Notes under the pieces: generated by a model | Seen by the model: only the letters and a program-made list of their open reading frames with translations | Told to the model about the DNA's origin: nothing | Database searches by the model: none | Assembly: GCF_029211125.1 (NCBI RefSeq) | Contig: NZ_JARGEN010000026.1 | Coordinates: forward strand, 1-64,000 | Origin: Curvibacter soli | GTDB lineage: Bacteria; Pseudomonadota; Gammaproteobacteria; Burkholderiales; Burkholderiaceae_C | Direction: 5' to 3' | Length of the DNA: 64,000 nucleotides | Position numbers and translations under genes: made by a program | In this document: piece after piece, positions 1-64,000 of the stretch | How the letters are laid out: each line of letters starts with the position of its first letter | Numbering within the stretch: position 1 is the first letter of the stretch

Positions 1-35
1 TTATCCCATCAACATGCACAAAATAACAGAGCGGC

Positions 36-44
36 TGATATAAT
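36..44 (+). promoter_or_regulatory. Possible extended -10 promoter for the phosphoesterase gene
   Basis: A TG dinucleotide, one base and a perfect TATAAT (39-44) form an extended -10 element 28 bases before the first gene. I see no good -35, which extended -10 promoters do not need. The flanking 70 bases are AT-rich compared with the rest of the window. Confidence 0.4.
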
Positions 45-71
45 TTTATACTGGTTTGCGTAAGTCCTAAA

Positions 72-1532
72 TTGAATATTTCCCGACGCAACCTGCTCAA
101 GGGTAGTGTTGCTGCTGGCCTTCTATCTAGCGCAGGGTCCATTGGACTGACTGCTTGTGGCGGGGACGACGAGGACACCTGGCGCCCCAAGCGGACGGTG
201 ATCGTGATTTTGGAAAACAAGTCGTTCAGCGAGTTGATCGACAGCAAGGACAGCGCCGGCAATATCCTCATGCCCTACCTCAACCAGTTGGCCGCCGCCA
301 GCGCGCTGCTGACGAAGTCTTATGCTGCGCCAACGCCCTACGGCATCATCCCCAGTGGTGGCGCGCCCATGGCAGCGGATCCGGCCAACCTGACCACCAC
401 GACCTGGACCAAGGGTGCGCCCTTCACGCATGGTCTGGCCGCCCGGGGCAGTCAGACCAATTACTTCTACCAGTTTGCCGGACATAACCAAGGTTTTCTG
501 CCTGACTGGTTCCTGCAGCCCGGCTCGGGCCGCAACCTGACTGCGTCGCCTCCAAACAACGTGGCGTTCCAGGACCAGTACGGCAACCTGCTGGTGGACG
601 CCAATGGGCTGCCCAAGCCGGTCTTCAGCGGTGAAATCGGCCTCTCGAACGAGTTGGTGACATCATTTCCCAACGTGTCACTGCCATTCACCACGCCCAA
701 CCTGGGCGCGGCAGTGATCGGCGCAGGTTTCACGTTCGCGACTTTCTCCGAATCGTTGCCCTATCCGTCCTACAACGGCAAGGACGCCAAGGCCGTCAGC
801 AACGGTGCCACCGACGGCTACGCCCGCCGCCACAACCCGGCCATCAACTGGATCAACTTCGCGGCCTACGGCAAGACCGTGCCGGCGGACAAACTGCGCT
901 TTACCCTGCCGCTCGGCGCCAATCTGGCGATGACCAACACCACGGACCCGGACGGCACCAAGTACCCGGGCTTTGGCGTCGACAAGGACGGCAAGGCCGT
1001 GGCCTTCGATCAGTTGCCCACTGTCTCGCTGGTGGTGCCGGATAACCAAAGCAACATCCACACCGGCACCAAGGCGGCGTGCGATGCGTGGCTGGCCAAG
1101 TACATCAAACCGTTCGCTGACTGGGCGGCCCAAAACGACAGCCTGCTGATCGTGACCACCGATGAGGATGGTTTTACCGATGCCAGCAATGGCGTGTCCA
1201 ATGTCGGCATGGATGGCCTGATCGCCAAAGCGTATGGTGGCGGGGGCAGCTACATGTACGGCGTCGATCCCATCACGACCTTGTTCTTCGGCCCGTCTTC
1301 CCGTATCAAGCCGGGCCGCATCGACACCAAGGTGGACCACCTGAACGTTCTCGCCACGGTGCTCAACATGTACGGTGTGCTCGAAACCTTCAAGACCGAC
1401 TTCAAGTCGACTTGGAGCGCTGCCACGCACCCCATCAACAGCAAGTGGGTAGGCGGCAATGACCCGGTGCGCCAAAAGGAGCTTGCTGCCCAACTTGCCA
1501 ATCTAACGCCTATCTCAACCGTGATGGTCTGA
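72..1532 (+). CDS. Tat-exported phosphoesterase family lipoprotein
   Basis: The 486-residue product opens with a twin-arginine signal (SRRNLLK, residues 4-10), a short hydrophobic stretch and a lipobox-like LTAC ending at Cys29, so it is probably exported folded and may be lipid-anchored. The segment VIVILENKSF (about 43-52) and a later TTDEDGF (about 362-368) resemble the metal-binding blocks of the alkaline phosphatase / phospholipase C superfamily, close to acid phosphatase AcpA types. The only suitable start is TTG at 72, chosen because it puts the RR motif at the usual place; no clear Shine-Dalgarno sequence is seen. Substrate is unknown: phosphomonoester or phospholipid head group are both possible. 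The upstream neighbour is outside the window. Confidence 0.7.
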   Translation: MNISRRNLLKGSVAAGLLSSAGSIGLTACGGDDEDTWRPKRTVIVILENKSFSELIDSKDSAGNILMPYLNQLAAASALLTKSYAAPTPYGIIPSGGAPMAADPANLTTTTWTKGAPFTHGLAARGSQTNYFYQFAGHNQGFLPDWFLQPGSGRNLTASPPNNVAFQDQYGNLLVDANGLPKPVFSGEIGLSNELVTSFPNVSLPFTTPNLGAAVIGAGFTFATFSESLPYPSYNGKDAKAVSNGATDGYARRHNPAINWINFAAYGKTVPADKLRFTLPLGANLAMTNTTDPDGTKYPGFGVDKDGKAVAFDQLPTVSLVVPDNQSNIHTGTKAACDAWLAKYIKPFADWAAQNDSLLIVTTDEDGFTDASNGVSNVGMDGLIAKAYGGGGSYMYGVDPITTLFFGPSSRIKPGRIDTKVDHLNVLATVLNMYGVLETFKTDFKSTWSAATHPINSKWVGGNDPVRQKELAAQLANLTPISTVMV

Positions 1533-1691
1533 TAGACCACGGCCTTATGCGGACCTTCAGGATGCTGGAATCGGTGGCCTCGTGCACTGCGATGCCACCG
1601 GCGTCCGCATTCAGCACGTCACTTACCCGATTTTCAATCCACCAAGGCCGTGCAGCCGGACAGCCGGGCGCATCGGAGACAATGCGCTTTC

Positions 1692-2834
1692 ATGAAACGC
1701 TTCTGGTTGTTGTTCTCGCAGGCCGTGACCGTCCTCGTCGCGGCCTATTTCGTCGTTGCCACGCTCAAGCCGGAATGGCTCAACCGTAGCTCGCTACGCA
1801 CGGGCGGCGCCGTGGCGCTGTTCGAGGCCCCTGCCTCCGGCCCCCCCCAGCCCGCGCCGGGCAGCCTGAGCGCGGCAGCGAAGAAGGCGTCGCCCGCCGT
1901 CGTCAGCATCAACACCAGCAAGGCCGTGCGCCACCCGCGCAGCGATGACCCGTGGTTCCGCTTCTTCTTCGGCGACCAGGGCAGCCAGTTCCAGACCGGG
2001 CTGGGCAGCGGCGTGATCGTGAGCCCCAGCGGCTACATCCTGACCAACAACCATGTCGTGGAAGGCGCCGACGAGATCGAGGTGGCGCTCAACGATGGTC
2101 GCCACGCCAGCGCGAAGGTGATCGGCACCGACCCCGACACCGACCTCGCCATCGTAAAAATCGCCCTCGACCGCCTGCCCGTCATCGTGCTGGGCGACTC
2201 CGACGCACTGCAGGTGGGCGATCAGGTGCTGGCCATCGGCAACCCCTTCGGCGTGGGGCAGACGGTGACCAGCGGCATCGTCTCGGCGCTCGGGCGCAAT
2301 CAGCTCGGCATCAACACGTTTGAAAATTTCATCCAGACCGACGCCGCCATCAACCCCGGCAACTCGGGTGGCGCGCTAGTGGACGTGAACGGCAACCTGC
2401 TGGGCATCAACACCGCGATCTACTCGCGCTCGGGCGGCAGCATGGGCATCGGCTTCGCCATTCCGGTGTCCACGGCGCGGCAGGTGCTCGAAGGCATCGT
2501 GCAGGACGGCCAGGTCACGCGCGGCTGGATTGGGGTGGAGCCCAACGACCTCTCGCCCGAGCTGGCCGAAACCTTCGGCGTGGACGCAACCGAGGGCGTG
2601 ATCATCACCGGCGTGCTGCAGAACGGCCCGGCGGCCCAGGCAGGCATCCGGCCCGGCGACGTGATCGTGCAGGTCGCTGGCAGAACCGTCGGCAAGACGG
2701 CGGAACTGCTGACCGCGGTGGCCGCGCTGAAGCCGGGTGTGCCCGCACCGTTCGGTGTGCTGCGCCACAATGACAAGCTGAGCATCGACGTGACGCCCGG
2801 CACCAGGCCCAAGGCCGATGTGTCGCGGCGCTAG
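1692..2834 (+). CDS. DegS/HtrA-type membrane-anchored serine protease with one PDZ domain
   Basis: The 380-residue protein has an N-terminal hydrophobic anchor (about 5-24), a trypsin-like domain with His121 (TNNHVV), Asp151 (DTDLAIVK) and Ser225 (GNSGGA), and a single C-terminal PDZ domain (about 275-370). One PDZ plus an uncleaved anchor is the DegS layout, and such proteases sense or degrade misfolded envelope proteins. The ATG at 1692 is preferred over an upstream one at 1650 because it has GGAGAC about 11 bases before it and starts directly with the anchor. The stop codon TAG at 2832-2834 lies in the CTAG that borders repeat element A1. Whether it acts on an anti-sigma factor as DegS does cannot be told from here. 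Confidence 0.88.
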   Translation: MKRFWLLFSQAVTVLVAAYFVVATLKPEWLNRSSLRTGGAVALFEAPASGPPQPAPGSLSAAAKKASPAVVSINTSKAVRHPRSDDPWFRFFFGDQGSQFQTGLGSGVIVSPSGYILTNNHVVEGADEIEVALNDGRHASAKVIGTDPDTDLAIVKIALDRLPVIVLGDSDALQVGDQVLAIGNPFGVGQTVTSGIVSALGRNQLGINTFENFIQTDAAINPGNSGGALVDVNGNLLGINTAIYSRSGGSMGIGFAIPVSTARQVLEGIVQDGQVTRGWIGVEPNDLSPELAETFGVDATEGVIITGVLQNGPAAQAGIRPGDVIVQVAGRTVGKTAELLTAVAALKPGVPAPFGVLRHNDKLSIDVTPGTRPKADVSRR

Positions 2835-2996
2835 TGCGGTGTTCACCGCTTGGCGGCACCAATAAAAGCGATGCGTTTTGGCGCAGGGCAAGGCGCAAAC
2901 CACAGCGATAGCCGCAGCTATCGCGAGGATTTGCAACGCCGCCATGCGGCAAAAGGCGCGGTTTTATGTGCTGTTTAGCGTTGAACACTGCACTAG
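2831..2996. repeat. Repeat family A, copy 1 (MITE-like, 158 bp, CTAG borders)
   Basis: The element (2835-2992) is bounded on both sides by CTAG, a plausible 4-bp target duplication. Its ends are inverted: TGCGGTGTTCA at the left and TGAACACTGCA at the right. The inner part contains the inverted repeat GCGATAG / CTATCGC. A second copy lies at 51910-52076 with long stretches of identity and 9 extra central bases. It encodes no transposase, so it would be a non-autonomous element. The left CTAG holds the stop codon of the upstream protease gene. The CTAG-type target suggests an IS5-like mobiliser, which is inference. Confidence 0.75.
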
Positions 2997-3024
2997 CATG
3001 CGCACCCCATCCCCGGTTCGTACA

Positions 3025-3543
3025 ATGGCCACTCTGTGCACTTCCTATCGCCGCCGCCTGGCAATTCTCGCCATGCTGTCCATGCTGCAAGTTTTGGCGC
3101 CCTTCCTGCACACGCATTTCGGCGGCTCGCACCTGCATGGTTGGCACATCCACGTGCAACGCTCCACCATGGACCATGCCGCTAAAGTGGCCTGGAGCGC
3201 CGCGCCGCAGCCAGCGCTGGCCCATGCGTACGATGCCGCGGAGGTAGATGTGGAGCAGGGCCCGCAGCCAGTCGAGCGGCCTGCGCATCCGATCGACCAG
3301 CAGGCGGCACTGTGGTTCGTTGCAATCGCCGCAGTTTCGCTCCTGCTGCTCGGCGCCAGCTTCGCCTTACAGACAAGATCTGCGCTGCAGCCCGTCTGGC
3401 GCCTCCCACCGCCGCGCTGGCACCGCCCCAATGCACCACCACCCGCGCTGGCGCCGCCTGCCCGCGCCAGAGACGCCCGCTGGCCGGCAGTTTCCACGTG
3501 GAGACATGCCCGTGCCTTGAGTTGCTGCGGCCTGCCGGCGTGA
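3025..3543 (+). CDS. Small membrane protein with a His-rich periplasmic loop
   Basis: I do not recognise this 172-residue protein. It has a hydrophobic N-terminal segment (about 12-27), then a histidine-dense loop with His29, 31, 36, 38, 41 and 43, and a second membrane segment at about 92-113. The C-terminal third is rich in Pro, Arg and Ala. The histidine cluster suggests metal (copper, zinc or nickel) binding. It lies just upstream of a cytochrome b561 gene, with 55 bases between, so the two may be co-transcribed. The ATG at 3025 is used; one at 2998 is also possible. Composition is normal for the neighbourhood, and I cannot exclude that the C-terminus is poorly conserved. Confidence 0.6.
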   Translation: MATLCTSYRRRLAILAMLSMLQVLAPFLHTHFGGSHLHGWHIHVQRSTMDHAAKVAWSAAPQPALAHAYDAAEVDVEQGPQPVERPAHPIDQQAALWFVAIAAVSLLLLGASFALQTRSALQPVWRLPPPRWHRPNAPPPALAPPARARDARWPAVSTWRHARALSCCGLPA

Positions 3544-3598
3544 TAGTCTTCGCGCACCGGTGTCTGCAGCGTATGAACCCCACTCCTCCAGAAAAATC

Positions 3599-4138
3599 AT
3601 GACGAATCCCACCGATCCTCCACTGAACCGCTATTCCATGCCCATGCGGCTGCTGCACTGGCTGGTGCTGGCCGCGGTGGTCATGGCCGTCGCTGCCATC
3701 CAGGTGCGCGAGCTGTTTCCACGCGACAGCAGCGAGCGCTCGCTCGCCTTCATCGCCCATGAAAGCGCGGGCCTGCTGGTGCTGCTGCTGATGACGGTGC
3801 GCATCTTCGTGCGGCTGGCCTCCACCGTGCCGCCGCCAGTACCCGGCAACCCGCTGATCGCGCGCGCTGCCCAGGCCATGCATCTGGCGCTGTACCTCCT
3901 GATGCTGGCCATGCCGGTGCTGGGCCTGCTGACGGTGGCGACGGCGGGGTACCCGCTGAACTTCTTCGGTATCCCGCTGGACCTGGGGCTGGCCGCCAAC
4001 AAGGGCCTGTCCGGCACGCTCAAGGATATCCACGAGAACGGCGCCACGCTGGTCTACGTGCTGGTGGGCGGACACGCGGCGGCGGCGCTGTGGCACCAGT
4101 TCTGGGTGCGCGACCGGCTCATCGCGCGCATGCTCTGA
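3599..4138 (+). CDS. Cytochrome b561 family protein
   Basis: The 179-residue protein has four predicted membrane helices and the bacterial cytochrome b561 pattern. Histidines sit in helix one (MRLLHWLVL, near residue 20), helix two (FIAHESAGLLVLL), helix three (AMHLALYLL) and helix four (VGGHAAAALWHQF); these are candidate ligands for two b-type haems. Members pass electrons between quinol and periplasmic acceptors or superoxide. The ATG at 3599 is chosen because the upstream extension is not conserved-looking and the first helix then starts at the usual distance. It ends 19 bases before the convergent tatC gene. Confidence 0.85.
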   Translation: MTNPTDPPLNRYSMPMRLLHWLVLAAVVMAVAAIQVRELFPRDSSERSLAFIAHESAGLLVLLLMTVRIFVRLASTVPPPVPGNPLIARAAQAMHLALYLLMLAMPVLGLLTVATAGYPLNFFGIPLDLGLAANKGLSGTLKDIHENGATLVYVLVGGHAAAALWHQFWVRDRLIARML

Positions 4139-4157
4139 TGCGCTTGGCCAGCCGGGG

Positions 4158-4961
4158 TCAGTTCGCGGCCTCGGCCTTTTTTTCCTCGGCCCCGTCATCC
4201 GGAGCCTTGGTGTGCCTGATGAAAATCTGCGCGGCCCAGATGCCGACTTCGTACAGTACGCACATGGGCAGCGCCAGCGCGAGCTGCGACACCACATCGG
4301 GCGGCGTGACCACGGCCGCGACCACGAAGGCCACTACGATGAAATAGCCGCGGAAAGACTTGAACTTGTCGATGCTGACCAGCCCCATGCGCGCCAGCAC
4401 GACCACGGCAATGGGCACTTCGAAGGCGATGCCGAAGGCCAGGAACATGGTAAGCACGAAGCTGAGATATGCCTCGATGTCGGGCGCCGCAGTGATGCTC
4501 TTGGGCGCGAAGCCCTGGATGAAGGCGAACACTTTGCCGAACACGAAGAAATAGCAGAACGCCACGCCCATGAAGAACAGCAGCGTGCTGGAGACGACCA
4601 GCGGCAGCACGAGCTTCTTCTCGTGCGAATACAGGCCCGGCGCGACGAAGGCCCAGACCTGGTAGAGCACCACGGGCAGCGCGACCAGGAAGGCCGCCAT
4701 GAGCAGGATCTTCAGCGGCACCATGAAAGGCGAGATGACCGAGGTGGCGATCAGCGTGGCGCCCTTGGGCAGGTGCGCAACCAGGGGCGCGGCCAGCAGG
4801 TCGTACAGCGTGCCCGGGCCGGGGAAGAAAAAAAGCACACTGGCCACCACGCCCACGGCCAGCAGCGCGCGGATGAGCCGGTCGCGCAACTCGACCAGAT
4901 GCTCCACGAACGGCTGTTCGGTGCCTGCGAGTTCGTCTTCTTTATCGGGAGTGTCGGACAT
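4158..4961 (-). CDS. tatC: Sec-independent protein translocase TatC
   Basis: TatC is the multi-spanning receptor of the twin-arginine export system and binds RR signal peptides together with TatB. The 267-residue sequence has six hydrophobic segments, the N-terminal FVEHLVELRDRLIRA block (about 18-32) with the Glu and Arg typical of the first cytoplasmic face, and the conserved FRGYFIVVAFVVAAVVTPPDVVSQ region near 200-220. The C-terminal tail is charged. It is the last gene of the tatABC block and of the long minus-strand run. A Tat substrate is encoded at the left end of this window (72-1532). Confidence 0.95.
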   Translation of the reverse strand: MSDTPDKEDELAGTEQPFVEHLVELRDRLIRALLAVGVVASVLFFFPGPGTLYDLLAAPLVAHLPKGATLIATSVISPFMVPLKILLMAAFLVALPVVLYQVWAFVAPGLYSHEKKLVLPLVVSSTLLFFMGVAFCYFFVFGKVFAFIQGFAPKSITAAPDIEAYLSFVLTMFLAFGIAFEVPIAVVVLARMGLVSIDKFKSFRGYFIVVAFVVAAVVTPPDVVSQLALALPMCVLYEVGIWAAQIFIRHTKAPDDGAEEKKAEAAN

Positions 4962-5030
4962 GGTGGTGGGGTGGGGAGGGACGTTGCCCGCGCGCGGCGG
5001 GCGCCGACGGCGCCGGTTGCGCAGCCGCGC

Positions 5031-5498
5031 TCAATGGAATTTCTGGGGCCGGTAGCGCGCCACGCGGGCGGCGCCCGAAAGCGCCTTGGTGCGCACGCCG
5101 TTGCGCGCCTTGTACCACTGCGGCACGGTGCCGCGCTTGAGGCGCCAGTTCTTGCCGGGGTTCTTGTAGATGGGTGCGGGTGGGTCGGCTCCGATGGCAG
5201 GCACGGCGGCGTCCACGCCTTCCCCGGGCGACGACCATTGCCGGTCGAAATCGCTGGCCTGGGTCTGGATGGAATGCTCCACGTCGCGCGCGGCGCCTTC
5301 CACCGTGTCCTTCATCTTGCGCAGTTCGTCGAGCTCCATGGAGCGGTTGACCTCGGCCTTCACGTCGTTCACGTAGCGCTGGGCCTTGCCCAGCAGCGTG
5401 CCCACGGTGCGGGCCACGCGCGGCAGCTTCTCGGGGCCGATGACGATCAACGCCACGGCGCCGATCAGCGCCATCTTGGAAATGCCGAGGTCGAGCAC
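5031..5498 (-). CDS. tatB: Sec-independent protein translocase TatB
   Basis: The 155-residue protein has an N-terminal membrane helix ([21 protein letters not shown]), the Gly-Pro-Glu hinge that marks TatB, an amphipathic helix and a long polar tail rich in Arg and Lys. TatB forms the receptor complex with TatC. I take the GTG at 5498 as the start because it gives LDLGISKM, matching the usual short TatB N-terminus. The gene starts 20 bases after tatA ends and is followed by tatC after 69 bases. Confidence 0.9.
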
Positions 5499-5518
5499 GG
5501 TTGTCTTCTGACCGCGGG

Positions 5519-5746
5519 TCAGGACTTGGTCTTGGCTTCGACGTCGATGGTGGCCTTGTCGGTGGCCGCGTTGGCGACCTGGCCGGCAGGCTTCTCCTCG
5601 GTGCTGGAGCCTTCCTTCATGCCGTCCTTGAAACCCTTGACGGCGCCGCCGAGGTCGGAGCCGATGTTCTTGAGCTTCTTGGTGCCGAACACCATGACGA
5701 CGATGAGCAGCACGATCAGCCAGTGCCAGATGGACAGGGAACCCAT
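5519..5746 (-). CDS. tatA: Sec-independent protein translocase TatA
   Basis: The 75-residue protein starts [21 protein letters not shown], one membrane helix, followed by the [14 protein letters not shown] hinge and amphipathic helix that define TatA/E. TatA multimers form the transport pore. The tail has a Lys/Glu-rich segment. It opens the tatABC block, about 100 bases downstream of the HIT gene. The terminal sequence AKTKS is ordinary for the family. Confidence 0.95.
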
Positions 5747-5847
5747 GGATCTCTCCTAGTGAATGGTCGGATTTTAGTCGCCGAGGGTACGCCAGGCGCG
5801 TGCAGCGCCGGTGAATATCCCTCAGCCACGCATCGTTTCTGCGGGTA

Positions 5848-6207
5848 TCAGCCCTTGAGCCAGGGGCGCGGACCACCGATCACGTGCAAGTGCAGGTGGT
5901 GCACCTCCTGGCCGCCGTCGCCGCCGGTGTTTACCAGAATGCGGAAACCGCCCTCGGGGTACGGCCTGCAGCCCTGCTCCGCGGCAAGCAGGGGCGCCAG
6001 TACCATCATCCTGCCAAGCAGCGGCGCATGCCCGGGTCCGGCCTGTGCCATCGAGGGAATGTGGGTCTTGGGGACGAGCAGGAAGTGCACCGGCGCCCAG
6101 GGGTGGATGTCGTGGAAGGCGAAAACCTCGTCGTCTTCATACACCTTGCGCGAGGGAATCGCGCCGGAGATGATCTTGCAGAAAATGCAGTCGGGGTCGT
6201 GGTTCAT
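5848..6207 (-). CDS. HIT family nucleotide hydrolase (HinT type)
   Basis: This 119-residue protein carries the histidine triad HHLHLHVI at 103-110, with His106 the expected nucleophile, and the N-terminal [13 protein letters not shown] block (7-19) with its two cysteines and conserved Ile-Pro. HIT proteins of this branch hydrolyse purine nucleoside phosphoramidates such as AMP-lysine. It lies 13 bases downstream of the DUF4870-like gene in the his-tat run. The product is cytoplasmic; no signal peptide is seen. Confidence 0.92.
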
Positions 6208-6220
6208 GTTTGCTTGGGGC

Positions 6221-6601
6221 TTATTGCACGGGCAGCGGTTTGCGGTCGTTCCAGTACAGCAGGCCCTTGACGAGCCGGTAGATCATCCAGATGAAGAGCA
6301 CGAAGAAAACGACGAAACCGATGCCCACCCAGATGGTGATGACGCCCACCACGCCCCAGACGATGCTCCACCAGAAGGTGCGGATCTGCCAGGTGAAATG
6401 GCTCTCGTACAGCGTGCCCGCCGCGTCCTCGCGCTTGACGTAGTTGATGACGATGGCCACGATGGCCGTCAGGCCCGTGACCCACGCGAACGCGTAGAGG
6501 ATGTAGATCACCAGCGTGAGCTGGCGCAGGCTTGCGAGCTGCTCGTCGGTCTTGCCATTGCCGCTGTCCGCGATCTCCACCACCAGTGCCTCGTTGCTCA
6601 T
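6221..6601 (-). CDS. DUF4870-like inner membrane protein
   Basis: The 126-residue protein has three hydrophobic segments (about 26-50, 73-88 and 86-112, partly merged) and the polar motif [25 protein letters not shown] between the first two, as in the DUF4870 / YtcA-like membrane families. No enzymatic motif is present. Its start codon overlaps the hisE stop as ATGA, so it is translationally coupled to the histidine genes, yet nothing shows a histidine-related role. Similar proteins sit at this position in related his operons as far as I recall. Confidence 0.75.
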
Positions 6602-6972
6602 GGCATGTCCTTCCCCATTTCGGCGACGCTGCGTTCGCGCACCTTGCGCAGCGCCTTTTCTTCAATGCCGCTGGTGCCTTCGCGGCGCTCCAGTTCGTCG
6701 AGCACGTTCTGCGGCGACAGGCCATAGTAGGCCAGCGCCACCATGCTGTGGAACCATAGATCGGCCACCTCGTAGACGATCTTCTGCGGATCGCCGTCCT
6801 TGGCGGCCATGACGGTTTCGGTGGCCTCCTCGCCGATCTTCTTCAGAAAAGCGTCGGGCCCCTCGGCAAGCAGGCGCGACACGTAGCTTTTCTCCGGATC
6901 GCCACCATTGGCAGGCTTGCGGCTTTCTATCACGGCAGCCAGGCGCGCGAGGGAATCATCACTGGAGCTCAT
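6598..6972 (-). CDS. hisE: Phosphoribosyl-ATP pyrophosphatase HisE
   Basis: HisE hydrolyses phosphoribosyl-ATP to phosphoribosyl-AMP, the second step of histidine synthesis. The 124-residue product shows the MazG-like block [17 protein letters not shown] (about 44-60) with the metal-binding Glu residues and the [18 protein letters not shown] helix. The ATG at 6972 is used; an upstream frame extension begins inside hisI. In this group HisE and HisI are separate proteins rather than a fusion. The gene starts 7 bases after hisI. Confidence 0.95.
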
Positions 6973-6979
6973 GTCTGCA

Positions 6980-7399
6980 TTATTTACTGTAGATGGTCTG
7001 CGGGTCCTTGAGCACGGGCTCGGCGGCCTTCCAGGCGCCATTCTCGTAGCGCTGGAAAAAACAGCTATGCCGCCCCGTGTGGCAGGCGATGCCGGGCTCG
7101 TGCCCCAGTTGCGTGACCTGCAGCAGCACCACGTCGTTGTCGCAGTCGAGGCGGATCTCGTGCACCGTCTGCACGTGGCCCGACTCCTCGCCCTTGAACC
7201 ACAGCCTGCCGCGCGAGCGGCTGAAGTACACCGCGCGGCCCAGTTCTGCCGTCCTGGCCAGCGCCTCGCGGTTCATCCAGGCGAACATCAGCACATCGTT
7301 CGTGCCGCGCTCCTGCGCGATCACGGGCACCAGGCCGTGCGCATCCCATTTCACTTCGTCAAGCCAGTCCATGGCGAGATTGTCGGCGATTTGCACCAT
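6980..7399 (-). CDS. hisI: Phosphoribosyl-AMP cyclohydrolase HisI
   Basis: HisI opens the purine ring of phosphoribosyl-AMP. The 139-residue protein has the [10 protein letters not shown] block, the [14 protein letters not shown] segment and the metal-binding triplet of cysteines in LDCDND and [17 protein letters not shown] lies upstream of the ATG at 7399; the next ATG at 7372 (MDWLDEVKW) is a common N-terminus in relatives and cannot be excluded. It follows hisF after 40 bases. Confidence 0.95.
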
Positions 7400-7439
7400 G
7401 CGGCAGTTGCGTCCCTCCGGCGCCCGGGCTGCACGCGCA

Positions 7440-8219
<780 letters not shown>

Positions 8220-8224
8220 GTAAA

Positions 8225-8330
8225 CCCCCACGGTCGCCCACTGCGTGTAGCTGCCTGCCCCCATGCGCAGGCTTGCCCTGCGCTTCGCTGGTGCAAGGGG
8301 TCGCGTTCAGCCTTGGGGCGGCCCGGCGGC
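8225..8330 (-). repeat. Repeat family C, copy 1 (hisA-hisF spacer)
   Basis: The spacer between hisA and hisF carries the family C signature: a left end CCCCCACGGTCGCCCACTGC, a variable middle, and the right end CCTTGGGGCGGCCCGGCGGC. The same two ends occur, on the other strand, in the hisG-murA spacer at 13579-13651, and in mpl at 53857-53905. No gene is encoded. Confidence 0.65.
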
Positions 8331-8336
8331 AAAGCA

Positions 8337-9086
8337 TCAGCCCGCTGCCCCGTTGAGTTCATCGGCGCGCGTCTGCGCGGCGGCGAAGTCGAGGTCGCCG
8401 CTGTAGATGGCCCGCCCGCAGATCACGCCTTCCACGCCTTCGCTCTCCACGGCGCAGAGCTGCTCGATGTCGGCCATGCTCGACAGACCGCCCGAGGCGA
8501 TCACGGGGATGGTGAGCGCCTGCGCCAGCTTGACCGTGGCGTCGACGTTGATGCCGCTGAGCATGCCGTCGCGCCCGATGTCGGTGTAGACGATGGATTC
8601 GACGCCCCAGTCCTGGAACTTGCGCGCCAGGTCCACCACCTCGTGGCCCGTGAGCTTGCTCCAGCCGTCGGTGGCCACCTTGCCGTCCTTGGCGTCTAGG
8701 CCCACGATGATGTGGCCGCCGAAGGCGCTGCAGGCGTCTTTCAGAAAGCCCGGGTTCTTGACCGCCGCGGTGCCGATGATGACGTAGCGCAGGCCGCCGT
8801 CGATGTACTTCTCGATCGTGTCGAGGTCGCGGATGCCGCCGCCCAACTGCACCGGGATGTCGTCGCCGACGGCCTTGAGGATGGACTTGATGGCCGCGTA
8901 GTTCTGCGGCTTGCCGGCGAAGGCGCCGTTCAGGTCCACCAGGTGCAGCCGGCGCGCGCCCTGCTCCACCCAGCGCAGCGCCATGGCCGCAGGGTCTTCG
9001 CCAAAAGTGGTGGACTGGTCCATATCGCCTTGCTTGAGGCGCACGCAGTGACCGTCTTTCAGGTCGATGGCAGGAATGAGGAGCAT
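8337..9086 (-). CDS. hisA: ProFAR isomerase HisA
   Basis: HisA isomerises ProFAR to PRFAR. The 249-residue barrel begins [17 protein letters not shown] with the catalytic Asp at residue 8, has the second catalytic Asp in [10 protein letters not shown], and the phosphate site [12 protein letters not shown]. It shares the internal half-barrel repeat with HisF. It lies 46 bases after hisH and ends at the repeat C1 spacer. Confidence 0.96.
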
Positions 9087-9132
9087 GGTTCCGTGAAGAA
9101 GCGGAAGGACGCTGGAAAAGGAAGAAAGGGGG

Positions 9133-9789
9133 TCAGGGAGCCCAGTGCAGGAAGTTGCGGTACAGCATCAGGCCCTGCTGCGCGCTTTTCTCCGGGTGGA
9201 ACTGGGTGGCAAAAATATTATCGTGGGCTATTGCCGCGGTAAAGCGCCCGCCGTAGTCCGCCTCGCCCACGCTGTGGCGCGCATCCGACGGACGGGCGTA
9301 GAAACTGTGCACGAAATAGAACCAGCTATCGTCGGGCACGCCCTCCCACAGCGCATGCGGCTGGGTCTGGGCGACGCGGTTCCAGCCCATCTGCGGCACC
9401 TTGTAGCGGCTGCCGTCAGGCTGCAGCCGGCCGGCCAGGCTGAACTTGGCCACCTCGCCGTGGACCAGGCCCAGGCCATCGGTCGGCCCTTCGTGGCTGC
9501 GGTCGAGCAGCATCTGCATGCCCACGCAGACGCCGAACAGGGGCTTGGTGGCCGCCGCCTCCAGCACGGATTCGAGCAGGCCGGATTCGCGCAGCTCGCG
9601 CATGCAGTCGGGCATGGCGCCCTGGCCCGGCAGCACCACGCGGGTGGCGGCGCGCACCTCATCGGGCCGCTGGGTGACGACAACGCGCACGCCCGTGTCC
9701 TGCGCCGCGGCCTGCACGGCCTGCGACACGGAACGCAGGTTGCCCATGCCGTAGTCGACGACAGCGACCGTGTTTGCTATCGTTTCCAT
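9133..9789 (-). CDS. hisH: Imidazole glycerol phosphate synthase glutaminase subunit HisH
   Basis: HisH hydrolyses glutamine and channels ammonia to HisF. The 218-residue protein has the class I amidotransferase nucleophile Cys88 in FGVCVGMQ, the [13 protein letters not shown] oxyanion block and the His-Glu pair in QFHPEKS near the C-terminus. The start ATG and the first codons (M-E-T-I-A) lie in repeat D1, which spans 9775-9841. No convincing Shine-Dalgarno sequence precedes the ATG, so the start could also depend on structure in that repeat. Confidence 0.95.
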
Positions 9790-9841
9790 AGCTGCTAGCG
9801 CTTTGTTTATCTGCGGTGGAGGCCGATTTGGCTCATTAAAA
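9775..9841 (-). repeat. Repeat family D, copy 1, spanning the hisH start codon
   Basis: Read on the plus strand the copy starts GCTAT-N7-ATAGC, a small palindrome, followed by TGCTAGCGCTT and, further on, GGTGGAGGCCGATTT. The same order of blocks occurs at 27085-27144, 35092-35153, 53302-53364 and, within coding sequence, at 62032-62092. The hisH start codon sits in the palindrome. Confidence 0.7.
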
Positions 9842-9843
9842 AA

Positions 9844-10476
9844 TCAGAGCGATCCCTTGGTCGAGGGGATGATGCCCACGGCCCGCGGATCGTGCTCCAG
9901 CGCGGCGCGCAGCGCGCGCGCGAAGGCCTTGAAGATGGTTTCGCACTGGTGGTGCGCGTTGGCGCCCTTGAGGTTGTCGATGTGCAGCGTGACGCCCGCG
10001 TGGTTGGCGAAGCCCTGGAAGAACTCGAACACGAGCTGGGTGTCGAGGCCGCCGATCATGCCGCTCGTGAAAGCCACGTCCATGTGCAGGCCCGGGCGGC
10101 CCGAGAAATCGACCACCACGCGCGACAGCGCCTCGTCGAGCGGCACGTAGGCGTGGCCGTAGCGGCGGATGCCGCGCTTGTCGCCCACGGCGCGGGCCAT
10201 GGCCTGGCCGAGCGTGATGCCCACGTCCTCCACCGAATGGTGGCCGTCGATGTGCAGGTCGCCCTCGCAGCGCACGTCCAGGTCGATCAGGCCGTGGCGG
10301 GCGATCTGGTCGAGCATGTGGTCGAAGAAGCCGATACCCGTGGCCAGCGCGGCGCGGCCCGTGCCGTCGAGGTTCAGGCGCACGGCGATGCGCGTCTCGG
10401 CGGTGTTGCGGGCCACCTCGGCCACGCGGTCGGCAGCGGCGGGCTCGGCGGATGGAGCGGGGGCGGTGGTGGTCAT
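9844..10476 (-). CDS. hisB: Imidazoleglycerol-phosphate dehydratase HisB
   Basis: HisB removes water from imidazole glycerol phosphate using two manganese ions. The 210-residue monofunctional protein has the metal-binding blocks [24 protein letters not shown] and [18 protein letters not shown], and the C-terminal STKGSL. The N-terminus is extended by about 15 Ala/Pro-rich residues. The start overlaps the hisC stop (ATGA). There is no phosphatase domain, unlike the E. coli fusion. Confidence 0.96.
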
Positions 10477-11567
10477 AGCGAGGCTGCCAGGGCCGCGAGC
10501 ATCTGCGCGTTCTCGTCCGGCGTGCCGACGGTCAGGCGCAGGCAATTGGCCAGCAATGGGTGCATTGTAGAAACGTTCTTGACCAGCACGCCGCGCGCCC
10601 GCATGCCGGCAAAGGCTTTCGCGGCGTCGGGCACGCGCACCAGCACCATGTTTGCCTCGCTCGGCCAGACCTTGACCCGCGGCCACGCGCCGAGGGCCGC
10701 CAGCACGATGGCGCGCTGGCGGCAGATGTCGGCGGCCTGCGCCACAAACACCTCCTGGTAGCCGAGCGCGAATAGCGCGCACTCGCAATTCAGCACGCTG
10801 ACGTTGTACGGCGGGCGCAGCTTGTCCAGCTCGTTGACGAGCGTCTGCGGCCCCATGAGGTAGCCGATGCGCACGCCCGCGAGGCCGAACTTGCTCAGCG
10901 TGCGCATCAGCAGCACATGGCCGTGGCGCGCCGGGTCGCGGCGGATGGCGTCGATCCAACTGCGGCTGGCGAAGGGCTGGTATGCCTCGTCGAGCACCGC
11001 CAGGCCGCCCTGCCGGCCCACGGCGTCGATGATGCGCGCCATCGCCCCTTCGTCCCACAGGTTGGCCGTGGGGTTGTTGGGATAGGCCAGGTAGGTGATG
11101 GCGGGCCGGTGCGCCGCGATGGCGGCCAGCATGGCGGCCTCGTCGAGTTCGAAGTCGGGGGTCAGATCCACGCCGACGAACTTCAGGCCCTGCAACTGAG
11201 CGCTCACTGCGTACATCACGAAACCGGGCACGGGCGCGAGCACCGCCGCGCCGGGCACGTTGCAGGCCATCGCCAGCAGCGAGATCAGTTCGTCCGAGCC
11301 GTTGCCGAGCATCAGCCCCCAGCCGGCGGGCAAGTCGGCATGGGCGGCCAGCGCGCGCTTCAGATCGTTGACGCACTCGCCCGGGTAGCGGTTGAGCGCC
11401 AGCGCTCCCAGGCGCTCGCCCAGCGCGGCCCGCAGTTCGGGCGGCAGGCCATGGGGGTTCTCCATCGCGTCGAGCTTGACCATGCCCGCCGCGTCCTGCA
11501 CGGCGTAGGCATGCATGGCGCGCACGTCGGGGCGGATGCGGGACAGGGCGGCAGCGGTGCTCATCAT
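10473..11567 (-). CDS. hisC: Histidinol-phosphate aminotransferase HisC
   Basis: HisC transaminates imidazole acetol phosphate. The 364-residue PLP enzyme shows [10 protein letters not shown] (substrate and cofactor binding), VLDEAYQPF, and the PLP lysine in [16 protein letters not shown]. Two ATGs in a row occur at the start; the first (11567) overlaps the hisD stop as ATGA and is preferred for coupling. It belongs to the hisC2-like branch common in betaproteobacteria. Confidence 0.95.
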
Positions 11568-12883
11568 GGCTTCAGTCTCATTTCCGCAGCCCTTGCATGC
11601 GCCTGCAACCCCTCGCCATGGGCCAGCGTGGCGGCAATCGGCCCGAGCACCTGCGCGCCCGCCTCGCTCACCTCGATGAGGCTGCTGCGCTTCTGGAAAT
11701 CGTAGACGCCCAGCGGGCTGGAGAAGCGCGCCGTGCCGCTGGTGGGGAGCACGTGGTTCGGCCCGGCGCAGTAGTCGCCCAGGCTCTCGCTGGTGTAAGC
11801 GCCGAGAAAGATGGCGCCGGCGTGCCTGAGCAGCGGCTCCCATCGGTGGGGTTCGCGGCTGGAGATTTCCAGGTGCTCGGGCGCGATGCGGTTGCTGATG
11901 GCGCAGGCTTCTTCCATGCTGCGCGTGTGGATCAATGCGCCGCGCCCGGTCAGGCTTTTGGCGATGATCTCGGCACGCGGCATGGCGGGCAGCAGGCGGT
12001 CGATCTCGCGCTGCACGGCGTCGATGTAGGCCGCGTCGGGGCAGAGCAGGATGCTTTGCGCCAGCTCGTCATGCTCGGCCTGGCTGAACAGGTCCATCGC
12101 CACCCACTCGGGCGGGGTGCTGGCGTCGGCCAGCACGAGGATTTCGCTGGGGCCGGCGATCATGTCGATGCCCACGGTGCCGAACACGCGCTTCTTGGCG
12201 CTGGCCACGTAGGCATTGCCGGGGCCTGTGATCTTGTCCACCTTGGGCACCGTGGCGGTGCCATAGGCCAGCGCGGCGATGGCCTGCGCGCCGCCGATGG
12301 CAAAGGCACGGGTGACGCCTGCCACATGGGCGGCGGCCAGCACCAGCGGGTTCTTCTCGCCCTTCGGGGTGGGCACCACCATGACGATCTCGCCCACGCC
12401 GGCCACGTTGGCGGGAATGGCGTTCATCAGCACCGACGACGGATACGCCGCCTTGCCGCCGGGCACGTAGATGCCCACGCGGTCCAGCGGCGTGACCTTC
12501 TGGCCCAGAAGCGTGCCGTCCTCGTCGCGGTAGCTCCAGCTTTCGCCGCAGGCCTGCTTCTGCGCCTCGTGGTAGGCGCGCACGCGGCGGGCGGCGGCCT
12601 GCAGCGCGTCGCGCTGCGCGGCGGGCAGGCCGTCGAAGGCCGCCTTCAGTTCGGCCTGCGTGAGCTCGAGCTCGGCCAGCGCAGCGGCCTGCAGGCCGTC
12701 GAAGCGCTGGGTGTATTCCAGCACCGCCGCGTCACCGCGCCGCCGCACGTCGGCCAGGATGTCGGCCACGCGCTGCTCGATGGCCGCGTCGGTATCGGCT
12801 GACCAGTGCAGGCGTGCCGCGAAATCCGACTCAAAAGTGGCATCAGCGCAGGAAATACGGGCGGGGATAGCTATCAATGTCAT
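11564..12883 (-). CDS. hisD: Histidinol dehydrogenase HisD
   Basis: HisD carries out the last two oxidations to histidine with zinc and NAD. The 439-residue protein has [22 protein letters not shown], the [14 protein letters not shown] block, [10 protein letters not shown], the SQAEHDE zinc-ligand segment and the C-terminal [12 protein letters not shown]. The start ATG (12883) lies in a partial family D palindrome, giving the N-terminus M-T-L-I-A, very like M-E-T-I-A of hisH. The gene starts 5 bases after the hisG stop. Confidence 0.96.
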
Positions 12884-12890
12884 AGCATTC
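12866..12890 (-). repeat. Partial family D palindrome at the hisD start codon
   Basis: The plus strand reads GATAGCTATCAATGTCATAGC. It contains the GCTAT-N7-ATAGC palindrome with which copies D1-D4 begin, but the following GCGCT and GGAGGCC blocks are not clear. The hisD ATG falls at the same place in the palindrome as the hisH ATG does in D1. The match is short and could be chance. Confidence 0.45.
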
Positions 12891-13560
12891 ACTCGGGAGC
12901 GACAGCGCCCGCGAAGGCGTCGATGATGTGGCGTATGGGCGCCTGCTTGAGTTTGAGCGCGGCCTGGTTGACCACCAGCCGGGCGCTGATGTCCATGATG
13001 CGCTCCACCTCCACGAGGTGGTTGGCCTTGAGGGTGTTGCCGGTGGAGACCAAATCGACGATGGCGTCGGCCAGGCCGATGAGCGGCGCCAGCTCCATGC
13101 TGCCGTAGAGCTTGATGAGGTCCACGTGCACACCCTTGGCGGCGAAGAATTCGCGCGCGATGCCCAGGTACTTGGTGGCGACCTTCAGGCGCGAGCCCTG
13201 GCGCACGGCGTGGGCGTAGTCGAAGTCGGCGCGCACGGCCACGCTCATGCGGCATTGGGCGATGCGCAGGTCCAGCGGCTGGTACAGGCCGGTGGCGCTG
13301 GCGCCACTTCCCGAGGATGCGCCGTGCTCGATCAGCGTGTCCTTGCCGGTCACGCCCAGATCGGCCCCGCCGTACTGCACGTAGGTGGGCACGTCGGTGG
13401 CGCGCACCAGCACCACCCGCACCTCGGGCCGGTTGGTGGGCAAGATGAGCTTGCGGGATTTTTCGGGGTCTTCGAGCACCTCGATGCCGGCGGTGGCCAG
13501 CAGCGGCAGGGTCTCGTCGAAGATGCGGCCCTTGGAGAGCGCCAGCGTGATCATGGTCAT
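12889..13560 (-). CDS. hisG: ATP phosphoribosyltransferase catalytic subunit HisG (short form)
   Basis: HisG joins ATP and PRPP in the first step of histidine synthesis. At 223 residues this is the short form, which lacks the C-terminal ACT-like domain and depends on HisZ as regulatory subunit; hisZ is not in the window. Seen are [30 protein letters not shown] and the PRPP loop [12 protein letters not shown]. The ATG at 13560 has AGGA five bases before it. The gene opens the his series, downstream of murA. Confidence 0.95.
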
Positions 13561-13578
13561 AAGTATCCTGAATTGAGC

Positions 13579-13651
13579 GCCGCCGGGCCGCCCCAAGGCG
13601 CGCAGGCCCCTTCGGGAGGCGGCGAACCACACGCAGTGGGGAGCGTGGGGG
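13579..13651 (-). repeat. Repeat family C, copy 2 (murA-hisG spacer)
   Basis: On the minus strand this spacer begins CCCCCACGCTCCCCACTGCG and ends CGCCTTGGGGCGGCCCGGCG. It fills nearly all of the gap between murA and hisG. It is GC-rich, can fold on itself, and has no T-run, so it is not a classical terminator. Confidence 0.65.
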
Positions 13652-14914
13652 TCATATCCGCTCGATGTCGGCGCCCAGGCCGCGCAGCTTGGCTTCCATG
13701 CGGTCGTAGCCGCGGTCGAGGTGGTAGATGCGGTCCACCAGTGTCTCGCCGTCGGCCACCAAGCCGGCGATCACCAGGCTGGCGGAGGCGCGCAGGTCGG
13801 TGGCCATGACGGTGGCGCCGGAGAGGCGCTCCACGCCTTCGACCACCGCGACCTTGCCGTCGGCGGCGATGCGCGCGCCCAGGCGCACGAGTTCGTTGAC
13901 GTGCATGAAGCGGTTCTCGAAGATGGTTTCGGCGACCTTGGACGTGCCTTCGGACACCACGTTGAGCGCCATGAACTGCGCCTGCATGTCGGTCGGGAAG
14001 CCGGGGTACTCGGTGGTGCGAAACGACTGCGCCTTGAGCCGCCCGCTGGCGCGGATGCGCACGCCGCCGGGAACGGTCTCGACCACGGCGCCGGCCTCGC
14101 GCAGCTTGTCGATCACCGCGTCCAGATGCTCGGCGCGGGCGTGGCGCAGCAGCACGTCGCCGCCCGCTGCGGCCACGGCGCAGAGGAAGGTGCCGGCCTC
14201 GATTCGGTCGGGCACCACGGCATGCGCGCAACCGCGCAGGCGGTCCACGCCCTCGATGCGGATGCGGCTGGTGCCGTGGCCTTCGATGCGCGCGCCCATG
14301 GCGATCAGCATTTCGGCCAGGTCGGGGATCTCGGGCTCCTGCGCGGCGTTTTCCAGCACCGTCTCGCCCTCGGCCAGCGTGGCGGCCATCAGCAGGTTCT
14401 CTGTGCCGGTGACGGTGACCATGTCGGTGGCGATGCGCGCGCCGCGCAGCCGGCGCCAGCCTGCGGGCAGCTTGGCGATCATGTAGCCGTGCGCGACCAC
14501 GATCTCCGCGCCCATGGCCTGCAGGCCCTTGATGTGCTGGTCCACGGGCCGCGAGCCAATGGCACAGCCGCCGGGCAGCGAGACCGTGGCCTCGCCGAAG
14601 CGCGCCAGCAGCGGGCCCAGCGCCAGCACCGAGGCGCGCATGGTCTTCACCAGCTCGTAGGGCGCCTCGGGCGAGCTGAGCGCGCTGGCGTCGATGCGCA
14701 CCGCGCCGTCGTCGCCGCGTTCGGCGGCCACGCCCATGTTGCGGATCAGCTTGAGCATGGTGGTCACGTCCTGCAGACGCGGCACGTTGGCGAGCGTGAC
14801 CGGGTCCGCCGTGAGCAGCGCGGCGCAGAGTTCGGGCAGGGCGGCGTTCTTGGCGCCGGAGATGGCGACTTCGCCATGCAGCGTGCGCCCGCCGCGGATG
14901 AGCAGTTTGTCCAT
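13652..14914 (-). CDS. murA: UDP-N-acetylglucosamine 1-carboxyvinyltransferase MurA
   Basis: MurA transfers enolpyruvate from PEP to UDP-GlcNAc, the first committed step of peptidoglycan synthesis, in the cytoplasm. The 420-residue protein starts [27 protein letters not shown] with the conserved Lys-Asn pair at 22-23, and has the catalytic Cys117 in [18 protein letters not shown], the fosfomycin target. The conserved [17 protein letters not shown] block near the C-terminus is intact. It sits between ibaG and hisG. Confidence 0.97.
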
Positions 14915-14968
14915 GGAGAAATCCCGTATCCGGCAGCGCCGCGGTGCGACGGGCCGTCGTCTGTTTGT

Positions 14969-15220
14969 CTATTGGCCGTTCGCGCCCAGCGCCGCCCATT
15001 CGTCCGGCGTGTAGGTCTTCATCGACAAGGCGTGCACCTCGTCGGTATGTATTTTCTCACCCAGCGCGGCGTAGACCCGCTGGTGGCGCTCGATGATCCG
15101 CCGGCCCTCGAATTCCGCCGAGACGATGGTGGCGTACCAGTGCCGACCGTCGCCTTCGAGCGCGATGCGCTCGCACGGCAGACCTGCGGCGATGATGGCT
15201 TGCAATTGGTCGGCAGTCAT
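14969..15220 (-). CDS. BolA/IbaG family protein
   Basis: The 83-residue protein has the BolA fold pattern: EGDGRHWYATIVSAEFEGRRIIERHQRVYAALGE, with the helix-turn-like RHQRVYAAL segment, and HALSMKTYTPDEW at the end. BolA-type proteins bind [2Fe-2S] clusters with monothiol glutaredoxins. Position next to murA and the mla genes matches IbaG (YrbA) in E. coli, where ibaG also lies beside murA and mla. No cysteine beyond Cys16 is present; histidines are the likely cluster ligands. Confidence 0.88.
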   Translation of the reverse strand: MTADQLQAIIAAGLPCERIALEGDGRHWYATIVSAEFEGRRIIERHQRVYAALGEKIHTDEVHALSMKTYTPDEWAALGANGQ

Positions 15221-15239
15221 GGTGGAGTCCCCTGAGAAG

Positions 15240-16004
15240 TCAGTTGCGTATTTTGTAGCCGGTGCGCAGCAGTTGCAGCGCCACGGCGCTCACCGCCACG
15301 CAGGCCGTGCCGACGATGGACAGGCTGAGCCAGGGCGAGACGTCGCTCACGCCGAAGAAGCCGTAGCGGAAGCCGTCGATCATGTAGAAGAACGGGTTGA
15401 GGTGGCTGACCTTCTGCCAGAAGGGCGGCAGCGAGCCGATGGAATAGAACACGCCCGAGAGAAACGTCATGGGCATGATGAGGAAGTTCTGGAACGCGGC
15501 CATCTGGTCGAACTTCTCGGCCCAGAGCCCGGCGATCAGGCCCAGCGTGCCGAGCAGCGTCGCGCCCAGCAGGGCGAATGCCGCGATCCACAGCGGCGCC
15601 GCGAACGACGGATGGGCAAAGGCCAGCGTGACCACGAACACCCCCAGCCCCACGACCAGCCCGCGCACGACGGAGGAGCCCACGTAGGCCAGGAACCAGC
15701 CCGCCGGCGGCACGGGCGTGAGCAGCACGAACACCAGGCTGCCCATGATCTTGCTCTGGATCAGCGAGGACGAGCTGTTGGCGAAGGCGTTCTGCAGCAC
15801 GCTCATCATCACGAGCCCCGGCACGAGGAAGGCCGTGTAGCCGATGTGGCCATAGACCTGCACATGGTCTTCGAGCACGTGGCCAAAGATCAGCAGGTAG
15901 AGCACGGCGGTCAGCACCGGCGCGGCCACGGTCTGGAAGCTCACCTTCCAGAACCGCAGCACCTCCTTGTGGAAAAGCGTCCGCCAGCCGGTCATGGTCG
16001 TCAT
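15240..16004 (-). CDS. ABC-2 type transporter permease
   Basis: The 254-residue protein has six membrane segments and the ABC-2 signature near 170-200 (FQNFLIMPMTFLSGVFYSIGSLPPFW), followed by HLNPFFYMIDGFRYGFFG. It resembles the YadH type permease paired with YadG. Its ATG overlaps the stop of the ATPase gene (ATGA), so the pair forms one exporter; substrate unknown. Being between the mla genes and murA suggests an envelope lipid or glycan, which is inference from position. Confidence 0.88.
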   Translation of the reverse strand: MTTMTGWRTLFHKEVLRFWKVSFQTVAAPVLTAVLYLLIFGHVLEDHVQVYGHIGYTAFLVPGLVMMSVLQNAFANSSSSLIQSKIMGSLVFVLLTPVPPAGWFLAYVGSSVVRGLVVGLGVFVVTLAFAHPSFAAPLWIAAFALLGATLLGTLGLIAGLWAEKFDQMAAFQNFLIMPMTFLSGVFYSIGSLPPFWQKVSHLNPFFYMIDGFRYGFFGVSDVSPWLSLSIVGTACVAVSAVALQLLRTGYKIRN

Positions 16005-16933
16005 ACCGCGATGTTCTCGGGCGCCAGCGGCGCGGGCGCGGCCATGAGGTGGAGAAACACGTCCTCCAGGTCGGCGCGGCGGATTTCCACGTCCTGCGCC
16101 TGCAGCCCCGCCGCACGCAGGGCGGCCAGGCTGGATTCGATGTCGTGCGCGTCGCGCACCGGCAACTGCACCATGTTGCCCGTTACGCGCGCCCGCGCCG
16201 CCAGCGCGGGCGGCAGCACGCCGTCCAGCCGCAGGTGCAGCACGCTGCCCGACCCCTTGCGCAACAGCTCGCTGGTGCGGTCCAGCGCGACGATGCGTCC
16301 GCTCTTGAGCATCGCGATGCGCCGGCACAGCGCCTCGGCCTCCTCGAGGTAGTGAGTGGTGAGCAGCACCGTGTGCCCCTGGCGGTTGAGCCGCGCGACG
16401 AACTGCCAGAGGGACTGGCGCAGTTCCACGTCCACGCCGGCGGTGGGCTCGTCGAGCACGATGATGGGCGGCTTGTGCACCAGCGCCTGCGCCACCAGCA
16501 CGCGGCGCTTCATGCCGCCCGACAGTTGCCGCATGTTGGCATTGGCCTTGTCGGCCAGGCCGAGGTTTTCCAGCAGTTCGTCGATCCAGGCGTCGTTGTT
16601 CTTCACGCCGAAATAGCCGGACTGGATGCGCAGCGTCTCGCGCACGTTGAAGAACGGGTCGAACACCAGTTCCTGCGGCACGATGCCGAGCTGCCGCCGG
16701 GCCTGGGCGGGGTCGATGCGCACGTCGTGGCCGCGCGCCAGCACGCGGCCCTGCGTGGCGCGCGTGAGGCCGGCCAGGATGCTGATCAGGGTGGTCTTGC
16801 CCGCGCCGTTGGGGCCGAGGAGGCCGAAGAACTCGCCCTCCTCGATGTCCAGACTCACGCCGTCGAGCGCCTGGAAGGGTCCTTTGGGCGTGTTGTAGGT
16901 CTTGGTGACGGACTGGAAGGAGACGGCAGGCAT
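16001..16933 (-). CDS. ABC-2 transporter ATP-binding protein
   Basis: The 310-residue ATPase has Walker A GPNGAGKTT (about 42-50), the Q-loop at VPQE, the signature LSGGMKRR, Walker B IIVLDEPTAGVD and the H-loop TTHYLEEAE. The C-terminal 70 residues are the usual accessory region of the YadG branch. The ATG at 16933 is chosen as the first one giving a normal N-terminus; an upstream ATG at 16969 adds 12 residues. It works with the adjacent permease. Confidence 0.92.
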   Translation of the reverse strand: MPAVSFQSVTKTYNTPKGPFQALDGVSLDIEEGEFFGLLGPNGAGKTTLISILAGLTRATQGRVLARGHDVRIDPAQARRQLGIVPQELVFDPFFNVRETLRIQSGYFGVKNNDAWIDELLENLGLADKANANMRQLSGGMKRRVLVAQALVHKPPIIVLDEPTAGVDVELRQSLWQFVARLNRQGHTVLLTTHYLEEAEALCRRIAMLKSGRIVALDRTSELLRKGSGSVLHLRLDGVLPPALAARARVTGNMVQLPVRDAHDIESSLAALRAAGLQAQDVEIRRADLEDVFLHLMAAPAPLAPENIAV

Positions 16934-17024
16934 GAGAGCCTGCGATTCTAAAGCCCGCGGTGCGGGCACGCTGACTCCGACTCCGCCAGCAGCCGCATGG
17001 GCTGCACGGCTTCAGCCATTGCTT

Positions 17025-17336
17025 TCAGGCCGACGCCAGCAACGCGCCCACGCCATAGAGCTTGGCCAGGTTGCCCAGGTCAGGCGGCAAGCCTTTGACG
17101 GAAAAGCGGTGCCCCTGCGCCAGCGCCTCGCGCCGGCATTCGAGCAGCACCGCGAGCGCGGAGGAATCGAACGCAACCAGCGCCGTGGCATCAGCCACCA
17201 CGGCCATGGCAGGGCCGCGGTGGGCGCGCAGGCCCTGCAGCAGCATGTCGAGGCTGGCGCGGGCCTGGGCATGGGTCAGCGCGGCGGGCAGCACCAGCGT
17301 CAGCGGTTCGGCAGGCGCCGTGGCATCGGCGACCAT
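17025..17336 (-). CDS. mlaB: STAS-domain protein MlaB
   Basis: The 103-residue protein shows a STAS fold pattern with VVADATALVAFDSSALAVLLECRREALAQG, where the DSSAL block holds the conserved serine-pair. MlaB binds the MlaF ATPase and is needed for the MlaFEDB phospholipid transporter. Its start codon shares one base with the mlaC stop (TGATG). The product is short and cytoplasmic. Identification rests on fold and position. Confidence 0.85.
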   Translation of the reverse strand: MVADATAPAEPLTLVLPAALTHAQARASLDMLLQGLRAHRGPAMAVVADATALVAFDSSALAVLLECRREALAQGHRFSVKGLPPDLGNLAKLYGVGALLASA

Positions 17337-17983
17337 CAGGTCTTCTGCCCGGCGGCATTGCCCTTGTTGCGCGCTTCGAGCGTGGCGATCAGGCCATCGA
17401 TGCCCTTGGCATTGATCTCCTGCGCGAACTGGCTGCGGTAGGTATCGACGAGCCAGACGCCGAGCACGTTGAGGTTGTAGATCTTCCAGCCCGCGCCGTC
17501 GCCGGGCGTTTTCTCCAGGCGGTAGTCGAGTTGCACCGGGTCGCCGCTGCCGGTGACCTGCGTGCGCACCACCACGTCCTTGTCGTCGGGCGCGGCGCGC
17601 AGGGGCCGCATGGCGATGGTCTGGTCCGACACCTGGGCCAGCGCGCCCGCATAGGTGCGCACGAGCAGGGTCTTGAACTCGGCCTGCAGGCGCTGCTGCT
17701 GCTCGGGCGTGGCCTGGCGCCAAGCCGGGCCGACAGCCGCCGAGGTCATGCGGCGGAAATTCACGTTGGGCATGATCTTGCTGTCGACCAGCGCCATGAT
17801 CTTCGTGATGTCGCCCGTGCGGTAGGACTTGTCGGACTTGATCGTGTCGAGCACATCCACCGACAGCCGCTTGATGAGCGCATCGGGCGCTTCATCGGCG
17901 GCATGCGCCATGAGGGGTGCCGCCAGCGCCCACGCAAACCCCAGCACCAGGGTCATGCGCCCCAGTCCACGTCGATTCATCAT
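17336..17983 (-). CDS. mlaC: Periplasmic phospholipid-binding protein MlaC
   Basis: MlaC shuttles phospholipid between the outer-membrane MlaA complex and inner-membrane MlaFEDB. The 215-residue product has a Sec signal peptide (about 1-28, ending AHA-AD), then the Tol-Tol-Ttg2 pattern including IMPNVNFRRMTSAAVGPAWRQATPEQQQRL and the WKIYNLNVLGVWLVDTYRSQF block. AAAGGAG lies eight bases before the ATG at 17983. The neighbouring mla genes confirm the role. Confidence 0.93.
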   Translation of the reverse strand: MMNRRGLGRMTLVLGFAWALAAPLMAHAADEAPDALIKRLSVDVLDTIKSDKSYRTGDITKIMALVDSKIMPNVNFRRMTSAAVGPAWRQATPEQQQRLQAEFKTLLVRTYAGALAQVSDQTIAMRPLRAAPDDKDVVVRTQVTGSGDPVQLDYRLEKTPGDGAGWKIYNLNVLGVWLVDTYRSQFAQEINAKGIDGLIATLEARNKGNAAGQKT

Positions 17984-18088
17984 CAGCACAACTCCTTTCG
18001 TTTGCCGCTTCCGCATTGGAAACAGAGATGAAACCCCGATTCCATGCCGGGGATGCAACCGTCTGCAACGCGCGCCCGCGGGGCGGGC

Positions 18089-18874
18089 TTATTTCGCATC
18101 TTCTTCGGGCACTTCGCCATCGCCGCCGCTCGCGGACTTCGGGCCGCCCTTGCGCAGTTGCAGGTAGACGTCGCGCGTGAAGCTGTAGCGGTCCAGCGCG
18201 GCATCATCTAGCACATCGCCGGCACGCAGCAGGTTGGCGCGCGTGTCTACGCCGCGCAGCACGAATATCGAATTGCGCACGGGAATGTCGTGTACTTGGG
18301 ACAGCAGATCGCCCTGGGCATCCACCGGCAACGCCGCCGTGTCGCGCACCGTCGAAGGCCCGAGAATCGGCAGCACGAGGTAGGGCCCCGAAGGAACGCC
18401 CCACCGCGCCAGCGTCTGGCCGAAGTCCTGCTTGTGGCGGTCGATATCCATCTCGCTGGCGATGTCGAGCAGACCGCCCAGCCCGAAGAGCGTGTTGACG
18501 TTGAAGCGGATGAAGCTTTCGCTCGCCGCCTGCGGCTTGAGCTGCAGCACGTTGTTCACGAACGACCACGCGTCGCCCAAATTGGCGAAGAAGTTGCGCA
18601 CGCCCGTGCGGGCCATGTCCGGCGTGGCGTCTCGGTAGGCGATTGCCACCGGCTTCAGAACGGCGCGGTCCACGGCATCGTTGAAGCCGTACATCTGGCG
18701 GTTGAATGGCTCGAACGGATCCGACGGGTTGGCCTGCGGACCCGTCGCGCAACCGCCGAGCAGCAGCGCGCACATTGCAGCGGCCAGCCACCACAGGCTG
18801 CGCAGGACGGGGAATGCGCGATGGCGAGCCATGCCCGCGCCATGGAGATCATCGTAGTAGGTTCGTGTTTTCAT
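18089..18874 (-). CDS. mlaA: Outer-membrane lipoprotein MlaA (VacJ)
   Basis: MlaA removes misplaced phospholipid from the outer leaflet. The 261-residue protein has a lipobox LLGGC with Cys42, then NPSDPFEPFNRQMYGFNDAVDR, the family hallmark, and the LGRWG-like TLARWGVPSGPYLVLPILGPSTVRD block. Its ATG overlaps the mlaD stop (ATGA), which supports 18874 over the internal ATG at 18832. In E. coli mlaA is unlinked; here it is inside the mla operon, as is common in betaproteobacteria. Confidence 0.94.
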   Translation of the reverse strand: MKTRTYYDDLHGAGMARHRAFPVLRSLWWLAAAMCALLLGGCATGPQANPSDPFEPFNRQMYGFNDAVDRAVLKPVAIAYRDATPDMARTGVRNFFANLGDAWSFVNNVLQLKPQAASESFIRFNVNTLFGLGGLLDIASEMDIDRHKQDFGQTLARWGVPSGPYLVLPILGPSTVRDTAALPVDAQGDLLSQVHDIPVRNSIFVLRGVDTRANLLRAGDVLDDAALDRYSFTRDVYLQLRKGGPKSASGGDGEVPEEDAK

Positions 18875-19362
18875 TTTTTGCTGCTCCCGCCTCCCGTATC
18901 GCTGCCGCCGTCTGCGGCCTTGCTGTAGAGAAACTGGCCAATCAGGTTTTCCAGCACCACGGCGGACTGCGTGGAGGTGAGGGTGTCGCCGGCCGCCAGG
19001 TTCTTGTCGTCGGCGCCCGCCTCGATGCCGATGTACTGCTCCCCGAGCAGGCCGCTGGTCAGAATCTTCAGCGAGCTGTCCTTCGGGAAAGCATAGCGGT
19101 TATCGAGCGCCAGCGTCACGCGCGCCTGGAATGACTTGTCATCGAACGCGATGGACTCCACGCGCCCCACCACCACGCCGGCGCTCTTCACCGCGGCCTG
19201 GGGCTTCAGGCCGCCGATGTTGTCGAACTTGGCACTGACGCGGTAGCGCGCCTGGAACGAGAGGGTCAGCAAGTTGGCCGACTGCAGCGCCAGGAACAGC
19301 ACAGCAGCCGCGCCGAGCATGACGAAAAGACCCACCCAAATATCGTTTCTGGAGCGTTGCAT
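18871..19362 (-). CDS. mlaD: MCE-domain protein MlaD
   Basis: MlaD forms the hexameric periplasmic ring of the MlaFEDB phospholipid transporter. The 163-residue protein has one N-terminal membrane helix (IWVGLFVMLGAAAVLFLALQ), a single MCE domain (about 38-118, with VKSAGVVVGRVESI and LLGEQYIGIEAG), and a Gly/Ser-rich tail ending SSKK. It lies between mlaE and mlaA. Confidence 0.95.
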   Translation of the reverse strand: MQRSRNDIWVGLFVMLGAAAVLFLALQSANLLTLSFQARYRVSAKFDNIGGLKPQAAVKSAGVVVGRVESIAFDDKSFQARVTLALDNRYAFPKDSSLKILTSGLLGEQYIGIEAGADDKNLAAGDTLTSTQSAVVLENLIGQFLYSKAADGGSDTGGGSSKK

Positions 19363-19378
19363 TCCACTCTCCTTGCAA

Positions 19379-20161
19379 TCAAATACTGAACATCATGGCC
19401 GTCAGGATGAAATCCAGGCCCAGCACGGCCAGCGAGGCCGTGACCACGGTACGCGTCGTCGCATGCGACACGCCATCGGGCGTAGCCTGCGCGGCATAGC
19501 CCTGCAGCAGTGCCACGAAAGTCACCGTCACGCCGAACACCACGCTTTTCAAGATGCCGTTGCCGATGTCGGTAAACACATCGACGCCGCCCTGCATCTG
19601 GCCCCAGAACGCGCCGGCATCGATGCGAAGCATCACCACGCCCACCACGTAGGCGCCGAGGATGCCCACCGCATTGAACACGGCAGTGAGCAATGGCATG
19701 GCTATCACGCCGCCCCAGAAGCGGGGCGCGAGGATGCGGCGTACCGGATCGATGGCCATCATCTCCATCGCGCTGAGCTGCTCGCCGGCCTTCATCAGGC
19801 CGATCTCGGCGGTCAGCGAGGTGCCGGCGCGCCCCGCGAACAGCAGCGCCGCGATGACGGGCCCCAGCTCGCGCACCAGGGCCAGCGTGACGACCACGCC
19901 CAGCGCCTCCGCCGAGCCGAAGCGCTGCAGCATGTAGTAAACCTGCAGCCCCAGCACGAAACCCACGAACAGGCCCGATACGCCGATGATCGCCAGCGAA
20001 TAGTTGCCCAGGAAATGAATCTGGTCACGCACCAGGCCAAAGCGCCGGGCGCAAGCGCCGCCCAGCCGCACGAGCTGCCAGAACAAGCGTGTGGCCTGGC
20101 CGATATCGGCCAGCTTGCGGCGCACCGCGAAACCCACGTCGGCGGGGTTGTACCAGCTCAT
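19379..20161 (-). CDS. mlaE: Phospholipid transporter permease MlaE
   Basis: MlaE is the integral membrane permease of the Mla system. The 260-residue sequence has five or six hydrophobic segments and the MlaE signatures [21 protein letters not shown] and [31 protein letters not shown]. The start overlaps the mlaF stop (ATGA). The N-terminus (about 1-40) is amphipathic, as in relatives. Confidence 0.96.
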
Positions 20162-20982
20162 CGCACCGCCCCCCCGGCAGCGCCGAAATCTTCCTCGATC
20201 GTCGGTGCGGGGTACTGGAAATGCACCGGACCTTCAGGCAGTGCGTTGACGAACTGGTGCACCAGCGGGTCGGTGCTGCCGCGCACCTCATCGGGCGTGC
20301 CCTGGGCGGCGATCTTGCCGTTGGCCAATACGACCACGTAGTCGGCGATGCGGAAGGTTTCGTCCAGGTCGTGCGACACCAGGATGGTCGTCAGCCCCAG
20401 AGCATCGCCCAGTTGGCGGATCAGGCGCGCGGCGGTGCCCAGCGAGATCGGGTCCAGCCCGGCGAATGGCTCGTCGTACATCACGAGTTCCGGGTCGAGC
20501 ACGATGGCGCGCGCCAGCGCCACGCGGCGCGCCATGCCGCCGGAAATCTCGGCGGGCATCAGGCCGCGCGCGCCGCGCAGCCCCACGGCGTCGAGCTTCA
20601 TGAGCACGATGTCGCGCACCATCGGCTCGGACAGGTCCGTCAGCTCGCGCAGCGGAAAAGCGACGTTGTCGAACACGTCCAGGTCGGTGAACAGGGCCCC
20701 GAACTGGAACAGCATGCCCATGCGCCGACGTGCGGCGTACAGGTTTTGGGAATCGAGGCACCCGACATCCTGGCCATCGAACAGCACCGCGCCTTTCTGC
20801 GCGGCGTACTGCCCGCCGATCAGGCGCAGCACGGTGGTCTTGCCGCCGCCCGAGGCCCCCATCAGCGCCGTCACCTTGCCACGCGGCACGGTCAAGCTGA
20901 TGCCGTCGAGAATCACGCGTTCGCCATACCCGAAGGTGACGTCGCGCAGTTCTACAAGGGGAGAGTCAGGGGATGCAGGCAT
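20158..20982 (-). CDS. mlaF: Phospholipid transporter ATPase MlaF
   Basis: MlaF powers the Mla transporter. The 274-residue protein has Walker [10 protein letters not shown], signature ISGGMARR, Walker [15 protein letters not shown] and the [12 protein letters not shown] switch region. The C-terminal [18 protein letters not shown] tail is typical and contacts MlaB. ATG at 20982 gives the normal N-terminus. It is the first gene of the 17-kb minus-strand run; the 108 bases upstream, to the MOSC gene, must hold its promoter, though I do not see a clear one. Confidence 0.95.
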
Positions 20983-21091
20983 GGGAGAAGATGGCGCGCA
21001 CAGGCGCCAAGTGGGCGATGATAAAGGATGACAATTCACCGCGCAGCGCTCGCTCGCGGGGTCTTGGCCGCCTGCGGCGGACTTGCCGGCG

Positions 21092-21988
21092 TCAATCGAA
21101 GCGGAAGTTGCCGCCCACGGATTGCCCCGTGCGCAGCCACGCCCCAACGCCAGCGCAGACGATGGCATTCATGCCGAAAGTGACGGCGCCGTCGAGCCGG
21201 TGGTCGTGGCGGTAGGTTTGCAGCATGTCGCCCACCTCGGGGCTGCTGGCACCGGTGGCGGGGTCCACGTTGGGAATGGGACAGCGCGCGCAGGGCTTGA
21301 CCGGATCCAATTGCACGACGCCCTCCCCTGTCGCGATGTGCAGCATGTCCATGCGGTCTTCGTCATGGGCCATGGTGCCGGCCAGTACCAGATTGGGACG
21401 GAAGCGCTCCATGCCCACGCACGCATGGCCCGCCGCAGCCAGGCGGGCATTGAGTTCCGCCATCGAGGCATCGCTCGCCACCAGCAGCGGAAAGCCGTCG
21501 GCGAACTGGTTGGGCACCTCGACGCCATGGGTCCAGCGCATGTTCGATAGCCGCCTCTGCTCCGGGTCGAAGCGCACCAGCCGCAGGCGCCGCCCCAGAA
21601 AGTCGCTGAACCACTGCGCCGCGACCGCACCCATGTCCCACGCCCGTACCGTATCGCGCCAGACACGCACCGCCATGGACTGCTCCGCAGCGTCGAGCGC
21701 CACGTGCAGAGCCAGCATGCCAGGCGCGCGCAACACCATGTCGTACTGGCGCAGCATGGGGCGAATCAGCGCCATGCGCGGCAATTCACGCTGGGTGACG
21801 AATCCGCCAGCCTCATCGACGACCATCCAGGTGCGGTCGAAAGCCAGGCCGGTCTCGGTAAGCAATGCTTCGTTCAACTCTATGCCGGCACACGATTTGA
21901 TGGGATACACGAACAGCCTCGCCACGGTGGCTGCAACGTCGAAATCCCCAAGTTCAATCGGACTCACGGACACAGGGCACTCCTTCAT
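21092..21988 (-). CDS. MOSC-domain protein (YcbX-like)
   Basis: The 298-residue protein has an N-terminal beta-barrel MOSC_N region (VARLFVYPIKSCAGIELNEA) and a C-terminal MOSC domain with the cofactor cysteine in LDPVKPCARCPIPNVDP. Proteins of this group bind molybdenum cofactor and reduce N-hydroxylated compounds. Full length and intact motif suggest activity. It is transcribed away from the UbiH-like gene, 41 bases apart, so the two share a divergent control region. Confidence 0.88.
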   Translation of the reverse strand: MKECPVSVSPIELGDFDVAATVARLFVYPIKSCAGIELNEALLTETGLAFDRTWMVVDEAGGFVTQRELPRMALIRPMLRQYDMVLRAPGMLALHVALDAAEQSMAVRVWRDTVRAWDMGAVAAQWFSDFLGRRLRLVRFDPEQRRLSNMRWTHGVEVPNQFADGFPLLVASDASMAELNARLAAAGHACVGMERFRPNLVLAGTMAHDEDRMDMLHIATGEGVVQLDPVKPCARCPIPNVDPATGASSPEVGDMLQTYRHDHRLDGAVTFGMNAIVCAGVGAWLRTGQSVGGNFRFD

Positions 21989-22029
21989 GCAAGAGCGCGC
22001 AATTGTGCATGCCTTCTACAATCCCTTGC

Positions 22030-23163
22030 ATGGCGCACCCCTTCGACGTATGCATCCGCGGCAGCGGCATCGTGGGCCGGACGCTGGCCCTGCTTCTCGC
22101 ACGCGACCGGCTGCGCGTGGCGCTCGCGGGCCTGCCCCGCCCCCCCGCAGCACAACAACCCGACGTGCGGGCCTATGCACTCAATGCGGCATCGCGCACG
22201 CTGCTGCAATCGCTGCGCTGCTGGCCCGACGAAGGCAACACGACCGCCGTGCGGGAAATGCACGTGCAGGTGCCGGGCGGCGTCCGCATCGTGTTCCGCG
22301 CCGAAGACCATCGCGCCGATGCGCTGGCCTGGATCGTGGACGTGCCTGCGCTGGAATTGCGGCTGGAGCACGCCGTCGCATTCCAGCCCATGGTGGAAGC
22401 GCTCAGTGCCCCCGCACCCGCCGCGCTGACCGTGGCCTGCGAGGGACGCACGAGCAGCACGCGCCAGGAATTCGGTGTTGAATTCAACACGGTACCCTAT
22501 CGCCAGCAAGCGATCGCCACGCGGCTGGAATGCGAGCACCCGCACTCGGGCGTGGCCCGGCAATGGTTCCTGCCGCTGGGCGGCGTGCTGGCATTCCTGC
22601 CGCTGGGCGGGCCGCAGGGGAACTCCGTGGCCGTCGTCTGGTCTGTTCCCCAGGAGCAGGCGCTGGAGTTGCTGGCGCTCGATGCCGGTGAATTCTCGCA
22701 GCGGCTTGAGACGGCGAGCCAGCATGCCGCAGGTAGTTTGCGGCTTGCCGGCGAGCGCCAGGCATGGCCCTTGCAGCACGCGCGTGCACGCAAGTGGACC
22801 GGTAGCTGGCAAATGGATGGAGAACTGGCCGGCTGGGCCCTGGCCGGTGACGCGGCGCACAACGTGCATCCACTGGCCGGTCAGGGGTTGAACCTGGGGC
22901 TTGGCGATGCGGCGGAACTGGCCACCGTTCTGCATGGCAAGGCCGCCTGGCGCAGCGTGGGCGACCCTCATCTTCTGCGCCGCTACGAGCGGGCGCGCAA
23001 GACGGACATCCTGCCGATGGGCCTGGCCTCCGACATGCTGCAGCAGTTGTTCGCCCGGCACGGCAGCACGTGGCAGGCGCTGCGGGACTGGGGCATGCGG
23101 GGCTTTGAGTACAGCGGCCCGGTGAAAGGCTGGATGACGCAGCACGCCATGGGACTGCGTTGA
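22030..23163 (+). CDS. FAD-dependent monooxygenase, UbiH/VisC family
   Basis: The 377-residue flavoprotein has the N-terminal dinucleotide fold RGSGIVGRTLALLLARD (about 9-25) and the C-terminal FAD block GWALAGDAAHNVHPLAGQGLNLGLGDA. These place it with the ubiquinone-ring hydroxylases UbiH/UbiF/UbiI. The middle region is less conserved, so the hydroxylated position is unknown. The ATG at 22030 gives the usual start; an upstream ATG at 22003 adds nine residues. A DsbC-type gene follows after 37 bases. Confidence 0.88.
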   Translation: MAHPFDVCIRGSGIVGRTLALLLARDRLRVALAGLPRPPAAQQPDVRAYALNAASRTLLQSLRCWPDEGNTTAVREMHVQVPGGVRIVFRAEDHRADALAWIVDVPALELRLEHAVAFQPMVEALSAPAPAALTVACEGRTSSTRQEFGVEFNTVPYRQQAIATRLECEHPHSGVARQWFLPLGGVLAFLPLGGPQGNSVAVVWSVPQEQALELLALDAGEFSQRLETASQHAAGSLRLAGERQAWPLQHARARKWTGSWQMDGELAGWALAGDAAHNVHPLAGQGLNLGLGDAAELATVLHGKAAWRSVGDPHLLRRYERARKTDILPMGLASDMLQQLFARHGSTWQALRDWGMRGFEYSGPVKGWMTQHAMGLR

Positions 23164-23200
23164 ACCAAGCCACTTTTGACAGTTGCGCAATGGAAGCACC

Positions 23201-23917
23201 ATGAAACTGATCCTCTCCACCCTCTTGGCCTACGCGGCACTGCTCGCATCCGCGGGCGCCAGCGCACAGGATGCGGCCATCCGCAAGGCCCTGGGCGAAC
23301 GCCTGCCGCAACTCGGCACCATCGACGAAGTTCGCCCATCAAGCATGCCCGGGCTGTTCGAGATCCGCGTGGGCAGCGACCTGTTCTACAGCGACGCCAA
23401 GGGCAACTACCTGATCCAGGGCCAGCTCATCGACACCAAGGCGCGCCGCAATCTGACAGAGGAGCGTATCAACAAGATCACCGCCGTGGACTTCGGCGAA
23501 CTGCCGCTTCAGGACGCATTTACCATCGTGCGCGGCAACGGCAAACGCAGGATCGCGGTGTTCGAAGACCCCAACTGCGGCTACTGCAAGCGCTTCGAGC
23601 GCGACCTGCAGAACGTGGACAACATCACCGTCCACCTGTTCCTCTATCCGATCCTGAGCCCTGATTCTGCCGACAAGTCGCGCAACATCTGGTGCGCCAA
23701 GGACAAGGCACTGGCCTGGCAGGACCACATGCTGCGCGACAAGGTGACGCCCGCCGCCGCCTGCGACAGCGCCACCGCGACCTTGCAGCGCAACCTCGCC
23801 TTCGGCAAGAAATACCGCATCACCGGCACGCCGACGCTCATCTTCTCCGACGGCACGCGCGTGCCCGGCGCCATCACCGCGCAGGACGTCGAGCAGCGCC
23901 TGTCGGCGCAGAACTGA
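23201..23917 (+). CDS. Thiol:disulfide interchange protein, DsbC type
   Basis: DsbC isomerises wrong disulfides in the periplasm. The 238-residue protein has a signal peptide ending at ASA-Q (about 22), an N-terminal dimerisation domain (about 24-85) and a thioredoxin domain with the active site Cys126-Gly-Tyr-Cys129 and the cis-Pro in TGTPTLIFSDG. The CGYC active site and full N-terminal domain match DsbC rather than DsbG. The ATG at 23201 has a weak GGAAG before it. Confidence 0.92.
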   Translation: MKLILSTLLAYAALLASAGASAQDAAIRKALGERLPQLGTIDEVRPSSMPGLFEIRVGSDLFYSDAKGNYLIQGQLIDTKARRNLTEERINKITAVDFGELPLQDAFTIVRGNGKRRIAVFEDPNCGYCKRFERDLQNVDNITVHLFLYPILSPDSADKSRNIWCAKDKALAWQDHMLRDKVTPAAACDSATATLQRNLAFGKKYRITGTPTLIFSDGTRVPGAITAQDVEQRLSAQN

Positions 23918-23958
23918 CCCCCGGCAACCGCAGCGACGCCAGCCGCCCCTTCCGATCC

Positions 23959-25764
23959 ATGCCCCTCACCGCCCGCAGCAGCGCTCCCGTCGCCTACCGC
24001 ATCGACATCGCCGATCTCCACGCCCATCTGTTCCGTGTCACCCTCACGATCGCCACGCCCGCGGCGCGGCAGCGTGTGCGCCTGCCGGTATGGATACCGG
24101 GCAGCTACCTGGTGCGCGAGTTCTCCAAGAACCTGCAGCGCCTGCAGGCGCGCCAGGGCACACGTGCACTGGCCGTGGCGCAGGAGGACAAGCACACCTG
24201 GGCCGTCGCCTGCAATCCCGCTAGGCCGCTGGTGCTGCACTACGAGGTCTATGCCTTCGACAACTCGGTGCGCACGGCCTGGCTCGACGCCGGGCGCGGC
24301 TTCTTCAACGGCACCAGCCTGTGCCTGCAGGTGGAGGGCCGGGAAGCGGCGGAACATCACATTGAGATCGCGGCGCCCGCGGCCACGCCACGCTGGCAAC
24401 TCGCCACCGGACTCGTGCCCATAAAAACCGACGCCGCAGGTTTCGGCTCCTACACAGCTGCGGACTACGACGAACTCGTGGACTGCCCGGTCGAGATGGG
24501 CCCCTTCTGGAGCACGCACTTCACCGCCTGCGGGGTGCCACACCGCCTCGTGGTGGCGGGCGCGCCCGCGAGCTTCGACGGCGCCCGCCTGGCCGCCGAC
24601 GCGCAGAAGATCTGCGAAGCCGCCATCCGCTTCTGGCACCCCCGCGGCAAGCCGCCGCACCGAAACTACCTGTTCCTGCTCAACGCGGTGGACGACAGCT
24701 ATGGCGGGCTGGAGCACCGCAATTCCACCGCGCTCATCTGCAGCCGGCGCGACCTGCCGCGCCTGGGTGAGAGCCGCACACCCGACGGCTACACCACCCT
24801 GCAGGGGCTCATCAGCCACGAATACTTCCACACCTGGAACGTCAAACGCCTGCGCCCCGCTGACTTCGCTCGCTACGACTATGCCGCCGAGAACTACACG
24901 CACCTGCTGTGGTTCTTCGAGGGCTTCACGAGCTACTACGACGACCTGCTGCTGCGCCGCGCCGGCCTGATCGACAACGCCTCCTACCTGCGCCTGCTGG
25001 GCAAGACCGTCAACCAGGTGATGCAGACCCCGGGCCGCCTGGTGCAGTCGGTAGCACAGGCCAGCTTCGACGCCTGGGTCAAGTACTACCGGCCCGACGA
25101 GAACACGCCCAACGCTACGGTCAGCTACTACACCAAGGGCGCGCTGGTGGCCCTGTGCCTGGACCTGACGCTGCGCGCCGAGGGCCGCACCACGCTCGAC
25201 GCAGTGATGCGCAGCCTGTGGAAGCGCTGCAGGGCCGGCCCCATGGAGGAAGCTGACGTGCTGGCCGTGCTAGAAGAACTGGCCGGACGCCCGTTCGCCG
25301 CCGAGATGGCCGCCTGGGTGCACGGCACAGGTGAGCTGCCGCTGCGCGAACTGCTGGAGCGCCACGGCGCCACCATGCTCGACGAGCCCTCCCAACCCGC
25401 GCAGCGCCTGGGTCTGCGCGTGGCCGAGAACGGCGGCAGCGTACAGATCAAGACCGTGCTGCGCGGCGCCGCCGCCGAGCGCGCCGGCATGGCGGCTGGC
25501 GACGAATGGCTGGGCGTGGAAGCTGCCGGCCAGGGCTGGCGGATCGCGCGGCTTGACGACATCGCGCTCTATGCGGGCAGCGCCAAGCATGCGACCGCCA
25601 TCATCGCGCGCGACCGCCGACTGCTGCGCCTGCCCCTGGAGCTGGGCACGGAATCCCGCACCGCGCGTCTGCTGCCGCGCGATAGCGCACTGCTCGACGC
25701 CTGGCTCGGCCATGCGGGCGCCACGCCGTCCGGTAAGCCGCGCCAGCAGCGCGCTACGCGATAG
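23959..25764 (+). CDS. M61 family metallopeptidase with PDZ domain
   Basis: This 601-residue protein matches glycyl aminopeptidase-like M61 enzymes: an N-terminal beta domain (about 10-170), the zinc motif HEYFH at 287-291 followed by TWNVKRLRP, the third ligand region [12 protein letters not shown], and a degenerate C-terminal PDZ domain (about 490-560). No signal peptide is seen, so a cytoplasmic peptidase is likely. The start at 23959 is the first ATG after the DsbC-type stop, 41 bases on. Substrate is not known. Confidence 0.88.
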
Positions 25765-25787
25765 CGCACAGCCCCCGCCACGGGCTT

Positions 25788-25795
25788 GCTATAGT
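25788..25795 (+). promoter_or_regulatory. Extended -10 promoter for the enoyl-CoA hydratase gene
   Basis: TGC-TATAGT (TATAGT at 25790-25795) is an extended -10 in the 61-base gap before the hydratase gene, and puts the likely transcript start about 24 bases before the ATG. CAGGAGAA then serves as ribosome binding site. No matching -35 is visible. Confidence 0.5.
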
Positions 25796-25825
25796 GCCTG
25801 CCACCCTTTCCAGGAGAACAGAGAC

Positions 25826-26605
25826 ATGGCATACGAAACGATCGAAGTGCGTACCGAGGCCGGCAAGGTCGGCGTCATCACGCTCAACCGGCCCAAACAG
25901 CTCAACGCACTCAACGACCAGCTCATGGACGAACTGGGCGATGCACTGGCCGCGTTCGACGGCGACAGCGCCATCGGCTGCATCGTCGTGACCGGCAGCG
26001 AAAAAGCCTTCGCTGCAGGCGCGGACATCGCGGCCATGGCCCGCTACGGCTTCGCCGACGCCTACAAGGGCGACTTCATCACCCGCAACTGGGAACGCAT
26101 CCGCAGCGTACGCAAACCCATCATCGCCGCAGTCGCCGGCTACGCGCTCGGCGGCGGCTGCGAACTGGCGATGATGTGCGACTTCATCATCGCGTCCGAC
26201 ACAGCGAAGTTCGGCCAGCCCGAAGTCAAGCTCGGCGTGATCCCCGGCGCCGGCGGCACGCAGCGTCTGCCGCGCGCCATCGGCAAGGCCAAGGCCATGG
26301 ATCTGACGCTGACAGGCCGCATGATGGACGCCGCCGAGGCCGAGCGCGCGGGCCTCGTGAGCCGCGTCGTGCCGTACGGCAATCTCATGGACGAAGCACT
26401 CGGCGCGGCGCTGCAGATCTGCGAGTTCTCGCAGATCGCCACCATGGCGGCCAAGGAATCGGTCAACCGTGCCTTCGAGAGCGGCCTGTCCGACGGACTG
26501 ATGTACGAACGCCGGCTGTTCCACGCATTGTTCGCCACCGAGGATCAGAAAGAAGGCATGGATGCGTTCCTGAACAAGCGCAAGGCCGCGTTCAAGAACC
26601 GGTAA
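25826..26605 (+). CDS. Enoyl-CoA hydratase
   Basis: The 259-residue crotonase-family protein has the oxyanion-hole blocks [11 protein letters not shown] (about 64-74) and [16 protein letters not shown], and the catalytic Glu pair in [25 protein letters not shown], including the second Glu expected of true hydratases. It would hydrate short to medium 2-enoyl-CoA in fatty acid or amino acid degradation. CAGGAG precedes the ATG. It stands alone, with its own promoter, just before tRNA-Met. Confidence 0.93.
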
Positions 26606-26614
26606 GGAGCTTGC

Positions 26615-26620
26615 TATAAT
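26615..26620 (+). promoter_or_regulatory. -10 box of the tRNA-Met promoter
   Basis: A perfect TATAAT lies 10 bases before the tRNA, which sets the transcript start a few bases upstream of the mature 5' end. The -35 is weak (TTCAAG at 26591-26596, spacer 18). The region directly after TATAAT is moderately G-rich. Confidence 0.6.
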
Positions 26621-26630
26621 GGAAGGCTGT

Positions 26631-26707
26631 GGCGCTTTAGCTCAGTCGGTTAGAGCGATGGAATCATAATCCACAGGTCCGCGGTTCGAGTCCGTGAAGC
26701 GCCACCA
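26631..26707 (+). tRNA. tRNA-Met (anticodon CAT), elongator type
   Basis: The 77-nt gene folds as a cloverleaf. The acceptor GGCGCTT pairs with AAGCGCC, the D arm contains AGCTCAGTCGGTTAGAGC, the anticodon loop has CAT at 26665-26667 flanked by AT and AA, the T arm contains GGTTCGAGTCC, and the 3' CCA is encoded. The paired first base (G-C) argues for an elongator rather than initiator Met tRNA. A terminator follows at 26745-26768. Confidence 0.95.
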
Positions 26708-26744
26708 AATTTCCTTCAAGCGCCGCGCGCCCTTGGGAAGCAAA

Positions 26745-26768
26745 AGCCACCTCCGGGTGGCTCTTTTG
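26745..26768 (+). terminator. Rho-independent terminator after tRNA-Met
   Basis: Stem GCCACC / GGTGGC with loop TCCG is followed by TCTTTTGTT. The stem is short but GC-rich. It ends the tRNA transcript and perhaps read-through from the hydratase gene. Confidence 0.8.
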
Positions 26769-26809
26769 TTGGTGCTCATCCGTTTGCTCCAAATGAAGGC
26801 GAAGGCGCA

Positions 26810-27042
26810 CCTGGAAACGGCAGTTGGATGCGCCTGCCGGTGCCGTGATCGGGGTGCCAGGCAAGACGCGACGACGCGGCGGGCTTTGCTGCCCGCAAGG
26901 AGGAGCAACGCCGCATGGCGCGCCGAGCGCGGTGCTGGCAGGTGCATGGCGTCCTCACCCACGAGGCGAACGCCATCGAACCCGTCAACGCTTGATTTCC
27001 TGCGGCCTGGCAAGGGATACACATCGAACCGCCATTTCTAGG
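26810..27042. repeat. Repeat family B, copy 1 (MITE-like, 233 bp)
   Basis: The left end CCTGGAAACGGCAGTTG is identical to that of copy 2 at 34850, and the interior is near-identical to copies 2 and 3. The right end has diverged (GCCATTTCTAGG in place of GCCGTTTCCAGG). The following five bases are TTCAA, but the preceding five are GCGCA, so no target duplication is seen here; this copy may be recombinant. No gene is present in 26769-27229 apart from this repeat and the D copy at 27085. Confidence 0.8.
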
Positions 27043-27084
27043 TTCAAATGAGTGGGCGGCACCACGGGCATCCTCTGAGTTCGA

Positions 27085-27144
27085 TGCAAAATTGGCCTCC
27101 AGCGCCCATTTTTAGGGCAGTGGCAGCTATTGATTGGATAGCAA
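27085..27144 (+). repeat. Repeat family D, copy 2
   Basis: The sequence has the reverse order of D1: GCAAAATTGGCCTCCAGCGC, a variable stretch, then GCAGCTAT-N6-ATAGC. It lies 42 bases after repeat B1 and 85 bases before the next gene. Copy D3 also follows a B element, 4 bases from B2. Confidence 0.65.
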
Positions 27145-27229
27145 CAGCCATCTTCCCTGCGTGCGGCCGCAGCACGGCAGCCAGGCATCCCCCAGGTAGA
27201 ATGACGCCTTCAGCCTCTGGATGCACACC

Positions 27230-27655
27230 ATGACCCGCTGTTTGCGCACCTTCCCTTTCCCACCGCTCGCGCGCGCCGCCCTCTGCGCGGCATTGGCGCT
27301 GGCGGCAGGCTCTGCCCTGGCGCAGTACGCCAAGCCGGCAGACGCCAGCATCCGCGACTTTCCCATCCAGGCGCTGCGCGGCAAGCTGGAAGTGGTCAGC
27401 CCCCCCGCGGTCCAGCTCGACGGCAAGCCCGACCGGCTGGCGCCCGGCGCGCGCATCCGCAGCACCAACAGCATGATGGTGCTCTCGGGCACCATTGCGG
27501 GTCAGTCGCTGGTGGTGAACTACGTGCGCGACGACCTGGGCCTGATCAAGGACGTGTGGATCCTGACCCCCGCCGAGGCCGCGCTCAAGCGCCGCGGCAA
27601 CAGCGATACCAACAACATCGTCTTCGAGTCGCAGTTGCCCGCGCCACGCAAGTAG
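27230..27655 (+). CDS. Exported protein of unknown function
   Basis: The 141-residue protein has a signal peptide (about 1-31, ending ALA-QY). The mature part contains [24 protein letters not shown] and a beta-rich, PDZ-free core with [15 protein letters not shown] do not recognise a named family; relatives occur next to miaB in Comamonadaceae as far as I recall. The second ATG (27230) fits the signal peptide best; 27221 is three codons upstream. It precedes miaB by 80 bases and may be co-transcribed. Confidence 0.72.
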
Positions 27656-27735
27656 CCGGCCCCCGCCACCGCAGGTTGGCATGCCACGCAGACAGGCATG
27701 CCGCCGCCCCCTGTTCCACGATGAGAAGCAACGCC

Positions 27736-29130
27736 ATGGCCAAGAAAGTCTTCATCAAAACCTTCGGCTGCCAGATGAACGAGTACGACTCGGACAAGAT
27801 GGCCGACGTGCTAGGCGCCGCCCAGGGCTACGAACCCACACAGGACGTGGAGGAAGCTGACCTGATCCTGTTCAACACTTGCTCGGTGCGCGAGAAAGCG
27901 CAGGAGAAGGTGTTCAGCGACCTGGGCCGCGTCAAGCATTTGAAGGAACGCGGCGCGCTGATCGGCGTGGGTGGCTGCGTGGCGAGCCAGGAGGGCGCAG
28001 CCATCATCGCGCGCGCGCCCTACGTGGACGTGGTGTTCGGCCCGCAGACGCTGCACCGCCTGCCTGAACTGCTGGCCGCGCGCGCGCAGCAGCAGGCGCC
28101 GCAGGTGGACATCAGCTTTCCCGAGATCGAGAAGTTCGACCATCTGCCGCCCGCGCGGGTGGAAAACGCGACAGCCTTCGTCTCCATCATGGAGGGCTGC
28201 TCCAAGTACTGCAGCTACTGCGTGGTGCCCTACACACGCGGCGAGGAGGTGAGCCGCCCTTTCGACGACGTGCTGACCGAGATCGCCGGCCTGGCCGACC
28301 AGGGTGTGCGCGAGGTGACGCTGCTGGGCCAGAACGTGAACGCCTACCGCGGCAGGATGGGCGACACCAGCGAGATTGCCGACTTCGCGCTGCTCATCGA
28401 GTACGTGGCCGAGATTCCCGGCATCGAGCGCATCCGCTACACCACCAGCCACCCCAACGAGTTCACGCAGCGGCTCATCGACGTGTATGGCCGCGTGCCG
28501 CAGCTCGCGAGCCACCTGCACCTGCCGGTGCAGCATGGCAGCGACCGCATCCTGATGGCGATGAAGCGCGGCTACACCGCCATGGAATACAAGAGCACCG
28601 TGCGCAGGCTGCGCGCCGTGCGTCCGGGCATTGCCATGAGCAGCGACTTCATCGTCGGCTTCCCCGGCGAGACGGACGAGGACTTCGGCAAGATGATGAA
28701 GCTCATCCACGAGGTGGGCTTCGACAACAGCTTCAGCTTCATCTTCAGCCCGCGCCCCGGCACGCCCGCGGCCAACCTGCACGACGACACGCCGCACGCG
28801 GTCAAGCTGGCGCGGCTGCAGCACCTGCAGGCTGCCATCGAGGACAACATGCGCGCCATCAGCCTGGCCCGCGTAGGCACGGTGCAGCGCATCCTGGTGG
28901 AAGGCCCCTCGCGCCGCTCCACACCTGCGCAGCCAGAACTCATGGGCCGCACCGAATGCAACCGCGTGGTCAACTTCGACGCCACGCCCGCGGCGCGGCG
29001 CCTGGTGGGGCGGATGGCCGACGTGCACATCACCCAGGCAACGGGCCACACGCTGCGCGGCGAGATCGTCACGCACGACCGCACGCACACGCCACTACCC
29101 GCGCACGCACCCGACCGCGCCGCGGCATGA
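27736..29130 (+). CDS. miaB: tRNA-2-methylthio-N6-dimethylallyladenosine synthase MiaB
   Basis: MiaB adds the methylthio group to i6A37 of tRNAs. The 464-residue protein has the UPF0004 domain with cluster cysteines in [20 protein letters not shown] and [11 protein letters not shown], the radical-SAM motif CSKYCSYC, and a C-terminal TRAM domain. The ATG at 27736 matches the family N-terminus ([14 protein letters not shown]). Its stop overlaps the start of the sensor kinase gene (ATGA). Confidence 0.97.
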
Positions 29131-30563
29131 ACGGCGGGCGCAGGCGCATCGGCTCGTTCCAGCAGTTGTTGCTGGTCGCGTTCCTGCTCATCGCGGGGTT
29201 GCTGGGCGGCATCTCGCTGCACACGGCGTTCACCTTCGACGGGCTGATGGCGCAGAGCAACGGCTTCTCGGCCCGCGCGCTGGAGTTGAGCGCCGCCGCG
29301 CAGGCGCTGGCCGAGCGCAGCGCCACCATGGAGCGCGCAGCCCGCCAGTCGATGGTGCTGGGCGACGCCATGCTGCGCCGCCGCTTCGACGAAGCCGCGC
29401 GCGATGGCCGCCAGACCCTGGCGCGGCTGGAGCCCGACGACGTACCGCCGGAACTGGCCGCGCGCTGGCGCGACCAGCTCGCGCTCATCGGCAACCTGAT
29501 AGACGGCCCGCAGGACACCGCACTGGAGCGCGACCGCCGCGTGGCCGCCGAGTTCCGCGAGCTGGAATCCGTCAACACCGCCATCGGCCAGGAAGTGCAG
29601 CACTCCATCGAGCAGCGCAACGCGGCGCTGCGCGCCCAGCTCGAAGACAGCCGCGCGCGGCTGGTGCGGCTGATGGTGGGCGCCATCGTGCTGGCCGTGG
29701 GCCTGGCCATCTGGTTCGGCGTGTGGCTGGCGCGGCCCTTCAAGCGGCTGGAGCGCGCCATCGTCGGCCTGGGCGAGAACCGCCTAGACGAGCCCATCGA
29801 CATCCATGGGCCGGTGGACGTACAGCGCGTGGGCCAGCAGCTCGAATGGCTGCGGCTTCGCCTGACCGAGCTGGACGCCGACAAGGCGCGCTTCCTGCGC
29901 CACATCTCGCACGAGCTCAAGACGCCGCTGGCGGCCCTGCGCGAGGGCGTGGCACTGCTCGAGGACGGCGTGACGGGGGCGCTGACCAGTGGCCAGCGCG
30001 AGGTCGCCACCATCCTGCGGCAGAACACCGTGGTGCTGCAGGAGCAGATCGAGGCTCTGCTGCGCTTCAACGCGGCGGCGTTCGAGGCCCGCCAGCTCAA
30101 GCGCGAAAAAACCGACCTGCTGCAACTGCTGGAAGACCAGGTGGATCTTCAGCGCCTGCAGTGGCAAGCCCATGGCCTGAAGGTCCGGGTCGACGGCGAG
30201 CCGCTCGGCATGCCGGTGGACGCGGGCAAGATCGCCACCGCGGTAGCGAACCTGCTGTCCAATGCCATCCGCTTCTCGCCGCACGGCGGGCGCATCACGC
30301 TGGCGCTCTCGCACACCGACGGCGCCGTATGCATCGATATCAGCGACCAGGGCCCCGGCGTGGCCGAGGTGGACCGGGAGCGCATCTTCGAGCCCTTCTA
30401 CCGCGGCGCGCGCCAGCCCACCGACGCGGTGCGCGGCACCGGCATCGGCCTGTCCATCGTGCAGGAGTACATTGCAGCCCATGGCGGGCGCATCACGCTG
30501 CTGCCGAACGCCCCTGGTACGCAGGGCGCCCATTTCCGTATCGAACTACCCCATGCCAACTGA
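29127..30563 (+). CDS. glrK: Sensor histidine kinase, GlrK/QseE type
   Basis: The 478-residue kinase has two membrane helices (about 13-33 and 181-203) around a periplasmic, mostly helical sensor region, a HAMP domain (about 203-255), the phosphorylated His262 in [14 protein letters not shown], and an ATPase domain with [17 protein letters not shown] and GTGIGLSIV. Kinase, lipoprotein and sigma54 regulator in this order match qseE-qseG-qseF (glrK-qseG-glrR) of enterobacteria, where the system reads envelope state. Its start overlaps miaB (ATGA). The signal sensed here is unknown. Confidence 0.82.
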
Positions 30564-31212
30564 AAGCATCCGCCTGCCGCGTGGCGGCACGCTGCTGGCC
30601 GCCACCTTGCTGTGCGGCTGCGCCGCCTTGCGCGAACCACCCCCGCCGCCGCCCGCACCTCCGCCCATGGCCGAAGCCCCCGCACCGGCGCCGCGCCCGC
30701 CCGCGCCGCCTCCCGCCGCGCCGCAACAGCCTGCCGAACCGTCCGCCGCGCAGGTGCCGGCGCAAGACAGTCTGGCCCTGCTGGGTTATGCCGAGCGCAC
30801 GCGGACCATGGCGCCCGCCGAGCTGGCGCAGGAGATCGCCCGCCTGTCCGACCAGTCCGACGCCCAGCGCGGCCCGTACGGCGACATGCAGTTCGCGCTG
30901 GCACTGAGCCAGACCCATCTGAGCAGCGACCTGCAGCGCGCGCTGACGCTGGTGCAGCGCACGCTCTCCAACCCAGGCGCCGAGGCACGCCCGCTGTGGC
31001 CGCTGGCGCGGCTGCTGGCCGCGCGCTACGCAGAGCAGCGGCGCGTGGAGGACATCGTGGACAAACAGAATCAGCAGTTGCGCGACAGCCAGCGACGCAT
31101 CGACCAGCTCAATGAGCGGCTCGAAGCCGTGCGCGCCATCGAACGCAGCCTGACATCGCGCCCTGGCAATGGCACCCCGCCCGCCGCAGCCCCTTCGCGC
31201 CCCGCGCAGTAG
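30553..31212 (+). CDS. QseG-like lipoprotein between kinase and regulator
   Basis: The 219-residue product has a lipoprotein signal with LLCGC ending at Cys23, a Pro/Ala-rich linker (about 29-70) and a helical C-terminus, including a coiled coil (about 170-200, VDKQNQQLRDSQRRIDQLNE). Sequence similarity to QseG is not obvious by eye, but lipobox, helical tail and position between kinase and regulator are the same. In E. coli QseG binds and activates GlrK from the outer membrane. It overlaps the kinase gene by 11 bases and ends 5 bases before glrR. Confidence 0.7.
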   Translation: MPTESIRLPRGGTLLAATLLCGCAALREPPPPPPAPPPMAEAPAPAPRPPAPPPAAPQQPAEPSAAQVPAQDSLALLGYAERTRTMAPAELAQEIARLSDQSDAQRGPYGDMQFALALSQTHLSSDLQRALTLVQRTLSNPGAEARPLWPLARLLAARYAEQRRVEDIVDKQNQQLRDSQRRIDQLNERLEAVRAIERSLTSRPGNGTPPAAAPSRPAQ

Positions 31213-31217
31213 CCGCC

Positions 31218-32633
<1,416 letters not shown>

Positions 32634-32675
32634 GCCATTGATTCAAAATCTCATTTTCCTGTAGCTGGCCAGACC

Positions 32676-32693
32676 TGTCGCTGCCTGGCGACA
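32676..32693 (+). promoter_or_regulatory. Putative GlrR binding site upstream of opgH
   Basis: TGTC-N10-GACA, in fact a 6-bp inverted repeat TGTCGC / GCGACA around TGCCTG. This motif is what I recall for enterobacterial GlrR upstream activating sites at glmY. Its centre is about 100 bp upstream of the sigma54 -24 element, a normal distance for an enhancer site. Only one copy is evident here, while enterobacterial promoters often have several. Confidence 0.6.
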
Positions 32694-32785
32694 AAAAGAG
32701 TGGTTTTCGGCCCCTTTCACCGCCAGAAGCCGGAAAACGCCCCTGAAAACATCGCAAGTCTTTGATTTCAAAGAATTTTTATACA

Positions 32786-32801
32786 TGGCACAGGGTTTGC
32801 T
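32786..32801 (+). promoter_or_regulatory. Sigma54 promoter of opgH
   Basis: TGGCAC-N5-TTGCT has the GG and GC pairs ten bases apart required for sigma54 and differs from the consensus only in one flanking base. The expected transcript start is at about 32812, one base before the proposed opgH ATG at 32813, so the message would be leaderless or start further downstream. The adjacent upstream gene encodes a sigma54 activator. Confidence 0.7.
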
Positions 32802-32812
32802 TCATAGAGGGC

Positions 32813-34789
32813 ATGAACACACAACTTGCCCCAGCATCCCATCGCCGCAGCAGCGTGCGCGAAGAGCGTCACCCCAACGCCGTGACCGCGCCGCCCGTGC
32901 ATCGCGGCTCGATGGCGCCGGTGCCGTGGCGCGGGTTCTGGAACAGCATCGGAACGGCCATCCTGATGCACCTGACGGGACGCGGCCCTGGTGCGCAGCG
33001 CGAAGTGTCGCTGGAACCGTGGCAGCATGCCGCTGCGCGCCGCCGCCTGGTTTTCATGCTGATCACGCTGCTCAGCACGGCGGGCGCCACCACCCTGTTT
33101 GCCAACCTGCAGCCCGACTACGGCAACGCCTGGCTCGAATGGGGCCAGATCGGCCTGTTCGCGCTGCTTTCGGCCTGGGTGGTGACGGGCTTCACCACGG
33201 CCCTGATGGGCTTCTGGGTCAGCCTGCGCGGTGACCCGCACACGATTTCGGCCCGCGAGGTGCGCGGCCACGCGATGAACCGCGAGGCCCGCACCGCCAT
33301 CATCATGCCGATCTGCAACGAGGACGTGGCCACGGTATTCGCCGGCCTGCGCGCCACCTGCGAATCGGTTGCCGCCACCGGCTTCGCGCGCCAGTTCGAT
33401 GTCTTCGTGCTCTCCGACAGCTACCAGCCCGGCAAGGCCGAGGCGGAACTCCAGGCTTGGGAAGCCCTGCGCGCCGCGCTGGCCGAACACCCCGAGCAGC
33501 CGCAGGTGGAGGTGTACTACCGCCTGCGCACCCGCCGTACGCACCGCAAGGCCGGCAACGTGGCCGACTTCTGCCGCCGCTGGGGCAAGGACTACCGCTA
33601 CATGGTGGTGTTGGACGCCGACAGCGTGATGAGCGGCGACTGCCTGACCAATATGGTCAAGCTGATGGAAGCCCACCCCCGGGCCGGCATCATCCAGACC
33701 GCCACGCAAGCCATCGGCCACGTCACCCTGCATGCGCGTTCGCAGCAGTTCGCATCCCGCATGACCGGCCGCCTGTTCACGCTGGGCATGCAGTTCTGGC
33801 AGCTCGGCGAGTCGCACTACTGGGGCCACAACGCCATCATCCGCGTCGAGCCCTTCATGCAGCATTGCGCGCTGGCCCCGATCAAGGGCAAGGGCGGCAT
33901 GTCCGGCGGCATCCTGTCGCACGACTTCGTCGAGGCCGCTCTGATGCGCCGCGCCGGCTACCACGTGTGGCTGGTGTCGGACCTGGTGGGCAGCTACGAG
34001 CAGCAGCCGCCGGACCTGATCTCCGAGTTGCAGCGCGACCGCCGCTGGTGCCAGGGCAACCTGCAGAACGCGCGCCTGATGGCCGAGCCCGGCATCCACC
34101 GCGTGCACCGCGCGATGTTCATGACCGGCCTGCTGTCGTACGTGTCGGCCCCCCTGTGGCTGGCCTTTCTGACACTGGGCACCGCCCTGTGGCTGACTGG
34201 CAGCCATACCGCCACGCTCGTCGATGAAGCCCTGCTGCCGTCCGAGTTGTTGGGCCTGTGGGCCTGGACGATCAGCATGCTGTTCCTGCCTCGCATCCTG
34301 GGTATCGCCGCCGTGCTGATGAAGGGCGAGCAGCGCATGTACGGCGGCGTGTCGGGCCTGCTCAAGAGCGCCCTGCTCGAAAGCGTATTGGCCATGCTGC
34401 AGTCGCCTGTGCGCATGCTGGCGCACTCGCTGTTCGTGCTGGTGGCGGTCACCGGCATCAAGCTCGAATGGAAGTCGCCGCCGCGGGAAGCCGTCGGGGT
34501 GAGCTGGGGCCATGCCACCGCCAGCCTGGCGCCGATGAGCCTGGTGATCGCCCTGCTGGCCGCCGGCATCGCCATGATCGACCCCAGCGCACTGGTTTGG
34601 CTGCTGCCCGTGGGCCTGCCGCTGCTGCTGGCGATTCCCGTCACCGTACTGACCAGCCACATCGGCCTGGGCACGGCGCTGCGCGGCCAGGGCTTCCTGC
34701 TGATCCCGGAAGAACGCTGGTCGCCGAAGGTGCTGCGCCGCGCCTGGATGCACGCGCACCGGCTGGCCCGCCCGCAACTGGCGGCCTGA
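32813..34789 (+). CDS. opgH: Osmoregulated periplasmic glucan glucosyltransferase OpgH (MdoH)
   Basis: OpgH polymerises glucose from UDP-glucose and passes the glucan across the inner membrane. The 658-residue protein has about eight membrane segments, a GT2 domain with AIIMPICNEDV, VLDADSVMSG (the DxD metal site) and QRDRRWCQGNLQNARL (the Q-x-x-R-W block). No opgG lies next to it, unlike the usual opgGH pair. The ATG at 32813 has TAGAGG before it; another ATG at 32912 (MAPVPWRGFWN) is possible if the sigma54 transcript begins near 32812. A strong terminator follows. Confidence 0.92.
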   Translation: MNTQLAPASHRRSSVREERHPNAVTAPPVHRGSMAPVPWRGFWNSIGTAILMHLTGRGPGAQREVSLEPWQHAAARRRLVFMLITLLSTAGATTLFANLQPDYGNAWLEWGQIGLFALLSAWVVTGFTTALMGFWVSLRGDPHTISAREVRGHAMNREARTAIIMPICNEDVATVFAGLRATCESVAATGFARQFDVFVLSDSYQPGKAEAELQAWEALRAALAEHPEQPQVEVYYRLRTRRTHRKAGNVADFCRRWGKDYRYMVVLDADSVMSGDCLTNMVKLMEAHPRAGIIQTATQAIGHVTLHARSQQFASRMTGRLFTLGMQFWQLGESHYWGHNAIIRVEPFMQHCALAPIKGKGGMSGGILSHDFVEAALMRRAGYHVWLVSDLVGSYEQQPPDLISELQRDRRWCQGNLQNARLMAEPGIHRVHRAMFMTGLLSYVSAPLWLAFLTLGTALWLTGSHTATLVDEALLPSELLGLWAWTISMLFLPRILGIAAVLMKGEQRMYGGVSGLLKSALLESVLAMLQSPVRMLAHSLFVLVAVTGIKLEWKSPPREAVGVSWGHATASLAPMSLVIALLAAGIAMIDPSALVWLLPVGLPLLLAIPVTVLTSHIGLGTALRGQGFLLIPEERWSPKVLRRAWMHAHRLARPQLAA

Positions 34790-34808
34790 ACCGCTCCGCA
34801 CCCTCGGC

Positions 34809-34847
34809 AAAAGGCCCGCGCTGCATGGCGCGGGCCTTTTGTTTTTT
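34809..34847 (+). terminator. Rho-independent terminator of opgH
   Basis: Stem AAAAGGCCCGCGC / GCGCGGGCCTTTT, 13 pairs, with loop TGCATG, followed by GTTTTTT. It ends opgH and, being symmetric, could also stop the opposite strand. Repeat B2 has inserted directly after its T-run. Confidence 0.93.
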
Positions 34848-35092
34848 ATCCTGGAAACGGCAGTTGGATGCGCCTGCCGGTGCCGTGATCGGGGTGCCAG
34901 GCAAGGCGCGACGACGCGGCGGGCTACTCTGCCCGCAAGGAGGAGCAACGCCGCATGGCGCCCCGAGCGCGGTGCTGGCAGGTGCATAGCGCTCTCACCC
35001 ACGAGGTGAACGCCCCGTCGAAGCCGGCAACGCCTGATTGCATGCGGCCTGGCAAGGGACGCAAAGCGGTCAACTGCCGTTTCCAGGTTTAT
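34845..35092. repeat. Repeat family B, copy 2, with TTTAT target duplication
   Basis: The element (34850-35087, 238 bp) starts CCTGGAAACGGCAGTTG and ends CAACTGCCGTTTCCAGG, perfect 17-bp terminal inverted repeats. It is flanked by TTTAT on both sides (34845-34849 and 35088-35092), a 5-bp target duplication. The interior matches copies 1 and 3 and codes for nothing convincing. It lies between the convergent opgH and ffh genes, in the poly-T of the opgH terminator. Confidence 0.88.
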
Positions 35093-35153
35093 AAGCCTTT
35101 TAGGCCTCCAGCGCTTATTCCACCTGCGGCGGCAGCTATATATATGATAGCAA
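35092..35153 (+). repeat. Repeat family D, copy 3
   Basis: AAGCCTTTTAGGCCTCCAGC, then GCTTATTCC, a GC-rich spacer and GCAGCTATATATATGATAGC. Same orientation as copy D2. It ends 3 bases before the ffh stop codon on the other strand, so it fills the gap between B2 and ffh. Confidence 0.65.
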
Positions 35154-35156
35154 TCA

Positions 35157-36533
35157 TCAGAACGGCAGCTTGGGGCCGCCCCCGCCCAAGCCCTTCATGC
35201 CGCCCATGCGCTTCATCATCTTCATGAGGCCGCCGCCCTTCATCTTCTTCATCATGCCCTGCATCTGCTCGAACTCCTTGAGCAGGCGGTTGACCTCCTG
35301 CACTTGCACGCCGGCGCCGCCGGCGATGCGCTTCTTGCGCGTGGCCTTGATGAGGTCGGGCTTGCGGCGCTCCAGCGGCGTCATGCTCTGGATGATGCCT
35401 TCCTTGCGCTTGATGTCTTTCTCGGCCCGGTCCAGGTCCATCTGACCAGCCTTGGCGGTGAGCTGGGCTGGCAGTTTGTCCATCAGGCTGGAGAGGCCGC
35501 CCATCTGCCTCATCTGCTGGATCTGGCCCAGGAAGTCGTTGAGGTCGAAGCCGTCGCCGGCCTTGACCTTGGCCGCGAGCTTCTGCGCGGCCTCCATGTC
35601 GACGCCGGCAGTGACCTGCTCGACCAGGGCCACGATGTCGCCCATGCCCAGGATGCGGCCGGCGTGGCGCTCGGCGTCGAACACCTCCAGGCCGTCGATC
35701 TTCTCGGACACGCCGGCGAACTTGATCGGCGCGCCCGTGACCTGCCGCACCGACAGCGCCGCGCCGCCGCGCGAGTCGCCGTCGAGCTTGGTCAAGACGA
35801 TGCCAGTGAGCGGTAGCGCCTCCTTGAATGCCTTGGCCGTGTTGATGGCGTCCTGGCCCTGCATCGCATCGACGACGAACAGCGTTTCCACCGGATTCAG
35901 CGCCGCATGCAGCTCCTTGATTTCCTGCATCAGCGCCTCGTCGATCGCCAGCCGGCCCGCGGTGTCGACCAGCAGCACGTCGAAGAAGTGCTTCCTGGCG
36001 TAGTCGAGCGCGGCGCGGGCGATGGCCAGCGGCTTCTGCTCGGGCGTGCTCGGGAACCACTCGGCGCCGGCCTGCCCAGTGACGGTCTTGAGCTGCTCGA
36101 TGGCCGCCGGGCGGTACACGTCGCCCGAGACGGTCAGCACTTTCTTCTTGCGCTTTTCGATCAGGTGCTTGGCCAGCTTGGCCGTGGTGGTGGTTTTGCC
36201 CGCGCCCTGCAGACCGGCCATCAGGATCACTGCCGGCGGTTGAGCGGCGAGGTTGATGTCGGCCACGCCCTCGCCCATGGTGGCGGCCAGTTCGCGGTTG
36301 ACGATGCCCACCAGCGCCTGGCCGGGCTTGAGCGAGCCCAGCACCTCCTGGCCCAGCGCCTTGTCCTTCACGCGGGCGATGAAGTCGCGCACCACGGGCA
36401 GGGCCACGTCGGCTTCGAGCAGGGCCATGCGCACTTCGCGCAGCATGTCCTGCACGTTGGATTCGGTGATGCGGGCCTGCCCGCTCATCTGCTTGACGAG
36501 GCGGGAGAGTTTGTCGGTCAGGGCGGAGGCCAT
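35157..36533 (-). CDS. ffh: Signal recognition particle protein Ffh
   Basis: Ffh binds 4.5S RNA and signal sequences and delivers ribosomes to FtsY. The 458-residue GTPase has the N domain, G1 GLQGAGKTTTTAK, the VDTAGR and TKLDGDSRGGAAL blocks, and a Met-rich M domain (EFEQMQGMMKKMKGGGLMKMM) with a Gly-rich tail. The ATG at 36533 gives the normal N-terminus (ALTDKLSRLVKQM). It is divergent from the ccsA-like gene, with 77 bases between them. Confidence 0.97.
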   Translation of the reverse strand: MASALTDKLSRLVKQMSGQARITESNVQDMLREVRMALLEADVALPVVRDFIARVKDKALGQEVLGSLKPGQALVGIVNRELAATMGEGVADINLAAQPPAVILMAGLQGAGKTTTTAKLAKHLIEKRKKKVLTVSGDVYRPAAIEQLKTVTGQAGAEWFPSTPEQKPLAIARAALDYARKHFFDVLLVDTAGRLAIDEALMQEIKELHAALNPVETLFVVDAMQGQDAINTAKAFKEALPLTGIVLTKLDGDSRGGAALSVRQVTGAPIKFAGVSEKIDGLEVFDAERHAGRILGMGDIVALVEQVTAGVDMEAAQKLAAKVKAGDGFDLNDFLGQIQQMRQMGGLSSLMDKLPAQLTAKAGQMDLDRAEKDIKRKEGIIQSMTPLERRKPDLIKATRKKRIAGGAGVQVQEVNRLLKEFEQMQGMMKKMKGGGLMKMMKRMGGMKGLGGGGPKLPF

Positions 36534-36610
36534 AGGGGCAGAGGTTCCGGCAGGCGGCGCGCCTGCATGGGTCGCCGGGAGCGGCGGGGTCGAAAGGCTA
36601 AACTTGGCCC

Positions 36611-37411
36611 ATGATTTTAGCCAGTGCGTCCCCTGCGGGTCTGGGCCTCGGCCTTGCGGCTGCGGCGGCTTATGCCGTGGCCGCAGCAGCCGCTTCCGGC
36701 CTGGGCGCCGCCGCCCTGCGCGGCCTGCTGCTGGCCGCCTGGCTGCTGCATGCGCTGACCCTGGCCTGGGGCCTGCTCGGTGATCCGCCACGCTTCGGCT
36801 TCGCGCCGGCCTTGTCGATGACGGCGTGGCTGGTGCTGACGGTCTACGCAGTGGAAAGCCGGGTCTTTCCGCAGTTGCAGGCGCGCTGGGCGCTGGCCGC
36901 GCTGGGCACGCTCGCAGTAGCGCTGGCCCTGCTGTTCCCGGGCCAGCCGCTGCACATGGCGGCTTCGCCCTGGCTGCCGTTGCATTGGGCGCTGGGCATC
37001 GCGTCCTACGGACTGTTCGCCGCCGCCGTGATCCACGCCTGGATGCTGACCCACGCCGAGCGCCAGTTCCGCCAGGCCAGCGAGCCCGCGAGCGGCGTGC
37101 CGCTGCTCACGCTGGAGCGCCTGACGTTCCGCTTCGTGATGGCCGGCTTCGTGCTGCTGACGGCCACGCTGCTCGCGGGCTGGCTGTTCGGTGACACGCT
37201 GTACGGGCGCGCATCCTGGCGCTGGGACCACAAGACCGTGTTCTCCGTGCTGTCGTGGCTCGCCTTCGCGGTGCTGCTGCTGGGGCGTTCGCGCTTCGGC
37301 TGGCGCGGACGGGTCGCGGTGCGGGTGCTGTACGTCGGCTCCATCTTGCTGCTGCTGGCCTACGTGGGCTCGCGTTTCGTGCTCGAAGTCCTGCTGCGGC
37401 GGCCCGCATGA
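36611..37411 (+). CDS. CcsA/YpjD-type cytochrome c assembly membrane protein
   Basis: The 266-residue protein has eight hydrophobic segments and the cytochrome c assembly (CcmC/CcsA) pattern: PLHWALGIASYGLFAAAVIHAWM and SWRWDHKTVFSVLSW, with conserved histidines that may handle haem. Small members next to ffh are annotated YpjD and their exact role is unclear. The N-terminus is Ala-rich. The stop overlaps the start of the PP0621 gene (ATGA). Confidence 0.85.
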   Translation: MILASASPAGLGLGLAAAAAYAVAAAAASGLGAAALRGLLLAAWLLHALTLAWGLLGDPPRFGFAPALSMTAWLVLTVYAVESRVFPQLQARWALAALGTLAVALALLFPGQPLHMAASPWLPLHWALGIASYGLFAAAVIHAWMLTHAERQFRQASEPASGVPLLTLERLTFRFVMAGFVLLTATLLAGWLFGDTLYGRASWRWDHKTVFSVLSWLAFAVLLLGRSRFGWRGRVAVRVLYVGSILLLLAYVGSRFVLEVLLRRPA

Positions 37412-37632
37412 AGTTCCTGGTACTGCTGGTGGTGCTGGTCGTGGCCTATTGCGTGATGCGTCGGCGCGATCCGCCCGCCCCCACCATCCGCCCCACCCCG
37501 CCGCTGCCGCACCAGCCGATGGCGCGCTGCGCGGTCTGCGACATGCACGTTCCCGCCAGCGAGGCCATCGTGCGCGCCGATGCGGCGTACTGCTGCGCCG
37601 ACCACCTGCGCCAGGCCACCACCGGGCGCTGA
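37408..37632 (+). CDS. PP0621 family small protein
   Basis: The 74-residue protein has an N-terminal membrane helix (KFLVLLVVLVVAYCVM), a Pro-rich linker and a C-terminal CAVCDMHVPASEAI segment with a second CC pair, so four cysteines that could bind zinc. This layout is that of the PP0621 family of unknown function, commonly next to pilS. It is coupled to the preceding gene by ATGA and 9 bases from pilS. Confidence 0.8.
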   Translation: MKFLVLLVVLVVAYCVMRRRDPPAPTIRPTPPLPHQPMARCAVCDMHVPASEAIVRADAAYCCADHLRQATTGR

Positions 37633-37641
37633 GCCCCGCCG

Positions 37642-39333
37642 ATGGAGCAGGCCGCCAGCGACATCCGTGCGCCCACCGGCACGAGCCAGGCGTTCGTGCG
37701 CCTGTGGCACGGCGTTCTGACCGCCCGCATCATGGTGGCCGTGGCGGTGCTGCTGCTGCAACTGCTGACCGGCGCACTGGGGCAGGTCATCAGCCCGGTG
37801 TTCGCTGCACTGTGCGTGGCCTACCTGGGGTTGACGGTCACCGCCCGGCTGCTGGCCGGACCGGCCGTGCCGGCGCCGCATCCCAGCGCGCACTGGCTCG
37901 CCACGATCGGCGTGGACATCGCCACCTTCGCCGCGCTGCAATGGCTGCAGACCGGGACGATGAACTACACGCCCCTGTTCGGCATCCCGATCCTGATCGC
38001 CTCGGTGCTGGGCTCGCTCACGCTCGCGCTCGGCACCACGGCCTGCGTCACGCTGCTGCTGCTGGCCGACGCGGGCTGGCTGGCCGCGCACCTGCCGGGC
38101 GATGCCGCGCCCCGGTTCCTACAGGCGGCACTGACCGGCACGGGCTACTTCGTGGTGGCGGCGCTGGTGCAGCAGTTGGCCGTGCGGCTGGCGCGCGAGG
38201 AGGAGCTCTCGCGTCACAGCCGCATCGCCAACGCCATCCAACTGCAGGTCAACGCACTGGTGCTCGAACACCTGACCGACGGTGTGCTGGTCATCGACGC
38301 GCAAGGCAGCGTGCAGGCAGCCAACCCCGCCGGGCTGCAGTTGCTCGCAAGCGGGCGGTACTTGGCCACGCCGCCGTTCGCGCTGGCAGGCATGGACGCC
38401 TGGCGCCCGCTGCTGGAGCTGGCGCAGGCGACGTTTCGCAGCGGCGAGCCGCAGACTGCGGACGTCACCATGCAGCACACGGGCCAGAGCCTGCGCCGCC
38501 TGCATCTGCGCACGCGGTTGACCGTGCCGCAGGCGGCCGAAACGCCCAGCGTCTGCGTGATGTTCGCGCACGACCTGCGCGAAATGGAGGCCAAGCTGCG
38601 CACCGAGAAGCTGGCCGCCATGGGCCGCATGTCGGCGGCGGTGGCGCACGAGATCCGCAACCCGCTGGCCGCCATCGTGCAGGCCAATGCGCTGCTCGAC
38701 GAGGAACTGCACGAAGCCGCCCAGAAGCGGCTGACGCTCATGGTGCAGCAGAACGCCGAGCGGCTGGCGCGCATCGTGGAAGAAGTACTCGACATCGCGC
38801 GTGCCCAGCACCCGGCCCTGCCCGCATCGCTGCTGCCGCTAGACGATGCGGTGGCGCAGATCTGCCGCGACTGGCAGTCGCAGGCACCGCTCATCCGGCA
38901 GCCGGCGCTGTCGCTGCAGGCCGGCGCTGCCCGCGTCGAATTCGACGCCGACCACCTGCGCCGCATCCTGGTGAACCTGCTGGACAATGCGCAGCGCTAT
39001 GCCAACGGGCACGCGGATTCGCTGCAGGTTTCCACGCGCGCCTCGCCCCAAGGCGGCGCCGCGCGGCTGGAAGTATGGAGCGACGGCGCGCCCCTGGAGA
39101 AGACCGTGGAGTCGCATCTGTTCGAGCCGTTCTTCTCGTCCGAAAGCCGCTCCAGCGGACTGGGGCTGTTCATCTGCCGCGAGCTGTGCGAACGCCACGG
39201 CGCATCCATGGGCTACCAGCGCATCACGCACGACACCGCGCGCGGCCCGCTGGGCGGCAATGCGTTCACCGTCGTGTTCCGCCACGGCAACCGCACGGCC
39301 CCGCGGTCGCCGTTTGACACAATAGTGGTGTGA
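37642..39333 (+). CDS. pilS: Sensor histidine kinase PilS
   Basis: PilS controls type IV pilin transcription with PilR. The 563-residue protein has six N-terminal membrane helices (about 24-180), a PAS-like region (about 205-310), His336 in MGRMSAAVAHEIRNPLAAI, and ATPase boxes NLLDNAQRYA and SSGLGLFICRELCERHG. The six-helix anchor and neighbour PilR identify it. No pilin gene is in the window. Confidence 0.92.
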   Translation: MEQAASDIRAPTGTSQAFVRLWHGVLTARIMVAVAVLLLQLLTGALGQVISPVFAALCVAYLGLTVTARLLAGPAVPAPHPSAHWLATIGVDIATFAALQWLQTGTMNYTPLFGIPILIASVLGSLTLALGTTACVTLLLLADAGWLAAHLPGDAAPRFLQAALTGTGYFVVAALVQQLAVRLAREEELSRHSRIANAIQLQVNALVLEHLTDGVLVIDAQGSVQAANPAGLQLLASGRYLATPPFALAGMDAWRPLLELAQATFRSGEPQTADVTMQHTGQSLRRLHLRTRLTVPQAAETPSVCVMFAHDLREMEAKLRTEKLAAMGRMSAAVAHEIRNPLAAIVQANALLDEELHEAAQKRLTLMVQQNAERLARIVEEVLDIARAQHPALPASLLPLDDAVAQICRDWQSQAPLIRQPALSLQAGAARVEFDADHLRRILVNLLDNAQRYANGHADSLQVSTRASPQGGAARLEVWSDGAPLEKTVESHLFEPFFSSESRSSGLGLFICRELCERHGASMGYQRITHDTARGPLGGNAFTVVFRHGNRTAPRSPFDTIVV

Positions 39334-39352
39334 CCCCCCGGACCTCCTCTCC

Positions 39353-40811
<1,459 letters not shown>

Positions 40812-40834
<23 letters not shown>

Positions 40835-41417
40835 AGCCTCCTGGGCCGGCGGCTGGTATGGCGGCGCGCAACGCGCGCCGTCGCCCAATTTCGGCCCACG
40901 CCCGGCGCATGTCCCGGTCGACCTGATCGTCATCCATTCGATCAGCTTGCCGCCCGGCGTCTATGGCGGCGATGCGGTGCTCCAACTGTTCGCCAATTCG
41001 CTGGACTGGAACGCGCACCCTTACTTCCAGCAGATCCGCGGGCTGCAGGTATCGGCGCACTTCTTCATCCGGCGCGACGGCGCGCTATGGCAGTTCGTGG
41101 ACTGCGACGCACGCGCCTGGCACGCGGGCCGCTCGCATTACCGCGGGCGCGACAACTGCAACGACGACTCCATCGGCATCGAGCTCGAGGGCCTGGAGGG
41201 CGACACGTTCGAGCCCGCGCAGTACAGGACGCTGGCCGTGCTCTGCCAGGCGATCGCCGCACGCTACCCCATCCTGGATATCGCGGGCCACGAGCACATC
41301 GCGCCACACCGCAAATACGACCCGGGAACAGGCTTCGACTGGCCGCGCCTGCAGGCCCTGCTGGGATGGGATGCCACGCGCTTCCCCCCCGCGCCACGGC
41401 CTGCGTCGAGCACCTGA
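40812..41417 (+). CDS. ampD: 1,6-anhydro-N-acetylmuramyl-L-alanine amidase AmpD
   Basis: AmpD cleaves the peptide from anhydro-muropeptides during cytoplasmic wall recycling. The 201-residue protein has the amidase_2 zinc residues: His in LIVIHSISLPPG, His and Asp in HEHIAPHRKYDPG, and the NDDSIGIELEG block. No signal peptide is present, as expected for AmpD rather than AmiD. Its start lies inside pilR. With mpl in the same window, two wall recycling enzymes are encoded. Confidence 0.93.
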
Positions 41418-41573
41418 ATATTTTTTCACCCCTCGATTGCGCGCGTTTTTCCGCCATACCGCAGCAAACATGCGTCCGGTGAGGCAATATGGCTTGCAAC
41501 CGCGCGCGGGCATTGGCGCCATTCCCGCAAACCATGGTGGCGCGAGGGCCTCGGGGGGGCCTGGGAAAAGGTG

Positions 41574-41590
41574 TGAAACACAAGGTTTCA
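41574..41590 (+). promoter_or_regulatory. Inverted repeat upstream of the nrd promoter
   Basis: TGAAAC-N5-GTTTCA, perfect 6-bp arms, lies 25 bases upstream of the first NrdR box. It may be an operator for a second regulator. The rest of 41418-41573 has no feature I can name. Confidence 0.3.
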
Positions 41591-41614
41591 AAATCACGTC
41601 CATAAGGCGCCGGT

Positions 41615-41662
41615 ACACTACAGGTAGTGTCTTGAATTCACCCGACACCCTAGATATAGTGT
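41615..41662 (+). promoter_or_regulatory. nrdA promoter with two NrdR boxes
   Basis: Box 1 (41615-41630) is a perfect palindrome with arms ACACTAC / GTAGTGT around AG; box 2 (41647-41662) ends TAGATATAGTGT. They start 32 bp apart, three helical turns, as in known NrdR pairs. A promoter fits between them: -35 TTGAAT (41632-41637), 17-bp spacer, -10 TATAGT (41655-41660), so box 2 covers the -10 and NrdR would block transcription when dATP is high. The leader to nrdA is about 100 bases. Confidence 0.85.
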
Positions 41663-41765
41663 GCTGCGACTGAAACACAAACCGCTCCGCGGCGCCCGAA
41701 TCCTTCGCAGACACCCCTCGCAGGCCGGTCTGCGTATCCCCAAAAACATCGCAAGAGGAATGCCC

Positions 41766-44708
41766 ATGCAAATCGTCTCGAACACTCCATCTGCACCCAT
41801 CGCTGGCTACCCCACCGCCCCCGCCGTACGCACGGGCGAGCAGCCGACCAGCGACTCGCTGGCGCACTACCAGATCATCCGCCGCAACGGAGCCGTGGTC
41901 CCGTTCGAGCCGCAGAAAATCGCCGTGGCCATGATGAAGGCATTCTTGGCCGTGCATGGCACGCAGGGCGCCGCATCGGCCAGCGTGCGCGAGGTGGTGG
42001 ACAGCCTCACGCAGAACGTCGCGCGCGCGCTGGTGCGCTCACGCCCGGGGGGCGGGACGTTCCACATCGAGGACGTGCAGGACCATGTCGAACTGGGCCT
42101 GATGCGCGGCGGCCACCACGAGGTGGCGCGCGCCTATGTGCTTTACCGCGAACGCCGGGCCCAGGAACGCGCCCGCCAGGGCGTACAGGAAGCGGCGGCG
42201 ACGCCTGCGCTGCACGTAATCGACGGCGGCCAGCGGGTGCCGCTCGATACCGCGAACCTGCAGCAGTTGATCGAGACCGCCTGCGCGGGCCTGAGCGCGG
42301 ACGTCAAGCCCGCGCCGGTGCTGGCCGAGACGATGCGCAACCTGTACGACGGCGTGCCCATCGAGGAGGTCTACAAGGCCTCCATCCTGGCGGCGCGCAC
42401 CCTGATCGAGAAAGACCCCGACTACACCTACGCCACTGCACGCCTGCTGCTGCACACCATCGCCAAAGAGGTGCTGGGCCGCGAGGTCACCCCCTCGGAG
42501 ATGGCCGAGGGTTATGCAGACTACTTCCCCCGCTTCATCAAGAAGGGCGTGGACAACGAACTGCTCGACGAACGCCTGCTGCAGTACGACCTGCCGCGCC
42601 TGGCCGGCGCGCTGAAGGCCGAGCGCGACCTGCAGTTCGACTACCTCGGCCTGCAGACGCTGTACGACCGCTACTTCCTGCACGTCAAGAAGACCCGCAT
42701 CGAGCTACCGCAGGCATTCTTCATGCGCGTGGCCATGGGCCTGGCGCTGAACGAGATCGATCGCGAAGCGCGCTCCATCGAGTTCTACGAAGTACTGTCG
42801 TCGTTCGACTTCATGTCTTCCACGCCCACGCTGTTCAACAGCGGCACGCTGCGCTCGCAGCTCTCGAGCTGCTACCTGACCACGGTGCCCGACGACCTGG
42901 ACGGCATCTACGAATCGATCAAGGAGAACGCCTTGCTGTCCAAGTTCGCCGGCGGCCTTGGCAACGACTGGACGCGGGTGCGCGCACTCGGCAGCCATAT
43001 CAAGGGCACCAACGGCGAATCGCAGGGCGTGGTGCCGTTCCTCAAGGTGGTGAACGACACGGCGGTGGCGGTAAACCAGGGCGGCAAGCGCAAGGGCGCG
43101 GTCTGCACCTACCTCGAAACCTGGCACCTCGACATCGAAGAATTTCTGGAGCTGCGCAAGAACACCGGCGACGACCGCCGCCGCACCCACGACATGAACA
43201 CGGCCAACTGGATTCCCGACCTGTTCATGCGCCGCGTAATGGAAAAGGGCAACTGGACGCTGTTCTCGCCGTCGAACGTGCCTGACCTGCACGACAAGTT
43301 CGGCGCCGACTTCGAAGCCGCTTACGTCGCCTATGAAGAAAAGGCGGCCCGCGGCGAGATCAAGCCGAGCAAGACCATGCCCGCGACCGACCTGTGGCGC
43401 AAGATGCTATCGATGCTGTTCGAAACGGGGCATCCCTGGGTCACGTTCAAGGATGCATGCAACATCCGCTCCCCGCAGCAGCATGTCGGCGTGGTGCATT
43501 CGTCCAATCTCTGCACCGAGATCACGCTCAACACCAGCGACACCGAAACCGCAGTCTGCAACCTCGGCTCGGTCAACCTGCGCCAGCACCTGAAGGACGG
43601 GAGCATCGACCACGCCAAGCTCAAGAAGACCATCGCCACCGCGATGCGCATGCTCGACAACGTGATCGACATCAACTACTACGCGGTCAAGAAAGCGCGC
43701 GACTCCAACATGCGCCACCGCCCCGTGGGCCTGGGCCTGATGGCGTTCCAGGATAGCTTGTACGAGCTGCGCATTCCCTATGCCTCGCAGGAAGCGGTGG
43801 AGTTCGCCGACCAGTCGATGGAAGCGATCTGCTACTACGCCTACTGGGCCTCCACCGATCTGGCCGCCGAGCGCGGACGCTACTCGAGCTACCGCGGCTC
43901 GCTGTGGGACCGCGGGCTGCTGCCGCTGGACACGCTGGACCTGCTGGCACAGGCGCGCGGCAACGCCGACTATGTGCAGGTGGACCGTTCGTCCACGCTC
44001 GACTGGGACGCCCTGCGCAAGAAGATCGCCGCCAACGGCATGCGCAACTCCAACTGCGTGGCCATTGCGCCGACCGCCACCATCTCCAACATCGTGGGCG
44101 TGGACGCTTCCATCGAGCCCTGTTTCGGCAATCTGTCGGTCAAGTCCAACCTGTCGGGCGAATTCACCGTCATCAACGGCTACCTCGTGCGCGACCTCAA
44201 GCGCCTCGGGCTGTGGGACGAGGTCATGGTCATGGACCTCAAGCACTTCGACGGTTCGCTGCGCCCCATCGACCGCGTGCCGCAGGAAGTGAAGGCGCTC
44301 TACGCCACGGCTTTCGAGGTCGAGCCGGCCTGGCTGGTGGAGGCCGCCGCGCGGCGGCAGAAATGGATCGACCAGGCCCAGTCGCTCAACATCTACATGG
44401 CCGGCGCATCGGGCAAGAAGCTCGACGACACCTACAAGCTCGCGTGGCTGCGCGGCCTGAAGACAACCTACTACCTGCGCACCGTGGGTGCCACGCACGC
44501 GGAGAAATCCACCGTGGCAGCGGGCCGCATGAACGCAGTCTCATCCGGCAGCGAACCGCAAGGCAGCCATGCGAAAGCACAGCCCCCCCAGCCCCACAGC
44601 GCCATGGAGGCCGCAGCCGCGGCAGCCCGCGCACAGGCCGATGCAGTGCCTGCAACTGACATCAAGTTCTGCGCCATCGACGACCCAACCTGCGAAGCAT
44701 GTCAGTGA
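41766..44708 (+). CDS. nrdA: Class Ia ribonucleotide reductase alpha subunit NrdA
   Basis: NrdA reduces ribonucleoside diphosphates. The 980-residue protein has an N-terminal ATP-cone (about 35-130) for dATP/ATP control, active-site Cys369 (SSCYLTTV), Cys583 (SNLCTEI) and Cys598 (AVCNLGS), and the C-terminal shuttle pair Cys976/Cys979 (CEACQ). It is longer than the E. coli enzyme because of an extended N-terminus and an Ala/Pro-rich linker before the tail. GAGGA lies six bases before the ATG at 41766. Confidence 0.97.
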   Translation: MQIVSNTPSAPIAGYPTAPAVRTGEQPTSDSLAHYQIIRRNGAVVPFEPQKIAVAMMKAFLAVHGTQGAASASVREVVDSLTQNVARALVRSRPGGGTFHIEDVQDHVELGLMRGGHHEVARAYVLYRERRAQERARQGVQEAAATPALHVIDGGQRVPLDTANLQQLIETACAGLSADVKPAPVLAETMRNLYDGVPIEEVYKASILAARTLIEKDPDYTYATARLLLHTIAKEVLGREVTPSEMAEGYADYFPRFIKKGVDNELLDERLLQYDLPRLAGALKAERDLQFDYLGLQTLYDRYFLHVKKTRIELPQAFFMRVAMGLALNEIDREARSIEFYEVLSSFDFMSSTPTLFNSGTLRSQLSSCYLTTVPDDLDGIYESIKENALLSKFAGGLGNDWTRVRALGSHIKGTNGESQGVVPFLKVVNDTAVAVNQGGKRKGAVCTYLETWHLDIEEFLELRKNTGDDRRRTHDMNTANWIPDLFMRRVMEKGNWTLFSPSNVPDLHDKFGADFEAAYVAYEEKAARGEIKPSKTMPATDLWRKMLSMLFETGHPWVTFKDACNIRSPQQHVGVVHSSNLCTEITLNTSDTETAVCNLGSVNLRQHLKDGSIDHAKLKKTIATAMRMLDNVIDINYYAVKKARDSNMRHRPVGLGLMAFQDSLYELRIPYASQEAVEFADQSMEAICYYAYWASTDLAAERGRYSSYRGSLWDRGLLPLDTLDLLAQARGNADYVQVDRSSTLDWDALRKKIAANGMRNSNCVAIAPTATISNIVGVDASIEPCFGNLSVKSNLSGEFTVINGYLVRDLKRLGLWDEVMVMDLKHFDGSLRPIDRVPQEVKALYATAFEVEPAWLVEAAARRQKWIDQAQSLNIYMAGASGKKLDDTYKLAWLRGLKTTYYLRTVGATHAEKSTVAAGRMNAVSSGSEPQGSHAKAQPPQPHSAMEAAAAAARAQADAVPATDIKFCAIDDPTCEACQ

Positions 44709-44787
44709 TGCATTGCGCGGTGCCGCATGCATGCGACATACGCGATGCTGATGAACAACAAATTACGGCAGCGGTACGCGGCAAACC

Positions 44788-44816
44788 TTTCCATTTCGCA
44801 CCTCTGCTTTCATAAT
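44788..44816 (+). promoter_or_regulatory. Possible internal promoter for nrdB
   Basis: In the 126-base nrdA-nrdB gap, TTTCCA (44788-44793), a 17-bp spacer and CATAAT (44811-44816) could drive nrdB separately. Both hexamers are only 4-5 of 6 matches. No NrdR box is seen here. Confidence 0.3.
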
Positions 44817-44834
44817 CCGCGCATTGGAAAACTT

Positions 44835-46028
44835 ATGTTGACCTGGGACGAAGAAGTCAAACCCTCACCGCAAACTCCGATGCATGGCGGCCTGACCGGC
44901 AGCTATCCGGCGGACTCGCCGTCTCTTTCTCCCCCTCTCTCCGCATTGCTGCCCACGGCATCCACCGTGCCCAGTGCCTCCACGCACACAGCGCCTGCCA
45001 CCACCCAGCACCGCCGCGTGAATGCCGCCGACAAGCGCATCATCAACGGCCAGACCGACGTCAACCAGTTGGTGCCTTTCAAGTACAAGTGGGCCTGGGA
45101 AAAATACCTTGCCACCTGTGCCAACCACTGGATGCCACAGGAGGTGAACATGACGCGCGACATCGCGTTGTGGAAGGACCCGAACGGCCTGACCGAAGAC
45201 GAGCGGCGCATCGTCAAGCGCAACCTCGGCTTCTTCGTCACGGCCGACTCACTGGCCGCCAACAACATCGTGCTGGGCACCTACCGCCATATCACGGCGC
45301 CGGAATGCCGCCAGTTCCTGCTGCGCCAGGCATTCGAGGAAGCCATCCATACTCACGCCTACCAGTACATCGTGGAGTCGCTGGGCCTAGATGAAAGCGA
45401 AATCTTCAACGCCTACAACGAAATCCAGTCGATCCGCGACAAGGACGAGTTCCTGATTCCGTTCATCGGCGCCATCATGGATCCAGGCTTCAAGACCGGC
45501 ACTCCCGAGGCCGACCAGACGCTGCTCAAGTCGCTGATCGTGTTCGCGTGCCTCATGGAAGGGCTGTTCTTCTACGTCGGCTTCACGCAGATCCTGGCGC
45601 TCGGCCGGCAAAACAAGATGACCGGCGCGGCGGAGCAGTACCAGTACATCCTGCGCGACGAGTCGATGCATTGCAACTTCGGCATCGACCTGATCAACCA
45701 GATCAAGCTCGAGAATCCGCACCTGTGGACGGCGGAGTTCAAGGCCGATATCAAGGCGCTTTTCACCAAGGCTGTCGAGCTTGAATACCGCTATGCCGAA
45801 GACACCATGCCGCGCGGCGTGCTGGGCATGAATGCCTCCATGTTCAAGGGCTATCTGCGTTACATCGCCAACCGGCGTGCCACGCAGATCGGCTTGGAAG
45901 CGCTTTACCCCAACGAGGAAAACCCATTCCCGTGGATGAGCGAGATGATCGATCTGAAGAAAGAGCGCAACTTTTTCGAAACCCGGGTGATTGAATACCA
46001 GTCGGGTGGTGCGCTTTCATGGGACTGA
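44835..46028 (+). CDS. nrdB: Class Ia ribonucleotide reductase beta subunit NrdB
   Basis: NrdB carries the diiron-tyrosyl radical. The 397-residue protein has an unusual Ser/Pro/Thr-rich N-terminal stretch (about 8-60), then [29 protein letters not shown] with the radical Tyr176, and the ligand helix [15 protein letters not shown]. The radical tyrosine is present, so this is not the Phe type found in chlamydiae. The C-terminus ends in GGALSWD, the segment that docks to NrdA. The ATG at 44835 gives LTWDEEV. Confidence 0.95.
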
Positions 46029-46116
46029 CCCGCTGGCCCGGCATCTCATGATTTCTTCTATCGCGCCCTTTGCCGATTGCGTCGCAGAACGCAAGGCCCA
46101 AGGGCGTTACCGTGTT

Positions 46117-46147
46117 CATGGCGCTGGAGCCCGGCTCCAACGCCATG
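46117..46147. repeat. Perfect-looking 31-bp inverted repeat between nrdB and the H1-like gene
   Basis: CATGGCG, one base, TGGAGC, a CCG centre, GCTCCA, one base, CGCCATG. It has no T-run, so it is more likely an operator or RNA stem than a terminator. It is in the 180-base nrdB to H1-like gap, in which I see nothing else except the ribosome binding site. Confidence 0.45.
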
Positions 46148-46208
46148 GATCGCTTCATGCCCCCAACAGGCTTGAAGTGCTCTTTGCAATTTGATCAAGG
46201 AGAAAATG

Positions 46209-46634
<426 letters not shown>

Positions 46635-46656
46635 GGTCCACGCGTTCATCGCATCC

Positions 46657-46683
46657 AGCCCGGCCTGCGTGCCGGGCTTTTTT
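46657..46683 (+). terminator. Rho-independent terminator of the H1-like gene
   Basis: Stem AGCCCGGC / GCCGGGCT with loop CTGCGT, followed by TTTTTT. It lies between the H1-like gene and the convergent PfkB gene. Confidence 0.93.
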
Positions 46684-46711
46684 ATGCGCCGGAGCCCGCA
46701 TGCGCACTGGA

Positions 46712-47608
46712 TCAACCGGGAGTGAAGTCAAGGGTGTAGTTTTGCGGACCGCGCTGCGCGATCTTCAAGGCACCCACGCGGCCGCCCAATTGCGCGCAGC
46801 GCGCCAAATCCCAACCACGCTCCAACCCAAAGAGCAATGCGCCCCGCCATGCGTCGCCACACCCCGTAGGGTCGACCACGGCCTCGGCGCGGGTGGGCGG
46901 CACGCGGGTTTTCTGGCCGCCAACCCACACCTCGCTGCCTTCGCCGCCCAGAGTGATGACCAGGCCGTCGACGCGGCGTGAAATCTCTGCCGGGCCCCAG
47001 CCGGTGCGCTCGCTCAGCATCTTGCCCTCGTAGTCGTTGACAGTGACCCAGTGCGCAAGATCGATGAAATGCGCCAGTTCGCGACCATCGAACATCGGCA
47101 GGCCCTGGCCCGGGTCGAACACGAATGGAATGGCGGCAGCGCGGAACTGCTCGGCATGCCGCAGCATGGCGTCGCGCCCGTCCGGCGCGATGATGCCGAG
47201 CTTGATGTCGCTGCGCGGCACGATGGGCGTCTCATGCGCCTGCATCATGGCGCCGGGGTGGAACGCGGTGATCTGGTTGTTGTCGCGGTCCGTCATGATC
47301 ATCGCCTGGGCCGTGTAGGCCCCCTCCACGGTGCGCACGTACTCCGTGCTGATGCCCTGCGCCTGCAGGCGCGCCACATAGTCCGCGCCATCGACGCCAA
47401 CGGTAGCCATGGGCAACGGCGCACCGCCGAGCTGGCGCAGGCTGTAGGCGATGTTGCCGGCACAGCCGCCGAAATCGCGGCGCAGACCGGGCACAAGAAA
47501 CGACACGTTCAGGATGTGCAACTGGCCCGGCAGTATCTGCTCGGCAAAACGCCCCTCGAAGGTCATGATGGTGTCGAAGGCAAGAGAACCGCAGATGATG
47601 GCTGCCAT
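46712..47608 (-). CDS. PfkB family carbohydrate/adenosine kinase
   Basis: The 298-residue kinase has the PfkB N-terminal block (RRDFGGCAGNIAYSLRQLGG, about 42-61) and the C-terminal signature DPTGCGDAWRGALLFGL with the catalytic Asp. Proteins of this branch are annotated adenosine kinase in relatives; the sugar or nucleoside used cannot be deduced. It is the last gene of the acc-prmA series, 42 bases downstream of the DUF3426 gene. Confidence 0.85.
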   Translation of the reverse strand: MAAIICGSLAFDTIMTFEGRFAEQILPGQLHILNVSFLVPGLRRDFGGCAGNIAYSLRQLGGAPLPMATVGVDGADYVARLQAQGISTEYVRTVEGAYTAQAMIMTDRDNNQITAFHPGAMMQAHETPIVPRSDIKLGIIAPDGRDAMLRHAEQFRAAAIPFVFDPGQGLPMFDGRELAHFIDLAHWVTVNDYEGKMLSERTGWGPAEISRRVDGLVITLGGEGSEVWVGGQKTRVPPTRAEAVVDPTGCGDAWRGALLFGLERGWDLARCAQLGGRVGALKIAQRGPQNYTLDFTPG

Positions 47609-47650
47609 GGCAGGAAGAAGGATATGTGGAAGGGAAGGCCGCGCGGGGCC

Positions 47651-48772
47651 TCACGGATAGAAGGCCAGCAGACGGTATCCCGCCACGCGGGGCGGGCTGC
47701 TGGCGGGCGACGCTGCAATGCGCAACGCCACCGTCGCGCTCCATTCGCCGCCGGGCGACAAGACGGCGGGCGCATTCAAATCCTGGGGACGCAGCACGCG
47801 CCGCAATACGGGCTGGTCCTGTGCGTCGGTCAGGGTCAGCTCCACGGACGGTGTGGCCAGCGGCAAGACTGCCGTGTTCTTGAGTGCCACCGCCAGTTGG
47901 TAGGCATCGCCACGCAGTTTGCTGAATGAGGAGCTGTCGATCACCATGGCATCGATCTGCCGGAACGGCGCAATGCTGCATTCCAGGGGCCGGCACAGCG
48001 CTGCCAGCAACGGCTGCAGGCGCGGCTGCCATGCGGCCAGCCGGTCGCGCTCCTGCACACCGACCTGTGCCGCCAGCCCCGCGAGCAGCACGATGAATAC
48101 CGTACCCAAGCCCAGCCGCACCAGCGGACGCCGCCAGAAGACTCTGCGGCGCGCGGCACGCATGAACGATACATCGGCGGCCTCTGCATCCATGTCGGCA
48201 TCCATGCCATCCTGGCTTGCATGGCGCGGAGATGCCGTTGCCGACTTCGGCATGACCGGCGGCTCCTGCACCGCGAGGCCATCGCCGCCAATCTGGCTCC
48301 GCGGCGAGGGAAACGCCGACCCATCGTCGAGCAGCGCCAGTTCGTCCGTGCCGGCAGAGGCATCAGGCTTGGGGGGTGAAAAAGGTGCAGCCGGCGCCGT
48401 GGCGAGCAGGGCAAAGGCCGCCTCACCGCCTACCTTTTCTTCAGCAGCAGCGGGCGCCGGAGCCGATGGAATCGCCGCAGGCGCGGGCACCCGCACGACG
48501 GACCCGACACCCGAGACAGTCTCCTCGCCAGCGGACCGCAAGAACCGGGGAATCTCTGCGGACGGAGTGCTTGCAGGCGCAGCCACCGGAGGCGCGGCAG
48601 GCGCCGACGCCGGTGGCAGCACTGGCGCGGGCGGCATTGACTGCAGATGCGTCGAGGCGTCGAACACCTCCGCGCATCGTCCGCAGCGTACCCATCCTTC
48701 GGATATCCGAAGCTGGTCTGGAACGACTTTGAACATCGTCCGACAGGCGGGGCAACGGGTGATCTGGCTCAT
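47651..48772 (-). CDS. Zinc-ribbon / DUF3426 membrane protein
   Basis: The 373-residue protein has an N-terminal MJ0042-type zinc ribbon (Cys7, Cys10, Cys30, Cys33; CPACRTMFKV and VRCGRCAEVFDA), a long Pro/Ala-rich low-complexity linker, one membrane helix (about 222-245) and a C-terminal DUF3426 domain with LKNTAVLPLATPSVELTLTDAQDQPVLRR. Function is not known. It usually follows prmA, as here. ATG at 48772 places the ribbon at the N-terminus; ATGs upstream add 12 residues. Confidence 0.85.
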   Translation of the reverse strand: MSQITRCPACRTMFKVVPDQLRISEGWVRCGRCAEVFDASTHLQSMPPAPVLPPASAPAAPPVAAPASTPSAEIPRFLRSAGEETVSGVGSVVRVPAPAAIPSAPAPAAAEEKVGGEAAFALLATAPAAPFSPPKPDASAGTDELALLDDGSAFPSPRSQIGGDGLAVQEPPVMPKSATASPRHASQDGMDADMDAEAADVSFMRAARRRVFWRRPLVRLGLGTVFIVLLAGLAAQVGVQERDRLAAWQPRLQPLLAALCRPLECSIAPFRQIDAMVIDSSSFSKLRGDAYQLAVALKNTAVLPLATPSVELTLTDAQDQPVLRRVLRPQDLNAPAVLSPGGEWSATVALRIAASPASSPPRVAGYRLLAFYP

Positions 48773-48808
48773 CTGTGCACGATTGTAGGGGCCGCCCATG
48801 CCCCCCAT

Positions 48809-49711
48809 TCATGCGCCGCCGGGGTGAGTGGCTGTCATCAGGATCCAGCCGTCTTCGCTGTCCGCGACACCCAGCGCGAGGTATGGCGCGTAGGCGTCTC
48901 GCAGTTCGTCAGCCTGCCGCTCCAGGATGCCCGCCAGCACGAGATGCCCGCCCGGCGCGACATGCGCGCACAACAGCGGCGCCAGCACCTTGAGCGGCGT
49001 GGCCAGAATGTTGGCCAGCACGGTCTGGTAGACGCCATCCGCGCGCTCGGGCGGGCCGGCGGCGATAGGGACGCCGTTGGCCTGCGCGTTCCGCACCGCG
49101 GTCTCCACCGCAGCGGGGTCGATGTCCACGGCATCCACCGCTGCCGCGCCGCACTTGGCGGCGCCGATGGCCAGGATGCCCGAGCCGCAGCCGTAGTCCA
49201 GCACGCGGCCCAGCGCGGCACCCGTGCCGCCCTGGCGGGCGATCCAGCGCAGGCACATGCGCGTGGTCGGATGGGTCCCGGTGCCGAACGCCAGCCCCGG
49301 ATCAAGCCGGATCGACTGGCGTGCCTGCATGGGCAATTCGTGCCAAGTCGGGACGATCCAGAACTCCGGCGTCACCTCCACCGGCGCGAACTGCGATTGC
49401 GTGAGCCGCACCCAATCCTCATCGGGCACCGGGGCCATGGCAAGCACGCGGCACTCCGCGAAGAAATCCTGCGCCTGCAGCAGCAGGCTGGCGTCGCGTG
49501 CCGCGGCCTCGGCGGTGAACAGCGCCACGACGCGCGAGCGCTGCCAGCCCTCGCGCGGCGGCGGCAGGCCGGGCTCGCCAAACAGCGCCTGTTCGGCATC
49601 GGTCTGCGCGTCGGCATCTTCCACGCTGATGGACAGCGCACCCAGGGCTTCGAGCGCGTCGCACAACGCCTCGATGCGCTCCTCCGGTGCCAGCAGGCTC
49701 AGTTCATGCAT
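48809..49711 (-). CDS. prmA: Ribosomal protein L11 methyltransferase PrmA
   Basis: PrmA trimethylates several amino groups of L11. The 300-residue protein has the N-terminal L11-binding domain and a SAM domain with LDPGLAFGTGTHPTTRMCL, VLDYGCGSGILAIGAAKCGA and the VLANILATPL motif. It lies 9 bases after accC, in the order accB-accC-prmA seen in many betaproteobacteria. Confidence 0.95.
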   Translation of the reverse strand: MHELSLLAPEERIEALCDALEALGALSISVEDADAQTDAEQALFGEPGLPPPREGWQRSRVVALFTAEAAARDASLLLQAQDFFAECRVLAMAPVPDEDWVRLTQSQFAPVEVTPEFWIVPTWHELPMQARQSIRLDPGLAFGTGTHPTTRMCLRWIARQGGTGAALGRVLDYGCGSGILAIGAAKCGAAAVDAVDIDPAAVETAVRNAQANGVPIAAGPPERADGVYQTVLANILATPLKVLAPLLCAHVAPGGHLVLAGILERQADELRDAYAPYLALGVADSEDGWILMTATHPGGA

Positions 49712-49720
49712 GGCGCGGCG

Positions 49721-51070
49721 TCAACGCTGGCGCTGGGCCAGCCATTCCTCGAGGTAGTGGATGTTGGTGCCGCCGTCGTTGAACTTGGCGTCCACCATCA
49801 GTTCCCGGTGCAGGGGAATGTTGGTGTTGATGCCCTCGATCACCGTTTCGGACAGCGCCGTGCGCATGCGCGCCAGCGCCTGCTCGCGCGTATCCCCATG
49901 CACAATGATCTTGCCGACCATCGAGTCGTAGTTGGGCGGCACGAAGTAGTTGGTATAGATATGCGTGTCCACCCGCACGCCCGGCCCGCCCGGCGAATGC
50001 CAGGTGGTGACGCGCCCCGGCGACGGGGTGAACTTGTAAGGATCCTCTGCATTCACGCGGCACTCGATGGCATGCCCGCGGATCTGGATCTGACGCTGGG
50101 TGAAAGGCAGTTTCTCGCCCGCGGCCACCATGATCTGAGTGCGCACGATGTCCACGCCGGTGATCCACTCGGTCACCGGGTGCTCGACCTGCACGCGCGT
50201 GTTCATCTCGATGAAATAGAACTCGCCATTCTCGTACAGGAACTCGAACGTGCCCGCGCCGCGGTAGCCGATCTTCTTGCATGCGGCCACGCAGCGTTCG
50301 CCGATTTTCTCGATCAGTTTGCGCGGGATGCCAGGCGCCGGTGCCTCTTCGATCACCTTCTGGTGGCGGCGCTGCATGGAGCAGTCGCGCTCGCCCAGGT
50401 ACACCGCGTTCCTGTACTTGTCCGCCAGTACCTGGATCTCGATGTGGCGCGGGTTCTGGAGGAACTTCTCCATGTACACCGCCGGGTTGCCGAATGCCGC
50501 GCCGGCCTCGGCCTTGGTCATCTGCACCGCGTTGACCAGCGCGGCCTCCGTGTGCACCACGCGCATGCCGCGCCCGCCGCCGCCGCCCGCCGCCTTCACG
50601 ATCACCGGGTAGCCGACGGATTTCGCGATGCGCCGGATCTGCGCCGGGTCGTCGGGCAGTTCGCCCTCGGAGCCCGGCACGCAGGGCACGCCGGCCTTGA
50701 TCATGGACTGCTTGGCCGACACCTTGTCGCCCATGATGCGGATCGACTCGGGCGTGGGGCCGATGAACTGGAAGCCGCTTTTCTCCACGCGCTCGGCAAA
50801 ATCCGCGTTTTCCGACAGGAAGCCGTAGCCCGGGTGGATGGCCTCGGCATCGGTCACTTCGGCAGCGGAGATGATGGCAGGCATGTTGAGATAGCTCTGC
50901 GCGGAAGGCGCGGGCCCGATGCACACAGCCTCCTCGGCGAGTTTCACGTACTTGGCCTCGCGGTCGGCCTCGGAATAGACCATCACCGCCTTCACGCCCA
51001 GTTCGCTGCAGGCGCGCTGGATGCGCAGAGCGATTTCGCCGCGATTGGCCACCAGGATCTTCTTAAACAT
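49721..51070 (-). CDS. accC: Biotin carboxylase subunit of acetyl-CoA carboxylase, AccC
   Basis: AccC carboxylates biotin on AccB with ATP and bicarbonate. The 449-residue protein starts [17 protein letters not shown], has the ATP-grasp Gly loop [13 protein letters not shown], the [14 protein letters not shown] block and [12 protein letters not shown]. Its first 11 codons and ribosome binding site (GAGG) are copied twice upstream in 109-bp tandem steps (mini-ORFs at 51063-51179 and 51172-51288). The ATG of accC overlaps the stop of the second mini-ORF (ATGTTTAA). The catalytic protein itself looks intact. Confidence 0.96.
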
Positions 51071-51179
51071 GGGCCACCTCGCGGCTCATCGCCCACGCGC
51101 TGGCGCGCTCCAGCGCGATTTGCTTCGCCTTGCCTGCGGCAAGACCGCCGCGATTGGCCACCAGGATCTTCTTAAACAT
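51063..51179 (-). CDS. 38-codon mini-ORF duplicating the accC N-terminus (unit 2)
   Basis: The 38-residue frame begins [11 protein letters not shown], identical to accC, then runs on as [20 protein letters not shown] and ends SREVAHV. Its stop TAA overlaps the accC start (ATGTTTAA). GAGG lies six bases before the ATG, the same as for accC, so ribosomes would be expected to initiate here. Whether the peptide has a role or is simply a product of the duplication is unknown. Confidence 0.5.
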
Positions 51180-51288
51180 GGGCCACCTCGCGGCTCATCG
51201 CCCACGCGCTGGCGCGCTCCAGCGCGATTTGCTTCGCCTTGCCTGCGGCAACACCGCCGCGATTGGCCACCAGGATATTTTTAAACAT
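51172..51288 (-). CDS. 38-codon mini-ORF duplicating the accC N-terminus (unit 1)
   Basis: This frame starts MFKNILVANRG, with Lys4 changed to Asn, then [20 protein letters not shown] and SREVAHV. It starts 12 bases after the accB stop, and its own stop overlaps the start of the next unit. Unlike the other two units, its upstream sequence (TGGGCGTGCCTC) has no GAGG, so initiation is probably weaker or depends on coupling with accB. Confidence 0.45.
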   Translation of the reverse strand: MFKNILVANRGGVAAGKAKQIALERASAWAMSREVAHV

Positions 51289-51300
51289 GAGGCACGCCCA

Positions 51301-51747
51301 TCACTCGATGACGAACAGCGGCTGGCCGTACTCCACGGCCTGCCCGTTCTCGCCGAGGATCTCGGTGATCGTGCCGCTCTTGTCGGCCTCGATTTCGTTG
51401 AGGATCTTCATGGCCTCGATGATGCAGACCGTATCGCCTTCCTTCACCTGGGCGCCCACCTCGACGAACGGCTTGGCGCCCGGGCTCGCGGACCGATAGA
51501 AGGTACCGACCATCGGCGACTTGACGACATGGCCAGTCGGTGCCGGCGCGGCAACGGCGGCAACAGCCGCAACAGGCGCGGTGGCAACCGGTGCGGTAGC
51601 GGCCATGGGCGCCTGGACGAACTGCTGCACCACGGCGCCTCCTCCCTTGACAATGCGCACCTTGCCTTCGGCTTCGGTGATTTCAAGTTCGGAGACGTTC
51701 GACTCCGACACCAGATCGATCAGGGTCTTGAGTTTTCGCAAATCCAT
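51301..51747 (-). CDS. accB: Biotin carboxyl carrier protein AccB
   Basis: AccB carries biotin for acetyl-CoA carboxylase. The 148-residue protein has an N-terminal helix region, an Ala/Pro/Val-rich linker (about 46-72) and a biotinyl domain with the target Lys114 in [17 protein letters not shown]. The [15 protein letters not shown] thumb is present. It begins the acc operon, 33 bases downstream of a 17-bp palindrome. Confidence 0.96.
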
Positions 51748-51779
51748 GGGAACTCCATCCGCAAAAAACAGGAAGGCGC

Positions 51780-51796
51780 GAATTTACCGTAAATTC
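51780..51796 (-). promoter_or_regulatory. 17-bp perfect palindrome upstream of accB
   Basis: GAATTTAC, one central base, GTAAATTC: perfect 8-bp arms, 33 bases before the accB ATG. AT-rich palindromes in this position are usually operators. The binding protein is unknown. The DNA around it (51748-51909) is AT-rich and holds the accB promoter; a hairpin CCTTGCCGC / GCGGCAAGG lies at 51862-51892 and may mark the end of the upstream transcript. Confidence 0.5.
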
Positions 51797-51909
51797 AGCC
51801 TACTTCTTTCATTTTCTGCTTTTTTCGCCCATTTATTGATTGAGACAGGCTATGCATCGGGCCTTGCCGCGCGATGTGCCAAAGCGGCAAGGAAATGCGC
51901 GGCAGCTCG

Positions 51910-52076
51910 CGCAGTGTTCGATGCTTGGCGGCACCAATAACAGCGATGCGTTGTGGCGCAGGGCAAGGCGCAAACCACAGCGATAGCCGTCGCAGCCGTC
52001 GCTATCGCGAGGATTTGCAACGCCGCCATGCGGCAAAAGGCGCGGTTTTATGTGCTGCTTAGCGTTGAACACTGCA
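51910..52076. repeat. Repeat family A, copy 2 (167 bp)
   Basis: The interior is nearly identical to copy 1 at 2835-2992, with 9 additional bases (GTCGCAGCC) in the central inverted repeat. Its ends are CGCAGTGTTCG and TTGAACACTGCA; the right flank is TTAG, the left CTCG, so the 4-bp duplication has decayed or is absent. It abuts the stop codon (TAA, within TTAG) of the TlpA-type gene, as copy 1 abuts the stop of the protease gene. Confidence 0.75.
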
Positions 52077-52637
52077 TTAGATCTGCGCCACCCAACGCTG
52101 CAGATCCTCCAGGGACAAGCGGCCTATTTTACGCCCGGCCAACCGGCCATCCTTCCCCAGCACCACGGTGAACGGCAGGCCGCCCCCGGCATTGCCCAAC
52201 GCCTTGCCCAATTCGATGCCCGAGAAACCTGCCAGGGCAATGGGGTACGAGATGGGAACGCGGGTCAGGAACTTGCGCACCGGCTCGCGCTGATCCGCCG
52301 CAATTCCGACCACTTGCCACCCTTTGCCGGCATTTTCGCGAAAGAAGCGCTCCAGCAGCGGCATCTCCTCGACACAAGGCGGACACCATGTGGCCCAGAA
52401 GTTCACCAGCACCGGCTTGCCGCGCAATGACTGCAAGGCAAGCACGCCGCCTTCCGGGGTTTCGAAGCCGTGGCCCCACAGCGCCTCGGCATCGGCGTCC
52501 CCGGCCTGGCGCCGCAGCGCCTGCCAAGCCGCCCCCGCGCCGGCCAGCAAGGCAGTCGCGGCCACGCCCGCGAACACCGCGCGGCGGCGCACGACGGAGC
52601 CGGCAGGGGCAATGGGAGGGGGGGCGCGATCGTTCAT
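52077..52637 (-). CDS. TlpA-family thioredoxin
   Basis: The 186-residue protein has a hydrophobic N-terminal segment (about 17-38, RRRAVFAGVAATALLAGAGA) that acts as signal or anchor, and a thioredoxin domain with WATWCPPC (Cys85, Cys88), GIAADQREPVRKF and the cis-Pro in GLPFTVVLGKDG. TlpA/ResA proteins reduce periplasmic thiols, often for cytochrome c maturation. Its ATG overlaps the stop of the upstream gene (ATGA). Confidence 0.88.
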   Translation of the reverse strand: MNDRAPPPIAPAGSVVRRRAVFAGVAATALLAGAGAAWQALRRQAGDADAEALWGHGFETPEGGVLALQSLRGKPVLVNFWATWCPPCVEEMPLLERFFRENAGKGWQVVGIAADQREPVRKFLTRVPISYPIALAGFSGIELGKALGNAGGGLPFTVVLGKDGRLAGRKIGRLSLEDLQRWVAQI

Positions 52638-53248
52638 TCGGAAGAAAAGGCATCGGGCCGTAGCAGCCGGCGCACCGCCGAGAGATCGCCGCGTGGCGTG
52701 CGGCCCTGTGCGTCGGGCTTGAGGGCGCCGCGCAGATCGTCCAGATCGTACACGAGCAGATGCACGCCAACCACCTCGCCCAGTTCGCGCGACGGGGCCG
52801 ACAGGCTCAGCGCCTCGACCGGCTCGCCATGGAAGCCCGTGACCGTGCGCGGGTCGTAGTCCACCCGGTGGTCGATGAGGGCGATCTCCGCGGACTTCGG
52901 GTCGTCGCAGAAAAGCTGGATGTAGATGTCGGAGCGGCGCGTCGCCGTGCCGTGCCACACGGCCCCGCCCAGGTGGGGGCGAAACTGCGCCAACCGCTCC
53001 ATCCACACAAATGCCAGCCGTCGCAGGGCCAGCAGTTCGGCAGGCTGGGTGTCGGCGCAGAAGATGTCGATGTACTCGCGCACGGCCGCTTCGACATCGT
53101 CGTTGCCGGGCAAGGGCGTGCGCGGCGGCAGCCCCAACTGCTTGACGGCACGGCGCTTGGCCTGGGCGTACTCCAGCCCCTCCTCCACCACGATGCGCGC
53201 GGCGGCGGCGGCGATTTCGGGCTTGCGCGTGTCGTCCATGGCGGACAT
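52634..53248 (-). CDS. Conserved protein of unknown function
   Basis: The 204-residue protein has no signal peptide or membrane segment. Noted blocks are EGLEYAQAKRRAVKQLGLPPRTPLPGNDDVEAAVREYI near the N-terminus, with a helical look, and RSDIYIQLFCDDPKSAEIALIDH in the middle. I recall such proteins as conserved hypotheticals in Burkholderiales next to mpl. The second Met (53239) is an alternative start. It is coupled to the TlpA-type gene and divergent from mpl. Confidence 0.75.
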   Translation of the reverse strand: MSAMDDTRKPEIAAAAARIVVEEGLEYAQAKRRAVKQLGLPPRTPLPGNDDVEAAVREYIDIFCADTQPAELLALRRLAFVWMERLAQFRPHLGGAVWHGTATRRSDIYIQLFCDDPKSAEIALIDHRVDYDPRTVTGFHGEPVEALSLSAPSRELGEVVGVHLLVYDLDDLRGALKPDAQGRTPRGDLSAVRRLLRPDAFSSE

Positions 53249-53301
53249 TGTCGCGCCGCCACCCGCAAACCACGCCGCGCGGCTTGCGCAGTTTTCTCAT
53301 C

Positions 53302-53364
53302 CGCTATCAATAAAGTAGCTGCTGTCGCTGATGAATAAAGCGCTGAGGGCCAATTTGGCTTGCA
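53302..53364 (-). repeat. Repeat family D, copy 4, upstream of mpl
   Basis: GCTATCAATAAAGTAGCTGC, then AATAAAGCGCTGAGGGCCAA and TTTGGCTTGC, the same order as D1. It occupies about half of the divergent gap between mpl and the conserved gene and ends 17 bases before the mpl ATG. Confidence 0.65.
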
Positions 53365-53381
53365 AACTAGAATCGGGCGCC

Positions 53382-54842
53382 ATGCATATCCACATTCTCG
53401 GCATCTGCGGCACCTTCATGGGCGGGCTTGCCGCGCTGGCCCGCGAGGCGGGGCACACCGTCACCGGCTGCGACGCGGGCGTCTACCCGCCCATGAGCGA
53501 CCAGCTACGCGCGCTGGGCATCGATCTGGTCAGTGGCTACGGCGCCGGCCAGATGGCGTTCAAACCCGACCTGTTCATCGTCGGCAACGTGGTAAGCCGT
53601 GCCCGCCTGCCCGACGGCACGCCCAAATTTCCGCTCATGGAAGCCATCATGGACGCGGGCGCGCCCTACGCCAGCGGACCGCAGTGGCTGGCCGAGCACG
53701 TGCTCCAGGGCCGCCACGTGCTGGCCGTGGCAGGCACGCACGGCAAGACCACCACCACCTCCATGCTGGCCTGGGTGCTGGAACAGGCCGGGCTGGCGCC
53801 CGGCTTCCTCGTGGGCGGCGTGCCGTGCGACTTCGGCGTGTCGGCGCGGCTTGCAGCCCCCACGCTCCCCGAGGGGGCTGCCCCGCCCTGGGGCGGCCCG
53901 GCGGCGGGTCTCGGCGCCGCGTGCGCGCCCTTCGTCATCGAAGCCGACGAGTACGACACCGCTTTCTTCGACAAGCGCAGCAAGTTCGTGCACTACCGGC
54001 CCCGCACTGCCGTGCTGAACAACCTGGAGTTCGACCACGCCGACATCTTCGACGACCTGGCCGCCATCGAGCGCCAGTTCCACCACCTCGTGCGCACGGT
54101 GCCCGCCAGCGGGCGCGTGGTGGTCAACGGACTGGAGGAAAGCTTGGCGCGCGTGCTGCATGCGGGCTGCTGGAGCGAGGTGCGCAGCTTCGGCGCCATC
54201 GTGAGCGACTTCACCGCCGAAGGCGTGGCGCACGACTTCGACGTGCTGCAGCATGGCGAGAGGGCGGCGCATGTCACCTGGGCGCTCAGCGGCGCCCACA
54301 ACCAGCTCAACGCCCTGGCCGCCATTGCCGCCGCCGACCACCTGGGCGTGCCGACCACGGTGGCCGCGCAGGCCCTCGGCAGCTTCCAGGGCGTCAAGCG
54401 CCGGCTCGAAGTGCGCGGCACGGTGCGTGGCATCACGGTCTACGACGACTTCGCCCACCACCCCACGGCGATCCGCACCACACTCGACGGACTGCGCCAG
54501 CGCCTGGGCGCGCATGGCGGGCGCATCCTGGCCGTGTTCGAGCCGCGCAGCAACACCATGAAGCTCGGCACCATGAAGGCGCAGCTACCCTGGAGCCTGG
54601 AGCCCGCCGACCTCGCGTTCTGCCACACAGGCGGGCTGGACTGGGACGCGGCCCAGGCCCTGGCGCCCATGGGCGTAGGCCCACGGGGCCGCGCCCGCGT
54701 GGCCGCGGACATCGACACCCTGGTGCGCCAGGTGGTGGAGGAGGCCCGGCCCGGCGACCATGTGGTCTGCATGAGCAACGGCGGCTTCGACGGCATTCAT
54801 GCGCGACTGCTGGACGCGCTGGCGGCGTCGGCATCCCGCTGA
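53382..54842 (+). CDS. mpl: Murein tripeptide ligase Mpl
   Basis: Mpl joins recycled L-Ala-D-Glu-meso-DAP to UDP-MurNAc. The 486-residue protein has MHIHILGICGTFMGGLAALAR, the ATP loop AGTHGKTTTTSML, VIEADEYDTAFFDKRSKFVHY and DDFAHHPTAI. Between the ARL of FGVSARL and FVIEADEYD there are about 20 extra residues rich in Pro, Ala and Gly (near 158-178), encoded by a repeat C copy; in E. coli-type Mpl these blocks are nearly adjacent. The motifs either side are intact, so it is probably functional. Confidence 0.94.
   Translation: MHIHILGICGTFMGGLAALAREAGHTVTGCDAGVYPPMSDQLRALGIDLVSGYGAGQMAFKPDLFIVGNVVSRARLPDGTPKFPLMEAIMDAGAPYASGPQWLAEHVLQGRHVLAVAGTHGKTTTTSMLAWVLEQAGLAPGFLVGGVPCDFGVSARLAAPTLPEGAAPPWGGPAAGLGAACAPFVIEADEYDTAFFDKRSKFVHYRPRTAVLNNLEFDHADIFDDLAAIERQFHHLVRTVPASGRVVVNGLEESLARVLHAGCWSEVRSFGAIVSDFTAEGVAHDFDVLQHGERAAHVTWALSGAHNQLNALAAIAAADHLGVPTTVAAQALGSFQGVKRRLEVRGTVRGITVYDDFAHHPTAIRTTLDGLRQRLGAHGGRILAVFEPRSNTMKLGTMKAQLPWSLEPADLAFCHTGGLDWDAAQALAPMGVGPRGRARVAADIDTLVRQVVEEARPGDHVVCMSNGGFDGIHARLLDALAASASR
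53857..53905 (+). repeat. Repeat family C, copy 3, in frame inside mpl
   Basis: The copy starts CCCCCACGCTCCCC and ends CCTGGGGCGGCCCGGCGGC, with the middle shortened. It is read in frame and adds roughly the residues A-P-T-L-P-E-G-A-A-P-P-W-G-G-P-A to Mpl. The same ends are found in intergenic copies at 8225-8330 and 13579-13651. Confidence 0.7.
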
Positions 54843-54858
54843 GGCGGCATCCGTTTTT

Positions 54859-55187
54859 TTCAACCTAGAAACGGCAGCTGAATGCGCCTGCCGGTGCCGT
54901 GATCGGGGTGCCAGGCAAGGCTGAGCGCTGCGGCTCCAACAGCACCTGCGTGCTGTTGGACAGTGCGAAGAAGGCCTGTCTCCGGCAGGCCTGCGCCCTG
55001 CAAGGGCGACGACGCGGCGGGCTTGCTGCCCGCAAGGAGGAGCAACGCCGCATGGCGCGCCGAGCGCGGTGCCGGCGGGTGCATAGCGCTCTCACCCACG
55101 AGGCGAACGCCATCGAAGCCGTCAACGCTTGATTTCATGCGGCTTGTCAAGGGATACAAAGCGGTCAACTGCCGTTTCTAGGTTCAA
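54859..55187. repeat. Repeat family B, copy 3, with TTCAA target duplication and an inner insertion
   Basis: The element (54864-55182, 319 bp) starts CCTAGAAACGGCAGCTG and ends CAACTGCCGTTTCTAGG, and is flanked on both sides by TTCAA. It is about 84 bases longer than copies 1 and 2 because of an insertion at about 54921-55005. The right TTCAA holds, on the minus strand, the stop codon of the following small gene. No other feature is seen in 54843-55183. Confidence 0.88.
54921..55005. repeat. About 84-bp insertion with two hairpins inside repeat B3
   Basis: The segment is absent from copies B1 and B2 and is bordered by GCAAGG on both sides. It contains the perfect hairpin CCAACAGCAC-CTGC-GTGCTGTTGG (written in parts: 10-bp arms, 4-base loop) and a second, GGCCTG / CAGGCC. 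It may be a smaller element that inserted into B3, or the ancestral part lost from the other copies. Confidence 0.6.
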
Positions 55188-55495
55188 TACGACACGGTCA
55201 TCGCCGCCACATCGATCACGACCCGCGGCCTGGACAGCGCCCCATGCACCGCGCGGGCGAATTCGGACCCCCAATGCATGTCGGAAAAACGCGCCAGTCC
55301 CGCGGCGCGGGCGATGCAGATGGCCTTGTCGGCGATCAGCACCTTGCCGGTGGGTCGCAGCGGCTCGCAGTCGAGGCGCACGAACTGGTCGTCGAGCCAC
55401 CAGCGCGCCACGTCGGCGGCCATGGGCGCCATGTCATCCATGCCGAACACACGTTCTTCACCACCTTCAAACAGAAATCTCACCTCGCTGCTCAT
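55184..55495 (-). CDS. Small conserved protein of unknown function
   Basis: The 103-residue protein starts MSSEVRFLFEGGEERVFGMDD, with GGAGG seven bases before the ATG, and has no signal or membrane segment. It contains one Asp/Glu-rich N-terminal half and ends VVIDVAAMTVSY. I do not recognise a family. The stop codon TGA lies in the TTCAA border of repeat B3, so the insertion was exactly at, and perhaps changed, the 3' end. It follows upstream aroG on the same strand with 85 bases between them. Confidence 0.65.
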   Translation of the reverse strand: MSSEVRFLFEGGEERVFGMDDMAPMAADVARWWLDDQFVRLDCEPLRPTGKVLIADKAICIARAAGLARFSDMHWGSEFARAVHGALSRPRVVIDVAAMTVSY

Positions 55496-55580
55496 TGCCG
55501 ACCTCCTTGTAAGCGCGTTCAGCATGCGCCCGTCGTGGGCGCCATGCAAGGGGAAAAACTCCGACCTTTCACGGTGCCGG

Positions 55581-56705
55581 TCAGCGCGCCCGGCGCGTGC
55601 GCACAGCCTGCGCTAACTGCTCCAGCATGTGCGCCGAATCGTCCCAGCCCAGGCAAGCGTCGGTGATGCTCTTGCCGTATTCGAGCTGCGCGGGATCGTC
55701 CTTGCCAGGCGTGAACTTCTGCGCGCCTGCGCTCAGGTGGCTTTCGACCATCACGCCGAACACACTGTAGCTGCCGCCCGCGATCTGGCCCGCGATGTCG
55801 CGGGCCACGTCGCGCTGCCTCTCGTGCTGCTTGCTGCTGTTGGCGTGGCTGCAGTCGACCATGAGCGAAGGGGTCAGGCCCGCGGCCTCGAGGTCGCCGC
55901 AGGCCTCTGCCACGCTGGCCGCGTCATAGTTGGGCGCCTTGCCGCCGCGCAGGATCACATGGCAGTCCTTGTTGCCCTGGGTCTGCACGATCGCCACCTG
56001 CCCGTTCTTGTGCACCGATAGGAAGTGGTGGCCGCGCGAGGCGGCCTGGATGGCGTCGGTGGCGATGCGGATGTTGCCGTCGGTGCCGTTCTTGAAGCCG
56101 ATCGGCGCCGACAGACCCGAGGCGAGTTCGCGGTGGATCTGGCTTTCGGTGGTGCGCGCGCCGATCGCGCCCCAGGAGATCAGGTCGCCGATGTACTGGG
56201 GCGAGATCACGTCGAGGAACTCGCTGCCCGCCGGCACGCCCAGGCGGTTGATCTCCATGAGTAGCTGGCGCGCGATGCGCAGGCCCTCGTCGATGCGGAA
56301 GCTCTGGTCGAGGTAGGGATCGTTGATCAGACCCTTCCACCCGACCGTGGTGCGCGGCTTCTCGAAGTACACGCGCATCACGATCTCCAGCGTGTCGGCG
56401 TACTTGGCGCGCTCGGCGGCCAGGCGGCGCGCGTATTCGAGCGCAGCGGCGGGGTCATGGATGGAGCACGGGCCGATCACCACCAGCAGGCGGTCGTCCT
56501 TGCCGGTCATGATGCTGCGGATGGCCTGCCGCGTGCGCGTGATGAGGGATTCGACCGCCGTGCCACGGATGGGGAAGAAGCGAATCAGGTGTTCGGGAGG
56601 GGGCAGCACGGTAATGTCCTCGATGCGTTCGTTGTCGGTTTCGCTGGTCTTCTCAACGTGCGCATACCAGGAGTCACTGGTGGGCTGGACGGGCTTGGCA
56701 TTCAT
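55581..56705 (-). CDS. aroG: 3-deoxy-7-phosphoheptulonate synthase (class I)
   Basis: This enzyme condenses PEP and erythrose 4-phosphate, the entry step to aromatic amino acids. The 374-residue protein is of the AroF/G/H type: LLVVIGPCSIHDP, MRVYFEKPRTTVGWKGLINDP, GFKNGTDGNI, the metal Cys in GPCS, and VMVESHLSAG. AAGGA precedes the ATG. A leader peptide with seven aromatic codons and a terminator lie upstream (56767-56901), so transcription is likely attenuated by aromatic amino acid supply. Which feedback inhibitor applies cannot be read by eye. Confidence 0.95.
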   Translation of the reverse strand: MNAKPVQPTSDSWYAHVEKTSETDNERIEDITVLPPPEHLIRFFPIRGTAVESLITRTRQAIRSIMTGKDDRLLVVIGPCSIHDPAAALEYARRLAAERAKYADTLEIVMRVYFEKPRTTVGWKGLINDPYLDQSFRIDEGLRIARQLLMEINRLGVPAGSEFLDVISPQYIGDLISWGAIGARTTESQIHRELASGLSAPIGFKNGTDGNIRIATDAIQAASRGHHFLSVHKNGQVAIVQTQGNKDCHVILRGGKAPNYDAASVAEACGDLEAAGLTPSLMVDCSHANSSKQHERQRDVARDIAGQIAGGSYSVFGVMVESHLSAGAQKFTPGKDDPAQLEYGKSITDACLGWDDSAHMLEQLAQAVRTRRAR

Positions 56706-56766
56706 GCTGCGGGTTCCTTTGTAGTCGCCGGGTGCGATGGGGTTTCAGGCGGGTTCTGGAAAAGAC

Positions 56767-56803
56767 ATAAAAAAACCGCCGGGCTTGGAGGCTCCGGCGG
56801 TTT
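56767..56803 (-). terminator. Attenuator terminator in the aroG leader
   Basis: On the minus strand: stem AAACCGCCGG / CCGGCGGTTT with an 11-base loop, then TTTTTTTAT. It lies 20 bases after the leader-peptide stop and 61 bases before the aroG ATG. Its 5' arm CCGCCGG is complementary to CCGGCGG at 56849-56855 inside the leader ORF, giving an alternative antiterminator pairing. Confidence 0.88.
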
Positions 56804-56823
56804 GGGGGGTATCTGGTTGCGTT

Positions 56824-56901
56824 CTACGCTTGCGCATCCACCTCTCGTCCGCCGGGGACCGAGAACCAAAAGTAAAAATAGAAGGCGCTGCGAACTTGCA
56901 T
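56824..56901 (-). CDS. Aromatic-rich leader peptide of aroG
   Basis: The 25-residue peptide is M-Q-V-R-S-A then F7-Y8-F9-Y10-F11-W12-F13, then SVPGGREVDAQA. Seven aromatic codons in a row, for all three end products of the pathway, just before a terminator upstream of DAHP synthase, is the hallmark of ribosome-stalling attenuation. The ATG is at or within two bases of the predicted transcript start, so the leader may be translated from a leaderless message, as known for some trp leaders in proteobacteria. No Shine-Dalgarno sequence is present. Confidence 0.85.
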   Translation of the reverse strand: MQVRSAFYFYFWFSVPGGREVDAQA

Positions 56902-56909
56902 GAGGGGCG

Positions 56910-56939
56910 AATGTAGCACAGCCTTGTGCGCCGCCGCAA
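56910..56939 (-). promoter_or_regulatory. Promoter of the aroG leader
   Basis: On the minus strand -35 TTGCGG (56939-56934), 18-bp spacer and -10 TACATT (56915-56910). The expected start is near 56903, two bases before the leader-peptide ATG. It lies directly after the stop codon of the upstream gene (56954). Confidence 0.6.
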
Positions 56940-56953
56940 TGGCGGCTGTTGCG

Positions 56954-57517
56954 TCAGCGCACCACACGCCGACGCAGCCATCGCCGCAGCCGGGCCAGCG
57001 GCGAGACGGGCCGGGCCCCTGGCGCGGCGGACGTCGCCTCAGTGCCTTGCCGCGCCCAGTGCTCATACATGTCGATGAGCAACAGCCCCTCGCCCAGCGT
57101 GCGCCACGACAGCGAGTCGAAGGCATCGAAGCATGCCGGCTCGTCCGGCGTTCCGCGTCCGAGCGCCGCGCGCCAGTGCTCCGCCGCGTCGCGCAGGTGG
57201 CCCAGGCTGCGCAGGTAGGAGCCGTATTCATACATCGCACACCAATCGGGGCCCAGCGCGGTTACCGCGCTCTGGTGCTGGCGCAGCGACGAATCGCACA
57301 GCGTGGTGACGCGCTGCCCCAGCACGGCGACGCCGCCCTGCTGCCGACGCGCCGCGAGGATGCTGTCGATGTGCAAGGCCAGCGCGCGCATGCTTTCACG
57401 CAACTGGCGCGTTTCCTCGTCGGTGACCGATTCCAGCAGGAAACGGCTGATGCCGCCGAACGACTGGATGCTGAACAGGTGGCTCGAAGGGTCCCGGGAG
57501 AGGCGTGGCCGCGTCAT
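56954..57517 (-). CDS. Protein of unknown function
   Basis: The 187-residue protein is mainly helical, with VTDEETRQLRESMRALALHIDSILAARRQ, a YEYGSYLRSLGHLRDAAEHWRAALGRG segment that looks like a single TPR-like helix pair, and a basic C-terminus (ARLRRWLRRRVVR). No signal or membrane segment is seen. I do not recognise a family. It starts 52 bases after tldD; ATG at 57517 is used, with a TTG three codons upstream as alternative. Confidence 0.65.
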   Translation of the reverse strand: MTRPRLSRDPSSHLFSIQSFGGISRFLLESVTDEETRQLRESMRALALHIDSILAARRQQGGVAVLGQRVTTLCDSSLRQHQSAVTALGPDWCAMYEYGSYLRSLGHLRDAAEHWRAALGRGTPDEPACFDAFDSLSWRTLGEGLLLIDMYEHWARQGTEATSAAPGARPVSPLARLRRWLRRRVVR

Positions 57518-57568
57518 TGCCTGCAACCGTGGGTCAAGCCGGGCACCGCGCGGCAGGGATGGCCGGCC

Positions 57569-59029
57569 TCAGGCCGTGCCGCCGACGGTCAGGCCGTCGA
57601 TGCGCATCGTGGGCTGGCCCACACCCACCGGCACGCTCTGGCCTTCCTTGCCGCAGGTGCCCACGCCGCTGTCGAGCCTCATGTCGTTGCCGATCATGGT
57701 GACGCGCTTGAGGCAATCGGGGCCGCTGCCCACGATGGTCGCGCCCTTGACCGGGTAGAGAATCTTGCCGTTCTCCACCCAGTACGCCTCGCTCGCCGTG
57801 AAGACGAACTTGCCGGAGGTGATGTCCACCTGCCCGCCGCCAAAGTTGGTGGCATACAGGCCCTTCTTGATGCTGGCGACAATCTCTGCCGGCTCCTTGT
57901 CGCCGCCCAGCATGTAGGTGTTGGTCATGCGCGGCATGGGCACGTGGGCGTAGCTTTCGCGCCGGCCGTTGCCCGTGGGCGCCACGCCCATGAGGCGCGC
58001 GTTCAGCGCGTCCTGGATGTAGCCCTTCAAGATGCCGTCCTCGATCAGCACATTGCGCTGGCTGGCGTGGCCCTCGTCGTCCACATTGAGCGAGCCGCGC
58101 CGGTCGGCGATGGTGCCGTCATCGAGCACCGTGACGCCCTTGGCCGCCACGCGCTGGCCGATGCGGCCACTGAAGGCGCTCGAGCCCTTGCGGTTGAAAT
58201 CCCCCTCCAGCCCATGGCCGATGGCCTCGTGCAGCAGGATGCCGGGCCAGCCCGGGCCCAGAACCACCGTCATCTCGCCCGCAGGGGCGGGGCGCGACTC
58301 CAGATTGACCAGCGCCGCGTTCACCGCCTCGTCCACATACCGGGCAATCTGCGCATCGTCGAAATATGCCAGGCCGAAGCGCCCGCCGCCACCGGCCGAG
58401 CCCATTTCACGGCGGCCATTGTGCTCGGCGATCACCGTGACCGACAGCCGCACCAGCGGCCGCACATCCGCCGCCAGCGTGCCGTCCGCACGGGCCACCA
58501 GCACCACGTCGTATTCGCTGGCCAGCCCGGCCATGACCTGCGACACGCGCGGGTCCTTGGCGCGGGCCAGTTGTTCCACGCGGCCCAGCAGGGCGATCTT
58601 CCCGGCGCTGCCCAGCGACGCGATCGGGTCCACGCCGGGGTAGAGCGAACGCCCCTTCGCTATCTTTCTAGGAGCTACCCGCGCTTTACCGGCGCCCGCC
58701 GTGGCCGAAATGGACCGCACCGTGCGGGCTGCGTCGAGCAGCGAGCCCCAGGAGATGTCGTCGGAATAGGCGAACGCCGTCTTCTCGCCCGCCACGGCGC
58801 GCACGCCCACGCCCTGGTCGATGCTGAAGCTGCCGGTCTTGACGATGCCCTCCTCCAGGCTCCAGCCTTCGCTGCGGGTGTACTGGAAGTACAGGTCCGC
58901 GTCGTCCACGCGGTGGGCGCGGATTTCGGCCAGGGCGCGGGCCAGGTGGGTTTCGTCCAGCCCGAAGGGCTCCAGCAGCAGTTGGCGGGCCGTGGCCAGG
59001 CGTTCGATGGTGGGTTCGCGGGAGATCAT
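57569..59029 (-). CDS. tldD: Metalloprotease TldD
   Basis: TldD works with TldE/PmbA in processing small modified peptides and antitoxins. The 486-residue protein has the zinc motif HEAIGH in ILLHEAIGHGLEGDFNRKG, the NVDDEGHASQRNVLIEDG block and the C-terminal GTCGKEGQSVPVGVGQP. Residues of the segment ARVAPRKIAKG (near 115-125) are encoded by DNA resembling repeat D. The partner pmbA is not in the window. The gene begins 42 bases after rodA ends. Confidence 0.95.
   Translation of the reverse strand: MISREPTIERLATARQLLLEPFGLDETHLARALAEIRAHRVDDADLYFQYTRSEGWSLEEGIVKTGSFSIDQGVGVRAVAGEKTAFAYSDDISWGSLLDAARTVRSISATAGAGKARVAPRKIAKGRSLYPGVDPIASLGSAGKIALLGRVEQLARAKDPRVSQVMAGLASEYDVVLVARADGTLAADVRPLVRLSVTVIAEHNGRREMGSAGGGGRFGLAYFDDAQIARYVDEAVNAALVNLESRPAPAGEMTVVLGPGWPGILLHEAIGHGLEGDFNRKGSSAFSGRIGQRVAAKGVTVLDDGTIADRRGSLNVDDEGHASQRNVLIEDGILKGYIQDALNARLMGVAPTGNGRRESYAHVPMPRMTNTYMLGGDKEPAEIVASIKKGLYATNFGGGQVDITSGKFVFTASEAYWVENGKILYPVKGATIVGSGPDCLKRVTMIGNDMRLDSGVGTCGKEGQSVPVGVGQPTMRIDGLTVGGTA
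58659..58690 (-). repeat. Possible partial repeat D inside tldD
   Basis: The plus strand reads GCTATC-TTTCTAGG-AGCTAC followed by CCGCGCTTTA, comparable to the first half of D1 (GCTAT-N7-ATAGC, then GCGCTTT). It is in frame and the tldD reading continues. The match is short and less sure than the others. Confidence 0.4.
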
Positions 59030-59071
59030 CAGGCCATTGTAGGCACCGCGCGAATCCGGCGCTGGCCGGGG

Positions 59072-60226
59072 TCAGGTCTGCATCAGCCGCCGCGACCGCG
59101 CCACCGACATCAGGATGCCCAGCCCCATGCCCAGCGTCACCATGGCCGTGCCGCCATAGCTCACGAAAGGCAGCGGCACGCCCACCACGGGCAGGATGCC
59201 ACTCACCATGCCCATGTTCACGAAGGCGTAGGTGAAGAAGATCATCGTCACGGCCCCAGCCAGCAGCCGGGCGAACAGGGTCGGGGCGTTCAGGGCTATC
59301 AGCAGGCCGCGCAGGATCAGCAGCGCGAAGCCCGCCATCAGCAGCAGGTTGCCCGCCAGGCCGAACTCCTCGGAATAGGCGGCGAAGATGAAGTCCGTGG
59401 TGCGCTCGGGAATGAACTCCAGGTGGGTCTGCGTGCCCTCCATGAAGCCCTTGCCCCAGAAGCCGCCCGAGCCGATGGCGATCATGCCCTGGATGATGTG
59501 GAAGCCCCGGCCCAGCGGGTCCTTCGACGGGTCCAGCAGCGTGCAGATGCGCTGCTGCTGGTAGTCGTGCAGCACGGGCCAGCGCATGCCCTCGGCGCAG
59601 AGCTGTGGCTCGTACCAGATGACCAGCCCCACCACCACCGCGCCCACCAGCACCGGTGGCAGCACCAGGCGCCAGCCCAGGCCGGCGAAGAAGATCACCG
59701 ACAGGCCCGCGGCCAGCACCAGCAGCGACGTACCCAGGTCGGGCTGCTTCATGATGAGCCCCACGGGCAGCGCCAGCAGCAGGCCCGCGGCGATGAAATC
59801 CACCGCCCGCAACTGCCCCTCGCGGCGCTGGAACCACCAGGCCAGCATCAGCGGCATGGCGATCTTGAGGATTTCGCTGGGCTGTATCACCAGCCCCAGG
59901 TTGATCCAGCGCTGCGCGCCCTTCTTGGTGATGCCGAACAGCGCCACCGCCACCAGCAGCGCCACGCCCAGTGTGTAGAGCGGCACGGCGAAGGCCATCA
60001 GGCGCTGCGGCGGCACCTGCGCCACCACGAACATGATGGCCACGGCCAGCAGCATGTTGCGGCCGTGGTCGTAGAAGCGCGAGCCGTGGTCATAGCCCGA
60101 CGAATACATGGTCACCAACCCCAGCGCGCACAGCAGCAGCACCGCGCACAGCAGCAGCCAGTCGAAACCCTGGAACAGCGGCAGCACCCGCCGCATCAGG
60201 GTGGGTTGGTCGAGAACGGCGGACAT
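59072..60226 (-). CDS. rodA: Rod shape-determining peptidoglycan polymerase RodA
   Basis: RodA is the SEDS glycosyltransferase of the elongation complex. The 384-residue protein has about ten membrane helices and the SEDS motifs: QPSEILKIAMPLMLAWW, KQPDLGTSLL (with the catalytic Asp in a periplasmic loop nearby), and the FIPERTTDFIFAAYSEEFG block. The C-terminal FVSYGGTAMVTLGMGLGILMS is typical. Its PBP2 partner is presumably upstream outside this strand run; the next gene is divergent. Confidence 0.95.
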   Translation of the reverse strand: MSAVLDQPTLMRRVLPLFQGFDWLLLCAVLLLCALGLVTMYSSGYDHGSRFYDHGRNMLLAVAIMFVVAQVPPQRLMAFAVPLYTLGVALLVAVALFGITKKGAQRWINLGLVIQPSEILKIAMPLMLAWWFQRREGQLRAVDFIAAGLLLALPVGLIMKQPDLGTSLLVLAAGLSVIFFAGLGWRLVLPPVLVGAVVVGLVIWYEPQLCAEGMRWPVLHDYQQQRICTLLDPSKDPLGRGFHIIQGMIAIGSGGFWGKGFMEGTQTHLEFIPERTTDFIFAAYSEEFGLAGNLLLMAGFALLILRGLLIALNAPTLFARLLAGAVTMIFFTYAFVNMGMVSGILPVVGVPLPFVSYGGTAMVTLGMGLGILMSVARSRRLMQT

Positions 60227-60268
60227 GGCCTGCGATTATCGCGCCCGCTTGCCGCTACCATCGGCCCC

Positions 60269-60859
60269 ATGACCCTGCCCGCCACCCACCTGCTCTACCT
60301 GCACGGCTTCCGCTCCTCGCCGCAATCGATGAAGGCGCGCAAGATGGCCGCCCGCGTGGCGCGCGACCACCCCGGCGTGCAGTGGTGGTGCCCGCAACTG
60401 CCGCCCTCGCCGCGCGCGGCCATCGACCTGGTGCAGGCGGGCATCGCCGGCTGGCCGCACGAGCGCATGGCGGTGGTCGGCTCCTCGCTCGGCGGCTTCT
60501 ACGCCACCTGGGTGGCCGCGCACACGGGCTGCCGCGCGGTGCTGCTGAACCCCGCCGTGGACCCGGCGCGCGACCTGCGGAGCCACATCGGCGAGCAGAC
60601 GGCGTGGCACGACCCGAATGAACGCTTTTTCTTCCTGCCCGAGTACGTGGACGAACTGCGCGCCCTCGAATGTCCTGGCCAGCCACCCCCGCAGCAGGTG
60701 TTCGCCATCGTCGCCAAGGGCGACGAGGTGCTGGACTGGCGCGAGATGACCGCGCGCTACCCCGGCGCGCGCATCGCGCTGCTCGAAGGCGGCGACCACG
60801 CGATCAGCGACTTCGACGCGCACATCGATGCGGTGATGCGCTTCCTGCGCCTGGCCTGA
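60269..60859 (+). CDS. YqiA/YcfP-type alpha/beta-hydrolase esterase
   Basis: The 196-residue protein has LLYLHGFRSSPQSMKA near the N-terminus, the nucleophile Ser73 in VVGSSLGGFYATWVA, and the acid-His pair in VAKGDEVLDWREM and EGGDHAISDF. These match the UPF0227/YqiA esterase family. Physiological substrate is unknown. It is divergent from rodA by 42 bases and followed by RNase II. Confidence 0.9.
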   Translation: MTLPATHLLYLHGFRSSPQSMKARKMAARVARDHPGVQWWCPQLPPSPRAAIDLVQAGIAGWPHERMAVVGSSLGGFYATWVAAHTGCRAVLLNPAVDPARDLRSHIGEQTAWHDPNERFFFLPEYVDELRALECPGQPPPQQVFAIVAKGDEVLDWREMTARYPGARIALLEGGDHAISDFDAHIDAVMRFLRLA

Positions 60860-60903
60860 CCCCGCCGCGGGCGGGCGCCGCCCCCATGGGAGAATCGCGC
60901 CCC

Positions 60904-62997
60904 ATGTACGCACTGTTCGAAGAAGCCGGCAAGTTCCTCGCCGGACGCATCCTGTCCGAAGCCGAAAGCTCGGCCCAGATCGAGCTCGACTCGGGCAAGC
61001 GGGTCAAGGTCAAGGCCGCCAACGTCCTGCTGAAGTTCGACAAGCCCGCGCCCGCCGAGTTGCTGGCGCAAGCGCAGGCCCTCAGCCCGTCCATCGAGCT
61101 GGACCTGGCCTGGGAATTCGCGCCCGAGGAGGAATTCGGCTTCGCCGACCTGGCGCGAGACTACTTCAGCGCCAGCGCCCCGCTGGAGCAGCAGACGGCC
61201 ATGCTGCTGCGGCTGTTCGAAGCGCCGCACTACTTCCGCCGCGCCGGCAAGGGCCGCTTCAGGAAGGCGCCGGCCGAAATCGTGCAGCAGGCGCTGGCGG
61301 CCATCGAGAAGAAGAAGCTGCTGCTCCAGCAGATCGCCGACTGGGCCGCGGAGCTGGGCCGGGGCGTCTGCCCGCAGCCCATCCGCGAGCATCTCTACAA
61401 GATCCTGTTCAAGCCCGACAAGAACGCGCCCGAATACAAGGCCGTAGTGGAAGCCAGCCGCGCCACGCAGACCGCCCCGCTCGCGCTACTGCAGAAGGCC
61501 GGCGCCATCGACTCGCCCTACCAGTTCCACTGGAAGCGCTTCCTGTTCGACAACTTCCCCAAGGGCACCGCCTTCCCGCCGCTGGCCGCGCCGGACATTG
61601 CCGACGACCTGCCGCTGGCCGAGGGCGTGCAGGCCTATTCCATCGACGACTCGCAGACCACCGAGATCGACGACGCGCTCTCGCTGCAGGGCCTGGGCAC
61701 CGGCACCGTGGTGCTGGGCGTGCACATCGCGGCCCCGGGGCTGGCGATCGCGCCCGGCGACGCGCTCGACGCCGTGGCGCGCCAGCGCCTGTCCACCGTC
61801 TACATGCCGGGCTACAAGATCACCATGCTGCCCGACGAGGTGGTGCAGAGCTACACCCTGGGCGAAGGCCAGGCCCGCCCGGCGCTTTCGCTGTACGTGT
61901 CGATCGACGAGGCCACGCTGGAAGTTCGCGGCAGCGAAACCCGGCTGGAGCGCGTGCCCATCGCCGCCAACCTGCGCCACGACCAGCTCGACGGCGTGGT
62001 CACCGAGGCCTGGCTGGACGACCCTGGTTTCGAGCATCAAAACGAGCCCCAGCGCTTGTCCAACCTGCGCGGGCAGCTATCATTTCTATACCGCCTGGCG
62101 CGTGCGCTGAAGGCCCGGCGCGAAGCGGTGCGCGGCAAGCCCGAGACCTTCAACCGGCCCGACTACAACTTCCGCCTGCTTGGCAACAGCGGGGCCGAAC
62201 CCACGGGCAGCGAGCAAGTGGAGATCGCCGTGCGCCAGCGCGGCGCGCCGCTGGATCTGATCGTGGCCGAAGCCATGATCCTCGCCAACAGCACCTGGGG
62301 CCAGTGGCTGGGCGCGCTGGGCGTGCCCGGCATCTACCGCAGCCAGGCCAGCCTGGCGCCGGGCGTGAAGGTGCGCATGGGCACCAAGGCGCTGCCGCAC
62401 GCGGGCATCGGCGTGCCCAGCTATGCCTGGAGCACCTCGCCGCTGCGCCGCTACGTGGACCTGGTGAACCAGTGGCAGATCATCGCCTGCGTGCGCCACG
62501 GCAAGGCCGCCGCGCTGGCCGCGCCGTTCAAGCCGAAGGACGCCAACCTGTTCGCCATCATCAGCGCCTTCGACGCCGCCTACACCACCTACAACGGCTA
62601 CCAGGCCGGCATGGAGCGCTTCTGGACGCTGCAGTACCTGCGCCAGCACGGCATCGCCGAGCTGACGGCCACGGTGTTCAAGGAAGGCCCGGGCGGCAGC
62701 TTCCTGGTGCGCGCCGACGCCCTGCCGCTGGTGCTGCCCGTGCTGGGCGCGCAGAACCTGCCGCGCGGCGCCCATGTGCGCGTGAAGCTCGGCGGCATCG
62801 ACGACATCGCCCTAGACGTGCACGGCACGCTGCTGGAGCGGCTCGACGACACGCCCGCCGCCACCGGCGCGCCCGAGGAAGACGGCGCCGACGACGAGCC
62901 CGTGGCCGGCCCGCTGGCGATCGCCGTGGATGTCACCGAAGCCGAGGGCGCAACCGGCGCGGCCAGCGCCGCCAGCCCCGATAATCCGGCCCCGTGA
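60904..62997 (+). CDS. rnb: RNase II family exoribonuclease
   Basis: The 697-residue protein degrades RNA 3' to 5'. It has the RNB signature with metal-binding acids in SIDDSQTTEIDDALSLQ (about 246-262), VYMPGYKITMLPDEVVQ, and the RRYVDLVNQWQ segment. The N-terminal cold-shock-like part is reduced and the C-terminal S1 domain is followed by an acidic tail. Within it, HQNEPQRLSNLRGQLSFLY (near 379-397) is encoded by a family D repeat. It is a divergent RNase II branch common in betaproteobacteria. Its stop overlaps the TonB-family start (GTGA). Confidence 0.9.
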   Translation: MYALFEEAGKFLAGRILSEAESSAQIELDSGKRVKVKAANVLLKFDKPAPAELLAQAQALSPSIELDLAWEFAPEEEFGFADLARDYFSASAPLEQQTAMLLRLFEAPHYFRRAGKGRFRKAPAEIVQQALAAIEKKKLLLQQIADWAAELGRGVCPQPIREHLYKILFKPDKNAPEYKAVVEASRATQTAPLALLQKAGAIDSPYQFHWKRFLFDNFPKGTAFPPLAAPDIADDLPLAEGVQAYSIDDSQTTEIDDALSLQGLGTGTVVLGVHIAAPGLAIAPGDALDAVARQRLSTVYMPGYKITMLPDEVVQSYTLGEGQARPALSLYVSIDEATLEVRGSETRLERVPIAANLRHDQLDGVVTEAWLDDPGFEHQNEPQRLSNLRGQLSFLYRLARALKARREAVRGKPETFNRPDYNFRLLGNSGAEPTGSEQVEIAVRQRGAPLDLIVAEAMILANSTWGQWLGALGVPGIYRSQASLAPGVKVRMGTKALPHAGIGVPSYAWSTSPLRRYVDLVNQWQIIACVRHGKAAALAAPFKPKDANLFAIISAFDAAYTTYNGYQAGMERFWTLQYLRQHGIAELTATVFKEGPGGSFLVRADALPLVLPVLGAQNLPRGAHVRVKLGGIDDIALDVHGTLLERLDDTPAATGAPEEDGADDEPVAGPLAIAVDVTEAEGATGAASAASPDNPAP
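62032..62092 (+). repeat. Repeat family D, copy 5, in frame inside the RNase II gene
   Basis: GAGCATCAAAACGAGCCCCA, GCGCTTGTCC, a GC-rich spacer with CTGCGCGGGC, then AGCTATCATTTCTATAC. Block order and spacing are those of intergenic copies D2 and D3. It is translated without a frame change. Confidence 0.65.
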
Positions 62998-63854
62998 ACC
63001 TGCGCGCCGCCTTCCGCTCCCTCAGCACCCTGCAGATCGCGCTGGGCGCCTCCATCGCCGTGCACGCGGCGCTGTTCACGGTGCGCATCGCCAACCCCGA
63101 GGCGTTCAACCGCGTGTTCCAGGACACGCCGCTGGAGGTGATCCTGGTCAACGCCCAGTCCACCGCCGTGCCCGACCAGGCCCAGGCCATCGCCCAGGCC
63201 TCGCACGCGGGCGGTGGCGAGGCCGCGCAAGGCCGCGCCAGCAGCCCGCTGCCGTACTCGGCGCTGACCACCATCGGCGACAGCTTCGAGGAGGCCCAGC
63301 GCAAGGTCGATGCCATGCAGGAGCAGCAGGCCCAGCTCCTGACCCAGTTGCGCGAGCAGGTCGCCGCCCTGCCCCAGCCCGACCAGCGCCTGGCCGGCGA
63401 GGTGCGCGAGCAGGCCGCGCAGGAGGAGAAGCGGCGCCAGTTGCTCAAGCTGCTGGCCGAGATCGAGCGCCGCATCAACGAGGAGAACGCCCGCCCCAAG
63501 AAGCGCTACATCAGCCCCGCCACGCGCGAGGAGGTGTACGCCATCTACTACGACAACCTGCGCCGCAAGGTGGAGGACAAGGGCACGGAAAACTTCCCCC
63601 AGCAAGGCGGCAAGAAGCTCTACGGCGAACTCATCATGACCATCACCGTCAACCACGACGGGCGCGTGCTCGAAACCCATGTGGAGCAGGGCTCGGGCAA
63701 CGCCGCGCTGGACCGCCGCGCCCAGGCCATCGCCCGCGCCGCGGGGCCGTTCGGCGCGTTCGACGCCACCATGCGCAGGCGCGCCGACCAGATCGTGGTG
63801 GTATCGCGCTTTCGCTTCACGCGCGACGAAACCCTGGAAACGACAGTCCGATGA
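62994..63854 (+). CDS. TonB family energy-transducing protein
   Basis: The 286-residue protein has an N-terminal membrane helix (TLQIALGASIAVHAALFTVRI), a long helical, Gln/Glu/Arg-rich periplasmic region (about 95-165, coiled coil) and a C-terminal TonB fold (YGELIMTITVNHDGRVLETHVEQGSG). The usual Pro-Lys spacer is absent, so it is not a classical TonB; it may be a TonB-like or TolA-like adaptor. The start is GTG at 62994, overlapping the RNase stop (GTGA). It is next to aroE. Confidence 0.82.
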   Translation: MNLRAAFRSLSTLQIALGASIAVHAALFTVRIANPEAFNRVFQDTPLEVILVNAQSTAVPDQAQAIAQASHAGGGEAAQGRASSPLPYSALTTIGDSFEEAQRKVDAMQEQQAQLLTQLREQVAALPQPDQRLAGEVREQAAQEEKRRQLLKLLAEIERRINEENARPKKRYISPATREEVYAIYYDNLRRKVEDKGTENFPQQGGKKLYGELIMTITVNHDGRVLETHVEQGSGNAALDRRAQAIARAAGPFGAFDATMRRRADQIVVVSRFRFTRDETLETTVR

Positions 63855-63856
63855 TG

Positions 63857-63908
63857 GCCCCCCCGTTGCCCGCACACTTCGTGCAGCCGCCTCCCCCCTC
63901 CAGGGGCA
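63857..63908 (+). repeat. Possible repeat family C relative between the TonB-family gene and aroE
   Basis: CCCCCCCGTTGCCCGCACACTT is followed by GCAGCCGCCTCCCCCCTCCAGGGGC. The left part resembles C1 but the CTTGGGGCGGCCCGGCGGC end is missing. The hairpin CCCCT-CC-AGGGG at the end may act as a weak stem. Confidence 0.4.
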
Positions 63909-63917
63909 GGTAGCACC

Positions 63918-63935
63918 ATGAAATCGCCGCGATGA
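63918..63935 (+). other. Five-codon frame overlapping the aroE start
   Basis: ATG AAA TCG CCG CGA TGA encodes M-K-S-P-R, and its stop overlaps the aroE ATG (ATGA). It could couple initiation at aroE to upstream ribosome flow, or be chance. GGGGCAGG lies upstream as a possible ribosome binding site. Confidence 0.25.
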
Positions 63936-64000
63936 CCTTGTCCACCGCTCCCGACCGCTACTGCGTCATGGGCAACCCCGTGGAGCACAGCCGCTCGCCG
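63932..64000 (+). CDS. aroE: Shikimate dehydrogenase AroE, N-terminus only (cut by the window edge)
   Basis: The first 23 residues, MTLSTAPDRYCVMGNPVEHS plus RSP, contain the shikimate-binding GNPVEHSRSP motif. AroE reduces 3-dehydroshikimate with NADPH, the fourth step after DAHP synthase (aroG in this window). The rest lies beyond 64000. Confidence 0.92.
   Translation, partial: MTLSTAPDRYCVMGNPVEHSRSP

Follow-up and report, generated by a model that had tools for sequence, protein, structure and literature searches.

A short open reading frame ahead of aroG in Curvibacter soli, within the 64,000-nt stretch of DNA that we analysed (the window), is very probably the sensor of a ribosome-dependent transcription attenuator controlling that gene, as judged from sequence comparison and fold modelling; this level of confidence refers to the attenuation core. 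A run of aromatic codons, its spacing to a strand complementary to the terminator, that strand itself, the terminator and the position of the promoter are all conserved at the locus. From these parts we infer a start site, stalling, termination and a response to amino acids, as follows. The leader would sense the charging of tRNA-Phe, tRNA-Tyr and tRNA-Trp jointly and thereby control aroG, whose product catalyses the committed step in making aromatic amino acids. The predicted transcript starts no more than 2 nt from the leader AUG, and ribosomes would load on this presumably leaderless end. When an aromatic tRNA is short, the ribosome would stall in the run F-Y-F-Y-F-W-F with its front edge at CCGGCGG, which could then pair with the newly made CCGCCGG arm, such that no terminator forms and aroG is read. 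When all three are plentiful, the ribosome would run on, first covering CCGGCGG, which would afterwards fold back or remain behind it; the terminator would form and transcription would end ~60 nt before the aroG start.

The features of the locus are collected in Table 1. From the ATG at 56901 the leader codons are ATG CAA GTT CGC AGC GCC, followed by the run, TCG and the remaining codons up to TAG. Direct reading of the DNA bore out what the sequence-only reading had described here, namely an ORF of 25 codons before aroG in which seven codons for Phe, Tyr and Trp are consecutive, and a terminator 5' arm, CCGCCGG (56800-56794), complementary to CCGGCGG (56855-56849) inside the ORF. The strong terminator that it had placed between leader and gene folds with -19.3 kcal/mol (z = -4.66 against shuffles). 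The downstream gene encodes 3-deoxy-7-phosphoheptulonate synthase and is the single match of its kind in the 3.36 Mb genome, in which a type II DAHP synthase was not found. The upstream neighbour on the same strand is an ORF of 190 aa that ends at 56954 and to which no NCBIfam model matched. Promoter and terminator scanners found nothing at the leader locus, probably because the -10 and -35 elements differ strongly from those of the E. coli consensus and the terminator has a long loop; with the scanners negative, the case for the promoter is a comparative one.

Table 1. Positions of the aroG leader features in the window
Feature	Position	Strand	Basis and remarks
-35-like hexamer TTGCGG (candidate, weak)	56934..56939	-	sequence; 18 nt before the -10
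extended -10, TGC-TACATT (TGCTACATT)	56910..56918	-	sequence; 8 nt before the leader ATG
leader peptide ORF MQVRSAFYFYFWFSVPGGREVDAQA, including stop TAG	56824..56901	-	sequence and conservation upstream of aroG
sensor run TTC TAT TTT TAC TTT TGG TTC (seven aromatic codons)	56863..56883	-	sequence and leader counts
candidate protector hairpin (1:2), TTCTCGGTCC / GGACGAGAG	56842..56865	-	fold; weakly supported
antiterminator 5' strand CCGGCGG, within the leader ORF	56849..56855	-	complementary to 56800-56794
intrinsic terminator AACCGCCGG..CCGGCGGTTTTTTT (CCGGCGG + 7 U)	56769..56802	-	fold and conservation
terminator 5' arm CCGCCGG, the antiterminator partner	56800-56794	-	sequence
Shine-Dalgarno-like AAAGGA of aroG	56715..56720	-	sequence
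aroG, DAHP synthase, 374 aa	55581..56705	-	TIGR00034, E 9.2e-162

Conservation was assessed in a set of 110 aroG loci, made up of the Curvibacter locus, 80 loci from genome contigs and 29 from family genomes. A leader with at least five aromatic residues in eight was present at 93 of the 110 loci, and a single pattern, CCGCC..GGCGGTT, recognized the terminator behind 92 of these 93 leaders. The sequence-only reading had staked itself on the aromatic run being conserved in relatives, which it is. Carriers are found in Acidovorax, Variovorax, Polaromonas, Ramlibacter, Hydrogenophaga, Comamonas, Limnohabitans, Rhizobacter and Rubrivivax, and further in Roseateles, Pelomonas, Burkholderia, Paraburkholderia, Caballeronia, Massilia, Rugamonas, Janthinobacterium and Oxalobacter. 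No leader was detected at the Polynucleobacter, Thauera, Azoarcus and Rhodocyclus loci or at two of three Cupriavidus loci (L036, L037). Eight of the 110 loci gave no usable candidate, among them L021 and L056, both of which do show a leader-like ORF.

A further 80 regions comprised 58 aroG matches from other families, two second copies from the same family and 20 matches of at most 54% identity. Six to eight aromatic residues in eight were reached in 17 of these regions, compared with 0 of 160 control scans of reversed and reverse-complemented sequence at the level of six in eight; 157 of the control scans gave a candidate, the best with five. The second or distant copies of aroG did not carry the leader, none of the 22 reaching five aromatic residues in eight. 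Of 300 Burkholderiales genomes searched with a covariance model built from 83 diverse leaders, 76 had one match each at E < 1e-6, and all 30 of these strong matches with an inspectable locus adjoin aroG. The weaker matches with a locus (E of 2e-5 and above) were in 11 of 11 cases not near aroG, and for this reason only matches below 1e-6 were counted; any match at E up to 0.01 is found in 137 of the 300 genomes. Since the strong matches lie beside aroG and the weaker ones do not, the leader seems to belong to aroG. Two model matches in another family of the class were likewise both beside aroG.

Runs of five consecutive Phe/Tyr codons are rare, occurring at three places in the 3.36 Mb genome, and genome-wide enrichment is absent (15 in the backward-read control). 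One of the other two runs lies inside a long open frame and one in a pyrimidine-rich stretch before a gene start. The argument against chance comes instead from the recurrence at aroG. An alternative is that the locus combines a chance aromatic-rich ORF with the ordinary terminator of the 190-aa ORF, which lies on the same strand, could use that terminator and resembles no NCBIfam model. Against the conservation, the spacing and the outcome of the control scans, we give this explanation next to no chance.

Several loci at the margins of the distribution deserve mention. One Comamonadaceae locus (L023) keeps TGCTACAGT upstream of aroG together with what appears by eye to be an aromatic run, without an in-frame ATG, possibly through decay of the leader or a sequence error. 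Related leaders also stand before aroG in a family of the same class outside the Burkholderiales (L274, MNAARASFYFWYYFPKPLAEEGLRSP; L275). Three genomes labelled Planctomycetota and Verrucomicrobiota (L047, L048, L050) have an AroG ~67-71% identical to that of Curvibacter and no leader, for which either transfer or a binning error could account.

The geometry of the conserved parts is that expected of a switch operated by a stalled ribosome. For the switch counts, eight duplicates among 134 leaders and two loci without a terminator were dropped; 6 of 126 leaders lacked an exact GGCGG and were dropped as well, leaving 120, one of which has no stalled value. In 98 of the 120, the distance from the first base of the last aromatic codon to the start of GGCGG is 11-15 nt. 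A ribosome with a codon in its A site covers ~13 nt forward, so this spacing would put the strand at the edge of the ribosome just at the stall. Our fold model, a thermodynamic one, took the RNA cut before the terminator 3' arm and gave the probability of pairing between GGCGG and the 5' arm. Over 92 leaders, the mean antiterminator probability was 0.85-0.98 when the ribosome stalled at one of the last four codons, 0.12 for a stall two codons beyond the last aromatic codon and 0.37 without a ribosome (0.64 for the Curvibacter leader). The control shuffled the sequence between the run and the terminator. For a ribosome stalled two codons short of the last aromatic codon, the probability was 0.992 compared with 0.648 for shuffled sequences and higher in 119 of 119 leaders, and the gain on stalling was 0.63 compared with 0.425. 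The antiterminator that had been proposed as possible is thus a conserved pairing, strongly favoured in the model when the ribosome stalls in the run; the model points to an antiterminator exclusive of the terminator that a stalled ribosome would free.

Compensatory changes in the stems, which had been raised as a further check, were found in part. Covariation of the base adjoining the core extends to three places (leader, arm and arm: C/G/C in 65 and T/A/T in 21 of 120), the terminator pair next to the core being A-U in 18 cases and G-C in 58, and 0 of 20000 permutations matched the three-way covariation. However, the AroG tree contains two independent pairs of changes for the terminator base, with the leader-strand partner following in about one of the two; with about two independent events, the three-way covariation is supportive and we do not lean on it. 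Double changes in the antiterminator pairs were as numerous as observed in 447 of 500 shuffles. Alignment A2 holds 83 of the 120 leaders, thinned by similarity, and its rows were selected for GGCGG and CCG[CT]C, so the invariance of those columns is partly a product of selection.

The least certain step is how termination is secured in the fed state. The sequence-only reading had noted a small hairpin, TCTCG/CGAGA, framing the antiterminator strand. Both sequences are present, but in Curvibacter the hairpin (-9.7 kcal/mol, z -0.19) is ordinary compared with shuffles. Over 83 leaders, TCTC and GAGA are paired in 84.9% of cells, and shifting one side by 2 still leaves 79.2% paired. We had expected such a protector hairpin to keep untranslated RNA terminated, and the shuffle control did not support this: without a ribosome, the mean antiterminator probability was 0.367 for real leaders and 0.223 for shuffled ones, the real value being lower in 69 of 120. 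The protector hairpin is therefore weakly supported, and since the antiterminator of the Curvibacter leader has a probability of 0.64 without a ribosome, untranslated RNA might read through. A ribosome resting at the stop codon and covering the antiterminator strand was also considered. It fits just 46 of 120 leaders, GGCGG lying behind the ribosome in the other 74, Curvibacter included. The moving ribosome may instead cover the strand during synthesis of the terminator, with the hairpin refolding behind it.

That one leader reads all three aromatic amino acids had been proposed from the Curvibacter run; most leaders, but not all, have codons for all three. Among 143 leaders, Phe occurs in 143, Tyr in 141 and Trp in 114, and all three in 112; the 29 leaders without Trp include 13 of the 14 of Oxalobacteraceae type. 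The last four codons of the run hold all three in 91 of the 143, the commonest letters at the run end being Y-F-W-F. It could be argued that the attenuator is effectively a sensor of Phe (and Tyr) only, with the single Trp codon as a passenger, as Trp makes up just 119 of the 973 aromatic codons counted (595 Phe, 259 Tyr) and is missing altogether from those 29 leaders. We consider this unlikely, given the presence of Trp in 114 leaders, its placement as the penultimate codon of the run in 83, and the fact that the stall zone with the strongest antiterminator contains all three amino acids in 91. Such a Phe/Tyr sensor would be a variant of the attenuation core, as would the led form discussed below, and their likelihoods overlap with that of the core.

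The codons themselves are also unusual. Phe is encoded by TTT in 254 of 390 leader codons (65%) compared with 103 of 712 (14.5%) in aroG at the same 90 loci, which is compatible with a run that stays slow or unstructured in GC-rich genomes but is no proof of it. This usage also bears on whether the peptide, and not the codons, could be the sensor. In an arrest peptide, the aromatic nascent chain would stall the ribosome through a free amino acid or metabolite in the manner of TnaC, for which there is precedent (PMC8429421), and uncharged tRNA would play no role. The order and neighbours of the residues vary (FYFYFWF, FYFGYFWF, AYFFAYFWF, FFTGYFYF) but the residues remain aromatic, a pattern more in line with codon counting than with a specific contact between chain and tunnel, and the synonymous bias towards TTT is likewise against a peptide sensor. 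We rate the arrest peptide as very improbable and retain codon counting by a translating ribosome as the preferred reading.

A predicted transcription start near 56903, almost at the leader ATG, had led to the proposal of a leaderless mRNA. This start fits the TACATT at 56915-56910, and the layout recurs in many genera, with a -10 ending 6-9 nt before the ATG; it is, however, confined to some lineages. With one pattern, such a -10 was detected in 65 of 92 leaders drawn from all lineages, and all 65 are of the Comamonadaceae/Sphaerotilaceae type. When the best -10-like site was scored with no fixed pattern in 143 leaders (dropping L097, the same locus as L139), it lay 5-9 nt from the ATG in 107, some of them weak (e.g. 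L181, L268), compared with 21.5 expected from shuffles; without the 18 loci that had been found by that spacing, the count is 89 of 125. Transcription starts ~7 nt past the -10, and by this rule the 5' end of the RNA would lie no further than 2-3 nt from the AUG. In Comamonadaceae and relatives, the mRNA is thus probably leaderless, as predicted from promoter spacing.

In Burkholderia, Caballeronia and Oxalobacteraceae, inspection by eye mostly finds TATAAA or TATAGT ~22-39 nt before the ATG. For part of these leaders the -10 scorer agrees and places the site at 18-36 nt, and for others it selects weak sites at different distances (4 nt in L054 and L058, 7 in L268, 10 in L062 and 12 in L057). 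Because of this distance, the leaders of these groups are probably led, that is, preceded by a 5' UTR. The two big groups are separated on the AroG tree, where the state (leaderless, led or none) changes 12 times in all; four of the "none" labels are artefacts (L074 and L099, where identical leaders were merged; L021, which was missed; L028, at a contig end). As a 5' UTR apparently does not prevent the device from working in these lineages, the Curvibacter attenuator might be led as well, starting further upstream and possessing an ordinary 5' UTR, with the spacing of TACATT incidental. We find this distinctly improbable. The extended -10 sits 6-9 nt from the ATG in those 65 of 92 leaders, sites with other letters recur at the same 6-9 nt in families f23, f44, f13 and part of f10 and f4, and of the 45 places at which the exact promoter-ATG signature occurs in 60 genomes, 43 are attenuator leaders.

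The leaderless layout, as predicted for aroG, has a counterpart at leuA. In the Curvibacter genome, GTGCTACATT followed by an ATG within 4-40 nt occurs at two places, the aroG leader and a leucine leader, MQKISLALLLTSDGRSW, which has a terminator-like hairpin and lies upstream of leuA (L116; contig C81, ~4946-5017, minus strand). In the latter, 8 nt separate GTGCTACATT from the ATG, and its mRNA is predicted to be leaderless. A looser promoter pattern added two matches in this genome, both at the starts of long ORFs without a leader. With a spacing of 5-9 nt, the pattern was found at 45 places in 31 of 60 genomes (Curvibacter included), compared with four for the reversed pattern. These are 26 aromatic leaders at aroG, 17 leucine-rich leaders at a LeuA homologue and two places, in one genome, that are neither; in the genomes scanned, the exact promoter-ATG arrangement is therefore almost exclusive to attenuator leaders. 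The LeuA proteins below the leucine leaders are of two types, ~25% identical, of which four were named by family models. The same kind of leader precedes both (L119 and L130 compared with L115 and L132; leuA_bact and leuA_yeast models), so this leader either persisted through a replacement of the enzyme or was gained together with it.

It is tempting to suppose that leaderless initiation itself contributes to the working of an attenuator regulon made up of two genes, aroG and leuA, and that the ~130-nt terminated RNA or the aromatic peptide could also act in trans, as has been reported for the trpL leader of Sinorhizobium meliloti. We offer this tentatively and hold it to be rather unlikely. 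If it were true, the switches would report both the supply of aminoacyl-tRNA and the capacity for leaderless initiation (the 70S or initiation-factor state), because only ribosomes able to initiate on a bare 5' AUG could read such a leader.

The ribosome-dependent attenuators of Proteobacteria are of the trpL, pheL, hisL, leuL and ilvGL type, with which the aroG leader has in common a short ORF with clustered codons, a competing antiterminator, a terminator and a biosynthetic gene downstream. It differs from them in that three amino acids would be read at the shared first enzyme of one branched pathway. The leucine leader of the same genomes resembles it in the spacing of GTGCTACATT to the ATG, the short leader and the hairpin like an intrinsic terminator, and is unlike it in having Leu codons and leuA downstream. 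Searches against Rfam gave no leader family at gathering score in the window or in 10 related loci, the lowest E-value at the leader being 2.3, to an unrelated sRNA. A survey of proteobacterial attenuators was reportedly made by Vitreschak in 2004. In the open literature, we found no aroG or DAHP synthase leader peptide described for Burkholderiales; an earlier prediction is possible, the subscription literature having been mostly outside the search. The consulted portions of PMC2965389 and PMC3110155 make no mention of aroG.

The closest counterpart by gene is the Vibrio DAHP synthase-tyrA operon (aroAI-alpha-Y > tyrA), where a putative attenuator before the DAHP synthase gene is listed on the basis of a prediction website; this is a gammaproteobacterial case in another operon, and the portion consulted gives no leader peptide (PMC1173090). 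The same portion describes putative attenuators near tyrA operons, including a Bordetella operon, and its table holds no Burkholderiales aroG (PMC1173090). In Actinobacteria, the consulted section of another paper saw no attenuator-type structures for Phe and Tyr operons (PMC1262725). With respect to the 5' end, the report on trpL of S. meliloti places the start of the attenuator RNA at the leader ATG (PMC7298713), as we predict here; there the start is a reported one, the organism is an alphaproteobacterium, and the leader reads Trp only, before trpE(G). Leader peptides made from leaderless RNA are also described for ilvB of Corynebacterium diphtheriae (PMC5784534) and reportedly for mycobacterial poly-Cys ORFs (cited in PMC13236596). 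Both differ from the aroG leader in their amino acids and genes and in belonging to Actinobacteria, where leaderless mRNAs are common.

Attenuation by stalled ribosomes and leaderless leaders in other groups were thus already known, and what would be new is the reading of three amino acids at a shared first enzyme and a leaderless form that aroG has in common with leuA. The finding that 43 of the 45 signature places are attenuator leaders opens the question of why some attenuators are leaderless to direct experiment. By means of such a switch, Burkholderiales could tune the shared first aromatic step to all three of its products at the RNA level, a tuning that E. coli divides among repressors and isoenzymes.
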